DNA of 64,000 nt from Frederiksenia canicola (GTDB taxonomy: Bacteria; Pseudomonadota; Gammaproteobacteria; Enterobacterales; Pasteurellaceae). The notes below the pieces were generated by a model. It had not been told where the DNA came from and searched no databases. It was given only the letters and a program-made list of their open reading frames with translations. The first letter of the stretch is position 1. The number at the start of each line of letters is the position of its first letter. Positions 1-64,000 of the stretch are shown piece after piece. The stretch covers positions 992,740-1,056,739 of the forward strand of contig NZ_CP015029.1 in NCBI RefSeq assembly GCF_011455495.1. The letters run 5' to 3'. A program made the position numbers and the translations under genes.

Positions 1-73
1 GAATATTATACGAGTGTGCTTCGTGTCAATTAGGCTTTTTCATCGTGTTTAAACTCATATATAGGAGGGCACT

Positions 74-1492
74 ATGTCACATATCAATGAGGCAATGATT
101 CAACGTTTAGTTGAACATTTAGGTGGAAATGAAAACATTCAGAATGTCACAAATTGCATGACAAGGTTGCGTGTGAGTGTCCAACATCCAGACCTAGTTG
201 CTCAACAGCAACTAAAAGGCATTGAGGGAGTATTAGGAGTCGTCAATGCAGAAGAACAAATTCAAATTATTTTAGGTCCTGCTAAAGCCAATAAAGCGGC
301 TGAAATGATGAAGGCATATTTGCAACGCCATCCATCTTTAGCTCAAGTCTCACGAGCAAATAAGCAACAAATCAAAGCCCAACAAACGAATCCTATTCAA
401 CAATTTTTCGCAAAATTCGCTACGATTTTTACGCCTCTCATTTCAGGTTTTATTGCAGCGGGGCTTTTGCTTGGGATTGCCACTTTATTACAACAAATAT
501 TTGTCACTGGCGTTTCAGAACCAAATACAACTTTAGTCGCACTGATTAATTATATGAAAGTGTTTAGTAAGGGGTTATTTAGTTTTCTCAGTATTTTGAT
601 TGGTTACAATGCGGCTAAAGCTTTTGGTGGTTCAGGTGTCAATGGGGCAATCTTAGCGTCTTTCTTTATTCTGACTTACAACCCTGATGCGAAAGGCATT
701 TATTCAGGATTGAGTGACTTTTTCGGCTTAGCGATTGATCCAAGAGGCAATATTATTGGTGTGTTGATTGCCGCCATTGTGGGAGCAAAAGTAGAAAATT
801 GGGTCAGAAAATTTGTGCCAGACAACTTAGATATGGTGTTGACCTCCACTATTACGTTACTCATCATGGGTTGTTTTACTTTCTTGGTCATTATGCCTAT
901 TGGCGTAGTGCTATTTGATGGAATGTCTTGGTTATTTAACCATTTAAACGGCAATCCATTTGGCAGTGCAGTATTAGCTGGGCTATTCTTGATAGCCGTG
1001 ATGTTAGGTATTCACCAAGGTTTTGTTCCCGTTTATTTTGCATTAGTTGAAACGCAAGGATTTAATGCCCTTTTCCCAATTTTGGCAATGGCTGGTGCAG
1101 GGCAAGTTGGGGCAGCATTGGCATTGTATGTCAAAGCAAATAAAGGCTCGTTATTGCGTTCGCAAATTAAAGGGGCAATTATTCCTGGTTTCTTGGGGAT
1201 TGGTGAGCCTTTGATTTATGGTGTGACTTTACCACGAGTGAAACCATTTATTACTGCGTGTATCGGTGGGGCTGCAGGCGGTTTTACAATCGGGCTGATT
1301 GCTTATCTCGGCTTCCCAATGGGGTTAAATACCGTATTTGGCCCATCAGGTTTGTTGGCGGTGCCATTAATGACATCAAACAGCGGTATTTTCCCTGCAA
1401 TGGGCGTTTATCTATTTGGTACTCTCGTGGCGTATATTACGGGATTTGTCACTACTTACTTGTTTGCTACGAAGAACGTCGATTTAAGCTAA
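74..1492 (+). CDS. murP: PTS N-acetylmuramic acid transporter, EIIBC
   Basis: Inner-membrane permease that imports and phosphorylates N-acetylmuramic acid, giving MurNAc-6-phosphate for cell-wall sugar recycling. The EIIB domain (about residues 5-85) has the phosphocysteine Cys28 in NCMTRLRV. The EIIC domain (about 110-470) is hydrophobic and contains [10 protein letters not shown]. No EIIA domain is present, as in E. coli MurP, so phosphate must come from a separate EIIA (probably EIIA-Glc). From memory the length (472 aa) and sequence match E. coli MurP along the whole protein. The start has a strong site, AGGAGG, 6 bases before the ATG. The 73 bases upstream are too short to show murQ or murR. 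AmpG, also part of wall recycling, is encoded at 61.7 kb. High confidence. Confidence 0.93.
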
Positions 1493-1500
1493 ATCATTTG

Positions 1501-1538
1501 GCGGTCACATTTGCAAAAAATGGGGCAGAAGTGACCGC
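1501..1538. terminator. Inverted uptake-sequence pair between murP and ybaK
   Basis: GCGGTCAC (1501-1508) and GTGACCGC (1531-1538) form a dyad made of two inverted uptake-signal cores with TTTGCAAAA between. It lies between two convergent genes, where such dyads are thought to act as bidirectional terminators. The stem is seen directly; the terminator role is inferred. Confidence 0.5.
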
Positions 1539-1541
1539 TTG

Positions 1542-2015
1542 TTATTCACTGATCTCTGCAAAAGAGGCATTGAGTAATGTGGCTAAATCTTGTGGTGAGA
1601 GTGCAATGTCTAACCCCCGTTTGCCACCAGAAACATAAATTTGATCAAAGCCTTGAGCAGAGCTATCAATCAATGTGGGTAAGCGTTTCTTTTGCCCTAG
1701 AGGACTAATTCCACCTAGCAAATAACCTGTCGTTTTTTGTGCGATGTCTTTATCTGCCATTTCAGCTTTTTTCACTCCTAACGCTTGTGCGGCACGTTTT
1801 AAATTGAGCATCTTCGCAACAGGAATAACTGTAACGGCGAGCTTTTTTTGATCGCCATTTTCAGCAATGAGCAAGGTTTTAAACACCTGATTTGCCTCTA
1901 AATTCAGCTTTTCAACCGCTTCTAAGCCAAAATGGGTATTGTTTGGATCATGTTCATAAGGGTGAAGGCTAAAAGGTATTTTCTGTTTTTTGAGTAAGTT
2001 GATTGCTGGGGTCAT
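1542..2015 (-). CDS. ybaK: Cys-tRNA(Pro)/Cys-tRNA(Cys) deacylase YbaK
   Basis: Trans-editing factor that hydrolyses cysteine misattached to tRNA(Pro) in the cytoplasm. The 157-aa protein is a single YbaK/ProX domain with the conserved catalytic Lys46 in VFKTL and the late glycine-rich segments LLGGISPLG and VSGGKRG. Its length is that of the H. influenzae and E. coli proteins. It is convergent with murP, from which it is separated by an uptake-sequence dyad, and divergent from the usg-like gene at 2110. No sign of decay. Confidence 0.93.
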
Positions 2016-2109
2016 GATGTATCCTTATATTTTTTCTTTTCGCATCATTAGGTAAAAAAGAGTAGAATTACCATAATTTTTACGCCTTATTTTGACAGAG
2101 AGAACGAAA

Positions 2110-3096
2110 ATGGCAAATTTCCATTTAGCAATTGCAGCTGATTTTTTACTTGCTGAAAAATTATTAGATGCTTTAGAACAATGTAATTTAGCAATTGATG
2201 CGATTTCCGCCGTGGAATTGGAGAGTTTTGGCGAAGAGCATAACTTGCGTTTTGGAGCAAAAGCCGTGCCTCAATTATCACTTGATGAAGTGGATTGGTC
2301 GCAGTTCAGCCACGTATTATTTGCGGGAAAAATGGCAAATGCAGAGCTGTTAGCGAAAGCCGTGCAAGCAGGTTGTATTGTGCTAGATCTTTACGGCATT
2401 ACGGCGTTAATTGGCAATGTGCCTGTGGTTGTGCCGAGTGTGAACAATGAAGCGGTTGCCCATGTTCGAGAACGCAATATCGTGGCGTTAGCTAACCCGC
2501 AAATCAGCCAGTTAGCGTTAGCCTTGAAGCCATTGTTAGATAAGCCATTACAGCAAATTTTTGTTTCATCTTTATTGCCATCAGCCTATTTCGGTGATGA
2601 GAAAGTGCGTGAGTTAGCAGGGCAAACCGCGCAGTTGCTTAACGGTATTCCATTAGATGATGAAAAGCCACGAGTGGCATTTGATGCCGTTCCTGCAAAT
2701 GTACAAGGTGACGAGGCAAGTTTGCCTTTTTCTCGAGCATTTGAGTTACAACTTGCAAAAGTTTTGCCGAATCTGACCGCTTGTGTCACCTTCCATTCTG
2801 TGCAAGTGCCCGTATTTTACGGTATTTCACAGATGATCAGCGTGCAGTCTGAATATCCGTTAGATACCCATGAAATGAGCCAGTTCTGGCAATCACAAGA
2901 GTGGATTGATTTCCACGAAAATGAGGTGATTACCGCAGTCAAAAATGGTGAGAATGAAGAGTCAAACGGATTGCAAATTAGCCAACTACTCGCAAAAAGC
3001 GATAACAGCGTACAATTCTGGAGTGTAGCAGATGAACAGTGTTTCAGCTTGGCGTTTCTGGCCGTTGAGTTGTTGAAAGACGTGTTGGAATACTGA
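2110..3096 (+). CDS. usg: Aspartate-semialdehyde dehydrogenase-like protein, Usg family
   Basis: Paralogue of aspartate-semialdehyde dehydrogenase of unknown function; in E. coli the homologue lies upstream of truA. The 328-aa protein has the overall ASADH layout: an N-terminal nucleotide-binding half and a dimerisation half with a conserved histidine-rich segment (TFHSVQVPVFYG). The catalytic cysteine region of true ASADH (GNPNCST-like) is replaced by PSVNNEA, so dehydrogenase activity is unlikely. I chose the ATG at 2110. An in-frame TTG at 2092 would add six residues but has no ribosome binding site. truA does not follow here; ung lies downstream in the opposite direction. Confidence 0.8.
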   Translation: MANFHLAIAADFLLAEKLLDALEQCNLAIDAISAVELESFGEEHNLRFGAKAVPQLSLDEVDWSQFSHVLFAGKMANAELLAKAVQAGCIVLDLYGITALIGNVPVVVPSVNNEAVAHVRERNIVALANPQISQLALALKPLLDKPLQQIFVSSLLPSAYFGDEKVRELAGQTAQLLNGIPLDDEKPRVAFDAVPANVQGDEASLPFSRAFELQLAKVLPNLTACVTFHSVQVPVFYGISQMISVQSEYPLDTHEMSQFWQSQEWIDFHENEVITAVKNGENEESNGLQISQLLAKSDNSVQFWSVADEQCFSLAFLAVELLKDVLEY

Positions 3097-3101
3097 TTAA
3101 A

Positions 3102-3128
3102 AATGCTTGAGTTATCTCAAGCATTTTT
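3102..3128. terminator. Terminator after usg (possibly bidirectional)
   Basis: A perfect 10-base stem AATGCTTGAG / CTCAAGCATT (3102-3111 and 3116-3125) with a TTAT loop is followed by a T run. It sits between the convergent usg and ung genes; A residues on the other side suggest it may also serve ung. Confidence 0.85.
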
Positions 3129-3130
3129 TG

Positions 3131-3799
3131 TTAGAGCGATAGGGGTAATTGCCAATTGATTTCGGTGAGATGATGTTGGCGTAAATACGCATTCGCTTTA
3201 GAAAAATGGCGACAACCAAAAAAACCTCGATGAGCCGAAAGAGGCGAAGGATGGGGGGCGGTTAGTACGCAATGGCGATTGCGATCGATAAATTGCCCTT
3301 TTTTCTGTGCATGGCTGCCCCAAAGCAGAAAAACTAAATGCTCACGGTGTTGATTCAATTGAGCAATCACTTTATCGGTAAACCTTTCCCAACCAATATT
3401 CGCATGTGAATGTGCTTTTCCTTGTTCAACCGTGAGCACCGTATTGAGCATCAAAACGCCCTGTTTTGCCCAGTCGATTAAATAACCATGTTGTGGAATT
3501 TGAAAGCCAACATCTTGGGACAGCTCTTTATACATATTGAGTAATGACGGCGGTGGAGCGATGTTGGGTTTAACCGAAAAGGAGAGACCATGGGCTTGAT
3601 TCGGGCCATGATAAGGATCTTGGCCTAAAATTACCACTTTCACTTGCTCAAATTCCGTTAATGAAAAAGCACTAAACACCTCATTCTGCGGAGGATAAAT
3701 GGTTTTCCCTGCCAGTCGTTCTTGATGAATGGTGTGCAAAATAGCTTGAAAATACGGTTGTGATTTTTCTTCTCCAATGGCCTCTTTCCAGGTTTTCAT
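3131..3799 (-). CDS. ung: Uracil-DNA glycosylase
   Basis: Family 1 uracil-DNA glycosylase, which removes uracil from DNA in base-excision repair. The 222-aa protein contains the water-activating motif GQDPYHG (catalytic Asp61) and the C-terminal [11 protein letters not shown] loop with catalytic His183. I chose the ATG at 3799 because AAGGA stands 6 bases upstream and the protein then starts [11 protein letters not shown] as in other family members; a longer reading from 3856 has no such support. It is divergent from grcA. Confidence 0.95.
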
Positions 3800-3983
3800 A
3801 TCTATCCTTGTTAGCAATAGGTAAATTGACGGTTGTAAAATGTTAAAAGTGCTCAAAATTTGTTCTTTGAATGCAATTTAAACAAAAAATAAGCAACTTT
3901 TTCTCGCTTTTTCTTGATGAGTTGTTAGAATACTCAAAATTTTTTGAAACTTTAAACTTTTTTAATAATCTCAGGAGTTCCCC

Positions 3984-4367
3984 ATGATCAAAGGTATTCA
4001 AATCACTCAATCTGCTAATCATAACCTATTAAATTCATTTTGGTTATTAGATGAAGAGAAAAATGAAGCACGTTGCTTAGTTGCAAAAGGCGACTTCGCA
4101 GAAGACCAAGTGGTTGCAATTGATGCGTTAGGTGAAATTGCATACCGTGAAGTGCCAGTAAACGTTGCCCCAACAATTAAAGTGGAAGGCGGTCAGCACT
4201 TAAATGTGAACGTATTACGCCGTGAAACGTTGGAAGATGCGGTGAAAAACCCAGAAAAATACCCACAATTAACCATTCGCGTTTCTGGCTACGCCGTGCG
4301 TTTCAACTCATTAACACCAGAGCAACAACGTGATGTAATTACTCGTACTTTTACAGAAAGTTTATAA
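3984..4367 (+). CDS. grcA: Autonomous glycyl radical cofactor GrcA (YfiD)
   Basis: Small stand-in for the C-terminal glycyl-radical domain of pyruvate formate-lyase. It restores activity when oxygen has cleaved PflB. The 127-aa protein carries the radical site Gly102 in RVSGYAVRF, followed by the conserved [10 protein letters not shown] segment. The start has CAGGAG upstream. Pyruvate formate-lyase activating enzyme is encoded at the far end of this window (63.8 kb). FNR and ArcA control of the homologue is known in enteric bacteria; I found no convincing FNR palindrome in the 184-base upstream gap. Confidence 0.95.
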
Positions 4368-4381
4368 TTAGATTTAAAACT

Positions 4382-4410
4382 AAAAAGCACCTTCGGGTGC
4401 TTTTTTATTT
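4382..4410 (+). terminator. grcA terminator
   Basis: Ten-base stem AAAAAGCACC / GGTGCTTTTT with a TTCG tetraloop (4382-4405), followed by T residues, directly after grcA. Confidence 0.9.
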
Positions 4411-4454
4411 GCAAAATTATCTCAGGAACTGACCGCTTGTGGTCCACGGAATAT

Positions 4455-4481
4455 AAAAAAACCGAGCCATTTGGCTCGGTT
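4455..4481 (-). terminator. rpsO terminator
   Basis: Stem AACCGAGCC / GGCTCGGTT (4460-4468 and 4473-4481) with a run of A at 4455-4460, which reads as a T run on the minus strand. It lies just downstream of rpsO. Confidence 0.85.
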
Positions 4482-4495
4482 TTCTAAATTTGAAA

Positions 4496-4765
4496 TTAGC
4501 GACGTAAACCTAAACGTGCGATAGTTTCAGAATATTTAGCAAGATCAGTACGTTTTAAGTAGTCTAATAATTTACGACGGCGTGAAACCATACGTAATAA
4601 ACCACGACGACCGTGGTGATCTTTTTTGTGCTCTGCAAAGTGTGCTTGTAAGTGGTTGATTTGTGCAGTTAAAAGTGCGATTTGCACTTCTGAAGAACCA
4701 GTATCTTTTGCATCACGACCAAATTCAGCAACGATTTTTGCTTTTGCTTCTACGCTTAGAGACAT
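4496..4765 (-). CDS. rpsO: 30S ribosomal protein S15
   Basis: Primary 16S rRNA-binding protein of the small-subunit platform. The 89-aa sequence is a full-length S15, with the [13 protein letters not shown] and [21 protein letters not shown] segments typical of the family. AGGAG stands upstream of the ATG. Unlike E. coli, no pnp gene follows; a terminator and the convergent grcA lie downstream. Confidence 0.97.
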
Positions 4766-4914
4766 TTTTTACTCCTAAAAGGTTGAGTGAATATTCATCA
4801 ATAGCCGATCTCTAATTCAGCTACGACACGAAGTTGCAAATTCTAAAGGTAAAGAGACGAGATTTCAATGCCTTTATCTTGCAAGCGGTCACTTTTGTGT
4901 GATTTTTTGCAAAT

Positions 4915-6231
4915 CTAGTGTTTATTTATTTGCCCTGTTGGTTGCAAATATTCCTCTTTGTTTGGATCAACGGTTTTTGCTTTGCGAATAATCGGTTCAA
5001 TGGTGGTACCTTGGGCGAGAATGGAGAACATCACCACAGAATAGGTCATCACTAGAATTAAATCTTTCACATCAATGTCATTCACATAGGCGGTTTTGGC
5101 TGGAATGGCTAACGCCATTGCTAATGCCAAACCACCACGCAAGCCGCCCCAAGTCATAATTTTCAATGTGTATGGGTTATATGTGCGGACACGTTGCAAG
5201 AGTTTAAACGGTAGCCATAAACTGGCATAGCGGCAAGCTAAGCAGATTGGAATTGCAGCGATCATCAAAATGATGCCGTAGATGTTGAAATCCACCAGTA
5301 ACAATGCAAAGCCGATTAAGAAGAACAGCAAGAAGTTTAAGAAGTGGTCGATCATTTCCCAGAAGTGATCAAGATAACGTTGACTTTGCTCTGAGAAGCC
5401 TGAATGGCGTGTCCAGTTGCCGATCATAATCCCTGAAACTACCATTGCTAATGCTCCTGAAACGTGTAACACGTTGTTCGCCAACATAAAGCCTGCGGTT
5501 GGAATAGTGAGGGTAAGCAAAATTTCCATACTACCGTCATCGGTGGATGAAATCAGTATATGGGCGATGAACCCGAGCACGAAGCCGAGTAAAATTCCGC
5601 CGATTGCCTCGTGTAAGAACAAGCCTAGAATGCTGGAAAAACTGGCTTCTTGCCCACCAAATGCCACCGCGAAAATAGTGATAAAGACCACCAAGCCCAC
5701 ACCATCGTTGAATAACGATTCGCCTTCCACTTGCATTGATAAGCGTTTTGGCGCCCGCAAGTTTTTGATAATGGCTAATACGGCGATGGGGTCCGTTGGT
5801 GAAATTAACGCACCAAACAGTAAGCAGTAGATGAAATCAATCGGCAAGCCGATGAGATTGCTGATGGCGTAAACGGCACCGCCGATAAAAAAGGTGGAGG
5901 TCGTTGTGGAGAATAATGCGAAAATGGTGATTTCCCATTTTTGATCTTTGAGAACTGGTAATTTGATGCCAAGTGATCCTGCAAAAAGTAAGAAACCTAA
6001 AATGCCATTTAATAAAAAGCTATTAAAATCAACTTGTTCCATCACGTCTTTAGCAACGCTGCCGATGTTAAACCAACCAAGCCAACCAAAGAAAAGAAGC
6101 AGTAATGATCCGACCATCGCTGAAGCAGTAATCGCAATAGTGGATTGGACTTTGTCGCTGATTTTGCTGGTGATAAAGCCAAGTAAAATCGACAACGCCG
6201 AGAGAAAACAGATATAGGCGTAAATTCCCAT
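4915..6231 (-). CDS. Na+/H+ antiporter, CPA1 family
   Basis: Inner-membrane cation/proton antiporter of 438 aa with about 12 predicted transmembrane segments. The family core is visible: ISPTDPIAV (Asp147) and EGESLFNDG with the ion-binding Asn-Asp pair at 175-176. The tail after residue 420 is hydrophilic. CPA1 antiporters exchange Na+ or K+ for H+ in pH and salt homeostasis; which ion is used here cannot be read from the sequence. It follows the Crp/Fnr-type regulator gene in the same direction with a gap of about 90 bases, so co-transcription is possible but unproven. Confidence 0.9.
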   Translation of the reverse strand: MGIYAYICFLSALSILLGFITSKISDKVQSTIAITASAMVGSLLLLFFGWLGWFNIGSVAKDVMEQVDFNSFLLNGILGFLLFAGSLGIKLPVLKDQKWEITIFALFSTTTSTFFIGGAVYAISNLIGLPIDFIYCLLFGALISPTDPIAVLAIIKNLRAPKRLSMQVEGESLFNDGVGLVVFITIFAVAFGGQEASFSSILGLFLHEAIGGILLGFVLGFIAHILISSTDDGSMEILLTLTIPTAGFMLANNVLHVSGALAMVVSGIMIGNWTRHSGFSEQSQRYLDHFWEMIDHFLNFLLFFLIGFALLLVDFNIYGIILMIAAIPICLACRYASLWLPFKLLQRVRTYNPYTLKIMTWGGLRGGLALAMALAIPAKTAYVNDIDVKDLILVMTYSVVMFSILAQGTTIEPIIRKAKTVDPNKEEYLQPTGQINKH

Positions 6232-6320
6232 AGGGCGTCCTTAGAATTGAAGTGTCACGAAAGTGGCGGATTATAAACTAATTTTTAGATGCCGTATAAA
6301 AATTCACATCATTTTAACGA

Positions 6321-6905
6321 CTACTTGTGTTTGTGAATCAGCACATCAGTTAGCAAGCCATTTCGTTTTAATTCGTTAGCAATGCGGATCGCAGTTTCAG
6401 TTTCGCAGCCTGCGTATTCAGCAATTTCACGATAAGTCCAATTATAATAGGGGAAGTGTTGGGTAAGAAAATAGATGCTGTCGATGACACGATCCAAGGT
6501 ACGTAGATAGGCACTTTTAGCGAGTCGTTGCTCTGCATCACGCAATTCGTTGGCGATTGTTTGCAGTAGCATCTTGCTGACGATGGGGTTTTCAAGGAAA
6601 AATTGATTGATGTCATCGGGTTTGATACGGATAATTTCCGCTTCAACCAACACTTTAGCATTACAGTGATATTGGCTATCACCAAATAGTGTTCGGTAGC
6701 CAAAATATTCACCTGTCTGGTACAACCTTACTAAGCTCTCTTTGCCGTTATCCAAAGTGTGATATAAGCCAACTAAACCGTTTTGAATGAAATAAAACTC
6801 CTTAGCGGTTTCTCCTTGTTTGTAAATGCTCATGCCTTTTGAAAGGGGATGGAGATGAGTGAGTTTACAGGCATTAAGCAGATCGGGGGTTAAATTCATT
6901 TCCAT
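6321..6905 (-). CDS. Crp/Fnr family transcriptional regulator
   Basis: Cytoplasmic one-component regulator of 194 aa. Residues about 20-120 form a cyclic-nucleotide-binding-type beta-roll (GLVGLYHTLDNGKESLV), followed by a dimerisation helix and a C-terminal helix-turn-helix near TYREIAEYAGCETETAIR. It lacks the N-terminal cysteine cluster of FNR and is not the canonical Crp. The ATG at 6905 was chosen because GGAGAG lies 5-8 bases upstream; the in-frame ATG at 6917 has no such site. It lies between a sulfatase gene and an antiporter gene, all on the same strand. An uptake-sequence dyad separates it from the sulfatase, so it may be its own unit. The ligand is unknown. Confidence 0.82.
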   Translation of the reverse strand: MEMNLTPDLLNACKLTHLHPLSKGMSIYKQGETAKEFYFIQNGLVGLYHTLDNGKESLVRLYQTGEYFGYRTLFGDSQYHCNAKVLVEAEIIRIKPDDINQFFLENPIVSKMLLQTIANELRDAEQRLAKSAYLRTLDRVIDSIYFLTQHFPYYNWTYREIAEYAGCETETAIRIANELKRNGLLTDVLIHKHK

Positions 6906-6973
6906 TGAACTCTCCATAATTATGTCAACGTGAGGCAGTATTCTAAGTATATTTGCAAAAAATTTGAAGAAAA

Positions 6974-7006
6974 TGACCGCTTGTGTCACTGACAAACAAG
7001 CGGTTA
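6974..7006. terminator. Uptake-sequence dyad after the first sulfatase
   Basis: ACCGCTTGT (6976-6984) and ACAAGCGGT (6996-7004) form a compact inverted pair with an 11-base loop, placed just downstream of the sulfatase gene that ends at 7036. A likely terminator of the symporter-sulfatase operon. Confidence 0.55.
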
Positions 7007-7035
7007 GTTTTTATCAAGATTTTGCAAATGCACAT

Positions 7036-8484
7036 TTAGATTTCATCAATGATCCGATACACCCAGTTTTCGAGAGGATCATTCAAGCGTTTCATCTCGG
7101 CACGCATTTCTTCTAACATCTCTTTTTTGATTTCACGATAGCGGTCGTCGTAGAACAAATTGTGCATTTCTTCAGGATCTTGGCGAATATCATAGAGTTC
7201 GCACAGATCCGTGGCATTAAACACTAATTTGTAATCTTTACGTCGCCACATTCGTTGCTCAAAATAGACAAAATGTCCTGCAAGCTGACCGAGCAAGCCT
7301 TTGCGGTCGTTCGGTTGATTCTGGCGGGTGATCGGCAGAATGGTTTCACCTTGGAAAGCTTCGGGCACTTTTTGCCCTGCGATGTCGAAAACGGTGGAGG
7401 TTAAATCGTGCAAATAGACCAAATTGTCGTCCACTTGATTGACGCGATCTGACTTCGGATCTTTGATAATCAACGGAATGTTGTAGGTGCTTTCAAACAT
7501 AAACTCACCTTTTTCAATCATTCGATGTGCTCCCATGGCATCGCCGTGGTCGGCAGTAGCAACAAGGAAGGTGTTATCGTACAGATTGTTTTCTTCTAAG
7601 AAGGTAAACAGCTCGCCGATAGCATCGTCGATCATTGTGATGTAGCCCCAGAATTTTGAGATCACTTCACGCCAACGCTCTTCGCTTGCTTCCCACATTC
7701 CCCACATTTTTGAAATGGTGCGAAAGTGATTTGGTTTATCTTCAAGCGGTTGGAAAAAGCTTTTATCTAGAACGATGTCTTTCGGATCGTACATTGAGTA
7801 GTAAGGCTCTGGCACAACGCATGGAGTATGTGGTCCCCAGAAGTTGATCCACGCAAAGAACGGTTTTCCCTCCGACAAAGATTCTGTGATGTAGCGTTTG
7901 GCTTCATCAATGATGAAATACTCAATAGTTTCTTCTCGCGTGCCAGACAATAAACCGCATAGCTCCTGCACTCGCAAATGGGGATTATCACCAAAGTAGG
8001 CTTTGCTTACCGTTGGGGCTTCGTACCCTTTTTCTTCTAACCACTCTTTATAGCGGTTTGAGTGTGTTGGTGGTTGGTTGAACACCAAATTTTTATATAC
8101 CCCACTACCTGGATAGCCATAACCGTCGAAATTATGCCCTTTAATGCCATAATCTTCAGGCACAGATTTAGTACCAACATGCCATTTACCCACTACATAA
8201 GCATTGTAGCCTTTCAAGTTGGCAATGTTTGGGGCAGTTTGGCTGATTTCGCCTGTGCCACCTTTTTCGCCATTTTTGATAATGCCGTGGCTAGACGGCA
8301 TTAACCCTGTGAACAGCGATGTGCGAGCGGGTCCACACACCGAAGCGGGCGTGAACGCATTATTGAAACGAATACCATCTTTCGCTAGTCGGTCTAAATT
8401 TGGGGTTTTCACTATCTGATGTCCATAAGTCCCCAACATATCCTTACGAACCTGATCTAACAGAATATAGATAATGTTATTCAT
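7036..8484 (-). CDS. Cytoplasmic sulfatase (formylglycine type, YidJ-like)
   Basis: Type I sulfatase of 482 aa that hydrolyses a sulfate ester. The formylglycine signature C-x-P-x-R is CGPAR, with Cys50 as the residue to be converted. An N-terminal metal-binding aspartate (Asp10), KWHVG and the late metal motif TADHGDAMGAH also fit. There is no signal peptide, so it should act in the cytoplasm. It starts 3 bases after the symporter gene, with AAAGG upstream, so both are in one operon; E. coli yidJ-yidK has the same pairing. Maturation could be done by the maturase at 52.3 kb. The substrate is unknown; the linked importer suggests a small sulfated solute. Confidence 0.9.
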   Translation of the reverse strand: MNNIIYILLDQVRKDMLGTYGHQIVKTPNLDRLAKDGIRFNNAFTPASVCGPARTSLFTGLMPSSHGIIKNGEKGGTGEISQTAPNIANLKGYNAYVVGKWHVGTKSVPEDYGIKGHNFDGYGYPGSGVYKNLVFNQPPTHSNRYKEWLEEKGYEAPTVSKAYFGDNPHLRVQELCGLLSGTREETIEYFIIDEAKRYITESLSEGKPFFAWINFWGPHTPCVVPEPYYSMYDPKDIVLDKSFFQPLEDKPNHFRTISKMWGMWEASEERWREVISKFWGYITMIDDAIGELFTFLEENNLYDNTFLVATADHGDAMGAHRMIEKGEFMFESTYNIPLIIKDPKSDRVNQVDDNLVYLHDLTSTVFDIAGQKVPEAFQGETILPITRQNQPNDRKGLLGQLAGHFVYFEQRMWRRKDYKLVFNATDLCELYDIRQDPEEMHNLFYDDRYREIKKEMLEEMRAEMKRLNDPLENWVYRIIDEI

Positions 8485-8487
8485 AAT

Positions 8488-10170
8488 TTACGCCTTTTGT
8501 TTACGACCTAATACCGCAATTATAATCACTTGTAGTACTGCCCATACACCTAAAATTAAGGTGGCGTTGCCTTCTGGTGAGGCTAAACCCAGCGGTGATA
8601 AAATGGCATAAAGTGTGACTAAACCTAATACTAAGGATGCAACGGTTACTTTTGCGTATTCCCAGTTAGTTAAATCCACATTAGCGTGGTTTACGGTGTT
8701 GTCTTCATACGGTGTTTCGCGTTTGAGGAATTGACCTAACACTAACATTAACACCACATCAAATACGAACAAGCACGCCATTACATACACAAAGTTCCAT
8801 TTTACTTGGAATACCCAAACGATGCAGAAGTAAAGGATAACGTGAGCAAGCAAGGCAATACGTGCAGCTAAACCAGATACGGTTTTGTTGAATAAGCCAA
8901 CGGCAAAGAGTGCCACGATAGGAATGTTCACAAAGCCTGCAAAACGTTTAGTGACAAGGAAGATACCGTCTGTACCGAACATCAATAACGGTGCAATAAT
9001 AATGGTTACCACCGCCATAACGGCAGAGACTTGTTTTGCAAAGCGAATGAGTTCCGTATCCGTACGTTCTTTTTTGCTGATGGATGGTAATAAGTCTTTA
9101 CAGAAAATAGTTGCTGCAGAGTTTAAGAATGAGTTGAAGGTACTCAATACTGCACCGAATAACGCTGCAACGAAGAAGCCTTGTAATGCGGTTGGCAGTA
9201 CTTTATTGACTAATTGTGGATAAGACGCATCAATTGGTTTTAAACCTTCTCCAAGAATATGGAAACTCAATAAACCCGGTAAATTAAGAATGATTGGAAG
9301 TAAAAGTAGGAATAATGCGGCAATTAAGATTCCTTTTTGGCCCGCCTTTAAATCTCTCGCACCTAAGGCACGTTGAACAATTGCTTGGTTGGTCGTCCAG
9401 TAGAAGAAGTTTACGATTAAAATTCCTGTAAACATAGCTGGCCAAGGTACTGCATCGGTAGCACTACCGATAGCATTGAACTTCTCAACATGTGTCGTGG
9501 TAATAATGTGGAACCCTTCGGAAATACTGCCGTTACCCAAATAGCTCAAGGCGAAAATGGGCACGAGCAACGCTCCGATTACCAACAACACGGCATTCCA
9601 AGTATCTGACACCGCAACTGCTTTCAATCCACCGAAAATCGCATAAATTGCTCCTACGATCCCGATAGTGATAACAGTATAAACAATGGCTTGACCGTAA
9701 CTTAAACCGAATAAAGTTTCTAAGTTAAACACTTTATTAAAGGCGATTGCCCCCGTATAAAGTGCGGTTGGAATCACGATAAAAAGATAGAAAATTAAGA
9801 AAAGTGTCGACATAATCAAGCGAGTTTGACGGTCAAAACGGTTTTCAAAAAATTCTGGAATAGTGGTATATCCGTTGCGGATATATTTTGGAAGTAGATA
9901 GAGAGCTAAGAAACAGAGCGGTATAACGGATTGAACTGTCCATGCAATAATTGAGAAGTTGCCTGCATAAGAGTTTGCATTCACTCCGATTAACTGTTCG
10001 GTAGAAAGTGAGGTAAGCACCATTGAGCAGCCGATGACAACGGCACTTAACCCACGTCCTGCCAAGAAATAGCCCTTAGAAGTTGTTAAATCATCGTTTC
10101 TGGTTTTATACCAAGAAACCCCTGCCACCAAGCCTGTGACGATTAAAAAACTGACTATGGTTAAAAACAT
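8488..10170 (-). CDS. Sodium/solute symporter, SSS family (YidK-like)
   Basis: Inner-membrane sodium-coupled transporter of 560 aa with about 14 transmembrane segments. Features include GYFLAGR near residue 35, LSTEQLIG, and the symporter signature region around [20 protein letters not shown]. From memory it aligns with E. coli YidK for most of its length. The start is strongly supported by GGGAGGA upstream. It is the first gene of an operon with the sulfatase, so it probably imports the sulfatase's substrate. A CRP-type palindrome lies about 155 bases upstream, in the region shared with the divergent TauE gene. Confidence 0.88.
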
Positions 10171-10296
10171 ATAGTCCTCCCGTACGTTATCTATAATTCA
10201 TCTATCCTTGATTACTGCTAAACGCTCCTTATAAAGTCCTATTCTAAATAAACCACAATTAGAATGTTTTTAAGCATAGTATGATTATTTACTTTG

Positions 10297-10314
10297 TGAT
10301 TATGATAATAATCA
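10297..10314. promoter_or_regulatory. Inverted repeat, possible operator
   Basis: TGATTAT / ATAATCA (10297-10303 and 10308-10314) form a perfect 7-base inverted repeat with a 4-base centre in the divergent control region. The binding protein is unknown; the sequence is AT-rich, so chance is possible. Confidence 0.35.
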
Positions 10315-10321
10315 TAGAGTT

Positions 10322-10341
10322 AAAGTGATCTTGATCACATT
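10322..10341. promoter_or_regulatory. CRP-like binding site
   Basis: AGTGATCTTGATCACA (10324-10339) matches TGTGA-N6-TCACA in 9 of 10 fixed positions, and its core GTGATCTTGATCAC is a perfect palindrome. It lies between the symporter-sulfatase operon and the divergent TauE gene, so it could serve either or both. Carbon-source control is inferred. Confidence 0.65.
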
Positions 10342-10430
10342 TCAGAAAATTTCTCAAAATATGAGAATGATCATAAATAAAGCCCAAACAACATTGCCAT
10401 AATTAGCACCCAATAATGAAAGGGGGAATT

Positions 10431-11237
10431 ATGAGCCTATCTCTCATCTTAATTTTAATTGCTTGTGGCATTCTCGCAAATTTCATGTCAGCGTTATTTG
10501 GCATTGGTGGTGGGGTATTGATTGTACCCGTGTTAAGCACACTTTTTCCTGACTTACCTTTTCAAATGATCTCCGCAACCTCCCTCACCATTGTGATGGG
10601 AACGGCCTTAATCAATCTCTACTATTTTTATCGGCAACATATTCAAATTAGCTATAAAGCAATGTTGGTTTGGTCGGTAGGCATGTTGATTGGTGCTCAA
10701 ATTGGCTTTGAAAGCAGCTTTTACTTGCCGAAAAATATTATTATCGGAGTGTTTATTATCACGCTTTTACTGCTTGCTATTCGAACATTATGTTTTTACA
10801 ACACTGCAAAATATAGTGAGAATCTGACCGCTTGTGAGTTGCCAAAAGGCATTTTTCTTTGTCTATTTGGCGGAACCGTGGCAGGAATGACGGGGATTGG
10901 CGGCGGGTCAGTGATGGCTCCTCTGATTGCACAGCTTAAAAGCGTGAAGCCGCATCAAATTGCGGTCTATTCTAACTACATGATGGTGATAGGTGGGCTT
11001 GGCAATATGTATGGCTATGTAACGAAAACACCTGAATTACAATTGGATAACTCATGGCAGCTAGGCTACATCAACTTTTCGGTGGCTGCCTTGGTCGTTT
11101 TAAGCTCTTTTTTCACGAGTTTTGTGTCAATGAAAGTGAAAGGCAAATTGCAACCAGACCTTACTCGTAAATTACTTGGCATCATTTTGTTGCTGATCGC
11201 CACTTACATGTTTGTCTTACAGCATTTATCATTTTAA
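10431..11237 (+). CDS. TauE/SafE family membrane transporter
   Basis: Inner-membrane protein of 268 aa with about 8 transmembrane segments in two similar halves, each opening with a glycine-rich motif (GIGGGVLIVPVL near residue 25, GMTGIGGGSVMAPLI in the second half). The family includes exporters of sulfite, sulfoacetate and related anions. The ATG at 10431 is preceded by AGGGGG; an in-frame ATG 15 bases earlier would place that site inside the gene. It is divergent from the symporter-sulfatase operon, which suggests (inference only) removal of sulfur anions produced by desulfation. TauE members are often annotated without proof of substrate. Confidence 0.85.
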   Translation: MSLSLILILIACGILANFMSALFGIGGGVLIVPVLSTLFPDLPFQMISATSLTIVMGTALINLYYFYRQHIQISYKAMLVWSVGMLIGAQIGFESSFYLPKNIIIGVFIITLLLLAIRTLCFYNTAKYSENLTACELPKGIFLCLFGGTVAGMTGIGGGSVMAPLIAQLKSVKPHQIAVYSNYMMVIGGLGNMYGYVTKTPELQLDNSWQLGYINFSVAALVVLSSFFTSFVSMKVKGKLQPDLTRKLLGIILLLIATYMFVLQHLSF

Positions 11238-11338
11238 CAAGCGGTCAGTTCCTTAAGATTTTTTGCAAAAATTCAAATTGGAGAAAAAGGGAGTTTTCAG
11301 TATAATCGGCACAATTTTTTTATGTTAGGAACATCACA

Positions 11339-13219
11339 ATGATTGAAAAAATGCACGATAAGAGCAGCAGTCTTGCTTTTAAAATTATTTTTGCATTAGT
11401 GTCGGTATCCTTCGTGCTTGGTGGGATCGGAACCGGTTTTTTACGAGCAGATACCTCAGCGGTGAAAGTCAATGGCGAAGAAATTTCACAATACGCCTTT
11501 AGCCAAGCAAAAAACCGCCAACAAAATGCGATGAATGCTCAGTTAGGTGAGCGTTTTTGGGATTTACTAGACAACCCAGAATACAACAAACAGTTTAACC
11601 AGTCGATTTTAAACGGTTTAATTGAAGATGAATTGCTTCGTCAATATGCCAAGCAACTGAAATTGGGCGTAAGTGTTAATCAAATCAAGTCTGAAATTGT
11701 GAATTCGCCGAATTTCCAAAAGGATGGTAAGTTTGATAACGCACTTTATCAGCAACTATTGCGTAACAATAATATCAGTGCGGATCAATATGCTTCCATC
11801 GTTTATGAAGGTGTGCTTTTTTCGCAACTGCAAGAAGGTATTGTGGATAGTTATTTTACGGTACCAGTACAGCAAGAACAGTTAGCAAAATTGTTGCTTC
11901 AAAAGCGTTCAGTGCGTTTAGCGACGCATTCATTGGCAAAAGAAACAGACACTCAAGTTGCCTCTAACGAAGAACTGCAAACTTACTATGATGCACATAA
12001 AGCAGAGTTTATCAATCCTGAAAAATTAACGGTTGAATATGTTCGTATTACGCCAAAAGATTTAGCGTCTCGGATCCAAATTACCCCGGAGCAGATTGAC
12101 ACTTACTACCAAACCAATCGTTCTCAATTTGTTACCCAAGGCGAAGCGAAAATTGCACATATTCAAGTGGCTGATGAAAATACAGCAAATGAAATTGCTC
12201 AACAACTTAACGCAGGTGGCGATTTTGCTGCCTTAGCCAAAGAAAAATCAGCGGATAAATTGTCTGCGGTACAAGGCGGTGAACTTGGTTGGGCGAAAGC
12301 AGGTACTTTCCCGAAAGCCTTTGAAGAGGCATTAAACGGCTTACAAGCAGGGCAAGTCAGTCAGCCAGTGAAAGTGGATAGTGCATTCCACATCATCAAA
12401 GTGTTAGAGCGTAAGCCTGAAAATATAGTGCCAGTCGAGAATGTGAAAGAGCAAATTGCCAACATTATTCGTCATGAGTTAGTGGCAACGGAATATTCAG
12501 CAGTTACTCGTGAAATGGCAAACAAAGCTTTTGAAAGTAGTGGCTCACTTGAAAGTGTTGCACAATTAGGCAATGTTAAAGTCGAAAAAACGGAAGCATT
12601 TAGTCGTGATAGTGTACCTGCAGTATTGAACCACGATAAAGTGTTAAAAGTGCTATTCGACGGTGAATTACGTCAAAATGGACAAAATTCCGATGCGATT
12701 GATTTAACCAATGGCAACCATATAGAAACGATGTTTGTTCGTGTAAGTGACTACAAGGCTCAAAGTAATCAAACCTTTGACGAAGCGAAAGTTGCCGTTG
12801 AACGTGCAGTAAAACGTGAAAAAGCGGAAAAAGCATTATTAGCGAAAGCAGAAGAGCAAGTAAAAGCCTTGCAAGAGGGCAACGCACAGGCGGTAAGTTT
12901 TGCTCCAGAGCAAACGTTAGTTTTTGCTGAAGCACAAATTACTCATCCCGTGTTAACCAAAACTATTTTTTCAATGGCAAGGCCTAAGGATAAAACGGCT
13001 TATCAAGTGGCACGCAATGCAGAAGGCGATGTGATTATTGTTGGCTTAGATAAAGTGGAAGATGGAAAAGTAGAAGACTTCAAACCGCTTGAAGCCCAGT
13101 TCAATCAAGCTGATCGCCTTGTGTTGCGTTATAATCTTGTGCAGGATTTACGCGAGCGAGCAAAAATCGAGTTTAATGAAGATTTTATCGAGCAAATCAA
13201 TACATTAGACAATAAATAG
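11339..13219 (+). CDS. ppiD: Periplasmic folding chaperone PpiD
   Basis: Membrane-anchored periplasmic chaperone associated with the Sec translocon. The 626-aa protein has a short cytoplasmic N-terminus, one transmembrane segment (about 14-34), a SurA/PpiD-like N-terminal chaperone region, a parvulin-type PPIase domain (about 270-358, with GGDFAALAKEKS and GGELGW) and a long C-terminal region. The length is typical of PpiD. An uptake-sequence core lies in the upstream gap. The genes that follow are unrelated and may be an insertion. Confidence 0.93.
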   Translation: MIEKMHDKSSSLAFKIIFALVSVSFVLGGIGTGFLRADTSAVKVNGEEISQYAFSQAKNRQQNAMNAQLGERFWDLLDNPEYNKQFNQSILNGLIEDELLRQYAKQLKLGVSVNQIKSEIVNSPNFQKDGKFDNALYQQLLRNNNISADQYASIVYEGVLFSQLQEGIVDSYFTVPVQQEQLAKLLLQKRSVRLATHSLAKETDTQVASNEELQTYYDAHKAEFINPEKLTVEYVRITPKDLASRIQITPEQIDTYYQTNRSQFVTQGEAKIAHIQVADENTANEIAQQLNAGGDFAALAKEKSADKLSAVQGGELGWAKAGTFPKAFEEALNGLQAGQVSQPVKVDSAFHIIKVLERKPENIVPVENVKEQIANIIRHELVATEYSAVTREMANKAFESSGSLESVAQLGNVKVEKTEAFSRDSVPAVLNHDKVLKVLFDGELRQNGQNSDAIDLTNGNHIETMFVRVSDYKAQSNQTFDEAKVAVERAVKREKAEKALLAKAEEQVKALQEGNAQAVSFAPEQTLVFAEAQITHPVLTKTIFSMARPKDKTAYQVARNAEGDVIIVGLDKVEDGKVEDFKPLEAQFNQADRLVLRYNLVQDLRERAKIEFNEDFIEQINTLDNK

Positions 13220-13259
13220 TGATAAAAACGGGGAGTGCTGTAAAAGGACAGTTTTACAA

Positions 13260-14531
13260 ATGGCAAAACGAATAAAACCCATTAAGTGTCCGCAATGTGG
13301 TGCAACACAAGCTACCGAAACCAAACCTGATTATTACCGTTGTAATAGCTGTAATTCTGCGTTTTTTATCGATAGCGATGATATAAATATCAATCATCGA
13401 CATACCTACGATACACCCCAAATTTCGATTAAAAACCTAAAAACACTCAAATTGTTAGGTATCGGAATTGCCGTATTTTTTCTGATAATGATGGTCATCT
13501 CATTGCTGCCATCTAAATCAACCTATTCTCCTGCTACTGTTCAAGCAAACAAATCCTATTGGGATATTGAGGCAGTTATCCCCACCGCCAACAAAGAGGG
13601 CGAACCGATTGCCATAGCGGTGGGCGATATTATTTCTGGTAATCATCCTAACGAAATCTACAAGCCTACTTTTGGCTTTTTTTACGCCAAAACCTTCAAA
13701 GAAATTGCCGCGGTACCGATTGAGATAGAAAAAGTGCTCAAAGTTCGTTGGAAAAAAATGGACGAAGGCAAAACCTATGTTGTAATCAATGAAAATCGTT
13801 TGTTTTTGTTAGATGAAAAAACATTGAGCATCAACGAAATAACACCGCAAAGCATCCGATTGCCTGAATTCGACAAAGGATTTGCCAAGGTAGAAACAAA
13901 CAGTGCTTACCAAAATTCACTTCGCATCACCAACAACTTGGGTAAAGAATATTATTATTTTCCAATGATGAATAAGGCATTTCGTGAGGACGCTTATGCA
14001 GAAGTAAACCGTGCTATTTTAGAATCTCCGACAGCACCACAGGAGGTAACTCGATTTGCTTTTTCAAAAGCATCTCTTTCTAAAGACGAAGGCGTGGAAG
14101 ATAAACTGCCTGGGCTTTTTAAAGTAAAAACACAAGGGCAAATGGGGTATCCATATAAGTGGCTTTATTTGCGTTGGAGTAAAAAGGGGTTGTATATAGA
14201 CAAAGAGTCACGAGTTACGTCTTATGAAAATTTTACTCCTGAGCGAACTTATTTAAAACCTGAAGTATTGCATTACGATGAAAATGAGGTGTTTATCCTT
14301 TTCAAATACGAGTTGGCAGAAGGCAGTCCCTACTTTTTCCAAGGGCTTGATGCACAGACGGGCGAGGTAAAATTTACCTTACAACGTAAAGACATGGATT
14401 ATCTGAGAGATGATTATGTTGCTAAAACAAAAGACGGTTATTTAATAACGCTCCACGGTATTTTCCTGCTAAACACAAAAGAAGGAAACTTAGAGGAGCT
14501 TGAGCTTAGAGAAGCATTAACGCAAAGGTAA
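13260..14531 (+). CDS. Zinc-ribbon, single-pass membrane protein of unknown function
   Basis: I do not recognise a named family. The 423-aa protein begins with a zinc ribbon (CPQCG at 10-14, then CNSC), has a polar linker, and one transmembrane segment near residues 63-83 (LLGIGIAVFFLIMMVISLL). A large extracytoplasmic domain of about 330 residues follows, rich in beta-type repeats that mention little but hydrophobic/aromatic strands. The predicted topology is ribbon in the cytoplasm, large domain outside. The next gene starts 12 bases downstream, so the two are one operon with the small membrane protein at 15583. The ribosome site is weak (AAGGA, about 14 bases before the ATG). It lies between ppiD and phoH and looks like an accessory insertion. 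Confidence 0.7.
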   Translation: MAKRIKPIKCPQCGATQATETKPDYYRCNSCNSAFFIDSDDININHRHTYDTPQISIKNLKTLKLLGIGIAVFFLIMMVISLLPSKSTYSPATVQANKSYWDIEAVIPTANKEGEPIAIAVGDIISGNHPNEIYKPTFGFFYAKTFKEIAAVPIEIEKVLKVRWKKMDEGKTYVVINENRLFLLDEKTLSINEITPQSIRLPEFDKGFAKVETNSAYQNSLRITNNLGKEYYYFPMMNKAFREDAYAEVNRAILESPTAPQEVTRFAFSKASLSKDEGVEDKLPGLFKVKTQGQMGYPYKWLYLRWSKKGLYIDKESRVTSYENFTPERTYLKPEVLHYDENEVFILFKYELAEGSPYFFQGLDAQTGEVKFTLQRKDMDYLRDDYVAKTKDGYLITLHGIFLLNTKEGNLEELELREALTQR

Positions 14532-14543
14532 AATCAAATTATT

Positions 14544-15545
14544 ATGGGCATACTCAACATTTTTAGCAATCAACTTTCCGCTGTCATTGAGTGGAAAAAT
14601 CCGAAACCGAATGTAATTTGGTGGAAATATCCATTAAAACGCGATGAAGTTATTAATGCCAGCAAACTTATTATCGCTCCCGCACAAGGCTGTGCTTTGG
14701 TGTACGAAGGGGCTTTGGTGGAAATCATCGAAGAAGAGGGGATTTATAATCTCAAAACCGACAACCATCCGTTTATCACTACGCTTACCAAATTGCGTCA
14801 GAGTTTTGAAAGTGAACACAAGCTCAAAATTTATTTTTTCCGTAAGGCACAGATTCTCAATCAGCGTTGGGGGACACCAAGCCCAATTAAATTCATCGAT
14901 AGTACTTATAAAATCCCTGTGGAATTGGGGGTAAACGGCAATTTTTCATACAAAATTGCCAATCCTAAACATTTTTACACGGAAATTATCGGCGAAACCG
15001 ATGAATTTATGGCTGAAACAATGAGCCAATCCGTAGCCGAACGCATTCCGCAACTTATTGCTGAAATCATTCATGAAAAGCGGTATTCCTACATTGAAAT
15101 TGACGGAAAAATTCACGACATTGCCCGTGATATCTCCTTAAAGATCAGTGACGAATATCAAAATTTAGGGCTAGCACTCACGGATTTTCGTATTGTAGGA
15201 ACGCAATTTGATGAAGCAACCCAAGAGCGTATTGGGCGTGTTGCCGATGTGGCTGCCGATGTACAAGCGGCTCAGCAAGCGGGATTGGATTATGTAGAAT
15301 TGGAAAAACTGCGTGCTTTACGCGATGCGGCTCGTAATGAAGGCGGGCTGGCTGGTGCAGGGCTTCAATTTGGTGTGGGTATGGAAATTGGTAAAAAGTT
15401 CAACGAACAAACCGAGACTACTCTGACCAAAGGAAGTGCCGATGCTGCCGAACAGCTTCGTAAACTAAAAATCTTGCTGGACGAAAACATCATCACTTCG
15501 GAAGATTTCGAGCTTAAGAAGCAAGAAATCTTAAGAAAAATGTAG
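14544..15545 (+). CDS. SPFH/band 7 domain protein with C-terminal SHOCT domain
   Basis: Protein of 333 aa with an SPFH (prohibitin/flotillin-like) region at about 35-245, including SVAERIPQLIAEIIHEKRYS and LGLALTDFRIVG. A glycine-rich linker follows (GGLAGAGLQFGVGMEIG), then a 30-residue SHOCT motif at the end (EQLRKLKILLDENIITSEDF). This is the layout of the YdjI/'virion core protein-like' SPFH group. Such proteins oligomerise at membranes; the role here is unknown. No Shine-Dalgarno sequence is visible before the ATG (upstream is AAATCAAATTATT). It is the middle gene of a three-gene module and is probably translated together with its neighbours. Confidence 0.85.
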   Translation: MGILNIFSNQLSAVIEWKNPKPNVIWWKYPLKRDEVINASKLIIAPAQGCALVYEGALVEIIEEEGIYNLKTDNHPFITTLTKLRQSFESEHKLKIYFFRKAQILNQRWGTPSPIKFIDSTYKIPVELGVNGNFSYKIANPKHFYTEIIGETDEFMAETMSQSVAERIPQLIAEIIHEKRYSYIEIDGKIHDIARDISLKISDEYQNLGLALTDFRIVGTQFDEATQERIGRVADVAADVQAAQQAGLDYVELEKLRALRDAARNEGGLAGAGLQFGVGMEIGKKFNEQTETTLTKGSADAAEQLRKLKILLDENIITSEDFELKKQEILRKM

Positions 15546-15582
15546 TTTTTGAATTTTTCACTTAATTCTTTAAATTTAAAAA

Positions 15583-15828
15583 ATGAAATACATTATTGGA
15601 ACGATTGTAGTGCTGATTGTTTTATCGATCGGAGCTTATTTTTTAGCAGATTTGTGGGGATACACACTCATTACTCCCGAAGATCTTAAAAAAAATGCTA
15701 TTACTGTGATGATTGTAGGCACGGTATTGATTTTGCTATTGATTCTTGTGCCGTTTTTCTTCAAAAATAATGCAAAAGGCTACATCGAAAAACACCAAGG
15801 AATTGCACAGCCTAAAAAGAAACCGTAG
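15583..15828 (+). CDS. Small two-pass membrane protein
   Basis: Unrecognised 81-aa protein with two hydrophobic segments (about 3-24 and 41-62) and a basic tail ending in KPKKKP. It follows the SPFH gene by 37 bases on the same strand. The ATG is preceded by AT-only sequence with no Shine-Dalgarno, as for the SPFH gene. The reading frame is a plausible real gene because it completes the operon and has a coherent membrane-protein composition. No function is proposed. Confidence 0.65.
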   Translation: MKYIIGTIVVLIVLSIGAYFLADLWGYTLITPEDLKKNAITVMIVGTVLILLLILVPFFFKNNAKGYIEKHQGIAQPKKKP

Positions 15829-15849
15829 AAAAGTAGCATCGTACTGTAA

Positions 15850-15895
15850 CAAGCGGTCAGTTATTTGCAAAATGTTGCCAGAAACTGACCGCTTG
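15850..15895. terminator. Uptake-sequence dyad between the SPFH module and phoH
   Basis: CAAGCGGTCAGTT (15850-15862) and AACTGACCGCTTG (15883-15895) form a perfect 13-base inverted pair between convergent genes, with TTTGCAAAA inside the loop. Likely bidirectional terminator and uptake site. Confidence 0.6.
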
Positions 15896-15898
15896 CTG

Positions 15899-16966
15899 TT
15901 AAAGCTGTTCAGCCTGTTCTAAGATTTTCTGCTGTTCGGCTTCTAATTTGGCTAAACGGCGTTCTTCTCTACGCTGCTCGTCTGCGGCTTCCCAAATGTC
16001 GTAGGCTTGGACGATTTTTGCCACCACAGGGTGACGCACGATGTCTTGGCTATCGAAGTAGTTGAAGCTCAAATCGGGCACGTCTTTTAATACTTCCATT
16101 GCGTGTTTCAAGCCAGATTTGGTGTTCCGAGGCAAATCAACTTGGGTCACGTCACCTGTAATCACTGCTTTTGAGTTAAAACCGATGCGAGTCAAGAACA
16201 TTTTCATCTGTTCGGTGGTGGTGTTTTGGCTTTCGTCTAAAATAATGAAGGCATCATTGAGTGTTCGTCCACGCATATAGGCAAGTGGTGCAATTTCAAT
16301 CACATTTCGCTCCATCAATTTTTGGGCACGTTCAAAGCCGAGCATTTCAAATAACGCATCGTACAAAGGGCGTAAATAAGGCTCAATTTTTTGCCCTAAA
16401 TCTCCAGGCAAGAAACCGAGTTTTTCGCCTGCCTCCACCGCAGGGCGGGTGAGTAAAATGCGGCGAATTTCTTGGCGTTCGAGTGATTCCACCGCAGCTG
16501 CTACGGCTAAAAAGGTTTTTCCCGTTCCTGCAGGTCCAATTCCAAAGCTGATGTCGTGACTCAAAATATTGCGTAAATAGGCTTGCTGATGTTCGCCACG
16601 CGGTTTGATCACCCCACGTTTGGTTTTAATCGCAATTTCGTGCCCTGACGATTGCCATTGCCCTTGTAATAACATTCGGCTTTCTTGAATGGCAAGATGC
16701 ACATTTTCTAAATCTAATTCTTTAATTTTACCTTTAATTGGTGCAGTTTCGCTGTAAAGCTGCTGAATGAGTTTGGCACTGTTGTGTAAAACGCTGTGGG
16801 AATAGTGATTTTCTTCGGCAGGTTGTAAGGTGAAAGTAAATGCATGGCGGGCAATGATTAAATTGAAACTTTTTTCAATTAATGCCAAATTCTCATCAAA
16901 TGCACCGCATAAAGATTGCAATCGGGCATTATCTTGTGGTTCAAGGGTGAAAATCAATTCGTTCAA
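15899..16966 (-). CDS. phoH: PhoH-like ATPase (YbeZ)
   Basis: P-loop NTPase of 355 aa related to the N-terminal half of RecD-type helicases, linked to RNA metabolism and ribosome maturation. The Walker A motif GPAGTGKT is near residue 142 and the Walker B-like segment is AFIILDESQNTT. The C-terminus is a charged helix. The start codon is TTG at 16966, with GAGG 7 bases upstream; no nearby ATG fits as well. In many relatives ybeY follows directly; here an uptake-sequence dyad and the SPFH module lie downstream instead, so the usual ybeZYX operon is split. Confidence 0.9.
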   Translation of the reverse strand: MNELIFTLEPQDNARLQSLCGAFDENLALIEKSFNLIIARHAFTFTLQPAEENHYSHSVLHNSAKLIQQLYSETAPIKGKIKELDLENVHLAIQESRMLLQGQWQSSGHEIAIKTKRGVIKPRGEHQQAYLRNILSHDISFGIGPAGTGKTFLAVAAAVESLERQEIRRILLTRPAVEAGEKLGFLPGDLGQKIEPYLRPLYDALFEMLGFERAQKLMERNVIEIAPLAYMRGRTLNDAFIILDESQNTTTEQMKMFLTRIGFNSKAVITGDVTQVDLPRNTKSGLKHAMEVLKDVPDLSFNYFDSQDIVRHPVVAKIVQAYDIWEAADEQRREERRLAKLEAEQQKILEQAEQL

Positions 16967-17119
16967 AATTATTCCTCAAAGAATGAAACTGGCAAGAGTG
17001 TAAACAACCTTTGCAAAATTCTCAATGGAACTGACCGCTTGTGACCGACTTTTTTGTGAAGGTTGGAAAAAAATGAGAAGTATGTCAAATTTTTGTAACA
17101 AGAATGTTTACTTTTTTAG

Positions 17120-18175
<1,056 letters not shown>

Positions 18176-18197
18176 TCTCATCTTTTGACGTAAATTG

Positions 18198-18230
18198 AGT
18201 GCGGCAGTGTGAATTCTGTCCGCACTTTTG
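18198..18230 (+). terminator. Intra-operon hairpin between dctP and dctQ
   Basis: AGTGCGGCAG (18198-18207) pairs with CTG-T-CCGCACT (18216-18226), leaving one bulged T, and is followed by TTTTGTTGTTTTT. It would act as a partial terminator, giving more binding protein than membrane subunits. The dctQ ribosome site follows directly. Confidence 0.6.
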
Positions 18231-18248
18231 TTGTTTTTAGGAGTGAAA

Positions 18249-18875
18249 ATGGCTGCTTTAAAATGGTTTTGGGAGCGTTTTGAAGAGTGCTTCATCGCGA
18301 TTCTCTTAATGGTGATGACACTCGTCACGTTTTTTTATGTTGTTTTTAATAATTTATATAACGTTTTTTTTGACCTTGCAGAGAAATTTCCAAGCACTGC
18401 TGCTGTAGCAGAGCCTATTGGTGAATTTATTATGACCACAGCACAAGATATGACATGGAGTGTGGCGGTTACTAAAGTTTGTTTCGGCTGGTTGATTTTC
18501 TTTGGTGCGTCTTATGGTGTGCGTACCGCTGGGCATATTGGCGTTGATGTCTTGGTGAAAAGATTGTCTAAGTCAGGACAACAAGCGGTCAGTTTAGTCG
18601 CAGGTTTTGCGTGTTTAGCCTATGGCTTACTCATCGGTTATGCGAGTTATGAATGGATTTATGCCATGTTCGTGACAGATATTGGGGCTGATGATTTGCA
18701 TCATTTCAATATCAAATTATGGCAAGTGGGGCTCATTATGCCACTTGGCTATGCGTTAATTTCAATTCGCTTTTTACAAATTTTGATCCGTATTTGGCAA
18801 GGTAAGCAAACGAATCTTGGCTTAGCAGATGAAAGTGAAGATGCGTTGAAACTCGCACAAGGAGAAGAAAAATGA
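18249..18875 (+). CDS. dctQ: TRAP transporter small membrane subunit DctQ
   Basis: Small integral subunit of the TRAP transporter, 208 aa with four hydrophobic segments and the WSVAVTKVCFGWLIFFGASY region of the DctQ family. The loop between the first and second segments is longer than usual (about residues 35-70). I chose the ATG at 18249, preceded by TTAGGAGTGAAA; the in-frame TTG at 18228 has no such site. Its stop codon overlaps the dctM start (ATGA), so the two are translationally coupled. An uptake core (ACAAGCGGTCAG) lies inside the gene. Confidence 0.9.
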   Translation: MAALKWFWERFEECFIAILLMVMTLVTFFYVVFNNLYNVFFDLAEKFPSTAAVAEPIGEFIMTTAQDMTWSVAVTKVCFGWLIFFGASYGVRTAGHIGVDVLVKRLSKSGQQAVSLVAGFACLAYGLLIGYASYEWIYAMFVTDIGADDLHHFNIKLWQVGLIMPLGYALISIRFLQILIRIWQGKQTNLGLADESEDALKLAQGEEK

Positions 18876-20154
18876 CCATTTTAGTGCTATTTGCGTTACT
18901 CTTTTTATTGATGTTCATTGGCGTGCCGATTGCGATTTCATTGGGGTTGTCAGGGGCAGTGACGATTATGCTATTTAGCCAAGACTCATTAAGTTCTTTG
19001 GCAATCAAGCTTTTTGAAACATCAGAACACTATACTTTACTCGCCATCCCATTCTTCTTGCTTGCAGGTGCATTTATGACAACGGGCGGCGTGGCAAGAC
19101 GTTTAATTGACTTTGCCAATGCGACGGTTGGACATATTCGGGGGGGTTAGCCATTGCGGCGGTACTTTCTTGTATGCTATTTGCGGCACTTTCTGGCTCA
19201 AGTCCTGCAACGGTTGCCGCAGTTGGCTCGATCGCGATTGCGGGAATGGTGCGTTCTGGCTACCCAGTGGGTTTTGGTACCGGGATCATCTGTAACGCGG
19301 GTACGCTCGGTATTTTAATTCCGCCTTCTGTGGTGATGGTGGTGTATGCTGCCGCCACGGAAACTTCGGTGGGTCGTTTATTTATGGCAGGGGTTGTACC
19401 AGGGTTATTACTTGGCGTTGCGTTGATGGTCGCCATTTATATCGTTGCCCGCATCAAAAAATTACCTGCACAGCCAAGAGCAACCGTCAAAGAGTGGTTA
19501 AGAGCGGGGCGTAAGGCTATTTGGGGCCTACTGCTCATGGTGATCATTTTAGGTGGCATTTACAGTGGTATTTTTACGCCAACAGAAGCCGCGGCCGTTG
19601 CGGCAGTTTACTCTTTCTTTGTTGCGGTCTTTATCTATAAAGATGTCAAACTAAGCGAATGCCCACGTGTATTACTAGACTCAGCAAAACTGAGTGTGAT
19701 GTTGATGTTTATCATCGCAAATGCCATGCTTTTTGCTCACGTGTTGACCACGGAACAGATCCCACAACTGATTACTGAAACGGTATTGAAATGGGAATTA
19801 CAGCCATGGACATTCTTAATCATTGTCAATGTGATCTTATTGATTGCGGGGGCTTTTATGGAGCCGTCGGCGATTATTTTGATCCTGGCTCCGATTCTGT
19901 TCCCAATTGCAGTGCAACTCGGTATTGACCCGATTCACTTAGGGATCATTATGGTGGTGAATATGGAAATCGGTTTGATTACCCCGCCAATTGGCTTGAA
20001 CTTATTCGTCGCTTCAGCGGTGTCAAAAATGCCATTGACAGAGGTGATTAAAGCTGCGATGCCGTGGTTATTACTCTTACTCACATTCCTTATTTTTATT
20101 ACTTATATTCCAGCCATTTCAATGGCTCTGCCGAATTGGATTGGAATTAATTAA
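18872..20154 (+). pseudogene. dctM: TRAP transporter large membrane subunit DctM, one-base frameshift
   Basis: Large permease subunit of the TRAP transporter. The reading frame opens normally at ATGA overlapping dctQ but ends at a TAG at 19148-19150, after 92 residues (..GHIRGG). The rest of the protein continues in another frame (LAIAAVLSCMLFAALSGSS.. up to 20154). The break is at a run of seven G (19140-19146); one extra G would restore a full protein of about 427 aa, the normal DctM length. Outside this point the sequence is well conserved. It may be a recent mutation, a slippage-prone phase-variable tract, or a base-calling error in a homopolymer. As written, the transporter would be inactive unless frameshifting occurs. 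Confidence 0.88.
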
Positions 20155-20166
20155 TTTACGCGTTTA

Positions 20167-20222
20167 CAAGCGGTCGGATCCAGCAAAAAATTTGCAAAAT
20201 GTAGAGCTAAACTGACCGCTTG
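20167..20222. terminator. Uptake-sequence dyad after dctM
   Basis: CAAGCGGTC (20167-20175) and GACCGCTTG (20214-20222) form an inverted pair with two A/T-rich TTTGCAAAA elements between. It probably ends the dctPQM transcript. The 190 bases from here to ccmE hold no gene that I can support. Confidence 0.5.
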
Positions 20223-20413
20223 CTCCTTTAATTTTCATCTCACATTTTTGACGTCTACCAAAAGTTTGAAGATAGTCAAACTTTTGGCATATTGTTGAAC
20301 AATATGTAATGGATTTATTAAACAGATAGGCGATTACTCTTTGCTTTTTTGTTACACTAATCCCGATTTTTTCGCTCAACTTTTTAGGGCGATTTTCTAT
20401 TTTCGGAGTGAAT

Positions 20414-20935
20414 ATGAATCCAAGACGTAAATCAAGACTGAAAGCGGTATTAGCCATTTTATCGGGTGTTGCGGTGGCCGCTGGGCTGACATTGTATGCG
20501 TTAAGCCAAAACATCGATCTTTTCTATACACCAAGTGAAATTGTCTATGGCAAAGAAAACGATCCGAAAACGAAACCGGAAGTGGGGCAACGTATTCGGG
20601 TTGGTGGAATGGTGGTTGAGGGCTCGGTAAAGCGTGATAAAAAGAGCTTAAAAGTCGAATTTGGATTAAACGATATCGGGCCTGCGATCCAAGTGGAATA
20701 TGAAGGCATTTTGCCAGATCTGTTTCGTGAGGGGCAGGGCATTGTGGCACAGGGCGTATTGATTGAACCGACCAAACTGCGAGCAACCGAAGTGTTAGCG
20801 AAACACGATGAAAATTATATGCCACCAGAGCTTAATGATCAGATGAAAAAACAGCATCAGCCAATGGGGATCTCTGAAGGCGATTTGAAAGGACAATCCG
20901 AACGGGATCGGATGCAAATCGAGGATAAAAAATGA
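20414..20935 (+). CDS. ccmE: Cytochrome c maturation heme chaperone CcmE
   Basis: Membrane-anchored periplasmic protein that binds heme covalently and passes it to the CcmF/H complex. The 173-aa protein has one N-terminal transmembrane segment (about 10-30), an OB-fold domain and the heme-binding histidine His131 in LAKHDENY, with Tyr135 as the usual heme-iron ligand. The ATG at 20414 has GGAG five bases upstream; the GTG at 20408 overlaps that site. It overlaps ccmF by four bases (ATGA). The usual upstream genes ccmA-D are absent; a TRAP operon precedes it. Confidence 0.94.
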
Positions 20936-22890
20936 TTGCAGAACTTGGAAATTATGCCCTTGCCTTGAGCTTGGCGTTGTCAATATTATTGGCAATCTTA
21001 CCGCTTGTGGGGGCGGCAAAAGGCAATCAAAGCTTGATTTTACTAGCTCGACCGATGACGTGGGCGGTATTTTTATCGCTTAGCGTCGCATTCGGTTCGT
21101 TGTTCTATTTATTTGCGGTGAACGATTTCAGCGTGCAGTATGTGGTAAATAACTCGAATAGTTTACTGCCGCTGCAATACCGCTTGTCTGCTGTGTGGGG
21201 ATCGCACGAAGGTTCATTGCTATTGTGGGGCTGGCTACTTTCGCTATGGGCAGTAGCGGTGGCGGCCTTTACTCGCCAGATGCCTGAAGAGGCGGTCGCG
21301 AGAGTGTTGGGCGTGATGGGGTTGGTGAGCATCGGCTTTTTGGTGTTTATGATCTTCACGTCTAACCCGTTTGACCGCACTTTCCCGAACTTTCCGGCCG
21401 ATGGAAAAGAACTTAATCCAATGCTGCAAGATGTTGGGTTGATTTTTCACCCGCCACTGCTTTATATGGGCTATGTGGGATTTTCGGTGGCATTTGCCTT
21501 TGCGATCGCTTCTTTGATGACAGGGCGATTAGACACGGCCTGGGCAAGATGGTCTCGCCCTTGGACCATGGCTGCGTGGGTCTTTTTAACTCTTGGTATC
21601 GTGTTAGGTTCGTGGTGGGCCTATTATGAACTAGGTTGGGGAGGCTGGTGGTTCTGGGACCCTGTGGAAAATGCCTCCCTAATGCCTTGGATTGCAGGTA
21701 CGGCGTTAATCCACTCATTAGCGGTAACCGAAAAACGCAGTACTTTCAAAGCATGGACAGTATTACTTGCCATTTTGGCCTTTTCGCTTTGTCTACTCGG
21801 TACTTTCTTGGTGCGTTCGGGTATTTTAGTATCGGTACACGCTTTCGCCTCCGATCCAACGCGAGGTTTGTACATTTTAGCGTATTTGGTGGTAATCATC
21901 GGTGGATCATTGCTACTTTACGCCTATCAAGGCAGCAAAATCAAAAGTTTAGATAATTACGAACGCTATTCACGGGAAAGTGTGCTGCTACTCAACAATG
22001 TGTTGTTGATGGCGTTTTTATCTGTGGTCTTTCTCGGTACGATTTTACCGTTGATCCATAAGCAGATCGGGCTTGGCACGATTTCTATCGGAGCGCCTTT
22101 CTTCGATCAAATGTTTATGATTTTAATGGTGCCATTTGCCTTTTTATTGGGCATAGGGCCGTTGGTGAAATGGCGACGAGATCAAGTCTCTAGCATCCGT
22201 AAACCCGTGCTGATGAGCCTTGCGGTAATGATTGTGCTCGGCGTTGGCTTGCCGTATCTGTTTGCCGATGTGATTACTGTCAGTGTCGTGCTTGGCACCA
22301 TGATGGCGGTGATTATTGTGGCATTAAGCCTATATGAACTGCACCAACGAGCGACCCACCGTCACCCCTTTTGGACGGGCATTTTCAAACTTTCCCGCTC
22401 CCACTGGGGAATGGTGTTAGCTCACTTAGGGGTGGCGATGACGGTGTTTGGTATTGCCTTTAGCCAAAACTTCAGCATTGAAAAAGACGTGAGAATGAAG
22501 GTGGGAGATACGGCTCAAATTCTTGATTATAGCTTTACATTCAAAGGGATACGCGACAGCAATGGGCAAAACTATATTGGTGGGACGGCAGATATTGAAA
22601 TCACCCAAAACGGCAAATATGAAGCAACCTTACACGCGGAAAAACGGTTCTACAATGTCAGTAAAATGGGGATGACTGAAGCAGCAATTGACTGGGGCTT
22701 CACTCGCGATCTGTACGCAGCCCTTGGCGAACGCTTAGATGACGGCTCATGGGGCTTGCGGTTATACTACAAACCGTTTATCCGCTGGATCTGGCTCGGC
22801 GGCTTGTTTATGGCATTGGGCGGCTTGTTGTGTATGATGGACAGACGCTACCGATTAAAAGTAGTGAAGCCACAAGCGGTCACTTCCTAG
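20932..22890 (+). CDS. ccmF: Heme lyase CcmF
   Basis: Inner-membrane protein of 652 aa that attaches heme to apocytochrome c. About 14-15 transmembrane segments are predicted. The tryptophan-rich WWD motif is seen in [19 protein letters not shown] near residue 235, and histidines flank it in the family pattern ([20 protein letters not shown]). It is coupled to ccmE by an ATGA overlap. The gene closes with an in-frame uptake core encoding the last residues. Instead of ccmG and ccmH, a short cysteine-containing gene follows 27 bases later. Confidence 0.95.
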
Positions 22891-22917
22891 TAAAATTCTG
22901 CAAATGAGGAGAATAGA

Positions 22918-23085
22918 ATGGCTGAAGAAAACAAAAGCTGGTTTAAAAAACTCATCGAACAATACAATCAACTGTGTAAAGATTTAGGTGTCGATAATGG
23001 GGCATGTCGTAGTTGCGTGCCAGTGGTGAAATTCGACCCTGAACAAGATGAACAGAAAGCCGAAAAGCCGGAACAAAAATCGTAA
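22918..23085 (+). CDS. Small cysteine-containing protein after ccmF
   Basis: A 55-aa reading frame with a good ribosome site (GAGGAG before AATAGAATG). The protein starts MAEENKSWFKKL and has Cys20, Cys30 and Cys33, the last two in a CRSC pair, then a charged tail rich in Glu, Lys and Gln. There is no transmembrane segment or signal peptide. It resembles short conserved Pasteurellaceae proteins (perhaps the DUF5363 group; from memory, not verified). Its position directly after ccmF, where the thioredoxin-like ccmG normally lies, is suggestive, but no function is assigned. Confidence 0.7.
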   Translation: MAEENKSWFKKLIEQYNQLCKDLGVDNGACRSCVPVVKFDPEQDEQKAEKPEQKS

Positions 23086-23093
23086 CCAAAGGG

Positions 23094-23122
23094 GGCAAGT
23101 CGTCCCCTTCTCTTTTTTCCTA
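23094..23122 (+). terminator. Possible weak terminator after the ccmEF unit
   Basis: A short GGGG / CCCC stem with an 8-base loop, followed by TTCTCTTTTTT. The stem is only four to five pairs, so the call is weak. Confidence 0.35.
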
Positions 23123-23223
23123 CCCCCCTTTCATACGCTGATTTTTCCCCCTAAGGATGATTTTTCTGGTGAAATTGTCGCTAATAATGCCACTATCAAT
23201 CGAAAACAGATTCGGAGTGTTAA

Positions 23224-25617
23224 ATGTCTTCTTTTCAAACTTTATTAGAAACTTCGCTGAAAACGTATTGCGAAGAACGTTTCGTTCAACCTGAACAATT
23301 AACGGACCGTCAATGGTACCAATTTATTGCCGAAGTGAGCCAACAAGCGGTTTTGCAAAGCTTTCCTCACAACCCACCGCTTGTAAGTACACGCAAAGTG
23401 AATTATTTGTCGATGGAATTTTTGATCGGGCGTTTGCTTGGTAACAATTTAATGAATTTAGGCGTGTATGATCAAGTGCAACAGTTGCTGGCAAAGTGCG
23501 GTAAGAATTTGGTCGATATTTTAGAACAAGAGCGTGATCCATCTTTGGGCAACGGTGGCTTAGGGCGTTTGGCAGCATGCTACTTAGACTCCATGGCGAG
23601 CTTATCGCAAGCGGCGGTAGGCTATGGCTTACATTACCAATACGGTTTGTTTAAGCAATTAATCGGCTATCACGGTGAGCAGTTAGAGCGTGGCGATGCG
23701 TGGAACCGTGATTTTTATCCGCAACAATATCACCGTGCTGATTTGCAACAAAAAGTTGGTTTTGGTGGTCAAGTGGTGCATTTGCAAGACGACAAATATC
23801 AATGGCAACCTGAGTGGGAAATCTTCGGCGAAGCCTTTGATTTGCCTGTGGTGGGTTATAAAGGCGTGCAGCAGCCGTTACGTTTATGGCAAGGTTATAG
23901 CGAAACGGATTTCGATTTTGCTGTGTTCAACGATGGCGATTATTTGCATGCAGAAAGCCGTGTCATTGATGCCTCTAAGTTGACCAAGGTGCTTTATCCG
24001 AATGATAACCACCAAGAAGGTAAAGCGTTGCGTTTAATGCAACAATATTTCCATTGTGCGTGTTCTATTGCGGATATTCTGCGTCAGCATTTGGCACAAG
24101 GTCGTAGCCTTGAGCAGTTGCCAGAGTTTGAAGTGATTCAGCTCAATGACACTCACCCAGCAATTGCGATTCCCGAATTGATGCGCGTGTTACTCGATCA
24201 ATATGAATTGAGCTGGGAAAAGGCGTGGTCGATCTGTTCAAAAACGTTCGCTTACACTAACCACACTTTGTTGCCAGAAGCCTTAGAACAATGGGATCAA
24301 ACCTTGGTTGCAAAATTGTTGCCACGCCACATTATCATCATTGAGCGAATCAACAACGAATTGCATCATTTGGTGAAAGCGGAATTTAACGAAGACGAAT
24401 TTGCACAAGCTTGGTATGAAACGGCGGTATTAATGGACAACCGTGTGCGAATGGCGAATTTATGTGTGGTCGGTTCTTTTGCAGTGAATGGTGTGGCACA
24501 AATCCACTCGGATTTAGTGGTGAGCGATCTGTTCCCAGCCTACGCTCGCTTGTTTAAAGGGCGTTTCCACAATGTGACCAATGGTGTAACGCCTCGTCGC
24601 TGGATCCGCCAAGCCAACCCTGCGTTAAGTGCCTTGCTTGACCAGCACGTTAAAGGCGACTGGACAAAAGATCTTGAATTGCTCCGTCAAATCGAACCAC
24701 TTGCAAAAGATCCACAGTTCCAGCGTGCTTATCAAGCGATCAAACAGCAAAACAAACAGGCATTAGCCCAAGTGATCGAGCAAGAAATCGGCTTGAAAGT
24801 GAATGGCGAGGCAATTTTTGATATTCAAATCAAACGCTTCCACGAATACAAACGTCAGCAGCTCAATTTGTTGAACATCATCGCCACTTATCAGGAAATT
24901 AAAGCCAACCCTGAACAAGCGGTAGTGCCACGTTTATTCGTCTTTGCAGGAAAAGCTGCACCTGGTTATTTCTTGGCGAAGCAGATCATTCAAGCGATCA
25001 ACAACTTAGCGGCGACGATTAACAGTGATCCTGATATGCAAGGTAAACTGCAAGTGGCGTTCTTGCCGGACTACCGAGTGAGCTTGGCGGAAAAAATCAT
25101 TCCAGCAGCGGATGTATCTGAACAAATTTCCTTAGCTGGTAAAGAAGCCTCTGGTACAGGTAATATGAAACTGGCACTAAACGGGGCGATTACCATCGGC
25201 ACATTAGACGGGGCAAACGTCGAAATCGCTGAATTTGCGGGCGAAGAAAACGTCGTGATTTTCGGGCATACAGTAGAAAGCGTGCGTGAATTGCGTGCCA
25301 ACGGCTACAACCCTCGTGAATACTACGAACAAGACGACGTATTACGCAATGCGATCGATGCCTTAACGGACGGCAGCTTTGCTAACGGTGATCAACACCG
25401 TTACGATGCGTTGGTGGATAACTTAATCAACCACGATCCGTTCTGTACACTGGCCGATTTTGCAAGCTATCGAGCGGCACAGCAAGAAATTGCAAAACGT
25501 TACCAGAATCAGACCGCTTGGGTAGAGTCGGCAATTCTGAATACCGCACGTCTTGGCGCCTTTAGTTCAGACCGCTCTATTCGTGATTACCAAACGCGAA
25601 TTTGGAAAAAAGCGTAA
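23224..25617 (+). CDS. malP: Maltodextrin/glycogen phosphorylase
   Basis: PLP-dependent alpha-glucan phosphorylase of 797 aa, releasing glucose-1-phosphate from maltodextrin or glycogen. The PLP-binding lysine is Lys649 in EASGTGNMKLALNG. Other landmarks are NYLSMEFLIGR, LGNGGLGRLAACYLDSMA and VLYPNDN. The length equals that of E. coli MalP (797 aa), and the sequence is closer to MalP than to GlgP from memory, so I use malP; glgP would be a possible label. CGGAGTG stands before the start. No glg or mal genes adjoin it. Confidence 0.9.
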   Translation: MSSFQTLLETSLKTYCEERFVQPEQLTDRQWYQFIAEVSQQAVLQSFPHNPPLVSTRKVNYLSMEFLIGRLLGNNLMNLGVYDQVQQLLAKCGKNLVDILEQERDPSLGNGGLGRLAACYLDSMASLSQAAVGYGLHYQYGLFKQLIGYHGEQLERGDAWNRDFYPQQYHRADLQQKVGFGGQVVHLQDDKYQWQPEWEIFGEAFDLPVVGYKGVQQPLRLWQGYSETDFDFAVFNDGDYLHAESRVIDASKLTKVLYPNDNHQEGKALRLMQQYFHCACSIADILRQHLAQGRSLEQLPEFEVIQLNDTHPAIAIPELMRVLLDQYELSWEKAWSICSKTFAYTNHTLLPEALEQWDQTLVAKLLPRHIIIIERINNELHHLVKAEFNEDEFAQAWYETAVLMDNRVRMANLCVVGSFAVNGVAQIHSDLVVSDLFPAYARLFKGRFHNVTNGVTPRRWIRQANPALSALLDQHVKGDWTKDLELLRQIEPLAKDPQFQRAYQAIKQQNKQALAQVIEQEIGLKVNGEAIFDIQIKRFHEYKRQQLNLLNIIATYQEIKANPEQAVVPRLFVFAGKAAPGYFLAKQIIQAINNLAATINSDPDMQGKLQVAFLPDYRVSLAEKIIPAADVSEQISLAGKEASGTGNMKLALNGAITIGTLDGANVEIAEFAGEENVVIFGHTVESVRELRANGYNPREYYEQDDVLRNAIDALTDGSFANGDQHRYDALVDNLINHDPFCTLADFASYRAAQQEIAKRYQNQTAWVESAILNTARLGAFSSDRSIRDYQTRIWKKA

Positions 25618-25656
25618 AGAAAATGTTGAGCTTGTTGCGGGAAACTTAAGAAAGTT

Positions 25657-25698
25657 TTGATTTTTCTCAAGGCATAGACATTTATTTTTAAGTATCTT
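25657..25698 (+). promoter_or_regulatory. Putative hmp promoter with FNR-like site
   Basis: TTGAT-TTTT-CTCAA (25657-25670) matches the FNR palindrome TTGAT-N4-ATCAA in nine of ten positions. A good -10 hexamer, TATCTT (25693-25698), follows at the distance expected for an FNR site centred near -41.5. Control of hmp by FNR is known in E. coli; here it is inferred. Confidence 0.45.
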
Positions 25699-25705
25699 GC
25701 ATCTG

Positions 25706-25740
25706 AAATACCTGACAAAAATGGTCGGGTATTTCTTTTT
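25706..25740 (+). terminator. Hairpin with T tract between malP and hmp
   Basis: An 11-pair stem (AAATACCTGAC at 25706-25716, GTCGGGTATTT at 25724-25734, one T-G pair) is followed by CTTTTT. It ends 27 bases before hmp and 89 bases after malP. It could be the malP terminator or an attenuator in the hmp leader. Confidence 0.75.
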
Positions 25741-25767
25741 CAACTTTACCTAAATAGTGGAGTGACT

Positions 25768-26922
25768 ATGTTAGATCAACAAACAAAAGACATTATTAAA
25801 GCAACAATTCCTGTATTAGAACAACACGGCACAACGATTACGCAAACATTCTATAAAAATATGTTTGCCGCCCATCCTGAATTACTCAACATTTTCAATA
25901 AAACCAACCAAAAGCAAGGACGTCAGCCAATGGCATTAGCGAGCACAGTGCTTGCTGCAGCAAAACATATTGATAATTTAGGTGACATTCTTCCACATGT
26001 TATGCAAATCGGTCATAAACACCGTGCATTAGAAATCAAAGCAGAGCATTACCCAATCGTAGGCGAAAATTTATTGATTGCCATTAAAGAAGTGCTTGGC
26101 GACGCGGCGACACCAGAGATTATTGATGCGTGGGCAAAAGCCTATGGCGTGATTGCAGATGTCTTTATTCAAGTTGAACAAGCGATGTACGATAAGGCAG
26201 CATGGCAAGGCTTCAAACCATTTAAAGTGGTTAATAAACGCCCAGTGTCTGATAGTATCGTGGAGTTTACGGTAACGGCCGATTTCCCATTACCAAAAGT
26301 GGAAGCTGGTCAATACATTACTGTTCGCGTTCAACCAAAAGGGGAAGAAAACCTTTCTCTTCGCCACTATTCTATTTGCTCCGTGGATACCTCAACTGGT
26401 CTTAAATTTGCGGTAAAACGTGAAGGAACAGGTGAGCGTAAAGGCTTAGTATCTCACTACTTACATGATGAGATCCAAGTCGGGGACACATTAGAATTTA
26501 CTGCACCGGCGGGCGATTTCTTATTAGCTGAGAGCGATAAACCACTCGTATTGGTCAGTGGTGGGGTAGGGATTACCCCTGTTGTTGCAATGCTTGAGCA
26601 ACAAGTGAATCAAAATCCTGCTCGTCCAATTTATTGGGTTCATTCTTGCTTTAATGAAAAAAATCACGCATTTAAAGCAGAAGTTGAAACCTTACTTGAA
26701 AAAGCTCAACACGCAGTTGCTCACATTGTATATACTGAAAATGCACCACGTATTGATGTGAATTTCGTGAAGCAACATTTACCACAAGGATCAGATGTTT
26801 ATCTCTGTGGATCAATTGGCTTTATGGAAGATGTGCTTGCGGCGTTAAAAGAGAGTGGCTGGGCTGAAAGCGATATACACTTTGAGCCGTTTGGGCCAAA
26901 AATGAGTGTAGTAAGTGTATAA
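25768..26922 (+). CDS. hmp: Flavohemoglobin, nitric oxide dioxygenase
   Basis: Cytoplasmic flavohemoglobin of 384 aa that converts nitric oxide to nitrate using O2 and NAD(P)H. The N-terminal globin has Tyr29, the proximal heme ligand His85 and Tyr95. The FAD-binding domain (about 150-250) contains RHYSICS and the C-terminal NAD domain begins with VSGGVGITP. The ATG at 25768 follows GGAG at five bases; a GTG six bases earlier was rejected. A rho-independent terminator follows. Protects against host nitric oxide in a mucosal bacterium. Confidence 0.95.
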
Positions 26923-26944
26923 AATAGCACTTAAAACCGTGTAG

Positions 26945-26972
26945 AAATGCGAGCGTAATGCTCGCATTTTTC
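26945..26972 (+). terminator. hmp terminator
   Basis: Perfect stem AAATGCGAGC / GCTCGCATTT (26945-26954 and 26960-26969) with a five-base loop and a T tail. Confidence 0.9.
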
Positions 26973-26975
26973 ATG

Positions 26976-27033
26976 ACAAGCGGTCAGTTTATCCCCATTT
27001 TTTGCAAATTTTTGCTCGGAAATGACCGCTTGT
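26976..27033. terminator. Uptake-sequence dyad between hmp and tehB
   Basis: ACAAGCGGTCA (26976-26986) and TGACCGCTTGT (27023-27033) form an 11-base inverted pair between convergent genes. Since hmp has its own terminator, this one may serve tehB and DNA uptake. Confidence 0.5.
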
Positions 27034-27042
27034 AAGTCTGAA

Positions 27043-27906
27043 TTAGGCGACTTTCTTAGCTAACATAGTGGCAAATTTAAGCTGAATGCGGTTGCCATTT
27101 TCATCGGTTTTATGTAAATGGCCGAGATCTTCATTATATTTAACCAATTCCCAGCCTTTGTAGTATTCCGCTAATTCACCTTCCGCAAAAGTGAATGAAA
27201 ACGGCATTGGACAAGGGTAATCTGCGGTGCTCATTGCACACACAATCAAATTATAGCCGCCGATTTTGGTGTTTTTCTGCATATTTTCGATGATAGCGGG
27301 AATGCGATCGCGATTTAAGAACATCATCACTACGGTAGAAACAATAAAATCAAAGTCGCCCGAAATATCTGCTTGGTTGATGTCGTACACATCGGTGCGA
27401 ATATTTTTCATCCCTTCTTTTTCGATGATGTGGTCAAGAAAATGAATACTTTCGGCATTGTGATCGACTGCAGTCACATCAAAGCTTAGCAGATTCAAAT
27501 AGAGCGAATTACGCCCGCGTCCACAGCCTAAATCCAACACTTTGCCCTGCTGAATATAATGCATTGCATTTAACACTTCTGAATGAGTCGTGGTGAGATT
27601 GTATTTTTTCGCAAAATAATCTTCAGGCTTGCAGTAAAAACCAAGTTGGCATTCAAGATCATCGGTTAAGGCTTCCACCTTATGCCAAACTTGTGGTTCA
27701 ACAAAGGGGCGTTGATGATTTACATCAAATACTTCTTCGCTCACCACATCGCCTTCTTTGGTGAGCTCGTAGTATTTAATTGCCCCTTTCAAAATCGTCA
27801 GTTTCGCCCAAGTTCCCACTTTGGTATTGTGCTTTTCTTGGAACATTTGCGGCAGGCTGTCTTTCGTCCAAATGGGCATTTGTTTGTAGAGAATAAGATC
27901 TTGCAT
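27043..27906 (-). CDS. tehB: Tellurite resistance methyltransferase TehB
   Basis: SAM-dependent methyltransferase of 287 aa. The N-terminal part (about 1-90) is a cupin-like TehB_N domain, present in the Haemophilus-type protein but absent from the short E. coli TehB. The methyltransferase domain has the SAM motif VLDLGCGRGRN at 123-133 and an acidic strand-end residue in VTAVDHN. In H. influenzae the orthologue supports tellurite and oxidant resistance and heme use. tehA is not adjacent here. Single gene flanked by terminators. Confidence 0.92.
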   Translation of the reverse strand: MQDLILYKQMPIWTKDSLPQMFQEKHNTKVGTWAKLTILKGAIKYYELTKEGDVVSEEVFDVNHQRPFVEPQVWHKVEALTDDLECQLGFYCKPEDYFAKKYNLTTTHSEVLNAMHYIQQGKVLDLGCGRGRNSLYLNLLSFDVTAVDHNAESIHFLDHIIEKEGMKNIRTDVYDINQADISGDFDFIVSTVVMMFLNRDRIPAIIENMQKNTKIGGYNLIVCAMSTADYPCPMPFSFTFAEGELAEYYKGWELVKYNEDLGHLHKTDENGNRIQLKFATMLAKKVA

Positions 27907-27950
27907 AATTTTTCCTAAAATGAAGTGATAAAACGTAGCTATCTTATAAC

Positions 27951-27981
27951 AAAAAGACCGACTATTTTAGTCGGTCTTTTT
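27951..27981 (-). terminator. Terminator after the flavin reductase gene
   Basis: Fourteen-pair stem (27951-27964 and 27968-27981) around a three-T loop, with the A run reading as T on the minus strand. Strong; it may act in both directions. Confidence 0.9.
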
Positions 27982-27996
27982 GTTATTTGATTAAGA

Positions 27997-28482
27997 TCAA
28001 ATTTCAGCGGCCTTGAATTGGCGCGAAAAATAAATCAGCCCGTGCTTTGGTGAATGGCTAATGTCAGAGAGTTTCACAATAAAAATAGAGTGGCTGCCAA
28101 CGGGGTAGCTTTCGACAATTTCGCCTTGTAAGCAAGAAACCGCATCACGAAGTAGTGGCACACCGTGCTGACCTTCATTCCATTGGTTCCAACTAAAACG
28201 TTCTTCCATCGTGCTGCCTGACATTCCCGCAAAATGTTTGGCAAGATCGGCTTGTTCATGGCTAAGTACATTAATACATACTTTACCATTCTGTTTCACC
28301 ACATCGTGCAGTTCGCTATTTTGATTAACGCAAAAAAGTACGCTTGGTGGGCTGTCAGTAACCGAGGTAACCGATGAAACGGTAATCCCCACTTTACCTG
28401 CTTCACCATTACTTGTCACAATGTGTACCGCAGCAGCAAGATGTGCCATTGCGTCTCGAAATTGCTGTGAAAATTCAGCCAT
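27997..28482 (-). CDS. Flavin reductase domain protein (HpaC/RutF-like)
   Basis: Short-chain FMN-binding flavin reductase of 161 aa. Such proteins supply reduced flavin to two-component monooxygenases such as HpaB. Visible motifs are GITVSSVTSVTDSPPSVLFC (FMN-binding loop) and HSIFIVKLSDI near the C-terminus. No monooxygenase partner is encoded nearby, so the partner is unknown and the protein may work as a general NAD(P)H:flavin reductase. AAAAGGAG stands before the start. The genes at 28517 and 28850 lie upstream on the same strand and could be co-transcribed. Confidence 0.85.
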   Translation of the reverse strand: MAEFSQQFRDAMAHLAAAVHIVTSNGEAGKVGITVSSVTSVTDSPPSVLFCVNQNSELHDVVKQNGKVCINVLSHEQADLAKHFAGMSGSTMEERFSWNQWNEGQHGVPLLRDAVSCLQGEIVESYPVGSHSIFIVKLSDISHSPKHGLIYFSRQFKAAEI

Positions 28483-28516
28483 TATTTTCTCCTTTTATTT
28501 TTGATTTTTGTTGTTT

Positions 28517-28840
28517 TTATTCTTTCCAAATCACGTGGTACTCACGATTTTCTGCATTGTGTGAAATTAAGAAACGGGCGAAAATATCGTCCATTTCATC
28601 TTTTTCATTGTATAAACCAATCCAAACTTCTGCGAAGGCTTCAGGATCGATCAAGGTACCAATTTCTTGATCCCAATTATCGCTGGTTTCAACCATTTCG
28701 GCTCCGCCACGTTCTTCAAATTGCAAATTGAACAGTAGAATATCGGCAGGATCGAGATTTTCCCCAGCCATTTCTAAGAAAATATCGTAAGCGATATCAA
28801 TGGCTTCATCGGGAGAGAGTGTATTATTTTCCGTTGTCAT
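28517..28840 (-). CDS. UPF0263/DUF440 protein, putative double-stranded DNA mimic
   Basis: Strongly acidic 107-aa protein matching the HI1450/YciU family from memory ([19 protein letters not shown]..., [20 protein letters not shown]). The H. influenzae member was proposed from its structure and charge to mimic double-stranded DNA and to resemble a uracil-glycosylase inhibitor; the target is not settled. It starts 9 bases after the DsrE-family gene and ends 34 bases before the flavin reductase start, so the three could form one operon. An ung gene lies 25 kb away in the same window, but no link is shown. Confidence 0.85.
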
Positions 28841-28849
28841 TTGTATTCC

Positions 28850-29200
28850 TTAAAAATTCAAGACTTTGTCTGCAGCCATTGTCCAGTCAGCAAGTTCAAT
28901 GAGTGTACCAATTTCCACGCCATCAGCCAGTGGCAATTCGGTCATACCTCGGGCGTTAGTACAGGTTTTGCATAGTTTAACGATTGCTCCTTGAGCAGAG
29001 AGAATTTCCAACATTTGCTGAGCGTGATAGCTCTCCGTTGGATTCTGTTTGGCTAGTCCAGCAACGACGGCATCAGACATTAAAAATAGCTTAATTTCTG
29101 CGTTGTGCTGGTCTTGAATTTGTAATGCCAAACGTAATGCACTGAAGAATGTTTCATTACCATAAGGGGCGGCGTTGATAATAAAGAGAAGTTTTTGCAT
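28850..29200 (-). CDS. DsrE family protein (YchN-like)
   Basis: Cytoplasmic 116-aa protein of the DsrE/F fold. It begins MQKLLFIINAAPYG, as expected for the first beta strand and loop, and has a conserved-looking cysteine pair (CKTCTNARGM) in the second half that could carry sulfur, as in TusBCD/DsrEFH relatives. The start at 29200 has AAGGATG upstream; a reading from 29311 would add an untypical N-terminus. First gene of a probable operon with the UPF0263 gene. Role unknown; sulfur relay is the family's usual field. Confidence 0.82.
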   Translation of the reverse strand: MQKLLFIINAAPYGNETFFSALRLALQIQDQHNAEIKLFLMSDAVVAGLAKQNPTESYHAQQMLEILSAQGAIVKLCKTCTNARGMTELPLADGVEIGTLIELADWTMAADKVLNF

Positions 29201-29285
29201 AAAAGCATCCTTACAAGCGGTTAGATACTGAGAAAGTTTTACAAATTTTTCCTTTAGTAAAAGCAAAAAGGAAGAGAAGCTATTA

Positions 29286-29487
29286 TTATCCCACCCAAAC
29301 GCATTTTGCAATAAATAGTCGTGAAACCATCGTAACAGCTGGATTAATTTCTGTTAGACGATCGGCTGCTAATTTCATTACACAATAGTGGATGACATGC
29401 CCATCAATATTTTCGGAGCTTGCAATTCGCGAATGCCACAGGTATTTCAGAATTTGTGACAAAGATGACGAATTATTGTAGAAATAA
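29286..29487 (-). pseudogene. Possible gene remnant between recQ and the DsrE gene
   Basis: The 287-base gap holds a minus-strand frame of about 65 codons without an upstream start. It ends at a TAA (29286-29288) and includes ILKYLWHSRIASSENIDGH and KLAADRLTEINPAV. The composition looks protein-like, but I cannot name a family. It may be a decayed gene or chance. Confidence 0.25.
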
Positions 29488-31302
29488 TTAATTTCTATAT
29501 TGGGTATGTTCTTGGATTAGCTGTAAAAATGCAGGGCCAAAACGCTCTAATTTTCGCTCTCCAACTCCGTTAATCGAAAGCATTTCTTCTTCCGTAATCG
29601 GTAAAAACTCTGCCATTTCTTGCAAAGTGGCGTCGTTGAAAACTACATAAGGTGGCACATTTTCTTTATCAGCAATCTGTTTACGTAAAAAGCGCAAGCG
29701 GGCGAACAGATCCTTATCATAATGGCGTGTTGGTTGCGGTTTCTGCACATAAGCGGTCGCAGAAAAGCTCAACCGTGGCATTGCTAATTCCAGCGGTATT
29801 TCTGCCCGCAAAATTGGACGAGCCTGTTCGGTGAGTTGTAATGCAGAATGGTTCACAATGTTTTGCTGAATAAAGCCCAAATGAATGAGCTGACGGGTGA
29901 CGCTGATCCAATACTCTTGAGATTTGTCTTTGCCGATGCCGTAAACGGAAAGGGTATCGTGCTGAAGATCTCGAATTTTTTGATGATTTAACCCACGTAG
30001 CACCGCAATAATGTGGTGTAAACCAAAGCGTTGCCCGGTACGATAAATAACCGACATCACTTTTTGGGCATCGACTAAGCCATCATATTTTTGGGGCGGA
30101 TCAAGGCAAATATCGCAATTTTTACAAGGCTGTTGGCGAGATTCGCCAAAATAATTGAGCAGTACTAAACGGCGGCACGTTTGCGATTCGGCAAATGCCC
30201 CGATGGCTTGCAATTTATGTTGTTCGATTTGACGTTGTTCACTTTCGGGCTTTTCCAATAAAATTTTATGCAGCCAGCCGTAATCCGCAGGATCGTAAAA
30301 CAGCACTGCTTCTGCGGGCAGATCGTCTCGTCCTGCCCGTCCGGTTTCTTGGTAGTAGGACTCAATGCTGCGGGGTAAATCAAAATGCACCACAAACCGC
30401 ACATTCGATTTATTGATCCCCATACCAAACGCAATAGTTGCCACCACCACTTGAATGTTATCTCGTTGAAAGGCATTTTGTACGGTTTCCCGCTGCTCGG
30501 CCGTCATCCCTGCGTGGTAGCCCATTACCGCAATACCACGAGTTGCCAGTCTTTCGCTAATTTCCTCCACTTTTTTGCGGCTATTGCAATAAATAATGCC
30601 ACTTTTGCCTTTTTGACGGTGGATGAATCTGACTAACTGATCCATCGGCTTGAATTTTTCTTGCACGGTGTAGCGAATGTTTGGGCGGTCGAAACTGCCT
30701 AGATAAGTGTGCGGATTTTCCAGCTGCAAATGCTGGATAATATCAGCTCGAGTCGTGGGATCTGCCGTGGCGGTCAGAGCAACAAGCGGTGTGTTTGGGA
30801 AAGTTTTTCGCAATCCACCAAGCAAAGTATATTCAGGGCGGAAATCATGCCCCCATTGAGAAACACAATGGGCTTCATCCACCGCGAGCAAGCTGATTTT
30901 GCAGTGATGAATAAAGTGGAAAAAGTTAGAGGTCATCACTTTTTCGGGGGAAAGATAGAGTAGTTTGAGTTGTCCCGATAACGCTTTTTGCTCAACAAGC
31001 TGCTGTTCGGCTAAAGTTTGACTAGAGTTGAGATAAGCCGCTTCGATCCCGTTTGCCAAAAGCTGATCGACCTGATCTTTCATTAAGGAAATCAGCGGCG
31101 AGATTACCAATGTGATGCCATCTAGACAGAGTGCGGGCACTTGATAGCAAAGGGATTTTCCGCCGCCCGTGGTCATAATCACTAAACAGTCGTTGCCTGT
31201 CAAAATGGCATCAATGACTTCTGCTTGTCCGTGACGAAAAGATTGGTAGCCGAAGACGTTATGTAAAATGTCTTCGGCTTTAGCAAGGGGGGAATAGGAC
31301 AT
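29488..31302 (-). CDS. recQ: ATP-dependent DNA helicase RecQ
   Basis: Superfamily 2 3'-5' DNA helicase of 604 aa for recombination and fork repair. Walker A is TTGGGKS with Lys49, and the DEAH box starts at Asp142 (VDEAHC). The RecQ C-terminal zinc site is seen in CRRL..CKNCDIC, followed by the winged-helix and an HRDC domain (about 520-600). Its start codon overlaps the cyaY stop codon by one base (TAATG), so translation is probably coupled to cyaY. Confidence 0.96.
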
Positions 31303-31610
31303 TAACTAAACGAAACGGTTTCACCGTGGCGAGCAACCGCTTCTTCTAAGTGACGCCAAAATGAACGACCTTCTGAGCTTAGCCAATCGCCATCACGGTA
31401 AGCAAAATGGAAACCGCCCAATTTGCTGGCAAGCCATAATTCAAGCATTGATTCCTGTTTATTGATTACGATCTGTGAATCGTCATTAAAATAGAGCGTC
31501 ATTACCGAGCCTTGTGTTTCACAATCCACATCGCAACCTTGCTCATCTAATTGTTCTTCAATCTTTGCCCACACCTTTTCAATTTCTTGCTGAAATTCCG
31601 CTAAATTCAT
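31302..31610 (-). CDS. cyaY: Frataxin-like iron donor CyaY
   Basis: Frataxin homologue of 102 aa that binds iron and regulates iron-sulfur cluster assembly on IscS. The acidic first helix ([19 protein letters not shown]) and the beta-sheet segment [19 protein letters not shown] fit the family. It is translationally coupled to recQ (TAATG). The gene before it on this strand is lexA, separated by a strong uptake-sequence hairpin. Confidence 0.95.
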
Positions 31611-31701
31611 CGTTGTTTCTCTTGTTTGCTAGATAAAAAATAAACTGCTATTTTGGGCTTTTCTGCGTGGCTTTTCAATCTAGATTTGCAAAAAATGCAT
31701 A

Positions 31702-31741
31702 GGAACTGACCGCTTGTCGTTGAGAACAAGCGGTCAGTTCC
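31702..31741 (-). terminator. Uptake-sequence hairpin after lexA
   Basis: A perfect 16-base inverted repeat, GGAACTGACCGCTTGT (31702-31717) and ACAAGCGGTCAGTTCC (31726-31741), with an 8-base loop. On the minus strand it is followed by GCATTTTTTGC, so it is the best terminator among the uptake-sequence dyads. Confidence 0.8.
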
Positions 31742-31762
31742 GCAGAACGTTTTGCAAATGTA

Positions 31763-32392
31763 TTACATCCACGAATTACTGCGAATAACGCCGACGGCTA
31801 AGCCTTCAATTTCAATAAATGAAGTGCGAGGATCAACAATAATTGGCTTAAGTGCATCATTTTCTGGATGGAGATAGATTAAGTCGCCTTTGCGTTCTAA
31901 GCGTTTAACCGTCACTTCATCATCCACTCGAGCGACGACAACCTGGCCATTACGAACCGAGGTGGTTTTATGTACGGCAAGTAAATCACCATCTAAAATA
32001 CCAATTTTTTCCATGGAGTCGCCTTCCACTTTGAGCAAATAGTCGGCTGCGGGAGAGAACATTGCACCATTTACGGGGATATGATTTTCCACATGTTCAA
32101 TTGCCATAATTGGAGAGCCCGCAGCCACTTTACCGATTAATGGTAAACCATCGTCATTTGCGGCAGCTTCGGTATCAACGAGTATACGAATACCACGCGA
32201 AGTACCCGAAAGCATCTCGATATAGCCTTTGCGAGCAAGGGCTTTGAGATGTTCTTCGGCGGCATTTGGGGACTTAAAGCCGATTTCACGAGCGATCTCA
32301 ACCCGTGTTGGCGGCATGCCAGTGGTTTCGATATGTTGTTTCACAAAATCGAAAATTTCTTGCTGGCGAGCAGTTAGATGCTGACGTTTCAT
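31763..32392 (-). CDS. lexA: SOS repressor LexA
   Basis: Repressor of the SOS response, 209 aa. The N-terminal winged helix contains [20 protein letters not shown]. Self-cleavage occurs between Ala91 and Gly92 (VAAGSP), with the catalytic pair Ser126 (EGDSM) and Lys163 (EVTVKRL), spaced as in E. coli. The ATG at 32392 follows GAGG at 5 bases; a reading from 32431 would extend into the operators. Two LexA boxes lie upstream, so the gene is autoregulated. Confidence 0.97.
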
Positions 32393-32402
32393 AAATTCCT
32401 CA

Positions 32403-32418
32403 CTGTCTTTATATACAG
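32403..32418. promoter_or_regulatory. LexA (SOS) box 1
   Basis: CTGTATATAAAGACAG on the minus strand is a perfect CTG-N10-CAG SOS box with the AT-rich TATATAA core, 10 bases before lexA. Confidence 0.92.
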
Positions 32419-32424
32419 AAAACA

Positions 32425-32440
32425 GTGTCATTATATACAG
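32425..32440. promoter_or_regulatory. LexA (SOS) box 2
   Basis: CTGTATATAATGACAC on the minus strand fits the SOS box with one mismatch in the last triplet (CAC for CAG). It is 22 bases from box 1, as in the double operator of E. coli lexA. Confidence 0.75.
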
Positions 32441-32546
32441 TGAAAAGTGGTTTGTAACTAATAAATTGAATTTTCTTGAAGAAATTTATGTTAAAATCAC
32501 AATAATTTTAATCCAATCCATAACTATTAAATAAAAGGATATAAAA

Positions 32547-35003
32547 ATGTCTAGTCTGGTTAGCTTTTATCGTAAAGTTTTAAATTTACCCCTTTCTTTA
32601 TTAGTCAAATCACATTCAATCCCAACAGAGCCTGTTCAAGAACTTGGTTTGAATCTCAATCAGCCTTTTGTTTACGTACTACCTTATACTTCACAGACGG
32701 ATTTATTAGTTTTACAGAAAAACTGTTTGGCATTAAATTTGCCTGATCCTTTGCAACATAATGAAGTGAATGGGCAATTATTGCCACGTTATGTATTTTT
32801 AGATGAAGGTCGCCGTTTTTTTAAAAGTAAAGGTGCCAAAAGTGAAACTGAATCTGTTTTTTATCGCTATTTAGATTTACACCGAGAAAATCCACAGCTG
32901 GACGTGCAAGTGATTCCTGTCTCCGTGTTATGGGGGCGTGCACCAGGTAAAGAAAAAGGGCTGCCTGTATTACGCTTACTGGGGGGATTTGAGCGTTTTT
33001 GGATGATTTTATGGTTCGGTCGAGACAATTTTGTACGCTTCTCGCAAGCGGTTTCACTACGTTATATGGTCGAAACGCATGGAGCCGATGAAGGTATCGC
33101 ACAAAAACTGGCTCGTGTAGCAAAAATGCACTTTGCTAAACAGCGTTATTCAGCAACAGGACCTCGCTTGCCAAATCGTCAAGCGATGTTTAACAAGTTA
33201 TTGCAATCGCCTGCGATCTTAGCTGCCATTGAAGATGAAGCGAAAAAGCCGAAAAGTTCGCCTGAGAAAGCTCGTAAAGAAGCCGAAAAAATTCTGGATG
33301 AAATCGCGGCAAACGTAAAACACGAAAGTTTGCGTACTGCTGATCGTGTTTTGAGTTGGTTGTGGAACAAGCTCTATCAAGGCATTAACGTCCAATACGC
33401 TGAACGTGTGCGTAAATTGGCATTAGAAGGACACGAACTGGTTTATGTGCCTTGCCACCGTAGCCATATGGACTATCTATTGCTCTCATATATTCTTTAT
33501 CATCAAGGGTTAGTACCACCGCATATTGCTGCGGGGGTGAATCTAAACTTCTGGCCTGCAGGTCCACTATTCCGTAGTTGGGGCGCTTTTTTCTTACGTC
33601 GTACCTTCAAAGGCAATCGCTTATATTCAACGATTTTCCGTGAATATCTCGCAGAATTATTCTACCGTGGCTATTCGGTGGAATATTTCATCGAAGGTGG
33701 TCGTTCACGCACGGGGCGTTTACTTGAACCGAAAACGGGTATGATGTCGATGACCTTACAAGCCTTGCAACGAGGTTTGTCTCGTCCGATCAGCATTGTG
33801 CCAGTGTATATTGGCTACGAACATGTTTTAGAAGTGGATACCTACGCCAAAGAATTGCGTGGGGCGGAGAAAGAGAAAGAAAACGCAGGCTTAGTGTTAC
33901 GGGTGATCAAAAAACTTCGTAACCTGGGTCAAGGCTATGTGAATTTTGGCGAACCGATTCAGCTCAACCACTATCTGAATTTGCAATTTCCAGAGTGGAA
34001 AGAACCGCTTGCAGAGGGCGAACGCCCGAAATGGCTAAATAATGCAGTGGAAGCAGTATCTAAACAGGTGATGGTCAATATCAATAATGCGGCCGCGGTG
34101 AATGCGAAGAATTTAATTGGCTCAGTGTTGTTGGCTTCTCGCCAGCGTTCGCTTACTCGTGAACAATTGATCGAACAAGTCGAAAGCTATCTAGAATTAT
34201 TCAAAAATGTGCCGTATTCACAAGATGTGACTTTGCCAACAGATTCAGCCGATGAAATGCTCGATCATGTTATCACCTTGCCACGTTCAGGTGTGGTTTC
34301 TGAGAAAGATAGCTTCGGTGAAATTATTCGTTTAGATCGTCAATCGGCGGTCTTGATGACTTACTATCGCAATAACATTCAACATTTGTTTGTGCTGCCG
34401 TCGTTGGTAGCAAGTATTGTGTTGCACCACGAGGCAATTTCAAAAGATCTCATTATTCAAAGTATCAATCGCATTTACCCTTTCTTACAAGCAGAATTGT
34501 TTTTGCATTTTGATCAAAACGATGTGCGTAACCAAGTGGAAGCCATTTTGCAGGAGTTCACTCGCCAGCAACTGATTAAGAATGAAAGTGAAATGTTGAT
34601 GATTAACCGTCATCGAATTCGTACTTTACAGCTACATTCTGCTGGTGTGAGAGAAGTGTTGCAACGTTACTACATTAGCTTAAGCATTTTAATTGAACAA
34701 CCTGAAATCAGCCGCAATGAACTGGAAAAAGAGAGCCGTTCAATTGCTCAACGTTTATCGGTGTTGCATGGCATCAATGCCCCTGAATTCTTCGATAAAG
34801 CCTTATTTTCAACTTTTAGTAACACACTTAAAGAACAAGGGTATTTTGATGAAGAGGGCAATGCCGTGGTTGCTAAAGTGCAAGAAACAGAAGAACTACT
34901 GCGTGGTTTGATTTCCCTTGAAGTGCAACAAACAATCCAAGGGGCAATGGTAAAATTAGAAAAAGGCGAAGAGAATACTCAGTCGCAATCAACAGAAGCA
35001 TAA
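32547..35003 (+). CDS. plsB: Glycerol-3-phosphate acyltransferase
   Basis: Membrane-bound enzyme of 818 aa making 1-acyl-glycerol-3-phosphate, the first step of phospholipid synthesis. The acyltransferase HX4D motif is CHRSHMD (His304, Asp309), followed by the blocks [23 protein letters not shown] and [11 protein letters not shown]. The length and arrangement are those of E. coli PlsB. It is divergent from lexA, as in many gammaproteobacteria. The Dyp-type peroxidase gene starts 13 bases after its stop and probably belongs to the same transcript. Confidence 0.97.
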
Positions 35004-35016
35004 TTTGGAGAATACA

Positions 35017-35934
35017 ATGGCAACCCCACAAAGTGGCATGACCTTAACCCATCGTAAAGCGGGTATTTTTATTGAAGCAATGGTATCCGATACGGAATCT
35101 TTGCGTTCAAAAATTCAACATGTTCATCAACAATTTAAACAAATTCAAGCACAATTTGAAAACGAGCCTCTTGGGCTTACTATTGCCTTTGGCACAAAGC
35201 TTTGGCAGCAGTTAGCAAGTGCGCAATCCGCAGCGGAATTGCACGATTTCCAACCGCTTGGCAAAGCTGAACGGGAATTTGCTCCAGCAACGCAACGGGA
35301 TTTGTTAGTGCATATTCAATCAAATCGTCCAGATGTCAATTTCAGCGTAGCATTGATGCTTGTTGAGCAACTCAAAGAGTGCATTCAAGTGGTTGAAGAA
35401 ATTCACGGTTTTCGTTGGGTGGAAGAGCGGGACTTTACAGGCTTTATTGATGGTACTGAGAATCCAAAAACCGATGAAAAACTGCGTGAAATTGCGTTGA
35501 TTGACGAAGGTGAAGATGCTGGTGGTAGCTATGTATTAAGCCAACGTTATGTGCATCATTTAGATAAATGGCACAAGATGTCGGTTGATCGCCAAGAGCA
35601 AGTAATCGGTCGAACCAAAGTAGATAGCGTAGAATTAGATGATGTACCGCCACAATCACACGTTGGGCGAGTGGATCTGAAAGAAGATGGTAAGGGGCTA
35701 AAAATTTTACGCCATAGTTTGCCATACGGCTTAGCCAGTGGTGAACACGGCTTGTATTTCTTGGCATTCTCAAAACGCTTGCACAATATAGACAAACAGT
35801 TGTTAAGTATGTTTGGCGAATTAGACGGCAAAACTGATCGCTTGCTTGGCTTTACCAAAGCGGTAACGGGCAGCTACTATTATGCTCCAAGCCTTGAGCA
35901 GCTGTGCAATTTGCAAAAAATTGAGCGGAACTGA
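35017..35934 (+). CDS. yfeX: Dyp-type heme peroxidase YfeX
   Basis: Cytoplasmic dye-decolorising-type peroxidase of 305 aa. The family motif GxxDG is GFIDGTENP with catalytic Asp145, and the proximal heme ligand is His215 in PPQSHVGRVD, the same number as in E. coli YfeX. Proposed roles include porphyrinogen oxidation; removal of iron from intact heme has been claimed and disputed. The ATG at 35017 has TTGGAG six bases upstream, which rules out the TTG at 35005. Last gene of the plsB unit. Confidence 0.92.
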   Translation: MATPQSGMTLTHRKAGIFIEAMVSDTESLRSKIQHVHQQFKQIQAQFENEPLGLTIAFGTKLWQQLASAQSAAELHDFQPLGKAEREFAPATQRDLLVHIQSNRPDVNFSVALMLVEQLKECIQVVEEIHGFRWVEERDFTGFIDGTENPKTDEKLREIALIDEGEDAGGSYVLSQRYVHHLDKWHKMSVDRQEQVIGRTKVDSVELDDVPPQSHVGRVDLKEDGKGLKILRHSLPYGLASGEHGLYFLAFSKRLHNIDKQLLSMFGELDGKTDRLLGFTKAVTGSYYYAPSLEQLCNLQKIERN

Positions 35935-35938
35935 CCGC

Positions 35939-35968
35939 TTGCTGAAAGCCTAAATCGGGCGGTATAAT
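35939..35968 (+). promoter_or_regulatory. Promoter of the thiB riboswitch transcript
   Basis: TTGCTG (35939-35944), an 18-base spacer and a perfect TATAAT (35963-35968). The -10 lies in the loop of a GGGCGG / CCGCCC hairpin (35957-35974) that could also end the yfeX transcript. Confidence 0.6.
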
Positions 35969-35975
35969 CCGCCCG

Positions 35976-36060
35976 TTCTCATTGGGGTGCTTTGTAATGC
36001 AGAAGCTGAGAAATACCCATAGAACCTGATCTGACTAATATCAGCGTAGGGATTTGAGAC
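35976..36060 (+). ncRNA. TPP riboswitch (THI element)
   Basis: Conserved thi-box segments are present in order: GGGGTGC (35984-35990), GCTGAGA with AATACCC, GAACCTGATCTG, AATATCAGCGTAGGGA. The closing helix P1 pairs TCTCA (35977-35981) with TGAGA (36055-36059). It controls thiB, 63 bases downstream, and should lower expression when thiamine pyrophosphate is abundant. Confidence 0.95.
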
Positions 36061-36089
36061 AGGAACAGCCGTATTTTCCAGTTTTAAAT

Positions 36090-36114
36090 CCTTCTATTTC
36101 AATTATTTAGAAGG
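36090..36114 (+). promoter_or_regulatory. Shine-Dalgarno-sequestering hairpin of thiB
   Basis: CCTTCTA (36090-36096) pairs with TAGAAGG (36108-36114), covering the thiB ribosome site AAGGA (36111-36115). This suggests the riboswitch acts on translation. Inferred from base pairing only. Confidence 0.6.
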
Positions 36115-36122
36115 AAATTTCA

Positions 36123-37100
36123 ATGAAACTTAAACCTCTTTTTGCCCTTTCTTCCCTTGCCCTTTCTTTTTCAGTGTTGGCAAACCAACCAACTTTAACG
36201 GTTTACACTTACGATTCTTTTACTTCCGACTGGGGGGCTGGTCCAAAACTAGAGCCGATTTTTGAACAACAATGTGGCTGCGACCTGAAATTTATGCCAT
36301 TTGAAGATGGCGTAACAATGTTCAATCGTATCCGTCTGGAAGGCAATAAAACCAAAGCGGATGTGATGTTAGGCATTGATAACTTTGTGATGCCAGAAGC
36401 GGAAAAATCAGGACTATTTGCGGAAAGCGGGTTAGAAAACAAAGGGTTAGATCTTAACTGGACAGATAAAACTTTCGTTCCTTTTGACTTTGGCGAATAT
36501 GCTTTTATTTACCACAAACAAAAAGTGGCGAATCCACCAAAAAGCCTCAAAGAATTGGTTGAACGTCAAGATCTCAAAGTAATTTATCAAGACCCTCGCA
36601 CAAGTACTGTTGGGCGTGGCTTACTGTTTTGGGTAAATAGTGTTTATGGCGATAACGCTGAACAAGCGTGGCAAAGCCTCGCCAAGCATACAGTGACCGT
36701 GGGTAAAGGTTGGTCAGAAACCTACGGGGCGTTTTTAAAAGGCGAGTCGGATTTAGTACTCAGCTATGCGACTTCACCACTTTATCACCAATGGCACGAA
36801 AAAGATGAAAACTATGTGGCAGCAAATTTTGCTGAAGGGCATTTAGTCCAAGTGGAAGTTGCAGCGATCACCAAAGCCAGCAAGCAGCCACAATTAGCTA
36901 AACAATTTTTAGCTTTCTTACAACAGCCAGAAGCACAAAAAATCATCTCATTCCACAACGTGATGAAGCCTGTAGTTAGCAGCCAAGCAGATCCATTATT
37001 CAAGACATTACCAACCTATCCTGCGACAAATTTTACCCAGCCAAGCACCGACACCGTGAAGCAATGGTTAGCCACTTGGCAAAAAGCAGTGAGTAAATAA
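36123..37100 (+). CDS. thiB: Thiamine ABC transporter, substrate-binding protein
   Basis: Periplasmic binding protein (TbpA) of 325 aa for thiamine and its phosphates. The signal peptide is cleaved probably after Ala20 (SVLA|NQ). The mature start LTVYTYDSFTSDWGAGP and the later DPRTSTVGRGLLFW are typical of ThiB. It is controlled by the TPP riboswitch just upstream. The partner genes thiP and thiQ normally follow in the same operon, but here pabB follows after a hairpin that resembles an IS200/IS605 end. Confidence 0.94.
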   Translation: MKLKPLFALSSLALSFSVLANQPTLTVYTYDSFTSDWGAGPKLEPIFEQQCGCDLKFMPFEDGVTMFNRIRLEGNKTKADVMLGIDNFVMPEAEKSGLFAESGLENKGLDLNWTDKTFVPFDFGEYAFIYHKQKVANPPKSLKELVERQDLKVIYQDPRTSTVGRGLLFWVNSVYGDNAEQAWQSLAKHTVTVGKGWSETYGAFLKGESDLVLSYATSPLYHQWHEKDENYVAANFAEGHLVQVEVAAITKASKQPQLAKQFLAFLQQPEAQKIISFHNVMKPVVSSQADPLFKTLPTYPATNFTQPSTDTVKQWLATWQKAVSK

Positions 37101-37115
37101 CCGCTTGTATTGACA

Positions 37116-37139
37116 TCTTCCCCACTTCGTTGGGGAAGA
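37116..37139. repeat. Hairpin resembling an IS200/IS605-type end
   Basis: TTGACA followed by a perfect 9-base stem TCTTCCCCA / TGGGGAAGA with a 6-base loop, and no T run. The form recalls the palindromic ends of IS200/IS605 elements. It lies where thiP would be expected. Identity is a guess from shape. Confidence 0.4.
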
Positions 37140-37224
37140 ACTATCAAATCAATTCCCTAAAACGCCATTCTTACTTCGCAAAAATTGCTATAATGTTGCC
37201 ATTCTTCGCTTTTATTGATAGCCA

Positions 37225-38196
37225 ATGCAGTATTTTATTCAACAAGCCAATTTATTCGGTGAACGCAAACAGCCTTTCTTTTTTTTAATAGATTTTGAAC
37301 AAAAAAAACCGCAAATTTACCCGTTAGATCAAGCAGTTGAAAATGGGATCTTTTTTGCATTTCCATCAATAACGAATTGGGCAGAAAATGTAACTCATTT
37401 TCCACAATTTGAATTAAACATTACCCCCACGGATTTTCAAGATTACCGACAAAGTTTTGAATTAGTAAAAGAGCAGATTCAAGCAGGAAATAGCTATTTA
37501 TTAAACTTAACTTGTCAAACAAAAATCGCTTCCAATTACGATCTAAAACAGATTTTTCTCGCCAGCAAAGCTAAATATAAATTGCGATTAGAAAATCAGT
37601 TTGTCTGTTTCTCGCCTGAATGTTTTGTGCGGATCGAACAGAATAAAATCTATTCTTATCCAATGAAAGGTACAATGAATGCAAAAGAAGAAAATGCCGT
37701 TGAAAAGTTAATTCATTCAGAAAAAGAATTTACCGAACATAATACCATTGTCGATTTAATTCGTAATGATTTGGCGTTAGTCGCTAATAATATTCAGGTT
37801 CGTAAATATCGCTATTTAGAAAAAGTGCAAACCCACCGTGGTGCGATTTATCAAACGAGCTCCGAAATTTGTGGGGAATTGTCAGAAAATTGGCAAGCGG
37901 AAATCGGCACAATATTGGCAAAATTATTGCCAGCAGGTTCAATTAGCGGAGCACCGAAAGTGAAAACCGTTGAAATTATTCGCCAGGCAGAGCAGCAAGA
38001 ACGAGGCTATTACACAGGTATTTTTGGTTATTTTGATGGCGAAAATTTAGATAGCGCGGTGGCAATTCGTTATATTGAACAAAAAAATAACCAACTTATT
38101 TTTCGTAGTGGTGGTGGTATTACATCATTAAGTGATTTAAACGAAGAATATAATGAAATATTAGAGAAAGTTTATGTGCCAATTTCCCTTGTTTGA
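37225..38196 (+). CDS. pabB: Aminodeoxychorismate synthase component I
   Basis: Chorismate-binding enzyme of 323 aa that makes 4-amino-4-deoxychorismate for folate synthesis. The chorismate-binding core is seen in YSYPMKGTMNA, HNTIVDLIRNDLALV, LLPAGSISGAPKVKT and GYYTGIFGYF. It is shorter than E. coli PabB because the N-terminal part is reduced, as in other Pasteurellaceae. No pabA glutaminase is adjacent. The end overlaps pabC by 23 bases, so the two are coupled. Confidence 0.92.
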   Translation: MQYFIQQANLFGERKQPFFFLIDFEQKKPQIYPLDQAVENGIFFAFPSITNWAENVTHFPQFELNITPTDFQDYRQSFELVKEQIQAGNSYLLNLTCQTKIASNYDLKQIFLASKAKYKLRLENQFVCFSPECFVRIEQNKIYSYPMKGTMNAKEENAVEKLIHSEKEFTEHNTIVDLIRNDLALVANNIQVRKYRYLEKVQTHRGAIYQTSSEICGELSENWQAEIGTILAKLLPAGSISGAPKVKTVEIIRQAEQQERGYYTGIFGYFDGENLDSAVAIRYIEQKNNQLIFRSGGGITSLSDLNEEYNEILEKVYVPISLV

Positions 38197-38776
38197 AACC
38201 TTAGCCGTCATTGATGGTCAATTCCAGCGTTTGAATTACCATCAACAACGTGTCAATTTGGCGTTTGAACATTTTTTTAAATCGGAAACAATTTTAGATT
38301 TAACCAAAATAACCATTCCAACTGCGTTTAAATCAGGCTTTTTTCGCTGCCGCATTGATTATTCAGCCATAGCATTTGATATTAAATTCTATGCTTATAC
38401 ACCACGAAAAATGACACGTTTTCAATGTGTTTATACAGAAGATTTAGATTATCAATTCAAATATAGCGATCGCAAGCGGTTAGATTTTGCTAAAGATTTG
38501 CAAATTGATGAAGTGATTATTATCAATAATGGTTTTGTGAGTGATTGTACTATTGGAAATTTACTCTTTTTAAAGAATGAAAAATGGTATAGCCCGCAGC
38601 ATTATTTATTAAAGGGCACGCAATTAACCTATTTATTAGATCAGCAGAAAGTGGAACTTATGCCAATTCATATAGATGATTTGTTTGGTTATGAGAAAAT
38701 TATGGTTATTAATGCATTAAATCCCTTTGAGCCAGAGCGAGCGGTTTCGATCGATTCGTCAAGTGTTTTACGTTAG
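38174..38776 (+). CDS. pabC: Aminodeoxychorismate lyase, class IV aminotransferase family
   Basis: PLP enzyme of 200 aa that releases pyruvate from aminodeoxychorismate, giving p-aminobenzoate. The class IV core is present in DEVIIINNGFVSDCTIGNLLF-like sequence near residue 115-135, and a lysine in YSDRKRLDF is the candidate PLP residue. It is short for the family (E. coli PabC has 269 aa), as in H. influenzae. It overlaps pabB by 23 bases in another frame, with GAGAAAG before the ATG. Confidence 0.85.
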   Translation: MCQFPLFETLAVIDGQFQRLNYHQQRVNLAFEHFFKSETILDLTKITIPTAFKSGFFRCRIDYSAIAFDIKFYAYTPRKMTRFQCVYTEDLDYQFKYSDRKRLDFAKDLQIDEVIIINNGFVSDCTIGNLLFLKNEKWYSPQHYLLKGTQLTYLLDQQKVELMPIHIDDLFGYEKIMVINALNPFEPERAVSIDSSSVLR

Positions 38777-38811
38777 GTTTGCGATACAGATCGAAAAATT
38801 TGAAAAAAAAC

Positions 38812-38839
38812 TTGAAACTGTATATTCAAACAGTATAAT
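38812..38839 (+). promoter_or_regulatory. recA promoter with SOS box
   Basis: TTGAAA (38812-38817), a 16-base spacer and TATAAT (38834-38839). The spacer is exactly a perfect SOS box, CTGTATATTCAAACAG (38818-38833), so LexA would block RNA polymerase directly. Confidence 0.92.
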
Positions 38840-38883
38840 GCAACAAACTTTATGACTGTTAAATCAAATACAAGGATTATTTT

Positions 38884-39987
38884 ATGGCAGAAAAAAAATC
38901 ATCAGTCTCAACCGTTACTAAACATACTGATCCAGAAAGTAAAGAAAAAGCCTTAGCCGCAGCACTTGCTCAAATTGAAAAACAGTTCGGTAAAGGTTCT
39001 ATTATGACCTTAGGTGCAACGCAAGATCTTGATATTGAAGCCGTTTCAACGGGGTCAATTGGTTTAGACTTAGCCCTTGGGATCGGTGGTTTACCGATGG
39101 GGCGTATTGTCGAAATCTTCGGACCAGAGTCATCGGGTAAAACGACGTTAACGTTATCACTTATCGCTGAAGCTCAAAAAATCGGCAAAACCTGTGCTTT
39201 TATTGATGCGGAACACGCATTAGATCCTGTTTATGCCCGAAAATTGGGCGTTGATACCGATAGGTTATTGATTTCACAGCCAGACCATGGCGAACAAGCC
39301 CTTGAAATTTGCGATGCATTAGTACGCTCGGGGGCTGTTGATGTCATTATCGTGGACTCTGTTGCCGCCTTAACACCAAAAGCCGAAATTGAAGGTGAAA
39401 TGGGGGATTCACATATGGGTTTACAAGCTCGTTTAATGTCGCAAGCCTTGCGTAAATTAACGGGGAATGTGAAAAATACTAACTGCTTGGTGGTCTTCAT
39501 CAACCAAATTCGGATGAAAATCGGTGTGATGTTTGGCAACCCAGAAACTACAACTGGCGGTAATGCATTGAAATTCTATGCGTCTGTGCGTTTAGACATT
39601 CGTCGTTCTGGCGTGGTAAAAGACGGTGAAGAAATTTTAGGCAGTGAAACCAAAGTCAAAGTTGTGAAAAATAAAGTATCTCCGCCATTCCGCACGGCAC
39701 AGTTTGATATTATGTACGGTGAAGGTATTTCCAAAGTGGGTGAAATTCTTGGTTTAGCCGTTGATCACGATCTAATTAAGAAATCAGGTGCGTGGTTCTC
39801 TTATAATGGCGAAAAAATCGGTCAAGGCAAAGCCAATGCAATGAAATGGCTGAAAGAGAATACAGAACAAGCAGATAAAATCGAGCAAGAGTTACGTGCA
39901 TTGTTAATGGCAAATCCTGATAAGGTTGTAACAGCCGCAGGATCGGATAATAATGACAGTGCAGATGAACAATTTGAAGAACTTTAA
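38884..39987 (+). CDS. recA: Recombinase RecA
   Basis: Recombinase and LexA co-protease of 367 aa. Walker A is GPESSGKT at 80-87; the N-terminus is about 13 residues longer than in E. coli. The L2 loop ([14 protein letters not shown]) and the acidic C-terminus ([12 protein letters not shown]) are as expected. It is controlled by a perfect SOS box inside the promoter. A strong terminator separates it from recX. Confidence 0.98.
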
Positions 39988-39990
39988 TTG

Positions 39991-40019
39991 AAAAATGCGG
40001 TGTAATGCACCGCATTTTT
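39991..40019 (+). terminator. recA terminator
   Basis: Twelve-pair stem AAAAATGCGGTG / CACCGCATTTTT (39991-40002 and 40008-40019). It lies between recA and recX, so recX is probably made by read-through, as known in E. coli. Confidence 0.9.
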
Positions 40020-40030
40020 GTTATATTGGC

Positions 40031-40483
40031 ATGAAACAAAAATCGACCGCAATTCAATATGTTGTATATTTGCTCTCAAAGCGGGATTACGGCGAAGCAG
40101 AATTACGACAAAAACTGAAGCAGAAAGACTTTCTCGAAGAAGAAATCGAACAGGCGATTGTCAAAGCACAAGAACATCAATGGCAAAGCGATGAGAGATT
40201 TTGTCGTCAGTTCATTCATTATCGTTCACAGCAAGGCTATGGACCAAACCGTTTAAAGCAAGAACTACGTTTTAAAGGCATTGCTGATTGGCTGATTAGT
40301 CAAGAAATGGAAAATAGTGAAGTAGATTGGTTTGAACTGGCTGAACGCGTGTTTGAGAAAAAACGCTCAACAAATTGGGATATCAAGGCTAAGCAAAAAA
40401 TGTGGCGATATATGGTCAGTCACGGTTTTTACAGCGATCATTTTAGCCACTTAATGGATCTAGATTATGACGATTACCAATAA
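40031..40483 (+). CDS. recX: Regulatory protein RecX
   Basis: Modulator of RecA filaments, 150 aa, mostly helical, with the family segments YLLSKRDYGEAELRQKL and GYGPNRLKQELRFKGI. The ATG at 40031 was chosen: the start at 39995 would begin inside the recA terminator. No clear ribosome site precedes it, which fits low expression. It ends 17 bases into yqfB. Confidence 0.92.
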   Translation: MKQKSTAIQYVVYLLSKRDYGEAELRQKLKQKDFLEEEIEQAIVKAQEHQWQSDERFCRQFIHYRSQQGYGPNRLKQELRFKGIADWLISQEMENSEVDWFELAERVFEKKRSTNWDIKAKQKMWRYMVSHGFYSDHFSHLMDLDYDDYQ

Positions 40484-40802
40484 AATTACCTTTTTCAGCC
40501 GTTTTGAAGCAGATATTTTAAGCGGTAAAAAAACGATCACAATTCGCGATTTATCTGAAGCTCATTTTCAGCCAAATCAGCAACTTTGCGTTTCGACCTA
40601 CGAAACTGACCGCTTGTTTGCACATATTCATGTATTATCGGTTACGCCTATTACCTTTGCGGATTTGAACGAGCAGCACGCTCAGCAAGAAAATATGACG
40701 CTAGATCAGCTCAAACTAGTGATTCGTGAAATTTATCCACAAGATGATCACTTTGTGGTGATTGAGTTTGAATTGTTGAAGAATGAGCAAACAGAGCAGT
40801 AG
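40467..40802 (+). CDS. yqfB: N(4)-acetylcytidine amidohydrolase, ASCH domain
   Basis: Small ASCH-fold hydrolase of 111 aa that matches E. coli YqfB, which removes the acetyl group from N4-acetylcytidine. The motif GKKTITIRD contains the catalytic Lys and Thr of the family, and the glutamate lies in the NMTLDQLKLVIREIYP region or close by. The start overlaps recX by 17 bases and is probably coupled to it. Confidence 0.88.
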   Translation: MTITNKITFFSRFEADILSGKKTITIRDLSEAHFQPNQQLCVSTYETDRLFAHIHVLSVTPITFADLNEQHAQQENMTLDQLKLVIREIYPQDDHFVVIEFELLKNEQTEQ

Positions 40803-40805
40803 TCA

Positions 40806-41336
40806 ATGAGTTTGTTTAAATCCACCAAACAGACGGAACGCTGTCCGCAATGCCACTCCCCCTTGCAAATTAAACGCGGGAAAGGCGGACTTTTTCTCGG
40901 CTGCTCGGCTTATCCAAAATGTGATTATCTCAAACCGTTGCAACAAGTAGCCCATATTATTAAAACCTTGGATGAGCTTTGCCCACAATGCCATTCGCCG
41001 CTGCAACTCAAACAAGGGCATTTTGGTATTTTTATCGGCTGCAGCACCTACCCTAATTGTGAATTTACCGTGCATAATGAGCCTGAAACAAGCGAAGAAT
41101 TTAGCTGTCCTGAATGTAAAACCTATAAATTAGTCGAACGAATAGGGCGTTCGGGTAAACATTTCTATGGCTGTAGTGGCTACCCTGAATGCAAATTTAC
41201 TGTGCCGAGTAAGCCAATCGAGAGAGAATGCCCGCAATGCCATTACCCTTTGGTCACTCAGAAAAGAATACGGGGAAAATCTGCATTTCTTTGTGCGAAT
41301 AAACTGTGCCAATACCTTTTTAGCGATAACGAATAA
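40806..41336 (+). CDS. Protein with four topoisomerase-type zinc ribbons (YrdD-like)
   Basis: DNA-binding-type zinc finger protein of 176 aa made of four C4 zinc ribbons: CPQCHSPLQIKRGKGG..C..C near 13-39, a second CPQCH repeat near 60, CPECK near 101, and a fourth near 143 whose last pair is spaced CANKLC. The ribbons resemble the C-terminal fingers of topoisomerase I, but no topoisomerase domain is present. It is followed by tsaC with a TAATG overlap and then aroE, an order conserved in Haemophilus. Confidence 0.9.
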   Translation: MSLFKSTKQTERCPQCHSPLQIKRGKGGLFLGCSAYPKCDYLKPLQQVAHIIKTLDELCPQCHSPLQLKQGHFGIFIGCSTYPNCEFTVHNEPETSEEFSCPECKTYKLVERIGRSGKHFYGCSGYPECKFTVPSKPIERECPQCHYPLVTQKRIRGKSAFLCANKLCQYLFSDNE

Positions 41337-41890
41337 TGTACTCTTTTAATGAAATAGTCGAAAAACTCAAGCAAGATCAAGTGGTTGCTTACCCAACAGA
41401 AGCGGTTTTTGGCTTGGGATGTAACCCAAATAGCGAGCAAGCGGTGAGACACTTGTTAGCGTTAAAACAACGCCCTGAATCGAAAGGGTTGATTTTGATC
41501 TCTCCTTATCGTGAACTTTTATTACCTTATATTGATGAAACTCAGCTTTCTAAGCCAGAATGGCAACGTTTCGAGCACTCTTACGAGAAAGCGATTACTT
41601 GGGTAATGCCAGCAAAAACAGACGTGCCACGTTATCTTAAAGGGCAATTTGAAACTATTGCGGTCAGGTTATGCCAAGTACCTGCGGTGGTGAAATTATG
41701 TGAGGCGACGGGCTTTGCCTTAACGTCTACCAGTGCAAATTTAACTACATTGCCGCCTTGCAGAACGGCTCAAGAAGTAATGGCACAATTTGGTGACAAT
41801 TTCCCTGTTGTCATCGCTGAAACAGGCGGAAAAAACAATCCTTCTGAAATTCGTGATATTTTCACCCAACAAATTTTTAGGCAGGGCTAA
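41336..41890 (+). CDS. tsaC: Threonylcarbamoyl-AMP synthase TsaC
   Basis: Enzyme of 184 aa making threonylcarbamoyl-AMP for the t6A modification at position 37 of tRNAs reading ANN codons. The YrdC/Sua5 pattern is visible: AYPTEAVFGLGCNP near 20-33, KQRPESKGLILI, and LTSTSAN. The start codon shares one base with the stop codon of the upstream zinc-ribbon gene (TAATG), and aroE begins 3 bases after its end, so all three are in one operon. Confidence 0.95.
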   Translation: MYSFNEIVEKLKQDQVVAYPTEAVFGLGCNPNSEQAVRHLLALKQRPESKGLILISPYRELLLPYIDETQLSKPEWQRFEHSYEKAITWVMPAKTDVPRYLKGQFETIAVRLCQVPAVVKLCEATGFALTSTSANLTTLPPCRTAQEVMAQFGDNFPVVIAETGGKNNPSEIRDIFTQQIFRQG

Positions 41891-41893
41891 GTT

Positions 41894-42721
41894 ATGAATC
41901 AATATGCTGTTTGGGGCAACCCGATTACCCAAAGTAAATCTCCTCGCATTCATCAATTGTTTGCTGAACAAACAAAGAAAAGCTTGCAATATCAAGCAAG
42001 GTTAGGCGATGAAGAAAAGTTCGAGCAGCAGTTATTAGACTTTTTTGCACAAGGGGCTAGAGGGGCAAATATCACCTCCCCATTCAAAGAGAGAGCCTTT
42101 GCTCTAGCGGATTTGCATAGTGAGAGTTGCCTGCAAGCGAAGGCTTGCAACACGTTAAAACGTTTAGATGATGGACGTTTGTATGCCGATAATACGGATG
42201 GTTTAGGCTTAGTGGCAGATTTGAAACGGTTGGAATGGCTAAAACCACAGCAAAAAGTGCTTATTTTAGGGGCGGGTGGAGCAACGAAGGGCGTTTTGTA
42301 CCCTTTATTGCAGGAGAAGCAACAGGTCACCTTATATAACCGCACTGCTGAGAAAGCGGTCAGTTTAGCGGAAAAATTTGCAAAGTGTGGCAAGATTCAG
42401 ACCGCTTGTTTACACGAAATGGCTGAACAGTCTTACGATTTAATCATCAATGCCACTTCGCTAGGGTTGCAAGGCAAATATGTCGAATTGCCGTCAGTAG
42501 TTTTTTCCACCGCAAAGGTGTATGATATGCAATATACTGTGGATATGCAGACGCCATTTTTAAACTACGTTCGTTCACAAGGAGCAATGGCGTGTCAAGA
42601 TGGTTTGGGAATGCTAGTTGGGCAAGCTAGCTATGCGTTTGAATTGTGGGAAGGGGTATTACCGCAGATTGAACCTGTGTTAGCCATTTTGCAGGCTGAA
42701 ATGAAAAAATCAGCACTTTAG
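41894..42721 (+). CDS. aroE: Shikimate dehydrogenase
   Basis: NADPH-dependent enzyme of 275 aa in the shikimate pathway. The substrate site includes Ser14/Ser16 (TQSKSP), catalytic Lys65 (TSPFKE) and Asp102 (NTDG). The nucleotide-binding motif GAGGATKG follows at about 127-134. Its stop is three bases after tsaC within the same operon. Two uptake cores lie within the coding region near 42355-42410. Confidence 0.96.
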   Translation: MNQYAVWGNPITQSKSPRIHQLFAEQTKKSLQYQARLGDEEKFEQQLLDFFAQGARGANITSPFKERAFALADLHSESCLQAKACNTLKRLDDGRLYADNTDGLGLVADLKRLEWLKPQQKVLILGAGGATKGVLYPLLQEKQQVTLYNRTAEKAVSLAEKFAKCGKIQTACLHEMAEQSYDLIINATSLGLQGKYVELPSVVFSTAKVYDMQYTVDMQTPFLNYVRSQGAMACQDGLGMLVGQASYAFELWEGVLPQIEPVLAILQAEMKKSAL

Positions 42722-42835
42722 TGCATTTTGCCCTTATAAAATCAATAAGTTCCGTAAAAGAGTGTTGGTTTTTATCGCAATTTGCCGAAACTCTATTCAA
42801 ACAAGCAAAAAATAGGAATTTTTAGAAAAAAGTAT

Positions 42836-42864
42836 TTGACGAGCTAAGGTGAAATCAGCATAAT
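42836..42864 (+). promoter_or_regulatory. tRNA operon promoter
   Basis: TTGACG (42836-42841), 17-base spacer, CATAAT (42859-42864), followed by a G+C-rich stretch (CGCCCCGC), typical of stable-RNA promoters under stringent control. Confidence 0.7.
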
Positions 42865-42896
42865 ACGCCCCGCAAAGCCGATATGGTTACGCAAAT

Positions 42897-42973
42897 GGCT
42901 ACATAGCTCAGCTGGTTAGAGCACAACACTCATAATGTTGGGGTCGCAAGTTCGAATCTCGCTGTAGCCACCA
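42897..42973 (+). tRNA. tRNA-Met (CAT), elongator
   Basis: Acceptor stem GGCTACA / TGTAGCC, anticodon stem CAACA / TGTTG with loop CTCATAA (anticodon CAT at 42931-42933), T-arm GTTCGAATC, encoded CCA. The sequence resembles the elongator rather than the initiator tRNA. Confidence 0.96.
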
Positions 42974-42975
42974 TT

Positions 42976-43060
42976 GCGGGACTGGCGAAATTGGTAGACG
43001 CACCAGATTTAGGTTCTGGCGCCGAGAGGTGTGTGGGTTCAAGTCCCTCGTCCCGCACCA
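42976..43060 (+). tRNA. tRNA-Leu (TAG)
   Basis: Class II tRNA: acceptor GCGGGAC / GTCCCGC, anticodon stem CCAGA / TCTGG, anticodon TAG at 43010-43012, a long variable arm and encoded CCA. Starts two bases after tRNA-Met. Confidence 0.96.
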
Positions 43061-43084
43061 TTATGGCTTAGCAAATAAAACGAC

Positions 43085-43159
43085 TGGAGTATCGCCAAGC
43101 GGTAAGGCACTGGGTTTTGATCCCAGCATTCCTAGGTTCGAATCCTAGTACTCCAGCCA
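43085..43159 (+). tRNA. tRNA-Gln (TTG), copy 1
   Basis: Acceptor TGGAGTA / TACTCCA, anticodon stem CTGGG / CCCAG with anticodon TTG at 43117-43119, encoded CCA. The D-arm contains CAAGCGGT, eight bases of the uptake-signal core. Confidence 0.96.
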
Positions 43160-43206
43160 TCTTATTTTTAAATCTCAGTAACTAACCTTGTGTTAGTTTT
43201 TTCTTT

Positions 43207-43281
43207 TGGAGTATCGCCAAGCGGTAAGGCACTGGGTTTTGATCCCAGCATTCCTAGGTTCGAATCCTAGTACTCCAGCCA
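43207..43281 (+). tRNA. tRNA-Gln (TTG), copy 2
   Basis: Identical in all 75 bases to copy 1, 47 bases further on; anticodon TTG at 43239-43241. Last gene of the tRNA cluster. Confidence 0.96.
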
Positions 43282-43392
43282 TCTCATTTTTTATTTTGAT
43301 CTCGCTTAGATTTCCCTTTAATTCCTTGATTTTTCCTTTTGATTTGAGCCAAAATTCTTTAAAATTGTCGCTCAATTTGACTGGAGAATTTT

Positions 43393-43638
43393 ATGCTTAA
43401 TCCGAAAAATCTAGAATCCCTCGCACAACAACTTCACAATGCACTTCCTCAAAGCCTGAAAAATGTCGGCAATGATCTCGAAGAAAAATTTAAACAAATC
43501 TTGCAGGCTCAACTGGCGAAATTAGATGTAGTAACGCGTGAGGAATTTGATGTGCAATCGCAAGTGTTATTGCGTACCCGTGAGAAATTGAACGAACTCG
43601 AAAAGCGTTTAGATGAATTAACTCAGCAAGCGGACTAA
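43393..43638 (+). CDS. ubiK: Ubiquinone biosynthesis accessory factor UbiK
   Basis: Small YqiC-family protein of 81 aa that supports the UbiJ-containing ubiquinone biosynthesis complex under aerobic conditions. The N-terminus is an amphipathic helix (ESLAQQLHNALPQSL) and the C-terminal half is a coiled coil (EFDVQSQVLLRTREKLNELE). GGAG precedes the ATG at 6 bases. Single gene between the tRNA cluster and pgi. Confidence 0.9.
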   Translation: MLNPKNLESLAQQLHNALPQSLKNVGNDLEEKFKQILQAQLAKLDVVTREEFDVQSQVLLRTREKLNELEKRLDELTQQAD

Positions 43639-43688
43639 TTTGCAAAATTTTTAGCAAAACTAACCGCTTGTTTATCCATTTATTTTAA

Positions 43689-45347
<1,659 letters not shown>

Positions 45348-45360
45348 GTGAATAGAGATA

Positions 45361-45389
45361 AAAAAACGCAGGGCTTTCCTGCGTTTTTT
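45361..45389. terminator. Bidirectional terminator pgi/pfkA
   Basis: Twelve-pair stem AAAAAACGCAGG / CCTGCGTTTTTT (45361-45372 and 45378-45389), with A and T runs on both sides, between convergent genes. Confidence 0.92.
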
Positions 45390-45402
45390 AATTCCGTCTT
45401 GT

Positions 45403-46368
45403 TTAAAACAATTTTCTTGAAGTCTCAAACAATTCTTCTTTGAATGGGCGGCGCATATTGTTGATCGCATCAATAATATCGTGGTGAACTAATTTTTCAT
45501 TTTGGATACCGACACAGCGTCCGCCATGACCTTCAAGAAGAAGTTCTACAGCATACACCCCCATACGAGAAGCTAAAATACGGTCAAAAGCACAAGGTGC
45601 ACCACCGCGTTGGGTATGGCCTAATACGGTCGCACGGGTTTCGTGGCCGAAACGTTCTTCGATTTCTTTTGCAAGTTCGTGGACATTTGTCATCATTTCC
45701 GTAATGGCGATGATCGCGTGACGTTTACCTTTAGCAAAACCTTCGCCGATGTTACGCATCAATGACTCTTTATCTAAACCTTTTTCTGGCACAATGATGT
45801 ATTCACAGCCGCCCGCAAGTGCCGCATTAATGGTTAAATCGCCACAATGACGACCCATAATTTCCACGATTGAGATACGTTGGTGAGACGTTGAAGTATC
45901 ACGCAAACGGTCGATGGCTTCTAATGCTGTTTCTAATGCCGTTTGGAAACCGATGGTATAGTCAGTACCTGCTACATCGTTATCGATGGTGCCTGGCAAG
46001 CCGATGCAGTTAATGCCAAATTCTTCCGTGAGCAATTTTGCCCCCATATAAGAGCCGTCACCGCCGATGACCACTAAGCTATCAATGTCGTACTTTTTGA
46101 GCGTTTCCACACATTTTTTACGCACTTCAGGATCTTTAAACTGCGGAAAGCGAGCCGAGCCTAAGAAAGTTCCGCCACGGTTGATCACTTCAGATACTGA
46201 GCGGCGTTCGAGTCGAGTCACTTTATCGTGATATAAGCCATAGTATCCATCTTGGATACCATAAACTTCTAAGCCTTCGCTCAATGCCGCACGTACAACA
46301 CCACGAATCGCAGCATTCATGCCAGGGGCATCGCCACCACTTGTTAAAACAGCAATTTTTTTAACCAT
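45403..46368 (-). CDS. pfkA: ATP-dependent 6-phosphofructokinase
   Basis: Glycolytic enzyme of 321 aa that phosphorylates fructose-6-phosphate. The ATP loop [15 protein letters not shown] is at the N-terminus, with GGDGSYMGA and the catalytic segment [12 protein letters not shown] following. HTQRGG is near residue 250. The length and sequence are those of bacterial PfkA. Convergent with pgi. Confidence 0.97.
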
Positions 46369-46558
46369 AAAAATACCTATAAGAAATAATAATTAAAATT
46401 TTTGAAATAAATCGGAAATGGTGTGCAGATTACCCGATAACGCTTTCCCGTTCTAGCAAAAACTCGCAAATTTTACTCTTTTTTGATACAGGGCAAAAGT
46501 GGCAAATTAGATCTCTTGTCCCATTTGCAAAACTTTTGTGGGAAGTCACCGCTTGCGG

Positions 46559-47755
46559 CTATTCATCTGTCAGTATTTCCATGGCAAAGTCTAGCCCTGC
46601 AAAGAAGCGGTCAAGATCTATCTGTGTGTTGTAATGTGCCAACGACAGCCGCAGCGTGCCCATTTGTTGTAGGTAGCGTAAGTACGGCTTGGCACAATGC
46701 TCGCCCACTCGCAAGGCGATTTTCTGCTCGGTTAACATTGCGGCAATGTCGGAATGATGAATATTTCTAAAGGCAAAGCTAATGGTTGGGCTACTTAGTG
46801 AGCCACCAAAAATTTGCAAATTGGGGTAAGCATCTAACCGCTTGCGAGCTTGTTCGGCGAGTTGATACAAGCCTTGATTGAGCGTAGCAAAATCCCAACT
46901 TTCGAGCCATTCCAACACCTTGCCAAAAGCGATAATTCCCGCAATATTTGGTGTGCCAGCTTCTAAACGATGGGGCAGTTCCGCTAAGGTGAGAGTCTGC
47001 TCGGTGATGTTTTCTAGCATTTTGCCGCCAAAGACAAGCGGTCGGATTTCTGCCAAACTTTGCAATTTCCCCATCAGCACGCCTACGCCTGTTGGTCCAT
47101 ACATTTTATGGGCAGAGAAAGCGTAAAAATCGGCGTCAAGCTGATTTGTATCTATCTGCTCAGAACAGACCGCTTGTGCCACATCGAGCAAAATTTTGGC
47201 ATTAGAATGGTGGCGGATCAGGGAAATTAGCTGCTCAGCAGGCTGCCGCACGCCCGTCACGTTCGAGACCAAATTGAAGGCAACAATTTTCGTCCGTTGA
47301 TTGAGATGAGCAAGTAGTGTTTTGCTATCGATCTGAAAATCTTCATTTAACGGCAACACAATCAACTTTGCTCTTGAACGCTCAGCAAGCTGTTGCCAAG
47401 GGATAAAATTGGCGTGATGTTCAGCAACGGAAATCACAATTTCATCACCTGTTTGTAGCTGATGTTCTAAACCGTACGCGACCAAATTGATCGAATGGGT
47501 TGTGCCACTGGTCCAAATCACCCCATTGCGATTCTCCACATTGAAGCGGCGAGCTAACAAATCTCGTGCCTGTTCATAGGCTTCGCTCTGGGCTAGATCG
47601 TACTGACTACGATGCACCGATCCCGCTGAACAATAAAAATCTATCGTTTCATCGATCAACACTTGTGGCTTCAGTGTCGTGGCGGCAGAGTCTAAATAGG
47701 TCAATTGTTGATTGGCAAAAAAAGGAAACTGTTGGCGGAATTGTTGATTGAGCAT
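46559..47755 (-). CDS. csdA: Cysteine desulfurase, SufS/CsdA type
   Basis: PLP-dependent class V enzyme of 398 aa that mobilises sulfur from cysteine. The PLP lysine is Lys217 (FSAHKMYGPTG) and the active-site cysteine is Cys354 in RVGEHCAKP, matching the group II (CsdA/SufS) pattern rather than IscS. No suf or csdE gene adjoins it. The start has a poor ribosome site, so the annotated ATG at 47755 is likely but not certain. A terminator for the sulfatase operon lies upstream. Confidence 0.9.
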   Translation of the reverse strand: MLNQQFRQQFPFFANQQLTYLDSAATTLKPQVLIDETIDFYCSAGSVHRSQYDLAQSEAYEQARDLLARRFNVENRNGVIWTSGTTHSINLVAYGLEHQLQTGDEIVISVAEHHANFIPWQQLAERSRAKLIVLPLNEDFQIDSKTLLAHLNQRTKIVAFNLVSNVTGVRQPAEQLISLIRHHSNAKILLDVAQAVCSEQIDTNQLDADFYAFSAHKMYGPTGVGVLMGKLQSLAEIRPLVFGGKMLENITEQTLTLAELPHRLEAGTPNIAGIIAFGKVLEWLESWDFATLNQGLYQLAEQARKRLDAYPNLQIFGGSLSSPTISFAFRNIHHSDIAAMLTEQKIALRVGEHCAKPYLRYLQQMGTLRLSLAHYNTQIDLDRFFAGLDFAMEILTDE

Positions 47756-47806
47756 TGTCGGCTTTGGTTTAATTGAGAAAGGAGAAATTATAGCATAGGC
47801 ATCCTA

Positions 47807-47830
47807 TAAAAAAGGGGCGGAGTTCGCCCC
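47807..47830 (-). terminator. Terminator of the tct-sulfatase operon
   Basis: Stem GGGGCG / CGCCCC (47814-47819, 47825-47830), with an A run at 47807-47813 reading as T on the minus strand, just after the second sulfatase gene. Confidence 0.8.
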
Positions 47831-47853
47831 AAAGTTACCGTTAATTTCGATTC

Positions 47854-49215
47854 TTAACTTGCGGGAATAATAGTTGGGCGTGGCTCTTTGGCGATTTCCA
47901 TCTGTTTGCATAGTTTTTCTCGCAATTCCATTCGGGCTTGTTCATAGTGTGGATCTCGCACTAAATTGGTCAGCTCGTAAGGATCTTTTTCTAAATCGTA
48001 GAGAAAATCTTCTTGATAGAGATCGCTGCCGGCATATTCGCCGCCGTTCTTGCCTGGAGCAGTCACGGCATAGAGATATTTTTCGGTGCGGATGCATCGT
48101 CCAACGCGGCTTTCGCTGATTTGAGCAAAGACTTCATTTAAACGATTTGGATCTTTTTGGGCTACCACATCATAGAGATTCTCGCCGATCATCTTATCGC
48201 CAACATCAATGCCAGCCATCGCTAAGAACGTTTTTGGAAGGCTGGCGGTACTGACTAGTTGTTTGATCCGTTTACCACCCCGATAGTCACCACCTGCAAT
48301 CACTAACGGAACGTGCAACGCAGAGGAGTGGCACGACCGCTTGTAATCGTCATAGCCGTTGAGATTTTCATCTCGGTTACGGGTCATAAAGTGAGATCCG
48401 TGGTCGGAGGCGAAAACGATAATGGTATTGTCGTATAAGCCTTTGGCTTTGAGTTTGTCGATCAAGCGGGCTAGATTGTCGTCTAAACTGCGACAGCAGC
48501 CGAGATAATCAGGGTACATCTCATCGGCATTGCCTTTCAATACAGCTAAGTCGTGCGGTAGTTGGTAATTGGCAAAGCGAGTTTTTGAGCCGTCAGGGCC
48601 TTCGTAACAGTGATGGTCGTTTTGGTGGTGCGGTTCAATATGGGAAATGGTCATAAAGAACGGTTTTTCGCCATTGTATTGATCGAGATATTCCAAAGCA
48701 TAATCTGTAATGCAATCTACTCTATAGCCTGTAAATTCACATTTGTTCATGTTTTCATCAAAAACAAAGCCATCATAGCCATGGGAAGTAAATTCCAACA
48801 CGTCAGCCGCCCGCCAGAAGCCTTTATAACCGCCACGCCGTTCAGGTGGAATGGCTGTGATTGTGTAGTCGATAGTTGGAGCTTCTTCCAATTCGCCATC
48901 ACTGGCTAAGTGCCATTTGCCGATGTAAGCGGTGTCATAATCATTTTCGGTAAAGTAGTCAGCCAAAGTTTTAATATCTTGCGGTAACGCCACATTATTG
49001 CGGAAACAGCCCGTTTCTGTTGGGTATAAACCGCTTTGGAAGATGGAGCGGCAAGGTCCGCATACGGGCTGCGATGAGTAGGCTTCTTCAAAAAGCACAC
49101 CTTCTTCTGCTAATTTATCTAGAGTTGGAGTAATATTTAACGGCTGACCATAAGCCCCAACGGTGTCCCAACGCTGTTGGTCGGTGAAGTAGAAAATGAT
49201 ATTCGGTCTGTTCAT
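47854..49215 (-). CDS. Cytoplasmic sulfatase (formylglycine type), second copy
   Basis: Type I sulfatase of 453 aa. The formylglycine motif is CGPCR with Cys52, in the context PVCGPCRS; further landmarks are FYFTDQQRWD with Asp12, GKWHLA and the metal motif FASDHGSHF. No signal peptide is present. It starts three bases after tctA ends, with AAGGA upstream, so it is the last gene of the tctCBA operon. It is only distantly similar to the sulfatase at 7.0 kb, so the substrates probably differ. The maturase gene lies upstream in the same direction. Confidence 0.9.
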   Translation of the reverse strand: MNRPNIIFYFTDQQRWDTVGAYGQPLNITPTLDKLAEEGVLFEEAYSSQPVCGPCRSIFQSGLYPTETGCFRNNVALPQDIKTLADYFTENDYDTAYIGKWHLASDGELEEAPTIDYTITAIPPERRGGYKGFWRAADVLEFTSHGYDGFVFDENMNKCEFTGYRVDCITDYALEYLDQYNGEKPFFMTISHIEPHHQNDHHCYEGPDGSKTRFANYQLPHDLAVLKGNADEMYPDYLGCCRSLDDNLARLIDKLKAKGLYDNTIIVFASDHGSHFMTRNRDENLNGYDDYKRSCHSSALHVPLVIAGGDYRGGKRIKQLVSTASLPKTFLAMAGIDVGDKMIGENLYDVVAQKDPNRLNEVFAQISESRVGRCIRTEKYLYAVTAPGKNGGEYAGSDLYQEDFLYDLEKDPYELTNLVRDPHYEQARMELREKLCKQMEIAKEPRPTIIPAS

Positions 49216-49218
49216 AAC

Positions 49219-50715
49219 TTATCCTTTTTTCACTTTTTTATAGTTGTTAAACACAATGCTCACGATTACGAGCAAAATAAAAATGCAGAATACGAGAGAG
49301 AATGGGCGTTCAACGAAAATGTGCCAGTCACCATCGGAAATCATTAACGAACGGCGGAGGTTTTTCTCGGTTAAAGCCCCTAGCACCAAGCCGAGCAGGG
49401 TTGGCACTGCAGAGAACCCCAGTTTGTCCATAATATAGGCGATCACGCCAAAACTGATTGCTGTGCCAACATCAAACATTGATTCTTTCAACGAATAAGC
49501 CCCAGCAAAGCAGAAAACAGCAATCAGAGGGATTAAAATTTCTTGAGGAATTTTGACGACTTTCGCAAACAGTTTGAGCAGATATTTGCCTTGAATCAGC
49601 ATAAAAATGTTCACGAAAATCAAGCCGATCATGATGGCATAGACTTCGGTGCCGTGGGTTTGGAATAGGTTGGGGCCTGGTGTGAGCCCGTTGATCATCA
49701 AGGCTCCGAGCATTAATGCTACCGCCGCATCACCAGGGATCCCAAGCGTGAGTAACGGTACTAAAGCGGTGCCAGTAATCGCATTATTTGCACATTCCGC
49801 GGCAGCAATTCCCTCGACTGAGCCGTGTCCAAATTCTTCTGGTTTTTTCGAGACTTTGCGTGAGAAATCGTAGCTTAAAAAAGAAGCGATTGATGCTCCC
49901 GTGCCAGGGATAATACCTACTAAAATGCCTGATAAGGAGCCAATAGCAAGCGGTTTTGGCAATCTTTTCCATTCAGATTTAGACAACGTACCTTTATCCA
50001 GTGGCAAGTTACTTGGGGCGTTGCTATTTTGCTTCTGTTTGAGAGCTACGGCTTTGTGGATAATTTCAATCAATGCGAATAAGCCAATTAGCACGACCAC
50101 CAAATCAAAACCACTATATAAGTTAATGTTTTCAAAGGTAAAACGCATCGTGTCGCCACTCATTAAATCCATACCAATAAAGGATAAAAATAAGCCGACA
50201 CAACCTGAAATTACGCCTTTAAGCAGACTTTCACCGCTAACGCCTGCAATAATGGTCAAACCAAAAGCACAAATTAGAAAGTATTCGGGTGAACCCATTT
50301 TCAAGGCGACTTTTGCAACTTCGGGGGCTAGGAATAGCAGCACTAACGCACTGACAATACCGCCAACAAAAGAGGCATATAACGCCACATTTAATGCTTT
50401 TTGTGCTTGACCGTGCAAGGCGAGTGGATGTCCATCCAACATTGTCGCTGCAGCGTGTGGTGTACCAGGGGTTTTAATTAAAATAGCTGAAATGGAGCCA
50501 CCGTAGCTGCCCGCACAATAGATGCCGAGCAAAAACATAAAAGAGTGAATGGCGTTGAGAGAGTAAGTGATAGGCAAAAATAGCACCAAGCAGAGCATCA
50601 CCGTTAGCCCTGGAACAGAGCCGAAAACGATGCCTAAAAACAGTCCTAAATTGATATAGAGCAAGCTCCCCCAGCTAAAAAATTCGTGAAAACCCGCTAA
50701 AATTTGATCGAACAT
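49219..50715 (-). CDS. tctA: Tripartite tricarboxylate transporter permease TctA
   Basis: Large membrane subunit of a TTT-family secondary importer, 498 aa with about 11-12 transmembrane segments. The TctA signatures are visible: GSVPGLTVMLCLVLFLP near residue 32, YGGSISAILIKTPGTP near 70, and the second repeat GIIPGTGASIASFLSYD, IPGDAAVALMLGAL. TTT systems usually carry carboxylates. Here the operon ends with a sulfatase, so a sulfated, acidic solute is a reasonable but unproven substrate. Confidence 0.92.
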   Translation of the reverse strand: MFDQILAGFHEFFSWGSLLYINLGLFLGIVFGSVPGLTVMLCLVLFLPITYSLNAIHSFMFLLGIYCAGSYGGSISAILIKTPGTPHAAATMLDGHPLALHGQAQKALNVALYASFVGGIVSALVLLFLAPEVAKVALKMGSPEYFLICAFGLTIIAGVSGESLLKGVISGCVGLFLSFIGMDLMSGDTMRFTFENINLYSGFDLVVVLIGLFALIEIIHKAVALKQKQNSNAPSNLPLDKGTLSKSEWKRLPKPLAIGSLSGILVGIIPGTGASIASFLSYDFSRKVSKKPEEFGHGSVEGIAAAECANNAITGTALVPLLTLGIPGDAAVALMLGALMINGLTPGPNLFQTHGTEVYAIMIGLIFVNIFMLIQGKYLLKLFAKVVKIPQEILIPLIAVFCFAGAYSLKESMFDVGTAISFGVIAYIMDKLGFSAVPTLLGLVLGALTEKNLRRSLMISDGDWHIFVERPFSLVFCIFILLVIVSIVFNNYKKVKKG

Positions 50716-50746
50716 ATTGCCCGTCCTGATGAAAATAAACTAAATA

Positions 50747-51199
50747 CTAAGGAAGCGACACATTTAAAAAATGTTGGAAAAAGAGTGACACGCTCACAAT
50801 TACCGCAGCAACAATGGCGTAATAGTGCCATTTGTGACAACGGAAAAAGAGTAAGCAGCCGTAGGCAAAAAGAATTGAGGCGAACATAAATGGCAGCCAA
50901 TGTAATAAACCCCAATAAAGCGCCAATAAGCCAACAATAAACAGCGAACGCAGCTCTTGTTGAAAATGAATTTCCACCATTTTGCTTGGCTGCTTGCGAA
51001 TGAGTTTTATCAATTCTTTGATCAGTAACACTGCACTGCATAATGCCATTAGCCCGATGATTAAACGGGGAAAGGTTTGAGCCGTGATGACATCATCTTC
51101 ATCGGTAACGATTTGATAGGGAATGAGAAACCATAGAATGGCAGAAACGGTGAGAAAAACTACCGCTCCCACGAGATCTTGTCTGAATGTAATTTTCAT
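50747..51199 (-). CDS. tctB: Tripartite tricarboxylate transporter subunit TctB
   Basis: Small membrane subunit of the TTT transporter, 150 aa with four hydrophobic segments and the family-typical first helix. GGGAGAG stands before the ATG. It lies between tctC and tctA, 31 bases before tctA. TctB proteins are poorly conserved; the call rests mainly on size, topology and position. Confidence 0.85.
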   Translation of the reverse strand: MKITFRQDLVGAVVFLTVSAILWFLIPYQIVTDEDDVITAQTFPRLIIGLMALCSAVLLIKELIKLIRKQPSKMVEIHFQQELRSLFIVGLLALYWGLLHWLPFMFASILFAYGCLLFFRCHKWHYYAIVAAVIVSVSLFFQHFLNVSLP

Positions 51200-51219
51200 A
51201 ATTCTCTCCCATTAGATTG

Positions 51220-51256
51220 CGGTGAAATTTGCAAAATTTTTGCCAAATCTCACCGC
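51220..51256. terminator. Possible attenuator between tctC and tctB
   Basis: GCGGTGA (51220-51226) and TCACCGC (51250-51256) form a variant uptake-type dyad within the operon. It could lower tctBA expression relative to the binding protein. Confidence 0.35.
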
Positions 51257-51266
51257 TTGTTTAGGG

Positions 51267-52229
51267 TTACTTCACTAATTTAGAATATTTTTCTGCTTTC
51301 GCCATTGTTGAGTCAATGTAAGCTTTCACGGCTTTGCCATCTTTAATATCTAAATGTAGCCCGATGTTTTTCGCAGTTTGCTGCAATTTTGGATTTTCCA
51401 AAATGGTTTTGAGTGCATTGTAGTTTTTATCGATGATGGCTTGATCGGTTCCCGCACGAATAAAGACCGCACAAGTGTTGGTCATCCAAGTGTCGTAACC
51501 ATAATCTGCAACACTTTCGAGGTTATAAACTTCATCGACCAATTTTTTCTCATCAAACGCTACAATCGGCTTCACATTGCCCGCTTTCACAAATTCTCTT
51601 GCCAAAGAGGCGTGCGTCGTCGCAAAAGTCACTTCGCCAGACACTACTGCTGTTAAGGCTTCATTCGCTCCTTCATAAGGAATGAGTTTGAATTTTGCAC
51701 CGAGTTCGGTAAGCAACGCGGCAGTTTGCAAGGCTTCGGAAGAGTTTGTACCGTTTACACCCACTTTTACGGTTTTGCCTTTGGCAATGTAATCTTTTAA
51801 GGTTTGCATACTGTCAACGTTGGTTTTTGGATTGCTTAAGAACACAAAAGTTGATGAGTAGATGTTAATTACTGGCACGAAATCTTCAAATTTGTAAGAG
51901 ACTTTCATGGTTAGCGGAGCAATTGCAAAGCTGCCTTCACCACCTAAAATCAATTTGTGAGTGTTTGGTTTTTCTTTGAGGTATTCTGTTAATGCGACGG
52001 CACCGCCAGAGCCAAGAATATTGTCCGCCAACAGTGGCTGACCATACTGCTCTTTGCCATATTCAGACATTGCACGGTTGATTTGGTCGGCTAAACCGCC
52101 CACAGCCCAAGGGGTGATAATGGTAACAGGGCCAGTCGGCCAAGTGGTTTCAGAGGCTGAAGTGTGAACCGAAAATAAGCCCAATAGCCCAGCTAACCCA
52201 AGTTTTAATGCGGATTTCCAAGTTTTCAT
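51267..52229 (-). CDS. tctC: Tripartite tricarboxylate transporter solute-binding protein TctC
   Basis: Periplasmic binding protein of 320 aa (Bug/TctC family). The signal peptide is clear, with cleavage near Ala25 (VHTSA|SE). The mature part has the family's WPTGPVTIITPWAVGG loop and GVNGTNSSEALQTAALL second loop, which bind carboxylate groups in relatives. The ATG at 52229 follows GAGGAGG and gives the normal signal peptide; the longer reading from 52286 does not. First gene of the operon tctC-tctB-tctA-sulfatase. CRP site and inverted repeat lie upstream. Confidence 0.9.
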   Translation of the reverse strand: MKTWKSALKLGLAGLLGLFSVHTSASETTWPTGPVTIITPWAVGGLADQINRAMSEYGKEQYGQPLLADNILGSGGAVALTEYLKEKPNTHKLILGGEGSFAIAPLTMKVSYKFEDFVPVINIYSSTFVFLSNPKTNVDSMQTLKDYIAKGKTVKVGVNGTNSSEALQTAALLTELGAKFKLIPYEGANEALTAVVSGEVTFATTHASLAREFVKAGNVKPIVAFDEKKLVDEVYNLESVADYGYDTWMTNTCAVFIRAGTDQAIIDKNYNALKTILENPKLQQTAKNIGLHLDIKDGKAVKAYIDSTMAKAEKYSKLVK

Positions 52230-52272
52230 TTTGTCGTCCTCCTCAAGATCAACAGTTGATGAATTCTTGGCT

Positions 52273-52278
52273 AGTATA
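52273..52278 (-). promoter_or_regulatory. Putative -10 of the tctC promoter
   Basis: On the minus strand TATACT lies 44 bases before tctC. The inverted repeat at 52300-52317 covers the expected -35 region, and the CRP site lies further upstream. Confidence 0.4.
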
Positions 52279-52299
52279 TAAATCAATCCGATTGGAGAA

Positions 52300-52317
52300 A
52301 TATGACATTGGTCATAT
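52300..52317. promoter_or_regulatory. Inverted repeat, candidate operator of the tct-sulfatase operon
   Basis: ATATGAC-ATTG-GTCATAT is a perfect 7-base palindrome around a 4-base centre, lying between the CRP site and the -10 of tctC. The regulator is not encoded nearby and is unknown. Confidence 0.6.
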
Positions 52318-52323
52318 AGAAGG

Positions 52324-52339
52324 TGTGAGCTAGGTCACA
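52324..52339. promoter_or_regulatory. CRP binding site upstream of tctC
   Basis: TGTGAGCTAGGTCACA is a perfect match to TGTGA-N6-TCACA. It lies 95 bases before tctC and directly after the maturase stop codon, so cAMP-CRP control of the tct-sulfatase operon is likely. Confidence 0.8.
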
Positions 52340-52342
52340 AAT

Positions 52343-53428
52343 TTACAAATTTCTTTGCATTTTGATCCTCAAAGCAAGGCGTTGTAAATACGGCTGCATA
52401 TATGAAAGTGCCGAATAATAGGCTTCACATAGCACGTTGTGCGGTTCACCGAAGCCTTCGATTTTGCGGTGTTTGGGGCAGCCACCATGGCAAGCGAAGC
52501 GGAATTGACATTGTTGGCATTTAGTGGAGATTTGCTGTTTCAGCAAGCCAAAGTGTTGCTGTTTGGGTGAGGTAACGATTTCGCGTAACGGGGTTTCGAT
52601 CAGGTTGCCAATTTTATATTGCGGGTAAACATAGTGGTCGCAGCTGTAAATATCACCGTTTTGTTCGATCACGATCTGGTCACCACAACGTTGGCGGAAA
52701 ATGCACAAACTAGGTTGCATGCCGAGAAACGCCATCATCCATTGCTCGATAAATTGCACGCTGATTTTGCCGATGTCGTTGGCGTACCACTGTTGGAAAA
52801 TCTCAATCAGAAATTGTCCATAATCTTTGGCACTGGCTTGCTGTTCACCATCGTTCATCAGCGGGATAAACTGAAAATGGGTGGATCCGATCTCCTTCAA
52901 AAAGCGGTAAATGCGTTTGGCATGCTGCACATTTTTTTGATGCACTACGGTGAGCGTGTTAAATTCCACTTCATATTTCAATAAGTTATCCAGCCCTTCC
53001 ATCACTTTATGAAAGGTGCCTTTTTGGCTTTTAGTGAGGCGATAGGCATCGTGCAGCTCTTCAGGACCGTCAATCGACAAGCCGACCAAAAACCGATTTT
53101 CTTTCAAAAAGGCACACCATTTCTCGTCAAGTAGCACGCCGTTGGTTTGTAAGGCATTTTCGACCGTTTTGCCATTTGCATATTTTTGCTGAAAGTTGAC
53201 CGCTTGTTGATAAAACTCCAAGCCTGCCAAGGTTGGTTCGCCCCCTTGCCACAAGAACGTGACATGTTGCTGTGGGGAGTGCTGTAAATAGTCCCTCACA
53301 TAGTGTTCAAGTACCTCATCGCTCATTCGGATTTGATTGCTATGCGGTTTTTCCAAATAAAAACAGTAACTGCAATCTAAATTGCAAATAGAACCAGTCG
53401 GTTTTGACATCAGTTGAAATGGGTGCAT
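52343..53428 (-). CDS. Anaerobic sulfatase-maturating radical SAM enzyme
   Basis: Radical SAM protein of 361 aa that converts the active-site cysteine of sulfatases to formylglycine without oxygen. The SAM cluster is CNLDCSYC (Cys15, Cys19, Cys22). Further cysteines form the SPASM auxiliary clusters: the series from CGDQIVIEQNGDIYSCDHY to CQQCQFRFACHGGCPKHR. The ATG at 53428 follows AGGAG; a reading from 53452 would add 8 residues without a site. It is upstream of tctC on the same strand, separated by about 110 bases with its own promoter elements. It may serve both sulfatases of the window. Confidence 0.93.
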   Translation of the reverse strand: MHPFQLMSKPTGSICNLDCSYCFYLEKPHSNQIRMSDEVLEHYVRDYLQHSPQQHVTFLWQGGEPTLAGLEFYQQAVNFQQKYANGKTVENALQTNGVLLDEKWCAFLKENRFLVGLSIDGPEELHDAYRLTKSQKGTFHKVMEGLDNLLKYEVEFNTLTVVHQKNVQHAKRIYRFLKEIGSTHFQFIPLMNDGEQQASAKDYGQFLIEIFQQWYANDIGKISVQFIEQWMMAFLGMQPSLCIFRQRCGDQIVIEQNGDIYSCDHYVYPQYKIGNLIETPLREIVTSPKQQHFGLLKQQISTKCQQCQFRFACHGGCPKHRKIEGFGEPHNVLCEAYYSALSYMQPYLQRLALRIKMQRNL

Positions 53429-53505
53429 TGCCTTGCTCCTGTGTGCCATCATGAGCGTTTAAGCATAGTCAAAAAAGAATGCCAACGATATGACGGTGAT
53501 CATAG

Positions 53506-54204
53506 TTACTGCCGCTGCGATTGGCGATAAAGCCGATTGCACGGAATACCATCGCCATTGCCGTCCAATTCTTTCCAACCACATTGGTGAAAATAGTGTT
53601 CTGCTTGGGCATAGCTGAAGCCTTGCCGTTCCATCTGACGGCAGCTCAGTTTTAATGAGCAGTTCAGCGCTGCAAGCGGTCGGTTTGGCGGAAAATTTTG
53701 CAAATTTTTTGAAGAATCTGACCGCTTGTTAGCTCGCCATTCCGCTGGGTTGATTGGGTTTTTATCCTGCCACAAGCCGATTTTAGCCCCTTGAGCTTGG
53801 CGTTGAGCTTGTTGATAAATCGGCTGAGTTTGGCGATACGCCCATGCCATTCCCATTTGTACTAATTGCAAGTTGAGATCTTCACCCCGTTCATTTTTCA
53901 CCACGGCGAGTACTCGCCCATACTTATCATAGCCTGATGCCAACAACGTGACTTGCTTCTTAAATGCAAGGCTGGCAAGGGTTTGTTTGGCTCGATTACC
54001 AAACGGCTGTGTGGCTTCGGGGGCGTCAATATAATGCAATCGCACGTTGAATTGCGTGCGGTTGTTCAAGCAAGTGAGTGTATCACCATCCTTGATTTTA
54101 ACTACTTTACACGAGATTTCCCGCATATTTGCCGCTAAATCTAAGTTAATAAAGTATAAAAAGCTAAAGAAGAATAAATAAAACCGATTTTTTCTCTTTT
54201 TCAT
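53506..54204 (-). CDS. Secreted thermonuclease-like nuclease with Excalibur domain
   Basis: Extracytoplasmic nuclease of 232 aa. A signal peptide (about 1-25) is followed by a staphylococcal-nuclease domain (about 30-155) with KIKDGDTL, RLHYIDAPE and YDKYGRVLA, which supply the catalytic residues of the family. The C-terminus (about 182-225) is an Excalibur calcium-binding domain ending in DGNGDGIPC. The linker (159-178) is encoded by an inverted pair of uptake sequences (53673-53728). Possible roles are degradation of environmental DNA or of neutrophil traps. Independent of the sulfatase operon as far as I can see. Confidence 0.88.
   Translation of the reverse strand: MKKRKNRFYLFFFSFLYFINLDLAANMREISCKVVKIKDGDTLTCLNNRTQFNVRLHYIDAPEATQPFGNRAKQTLASLAFKKQVTLLASGYDKYGRVLAVVKNERGEDLNLQLVQMGMAWAYRQTQPIYQQAQRQAQGAKIGLWQDKNPINPAEWRANKRSDSSKNLQNFPPNRPLAALNCSLKLSCRQMERQGFSYAQAEHYFHQCGWKELDGNGDGIPCNRLYRQSQRQ
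53673..53728. repeat. Inverted uptake-sequence pair inside the nuclease gene
   Basis: CAAGCGGTC (53673-53681) and GACCGCTTG (53720-53728), with TTTTGCAAA between, lie in the coding region and are read as the linker between two domains. Confidence 0.85.
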
Positions 54205-54330
54205 AAAATTTTTTGCTAGGAAAGTAAAATAAACAGGATTTTATTTTTAAAATATTGAATTTTTCGTTGTGTTTAAGTTCGTTTTATGGCTAAATCGCAA
54301 ACCTATTTTTACTCATACATTTGGAACATT

Positions 54331-55584
54331 ATGACACAACAAGACGTATCAAGTTGGAAATCAAAATTTGCAGCAATGGGACCGGGAATTTTGATGGCCT
54401 CTGCTGCAGTAGGCGGCTCGCATATTATTGCTTCTACACAATCTGGTGCTATTTATGGCTGGCAACTTGCCATTATCATTATTTTAGCAAACCTTTTTAA
54501 ATATCCTTTTTTCCGTTTTGGCACACAATATACGTTGGCTAATAACAAAACGTTGATTGAAGGCTATAAAGAAAAAGGTGGTTTTTATCTCTGGGTTTTC
54601 TTCCTACTCAATGTATTCGCAACGGTGATTAATACCGCGGGTGTCGGCATTGTGACTGCAGCGATTCTGAGCTTTATCTTGCCAAAATCGTGGGGACTAA
54701 CCATTTCGCAATTAAGCATCATTGTGATTGCGAGTACTTGGGGCTTTTTATTACTCGGTAAATACCGTTTACTTGATAAAGTGTCCAAATTAATTATGAT
54801 TGCTCTCACCCTTGCAACGGTAGCAGCGGTGATCATTGCGGCATTTAAAACCAAGATCGTTGCCCCTGATTTTGTGGAAGCATCTCCTTGGAATTTAGGA
54901 TCACTGGCGTTTATTGTGGCATTAATGGGTTGGATGCCAGCTCCGATCGAAATTTCAGCGATTAACTCAATGTGGGTTGTGGCGAAAAAACGTTTCACCA
55001 AAATTTCCTACCGTGATGGTTTGTTTGATTTTAATGTCGGTTATATCGGCACGGCAATTTTAGCCTTGGTATTCTTAGCATTAGGGGCGTTGGTGCAATA
55101 CGGTACGGGCGAACAAGTCGAACAGGCAGGCGTAAAATATATTGCTCAACTTATTAAAATGTACTCTTTTGCTATCGGTGAATGGTCAGCAATGCTCATC
55201 GCTTTCATTGCGTTTATGTGTATGCTAGGCACAACGATCACCGTAATTGACGGCTACTCCCGTGCCAACTCCGAAGCATTTCGTATTTTATGGAACAAAA
55301 CGGAAAGTTCTCAAGTTCAGTTGAACATTTGGATGACGATTGCGGCGGTATCGGGGATCATTATTATTACTATGTTTATGAGCGATGTGGCGAAGATGCT
55401 CCGCTTTGCGATGATCTGTTCGTTTGTTTCTACACCAATTTTTGCGTGGTTGAACCTATCGCTTGTTTTAAAAGGCGAACACCGTGTTAAAGGTGGCTTA
55501 TTATGGCTGTCGATTATCGGCTTAATTTATCTCACGGGCTTTGCCCTATTATTTATAGTGCATCAGCTTGGGTGGTTAAGTTAA
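54331..55584 (+). CDS. Nramp-family membrane transporter, atypical metal site
   Basis: Integral membrane protein of 417 aa with about 11 transmembrane segments and the Nramp/LeuT-type layout. In the first segment, where MntH has DPGN, this protein has GGSH (MASAAVGGSHI); in the sixth, the usual MPH is replaced by MPAPIE. The ion site is therefore unlike that of Mn2+/Fe2+ transporters, and the substrate is unknown. Starts at 54286 and 54331 are both possible; 54331 (MTQQDVSSW) has a weak GGAA upstream and is closer to the conserved GPG. Single gene, ended by an uptake-sequence dyad. Confidence 0.8.
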   Translation: MTQQDVSSWKSKFAAMGPGILMASAAVGGSHIIASTQSGAIYGWQLAIIIILANLFKYPFFRFGTQYTLANNKTLIEGYKEKGGFYLWVFFLLNVFATVINTAGVGIVTAAILSFILPKSWGLTISQLSIIVIASTWGFLLLGKYRLLDKVSKLIMIALTLATVAAVIIAAFKTKIVAPDFVEASPWNLGSLAFIVALMGWMPAPIEISAINSMWVVAKKRFTKISYRDGLFDFNVGYIGTAILALVFLALGALVQYGTGEQVEQAGVKYIAQLIKMYSFAIGEWSAMLIAFIAFMCMLGTTITVIDGYSRANSEAFRILWNKTESSQVQLNIWMTIAAVSGIIIITMFMSDVAKMLRFAMICSFVSTPIFAWLNLSLVLKGEHRVKGGLLWLSIIGLIYLTGFALLFIVHQLGWLS

Positions 55585-55596
55585 TGTTGGGCTAAT

Positions 55597-55643
55597 ACAA
55601 GCGGTCATTTTTTGCAAAGTTTTGCAAGGAACTGACCGCTTGT
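55597..55643. terminator. Uptake-sequence dyad before the rpsF operon
   Basis: ACAAGCGGTCA (55597-55607) and TGACCGCTTGT (55633-55643) form a perfect 11-base inverted pair after the Nramp gene and just before the ribosomal promoter. Confidence 0.6.
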
Positions 55644-55656
55644 TGTTATTTTCATC

Positions 55657-55684
55657 TTGCAAAAAAGCCAGCTGTGCGTATAAT
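55657..55684 (+). promoter_or_regulatory. rpsF operon promoter
   Basis: TTGCAA (55657-55662), a 16-base spacer and TATAAT (55679-55684), about 90 bases before rpsF. Confidence 0.75.
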
Positions 55685-55690
55685 GCACGC

Positions 55691-55773
55691 CTTCAGTCAC
55701 ATTAGTTTTTAATCCTTGCTTCCAACGCTGGTGACTGGCAATCTTGGAGGCTGTTAACCCGTAAGGATCGACA
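55691..55773 (+). promoter_or_regulatory. Structured rpsF leader, possible S6:S18 binding site
   Basis: The leader can fold: CAGTCAC (55694-55700) pairs with GTGACTG (55731-55737), and ATCCTT (55712-55717) could pair with AAGGAT (55763-55768), covering the rpsF ribosome site. It contains an ACCCG segment like that of the known S6:S18 autoregulatory leaders. The match is from memory and not folded by program. Confidence 0.45.
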
Positions 55774-56137
55774 ATGCGTCACTACGAAATCGTGTTTATG
55801 GTTCACCCGGACCAAAGCGAACAAGTACCTGGTATGATCGAACGTTATACCGCTTCTGTTAAAGAAGCAGGCGGTCAAGTACATCGCTTAGAAGATTGGG
55901 GTCGTCGTCAATTAGCATACCCAATCAACAAACTTCACAAAGCACACTATGTGTTAATGAATGTAGAAGCACCACAAAGCGTAATCGATGAGTTAGAAAC
56001 TAACTTCCGTTACAATGATGCCGTTCTTCGTAACTTAATCGTTCACACAAAAGCAGCGGTAACAGAAGCATCACCAATGGCAAAAGCAAAAGATGAGCGT
56101 AAAGCACCTGAAGCGGCTGTTGAAGTAGAAGCTGAGG

Positions 56138-56151
<14 letters not shown>
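55774..56151 (+). CDS. rpsF: 30S ribosomal protein S6
   Basis: Small-subunit protein of 125 aa that pairs with S18 on the platform. It begins [19 protein letters not shown], as in other Proteobacteria, and has an acidic C-terminal tail ([13 protein letters not shown]) of the kind modified by RimK in enterics. First gene of the rpsF-priB-rpsR-rplI operon; AAGGA precedes it. The end overlaps priB by 14 bases. Confidence 0.97.
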
Positions 56152-56702
<551 letters not shown>

Positions 56703-56719
56703 TAAGAGGAGCGAGTACA

Positions 56720-57169
56720 ATGCAAGTTATTTTATTAGATAAAGTTGCTCAACTAGGTACAGTTGGCGACCAAGTAACAGTTAAAGCTGGTTTTGCTCGT
56801 AACTACTTGATCCCACAAGGTAAAGCAGTAATGGCAACAGCAGCAAACATTGCTCATTTTGAAGCACGTCGTGCAGAATTAGAAGCAAAAGCAGCAGAAG
56901 CATTAGCAGTAGCACAAGCTCGTGCAGCAGCATTAGCTAACTTAGCAGCTATCGTTATCACTTCAAAAGCGGGTGATGATGGTCGTTTATTCGGTTCTGT
57001 TGGTGCACGTGATATCGCTGATGCAGTTTCTGCAGCAGGCGTTCAAGTTGCTAAAGGTGAGGTTCGTCTTCCTACTGGTGCATTACGTACTACTGGTGAA
57101 CACGAAGTTAAATTACACCTTCATGCAGAAGTGAATGCAGTTGTAACAATCAATGTTGTTTCAGAGTAA
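56720..57169 (+). CDS. rplI: 50S ribosomal protein L9
   Basis: Large-subunit protein of 149 aa with the L9 N-terminal globular domain ([19 protein letters not shown]), the long connecting helix rich in Ala and Glu and the C-terminal rRNA-binding domain. It is the last gene of the operon and is followed by a strong terminator. Confidence 0.97.
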
Positions 57170-57185
57170 TTGAGAACTGAAAAAG

Positions 57186-57213
57186 AACCCAGCCTAATGG
57201 CTGGGTTTTTTGT
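57186..57213 (+). terminator. Terminator of the rpsF operon
   Basis: Perfect stem AACCCAGCC / GGCTGGGTT (57186-57194, 57199-57207) with TAAT loop and a T run. Confidence 0.92.
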
Positions 57214-57345
57214 TTTCTAGTTATAGACGAGTTGGACAGTACCTATGCAAGCGGTAAGATCACAATAAAATTTTGCGATTACCAATTGTCTATTCAAATT
57301 GAAATAGATAGAATCAAGCCAATTTTTTAATGCAAGGAGACTTTT

Positions 57346-58098
57346 ATGTCAAACGAAAACAAATACCGCCATTTTAGCTTTTTAGGTGCTATGTTGGCGG
57401 TGGGGTTAATGGTGTCTGCATTTATTTTAGGGCATCAATTCAAAAACTTTCAGCAAACGGGTGTGATCACCGTTAAAGGCTTGGCGGAAGCTGAACACAA
57501 AGCAACCCTTGGCACTTGGCAGATTTCCATTTCTGCTTGGGGACAACATTACGAACAGGCGATGAAAAACAATCAGGCGAATTTAAACACGGCGGTACGT
57601 TTTTTAACGGAACAAGGTTTCACTGCCGAAGAGCGTTCAATTACGGATTTGTCAGTGAGTGAATATCGTGAATATTATGTTGATGAGCATGGCAAAGATC
57701 GCTCTCGCCAAAATGGTTTCACTGCCAGCCGCTCGATCAACCTTTCCACTAAAGATTTGGCTAAGTTACAAAAAGCGTTAGCAGCGATTCAGATGCTACG
57801 TGCGGAAAATCAAGATATTGATTTTTATCGTCCAAATTATTATTTAGAAAATCTCGAAAATATTAAGCGTGATTTAATTGCAAAAGCGACTCAAGATGCT
57901 TATGTGCGTGCGGAAGAGTTTGCTAAAACCAGTAACGTTAAAGTTGGTTTATTGAAATCCGCTTCTCAAGGTTCCTTTGATATTCAATCTACCACGCCAA
58001 GTAGCGAAGACAACAGTGACTACGGCGGTGGTTACGATACTTCCTCCATCGACAAAAAAGTGCGATTGGTTGTAACTATTCAGTATGCGATAAATTAG
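57346..58098 (+). CDS. SIMPL (DUF541) domain protein
   Basis: Membrane-anchored protein of 250 aa with one N-terminal hydrophobic segment (about 12-28), which may be an uncleaved signal anchor, followed by a SIMPL domain (about 38-250) starting GVITVKGLAEAEH. Near the end is a low-complexity Ser/Gly/Asp stretch (SSEDNSDYGGGYDTSS). SIMPL proteins are envelope proteins often linked to oxidative stress, but the function is unknown. AAGGAG precedes the ATG. Single gene. Confidence 0.85.
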   Translation: MSNENKYRHFSFLGAMLAVGLMVSAFILGHQFKNFQQTGVITVKGLAEAEHKATLGTWQISISAWGQHYEQAMKNNQANLNTAVRFLTEQGFTAEERSITDLSVSEYREYYVDEHGKDRSRQNGFTASRSINLSTKDLAKLQKALAAIQMLRAENQDIDFYRPNYYLENLENIKRDLIAKATQDAYVRAEEFAKTSNVKVGLLKSASQGSFDIQSTTPSSEDNSDYGGGYDTSSIDKKVRLVVTIQYAIN

Positions 58099-58200
58099 CA
58101 GTAGGGGTTCTTGACCGACCATTTGCAAAATTGTCATCTAATCTAACCGCTTGTATGCAGTGTGGTACGGCAAGACCCATTCTACTTTTTAGGTACGTTT

Positions 58201-59355
58201 ATGTCTTTAGATCTTTCAGAAATCCGTCAGCAGATTACGCAAATTGACCGCCATTTATTGAAACTGTTGTCTGAACGCCATCGTCTTGCGTTTGATGTGG
58301 TGCGTTCCAAGGAACAGACCCAAAAACCCTTGCGAGATGTTGAACGGGAAAAGCAGTTGCTACAAGAGCTGGTGCGTTTTGCCGAGGCGGAGAATTATCA
58401 GCTCGATCCGCAGTATGTCACTCAAATTTTCCAGCGGATTATTGAAGATTCGGTACTAACTCAACAAACCTATCTGCAAAATAAGCTTAATCAAATTAAA
58501 CCACAAATTTCGATCGCCTTTCTTGGCAAGCGGGGATCGTATTCGCATTTGGCAGCACGTCAATTCGCGAAACATCAGCCTGAGGGCTTTTTTGAACTGA
58601 GTTGCGGTTCCTTTGATGAAGTCTTTGCTAAAGTGCAGCAAGGCGAAGCGGATTATGGTGTTCTGCCATTGGAAAATACCACATCAGGTTCGATCAATGA
58701 AGTGTACGATCTATTGCAGCATACGGATCTAACTTTGGTGGGCGAACTGGCTTACCCGATCAAACATTGCGTGCTAGGTAATCAGCCGATCGCGTTGACC
58801 GAAATTGATACGATCTACACCCATTCTCAACCCGCTCAACAATGTAGCCAATTTATTCAATCATTGAATAAAGTTCACGTTAAATACTGTGAAAGCAGTT
58901 CCCACGCCATGCAAATGGTGGCTCGTTTGAATAAGCCGAATGTCGTTGCTCTTGGCAATGAAGACGGTGGCAAATTGTACGGTTTAGCCGTGATCGCAAG
59001 CAGTATCGCCAACCAAGAAAATAACATCACTCGCTTTATCGTCGTAGCCAAAAATGCAGTGCAAGTCTCGCCACAAATACAAACTAAAACTTTGCTGTTG
59101 ATGACGACGGGCCAACAAGCGGGGGCATTGGTTGATGCGTTGATGGTCTTTAAACAGCACGATATTCAGATGACCAAACTGGAGTCTCGCCCAATTTATG
59201 GTAAGCCTTGGGAAGAGATGTTCTATGTAGAATTGCAAGCAAATATTCATGCGGAAAATACGCAGAATGCACTGGTTGAGCTTGAGAAAGTAACCAGTTT
59301 TGTTAAAGTTCTTGGATGTTATCCAAGTGAAATTGTTGAGCCAGTGAAATTCTAA
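58201..59355 (+). CDS. pheA: Bifunctional chorismate mutase/prephenate dehydratase
   Basis: P-protein of 384 aa for phenylalanine synthesis. Domains in order: chorismate mutase (about 1-90, [20 protein letters not shown]), prephenate dehydratase (about 100-280, with [12 protein letters not shown] and the catalytic Thr-Arg-Phe at 275-277) and an ACT regulatory domain for phenylalanine ([15 protein letters not shown]). The ATG at 58201 is preceded by TTTAGG; a reading from 58162 is less likely. I see no leader peptide rich in Phe, so attenuation as in E. coli is not evident. Confidence 0.96.
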
Positions 59356-59394
59356 TTGATCAGATAGAATACCTATTCAATGAAATAAAAACAC

Positions 59395-59826
59395 ATGAAA
59401 AAAGTTCGATTACAGTTCATATTTACTCTACTTTTATCTGGTTGTAGCTGGACCTCTTATATGGATTATGAGCCTAAAGTGTTATCTCAGGCAAAATTGG
59501 GGCAACCGTATTATGCGGAAATACACCTTTTAGATAAGGGATATACTTTTTGTACTGTTGATTTTTATGACTTCAATACACAGGAAATCACTGAGTTGGG
59601 ATTAACTATTGAAAGCTTAGACGGGAATAAAAAGTACGGTATGGAAGCGCCAGAATTCTCTCACGATATTTGTCATAAGGGATTTATTGTTCGGGGGGTA
59701 CCAACTAAAACAGGCACATTTTATATCAATGCAAGTGGGTATGAGCCAAGAACAGGCGGAGAGCTGATTCCTATTTTTCACCATACCGATCTTAAATTAC
59801 AGACTAAGTTAACCGTTGTTGAATAA
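59395..59826 (+). CDS. Putative lipoprotein of unknown function
   Basis: Not recognised. The 143-aa protein starts with a lipoprotein signal peptide: basic N-terminus, hydrophobic core and lipobox LLSG-Cys17. The residue after the cysteine is Ser, which would favour outer-membrane sorting. The mature part is mostly beta-type, with two further cysteines (in YTFCTVD and SHDICHK) that may form a disulfide. It is flanked by pheA and rluE on the same strand but with gaps of about 40 and 65 bases. Confidence 0.7.
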   Translation: MKKVRLQFIFTLLLSGCSWTSYMDYEPKVLSQAKLGQPYYAEIHLLDKGYTFCTVDFYDFNTQEITELGLTIESLDGNKKYGMEAPEFSHDICHKGFIVRGVPTKTGTFYINASGYEPRTGGELIPIFHHTDLKLQTKLTVVE

Positions 59827-59890
59827 AACGTTGTGTCCTTATTACTAATGGATTTGCAAAAAAATCATAGAATCTAACCGCTTGTAGCTC

Positions 59891-60544
59891 ATGAAGCCAA
59901 AATCATTTCGACCATCTCAGACAAAAAAGCCAAGAAAAGCCAATCCGACATTTGAGCAAACGATTTTAGTGCTGTTAAATAAGCCCTATGATGTACTCAC
60001 TCAATTTACTGACGAGCAAAACCGCCAAACCTTAAAGGATTTTTTGCCGATTCCACAAGTTTATCCTGTTGGGCGGTTAGATCGTGATAGCGAAGGGCTG
60101 TTGTTGCTAACCAATCACGGTGAAATCCAACATCGCCTTGCTAACCCAAAATTTGAAAAGCAGAAAACCTATTGGGTTCAGGTAGAAGGCGAGCCGCAAA
60201 CGGAAGATCTGGTGAAACTAGCCAAAGGTGTGGAGCTGAAAGATGGACTAACTAAGCCAGCACAGGTGCGAAAAATGGTAGAGCCCAATTTGAATTGGGC
60301 AACCGCTCCGAAAATTCGGGAACGGAAAAGTATTCCAACATCGTGGATTGAGTTGAAAATCAGCGAGGGCAAAAACCGCCAAGTTCGCCGTATGACAGCT
60401 CATATCGGTTTTCCAACCTTGCGGCTAATTCGAGTAGCGATTGGCACTTTTGAGCTAGGTAATTTGGCAGCGGGGGAGTATCGCATTTTGTCCGAGGGTG
60501 AAAAATCACAGCTTTTTAAGCAATTAGGCTTAGACAAGCGGTAA
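59891..60544 (+). CDS. rluE: 23S rRNA pseudouridine synthase RluE
   Basis: RsuA-family pseudouridine synthase of 217 aa, modifying one position in 23S rRNA (U2457 in E. coli). The catalytic aspartate is Asp64 in [16 protein letters not shown]. The C-terminal motif [13 protein letters not shown] is intact. The N-terminus is basic and lacks an S4 domain, as in RluE. The start at 59891 has no good ribosome site; a nearby alternative is possible. Confidence 0.92.
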
Positions 60545-60645
60545 GATTTTTCGCCTTTTTTGCAAATTTTCCCACAAATTCACAGAGCATTTTTTGTGTA
60601 AAGAGAGTAAACTAAGGGCACTTTTTGTGTAAGAAGGAAATTGTT

Positions 60646-61665
60646 ATGGCAATTTTAGTCACAGGTGGAGCAGGATATATCGGCTCGCATACCGTTGTTG
60701 AATTACTTAATCAAGGCTCAGAGATTGTGGTGCTGGATAATTTGTCTAATTCATCACCTGTATCACTTGAGCGAATCAAGCAAATTACGGGCAAAACCGT
60801 TCATTTTTATCAAGGTGATATTTTAGATCGCCAAATCCTTCGTCAAATTTTTACGGCACATCAAATTGATGCAGTGATCCATTTCGCAGGGCTCAAAGCA
60901 GTGGGTGAAAGTGTGCAACAGCCGCTACGTTACTATCAAAATAATGTCACTGGATCGATTGTACTCGTTGAAGAAATGCTGAAAGCGAATGTGAATACCA
61001 TCGTATTCAGCTCATCGGCAACGGTGTATGGTGACCCAGAAATTGTACCAATCACTGAAGCGTGCAAAGTAGGCGGCACGACTAATCCTTACGGCACATC
61101 AAAATATATGGTTGAGCGAATTTTGGAAGACACGGTCAATGCTAATCCGCAATTTAGTGCAGTGGTATTGCGTTATTTCAACCCAGTCGGTGCCCATTCA
61201 AGCGGTCTGATTGGCGAAGATCCGAATGGCATTCCAAATAATTTGTTACCATATATCAGCCAAGTCGCGGTTGGAAAATTACAACAGCTTTCTGTATTCG
61301 GTAGCGATTACGACACCCATGACGGCACGGGAGTGCGGGATTATATTCACGTGGTTGATTTAGCCGTTGGGCATTTAAAAGCATTACAAAAACATCAAAA
61401 TGATGCGGGCTTCCACGTTTATAACTTAGGTACGGGAACAGGCTACTCGGTGTTGGATATGGTCAAAGCTTTTGAGTCAGCAAACGGTATTCAAGTGCCA
61501 TACAAATTAGTTGATCGTCGCCCAGGTGATATTGCGGTATGCTATTCTAATCCTCAAAAAGCCTTTGACCAGTTGGGCTGGAAAACTGAACACGATCTCA
61601 CACAAATGATGCAAGATACGTGGAATTGGCAAAAAAATAATCCAAATGGCTATAAGGGGGCGTAA
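60646..61665 (+). CDS. galE: UDP-glucose 4-epimerase
   Basis: NAD-dependent short-chain epimerase of 339 aa producing UDP-galactose, used for lipooligosaccharide or capsule and in galactose breakdown. The dinucleotide loop GGAGYIGSH is at 8-16 and the catalytic Ser/Tyr/Lys region is [11 protein letters not shown] with YGTSKYM. The ATG at 60646 follows AGAAGGAAA; a TTG/GTG-type start at 60625 was rejected. ampG starts at the very next base after its stop. Confidence 0.96.
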
Positions 61666-62940
61666 ATGACTGAAGTTGCAAAACCGTCTATTTGGAAGCA
61701 GATTTTTAGTTATAAAATGTTACTTTGTGTATTCACGGGGTTTAGCTCGGGTTTACCGCTATATGTATTGTTTCAACTTGTGCCCGCGTGGCTGACATCG
61801 ACTGGTGTAGATGTTAAAACGATCGGCTTTTTCACGATTATCGGTTTCCCTTATACATGGAAGTTCATCATTTCGCCACTGCTTGACCGCTATTATCCAA
61901 ACTTCTTAGGTCGTCGTCGCAGTTGGATGTTTATTACTCAAATTGGTTTACTGGCATTACTCGCCTTGCTTGGTCAATTTGACCCAAGTAAAGAGATTCA
62001 AACCGTTGCGATGATTTCAGCAGCGGTGGCGGTTTTCTCTGCGGTACAAGATATTGTTATTGATGCCTATCGCCGTGAAATTTTAACGGATGAAGAATTG
62101 GGATTAGGTAACTCTGTTCACGTTAATGCTTATCGTATTGCTGGCTTGATTCCAGGGGGCGTGTCGTTAGTTTTAGCCGATAGTTTACCTTGGGACACCG
62201 TGTTTATTTTTACGGCGTTATTTATGATTCCTGGCTTAATTTTATCGCTATTTTTAAGCAAGGAACCGAATGTACCGCAGATCGACCGCAGTACGCCATT
62301 TTACAAAGCCTTTGCATTGCCATTTAAAGAGTTCTTCAACCGCAAAGGTGTGTACGCAGGTGTAGGTTTGATTTTATTCATCTTCCTATACAAGTTTGGT
62401 GATTCTCTTGCGACTTCATTACAAACTAAGTTCATCTTAGATATGGGCTTTAGCAAAACGGATGTGGGTACTGTGGTGAAGCTCAATTCTCTGTGGGCAT
62501 CGATTATTTCAGGTATGATCGGCGGGGTGATGATGATCCGTTTGGGTATTAATCGCTCACTATGGTTGTTTGGTATCGTTCAGCTTGTTACTATTCTTGG
62601 CTTTGCATGGATGGCAAGTTACGGCAAGTTTGAGACAATTGGTGGCTATGAGTTATTTGTACTCACTACTGTGATTATCGGTGAATATGTTGGGGTTGGG
62701 TTAGGTACAGCCGCATTTGTGGCATTTATGGCTCGTGAAACCAATCCACTTTACACGGCGACTCAATTAGCGATTTTTACTAGCCTTGCAGCCATTCCAA
62801 GTAAAATCTTTGGGGCATTCTCAGGTGTATTAGTGGCGGATTATGGCTATTACAATTTCTTCTGGATTTGCTTCTTTGTTGGCATTCCAGGTATGCTGAT
62901 GCTTTTCAAGGTTGCCCCTTGGAATGAGAAGAAGGCGTAA
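61666..62940 (+). CDS. ampG: Muropeptide permease AmpG
   Basis: Major-facilitator membrane protein of 424 aa with about 12 transmembrane segments. It imports GlcNAc-anhydroMurNAc muropeptides for wall recycling. Typical AmpG segments are FSSGLPLYVLFQLVPAWL near 22, VFSAVQDIVIDAYRRE near 125 and GLGTAAFVAFMAR near 340. It abuts galE without a gap and is probably in the same transcript. It works in the same pathway as MurP at the start of the window. Confidence 0.93.
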   Translation: MTEVAKPSIWKQIFSYKMLLCVFTGFSSGLPLYVLFQLVPAWLTSTGVDVKTIGFFTIIGFPYTWKFIISPLLDRYYPNFLGRRRSWMFITQIGLLALLALLGQFDPSKEIQTVAMISAAVAVFSAVQDIVIDAYRREILTDEELGLGNSVHVNAYRIAGLIPGGVSLVLADSLPWDTVFIFTALFMIPGLILSLFLSKEPNVPQIDRSTPFYKAFALPFKEFFNRKGVYAGVGLILFIFLYKFGDSLATSLQTKFILDMGFSKTDVGTVVKLNSLWASIISGMIGGVMMIRLGINRSLWLFGIVQLVTILGFAWMASYGKFETIGGYELFVLTTVIIGEYVGVGLGTAAFVAFMARETNPLYTATQLAIFTSLAAIPSKIFGAFSGVLVADYGYYNFFWICFFVGIPGMLMLFKVAPWNEKKA

Positions 62941-63078
62941 AACCATTTCGTAAGCAAATAAGTAGGGTGTCCTTACTATTTGCAAAATTTTTAATCAATC
63001 TGACCGCTTGTACTGGTCAAAAAAGGTGGGTTAAGGCCCACCTCACATTTTCTTTTTATTTTCTATTTGGAGTCTTAA

Positions 63079-63723
<645 letters not shown>

Positions 63724-63730
63724 TAAACGC

Positions 63731-63765
63731 AAAAAGCAGATCAATGTGTGATCTGCTTTTTTATT
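63731..63765. terminator. Terminator between adk and pflA
   Basis: Thirteen-pair stem AAAAAGCAGATCA / TGATCTGCTTTTT (63731-63743, 63749-63761) with A and T runs on both sides; it probably serves both convergent genes. Confidence 0.92.
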
Positions 63766-63775
63766 GGGGATGTTG

Positions 63776-64000
63776 CTAATATTTTACGGTATGCCCGTAG
63801 CTTTCCAAAATCGTTTTGATATGTTCTAACGACTCTTTTGTTGGTGGCTGCACATCCTCCAACTCATATTTATGTCCCAACGTTTCCCATTTGTGTGCAC
63901 CCAAGCGGTGATAAGGCAGGAGTTCCACTTTTTCGATATTGGTCATACCTTCAATAAATTTGCCCAAGCGATGAATAGAATCATCATCATCCGTCCAACC
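63776..64000 (-). CDS. pflA: Pyruvate formate-lyase activating enzyme, C-terminal part
   Basis: The last 74 codons of a gene that continues beyond the window edge. The peptide ([16 protein letters not shown]..., then [14 protein letters not shown]) matches the C-terminal part of PflA, the radical SAM enzyme that puts the glycyl radical on pyruvate formate-lyase. The frame runs open to position 64000. grcA, the spare radical domain for the same enzyme, is encoded at 4.0 kb. Confidence 0.92.

Follow-up and report, generated by a model that had tools for sequence, protein, structure and literature searches.

Sulfate caps shield mucin, and the mucin S1 sulfatases of Bacteroides (S1_11, S1_15, S1_16 and S1_20) are close described counterparts of the enzyme reported here, with the S1 fold and the FGly site common to both. 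Those of Bacteroides are assigned to the cell surface or the periplasm, mostly from signal-peptide prediction (PMC10154612, in part), whereas the enzyme of this study is predicted to be cytoplasmic. The importer encoded beside it belongs to the TTT systems (TctCBA; TC 2.A.80), which likewise consist of three subunits in C-B-A order, with a TctC of the Bug/TctC-type fold. In contrast to the sulfatase-linked system described below, the TTT ligands known so far are mostly carboxylates, and the substrate range of these importers is still little explored (PMC5812351, in part). One of them, SlcHFG, is a TTT for the sulfonate sulfolactate (same source), and is by its description likewise linked to a sulfur-oxyanion solute. 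The symporter-sulfatase pairs are a further point of comparison; in these, which I take to include YidK/YidJ of E. coli, the importer is a single-subunit sodium symporter rather than a binding-protein-dependent TTT. The second sulfatase system of the DNA analysed here is such a pair. Sulfolactate has a C-S bond, and its use does not need a sulfatase step. A search of limited depth in the open-access literature found no description of a TTT joined to a sulfatase substrate, and the original prediction that none is known for a sulfated compound stands to that extent, but with a sulfonate TTT as a near precedent.

The DNA analysed here is a stretch of 64,000 nucleotides from Frederiksenia canicola (assembly GCF_011455495.1, contig NZ_CP015029.1, positions 992,740–1,056,739 of the forward strand), hereafter referred to as the window. 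On its minus strand, genes for a maturase, TctC, TctB, TctA and a sulfatase follow each other in transcription order, separated by 113, 67, 31 and 3 bases (Table 1, in window coordinates). The three tct genes are contiguous and provide a full set of TTT subunits, and in a profile search the PF03401, PF07331, PF01970 and PF00884 matches all exceed their cut-offs. The coordinates and family matches bear out the earlier reading of a tctC-tctB-tctA-sulfatase unit in one direction with gaps of 3–67 bases, and of a radical SAM maturase with a SPASM region upstream of tctC. The maturase matches TIGR03942, PF04055 (radical SAM) and PF13186 (SPASM), and its CxxxCxxC motif, identified by eye, is CNLDCSYC. 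It is the sole TIGR03942 match in the genome, which rules out one maturase per sulfatase, and it should presumably also serve the second sulfatase of the window. To call it the sulfatase's own, as was done originally, is partly right, but overstates the link: the maturase gene is separated from tctC by a predicted promoter and its regulatory sites, and is itself preceded by a separate site.

Table 1. Genes and predicted regulatory elements of the two sulfatase systems in the window.
Feature	Coordinates	Strand	Evidence
Regulator of Crp/Fnr type with cNMP-binding domain, proposed for the palindromes	6321..6917	-	PF00027, 71 bits
Second sulfatase of FGly type (CGPAR), signal peptide not apparent by eye	7036..8484	-	PF00884, 160 bits
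Sodium:solute symporter paired with second sulfatase	8488..10170	-	NF007790/PRK10484, 708 bits (cut-off 401)
Palindrome TATGA-N6-TCATA, symporter side	10301..10316	.	Motif search
CRP-like site, 1 mismatch, 23-bp offset from symporter-side palindrome	10324..10339		Motif search
Palindrome TATGA-N6-TCATA, TauE side	10360..10375	.	Motif search
TauE/SafE-family anion exporter, divergent from symporter-sulfatase pair	10416..11237	+	PF01925, 133 bits
S1-type (alkaline phosphatase superfamily) sulfatase, predicted cytoplasmic, FGly site CGPCR	47854..49215	-	PF00884, 172 bits
TctA, large membrane subunit of TTT importer	49219..50715	-	PF01970, 504 bits
TctB, small membrane subunit of TTT importer	50747..51199	-	PF07331, 61 bits
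TctC, solute-binding protein, N-terminal signal-like stretch by eye	51267..52229	-	PF03401, 95.5 bits
Putative -10 element TATACT, tctC promoter	52273..52278	-	Consensus match only
Palindrome TATGA-N6-TCATA, putative target of a Crp-like regulator, around -40 at tctC	52301..52316	.	Motif search
CRP-type site TGTGA-N6-TCACA, perfect, upstream of tctC	52324..52339	.	Sole exact match in window
Anaerobic sulfatase maturase, radical SAM/SPASM	52343..53452	-	TIGR03942, 473.4 bits (cut-off 349.45)
Palindrome TATGA-N6-TCATA, 36 bases upstream of maturase start	53489..53504	.	Motif search

The sulfatase is 453 amino acids long, and ten of its residues (D12, Q13, C52, R56, K100, H102, H196, D271, H272 and K292), with presumed catalytic roles at the FGly, metal and sulfate positions, are invariant in all 81 aligned relatives. 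The first strand of its AlphaFold model spans residues 5–11, and the open frame can be extended by one residue at most at the N-terminus; there is therefore no room for a signal peptide, and the predicted combination of a CxPxR site without one is confirmed. The model (mean pLDDT 89.6) has an alkaline-phosphatase-type fold with a C-terminal subdomain (against 2qzu, Z 40.3, rmsd 2.7, 418 aligned), and its PDB matches are mainly carbohydrate sulfatases. The closest solved enzymes are remote (about 19–27% identity) and represent several sugars, none of which is singled out. An exact S1 subfamily was considered and not assigned: the family profile favours the S1_11 (GlcNAc-6-sulfatase) subfamily, of which 5g2v, 7lha and 7p24 are at ranks 1, 2 and 5, the first (169.6 bits) matching in pieces, and with no positions assigned to the subfamily's His plus Asp/Arg triad for O3 and O4; in the Foldseek and VIA lists, S1_11 and S1_25 enzymes are interspersed with those for chondroitin, porphyran and carrageenan. 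The TctC model (pLDDT 90.2) matches Bug27, MatC, TBP and TphC. Many of its conserved polar residues are common to 34 of the 37 other aligned rows, and they point to no particular ligand.

Within the family Pasteurellaceae, the sulfatase is present in 11 of 140 genomes, and tctA adjoins it in all 11, while any TctA occurs in only 27 of the 140; the pairing thus exceeds chance. In one of the 11 (G092) tctC is apparently split, and the one further genome from the genus of the window (G047) has neither the sulfatase nor TctA. Of 118 confirmed relatives of the sulfatase I also examined the best 80, with gene calls and families from a script of my own; a gene on either strand counts as near if it is no more than six called genes away. 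Many of these loci are on MAG contigs, L063 and L081 are truncated upstream, and eight (L022–L029) come from genomes also among the family genomes, counted once in the 11 of 140. Represented among the relatives are Pasteurellaceae, Succinivibrionaceae, Lachnospiraceae, Oscillospiraceae and other groups. In this sample, TTT genes are near the sulfatase in 54 of the 80 loci, in both Pseudomonadota and Bacillota, with all three subunits in 52 and tctA less than 300 bases upstream in 49. The order is thus co-conserved in other genomes, and the possibility that it is unique to this strain did not materialise. A maturase gene is near in 52 of the 80 loci, and a TauE/SafE gene in 19 of the 54 TTT loci. 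The remaining 26 loci have no TTT nearby; a CUT1 permease is within six genes in 13 of these and in the other 13 is lacking too. Relatives from Hungatella and Clostridium have a second, distant TTT near the sulfatase.

Because the pairing is conserved, the FGly site invariant and the N-terminus too short for a signal peptide, TTT import followed by cytoplasmic desulfation is well supported by inference. For the substrate, sulfated galactose or N-acetylhexosamine of the mucin type is favoured. Genes for beta-galactoside or hexosamine enzymes are near 11 of the 26 non-TTT loci, seven of which have a GH112-cluster gene together with a CUT1 ABC importer, and four further loci GH2, GH42, GH35 or GH20; at L079 and L091 the GH genes are on the opposite strand. 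Only part of these genes were identified by profile, the remainder being assigned by clustering: the GH112 of L093 matches TIGR02336 (974 bits, cut-off 560), and the six others rest on clusters. At 15 of the 26 loci, no sugar enzyme was recognised among the part of the neighbours scanned. No GH112-cluster gene was found near the 54 TTT loci, and the sugar assignment therefore leans on relatives (about 63–73% identity) with a different importer. In a quick tree, some forks of which are weak, the loci with ABC and GH112 genes fall at two places among the TTT loci, which fits an exchange of importers while the kind of substrate stayed the same. The F. canicola genome possesses galK (galactokinase) and nagA (NagA); as to disaccharide breakdown, no GH2 was found in it (control positive in 5 of 14), and a GH112 search, whose control was likewise negative, gave no match.

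The original prediction was of a sulfated acidic solute, for example a uronic-acid unit, imported intact by a TTT and desulfated inside. The dedicated importer and the cytoplasmic desulfation are retained, given the order over two phyla, the missing signal peptide and the TauE/SafE genes, but the uronic acid is not borne out. Such an acid, or an acidic GAG unit, would supply the carboxylate usual for TTT ligands (PMC5812351, in part). The GAG sulfatases 6j66, 6s21 and 8di0 are moreover among the structure neighbours. At L092, a neighbour (5382–7019) matches PF13229 (27.7 bits), the right-handed beta-helix, a fold common to some polysaccharide lyases. However, GH88, the unsaturated uronyl hydrolase, has no match in the genome (control positive in 3 of 14), and a Pfam scan of 18 proteins from the relatives' loci recovered neither GH88 nor a named lyase family. 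The non-TTT relatives beside beta-galactoside enzymes also argue against a uronic acid, as does, weakly, the low position of the uronate 2-O-sulfatase BT1596 in the structure list (Z 33.7, versus 36–42 for the top rows). Taken together, the genome search and the neighbour domains make this substrate very unlikely.

The solute could instead be a non-sugar sulfate ester (an aryl sulfate, choline-O-sulfate or a sulfated acid) that serves as a source of carbon or sulfur, as solved TctC relatives include TTT proteins that bind aromatic acids, terephthalate for example, and choline-sulfatase and arylsulfatase models do match the sulfatase. These matches are far under their cut-offs (128 versus 433 and 152 versus 481 bits), glycosidase genes and ABC importers of the sugar type accompany several relatives, and I consider such an ester unlikely. 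Importer and sulfatase might also have nothing but a promoter in common, the TTT importing a carboxylate and the sulfatase substrate entering elsewhere: the importer's ligand is a prediction, the sulfatase has other neighbours in 26 of the best 80 relatives, and 16 of the 27 TctA-bearing family genomes lack it. The 3-base gap between tctA and the sulfatase gene, the close tctA of the 49 loci over two phyla, the CUT1 permeases that appear instead at half of the non-TTT loci and the second TTT of Hungatella and Clostridium render this quite unlikely. Finally, phosphonate monoester hydrolases also use FGly, and weak Phosphodiest and PehA matches could indicate that the enzyme shares the fold but hydrolyses phosphonate or phosphate esters; with a PehA score of 102 bits where the cut-off is 900, and maturase and TauE/SafE genes at 52 and 19 of the best 80 loci respectively, this is highly improbable.

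The promoter regions point to a Crp/Fnr-type sulfatase regulon. The palindrome TATGA-N6-TCATA, new here at sulfatase-system promoters, occurs five times in the 2.14-Mb genome, and at four of these places it is at such a promoter, with 0.05 expected per 64 kb. Ahead of tctC it sits 23 bp from the CRP-type site, on the tctC side, and a CRP-like site (0–2 mismatches) recurs at this fixed offset in each of the 10 genomes covered, namely all sulfatase-bearing family genomes but G092. The same palindrome precedes the window's symporter-sulfatase pair and its TauE gene. As a candidate regulator, I identified a protein whose start was set at an inner ATG of the open frame 6321–6995; its PF00027 match exceeds the cut-off, while HTH_Crp_2 (22 bits) is under its cut-off of 27. 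Regulator and motif co-occur among the family genomes (Fisher p 2.6e-12), although the 14-base form of the motif is missing in 26 of 74 regulator-bearing genomes and found in 6 of the 66 that lack the regulator. A stop codon interrupts 10 of the 74 regulator matches, including that of the sulfatase-bearing G053. The link is correlative, and suggests that this regulator may act at these sites.

As a whole, a scavenging operon for a small sulfated mucin-type sugar, gated by CRP and a Crp/Fnr-type regulator, is the probable explanation of this locus. A mono- or disaccharide, most likely with sulfated galactose or N-acetylhexosamine, would be freed from mucin-type glycans by other organisms, bound by TctC in the periplasm and moved inward intact by TctAB. 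The maturase would convert the active-site cysteine of the sulfatase to formylglycine, and the cytoplasmic enzyme would then strip the sulfate, leaving a sugar that could enter central metabolism through the available galactokinase and NagA; surplus sulfur anion may exit via the TauE/SafE protein. Transcription would respond to carbon hunger through CRP and to the second regulator at its palindrome, which would also govern the maturase, the second sulfatase-symporter pair and TauE.

The same pairing in many gut bacteria suggests, from gene order and content, that small sulfated sugars, probably of the mucin type, are imported whole and desulfated inside. It is possible, though I hold this only tentatively, that this is a widespread and unrecognised route, in which two phyla import such sugars by a dedicated TTT, under a Crp/Fnr-type regulator in Pasteurellaceae (beside CRP) and Anaerobiospirillum, and, in many Bacillota, under a regulator of the GntR type that carries a sensor domain of sugar-binding type. 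If true, bacteria could take in intact sulfated sugars and reserve the product for themselves, and the TTT range would extend past carboxylates and sulfonates, giving a testable function to importers whose substrates are little explored (PMC5812351, in part). The common palindrome makes the entire Pasteurellaceae pathway testable together, and may flag cooperating sulfatase, importer and exporter genes. The carriers named for such a route are Faecalibacterium, Lachnospiraceae, Oscillospiraceae, Anaerobiospirillum and Pasteurellaceae.

The original prediction of a tctC-tctB-tctA-sulfatase operon preceded by a maturase was borne out in coordinates, minus-strand orientation and gene families (Pfam and NCBIfam), with gaps of 113, 67, 31 and 3 bases from the maturase through to the sulfatase. 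All subunits of the tripartite tricarboxylate transporter (TTT) score above their own Pfam cut-offs, and the maturase is a clear member of its NCBIfam profile. The sulfatase falls short of every named NCBIfam equivalog, scoring 128 where choline-sulfatase requires 433 and 152 where arylsulfatase requires 481. Since the first strand of its fold is the very start of the protein, and the open frame permits at most one further residue upstream, it is assigned to the cytoplasm. The anaerobic sulfatase maturase also acts in the cytoplasm.

Features of the two sulfatase systems in the window
Feature	Position	Strand	Assignment or location
Maturase	52343-53452	minus	TIGR03942
tctC	51267-52229	minus	Pfam above cut-off
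tctB	50747-51199	minus	Pfam above cut-off
tctA	49219-50715	minus	Pfam above cut-off
Sulfatase	47854-49215	minus	PF00884
Perfect CRP-type site	52324-52339		upstream of tctC
TATGA-N6-TCATA	52301-52316		23 bp from CRP-type site, towards tctC
TATGA-N6-TCATA	53489-53504		at maturase
TATGA-N6-TCATA, two copies	starts 10301, 10360 (span 10301-10375)		between symporter-sulfatase pair and TauE
Second sulfatase system	7036-11237
Crp-like protein	6321-6917		candidate regulator

In a survey of 140 Pasteurellaceae genomes from 43 genera (sulfatase called at E below 1e-60), TctA is present in 27 genomes and the sulfatase in 11, from seven genera, at 81–91% identity outside the window's own genome (G000). 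In all 11 a tctA gene immediately precedes the sulfatase gene, and tctC and tctB are retained in the wider loci of the other 10. The maturase directly precedes the operon in seven of the 11 (the window and loci L012–L017), and the remaining four, one Gallibacterium and three Spirabiliibacterium, carry an above-cut-off maturase elsewhere in the genome. A gene order unique to this strain, named at the outset as evidence against the pathway, was not what emerged: the order is found in other genomes. The second genome of the genus in this survey (G047) lacks it. In genome G092 (locus L014, about 10.5–11.1 kb), tctC looks split into two frames with the remaining operon genes apparently intact; either decay or a fault in the assembly may explain this.

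Across the species genomes of GTDB, a scan yielded 118 relatives of the sulfatase, and the best 80 (63–91% identity) were retained, with locus counts taken from my own gene calls. Among these 80, 54 are TTT-linked (tctC, tctB and tctA all present in 52), tctA lies less than 300 bases upstream of the sulfatase in 49, and a maturase is found within six genes in 52. TauE/SafE occurs in 19, every one a TTT locus, and a GntR-type regulator at 38 of the 54 TTT loci; domains were checked on one example of each family. Hosts include Faecalibacterium, Lawsonibacter, Lachnospiraceae, Hungatella and Anaerobiospirillum. The proposed linkage of importer and sulfatase stands on these counts within and beyond the family, and import before desulfation stands as an idea. 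In three Hungatella/Clostridium loci the sulfatase is near a second, distant TTT (TctC 24–26% identical to the window's) and another sulfatase, and this is a second lineage of the pairing. These loci (L031, L033 and L035, about 4.2–11.4 kb) also hold a LacI-like regulator beside the sulfatase. A contig binned as Eubacteriales (L030) carries an operon near the Pasteurellaceae type (TctC 64%, sulfatase 78% identity), reflecting either horizontal transfer or misbinning.

The substrate first guessed, a sulfated uronic acid, was not upheld: a search of G000 found no GH88, and several relatives of the sulfatase sit with beta-galactoside or hexosamine enzymes. Among the 26 non-TTT loci of the best 80 of 118 relatives, seven have a CUT1 ABC importer and GH112, a 1,3-beta-galactosyl-N-acetylhexosamine phosphorylase, beside the sulfatase (GH112 identified by profile in L093, 974 bits against a cut-off of 560, and by clustering in the other six); in L092, GH112 is accompanied by GH2 and GH20. 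Other non-TTT loci have GH2 (L100), GH42 (L088), GH35 on the other strand (L079) or GH20 on the other strand, by cluster only (L091), and no sugar enzyme was recognised among the neighbours scanned in the remaining 15. In a quick tree with some weak forks, the ABC and GH112 loci occupy two separate places among the TTT loci. Together, these neighbours and this placement point to a sulfated beta-galactoside or hexosamine, mucin-like, as the candidate substrate. The best matches to the sulfatase family profile are S1_11 enzymes (6S-GlcNAc, L-Gal-6S); by structure comparison, S1_11, chondroitin and carrageenan enzymes could not be told apart. G000 encodes galactokinase and NagA, and searches of the genome gave neither GH2 nor GH88, a gene content that favours a monosaccharide sulfate and weighs against a glycosaminoglycan uronide. 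Such a monosaccharide does arise, since there are known GH20 enzymes that free 6S-GlcNAc from oligosaccharides of the host (PMC11659886), and 6S-GlcNAc so released may feed the window's operon.

The TctC model (pLDDT 90.2) is matched by solved Bug/TctC proteins with query-normalised TM-scores of 0.74–0.82 among the first 17 matches. According to a TTT review (PMC5812351), characterised ligands, nicotinate apart, seem to bear two carboxyl or other functional groups, and a sulfolactate TTT is listed. A sulfated sugar would be a new ligand, yet not a chemically odd one. No open-access paper was found joining TTT with a sulfatase in this way, and the operon is best described as known parts in a new combination, together with an unexpected regulon.

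All 10 genomes examined carry a CRP-like site (0–2 mismatches) upstream of tctC with TATGA-N6-TCATA at the exact 23-bp offset; G092, outside this comparison, also carries the palindrome. Expected 0.05 times per 64-kb window, it has five copies in G000, four in the window and the fifth within an open reading frame; as the pattern was derived from the tctC site, only three further window copies count as independent. It precedes tctC in all three Anaerobiospirillum loci, where no CRP site stands 23 bp away, and none of the other 69 relative loci outside Pasteurellaceae has it. By eye, −10-like hexamers begin 27–30 bases past the motif centre in most Pasteurellaceae tctC promoters, placing it near −40 of the predicted promoter, an activator position. 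This rare palindrome marks the promoter of each sulfatase system, as well as those of the maturase and TauE.

The second system pairs a cytoplasmic-type sulfatase and a sodium:solute symporter, with a TauE/SafE gene reading divergently from them; the symporter-sulfatase pair recurs in six of eight further family regions fetched (L106–L113). Three of the five PF00884 matches in the genome lack C-x-P-x-R by eye and are presumably LtaS-, EptA- and YejM-like. A maturase above cut-off is present in 74 of the 140 family genomes, with one in G000; because only two formylglycine-type sulfatases seem present there, this single maturase should act on the TTT-linked enzyme as well as on the one linked to the symporter.

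The candidate regulator of the palindromic sites is the Crp-like protein, which has a relative in 74 of the 140 genomes, with a stop within the matched stretch in 10. The 14-base form of the motif, used for the co-occurrence comparison, is found in 48 of the 74 genomes with the regulator against 6 of the 66 without (Fisher p 2.6e-12, uncorrected for kinship). The motif occurs at 65 places. At 38 of these a listed regulator, maturase or sulfatase is found within 8 kb; the other 27, which have none that close, include at least one, in genome G103, that sits between a symporter-sulfatase pair and TauE. The regulator, maturase, second sulfatase, symporter and TauE stay together in four of the eight further regions. 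In three genomes of one genus (G061, G062 and G063), maturase matches are below cut-off and fragmented, with stops, and the Crp-like regulator gene persists.
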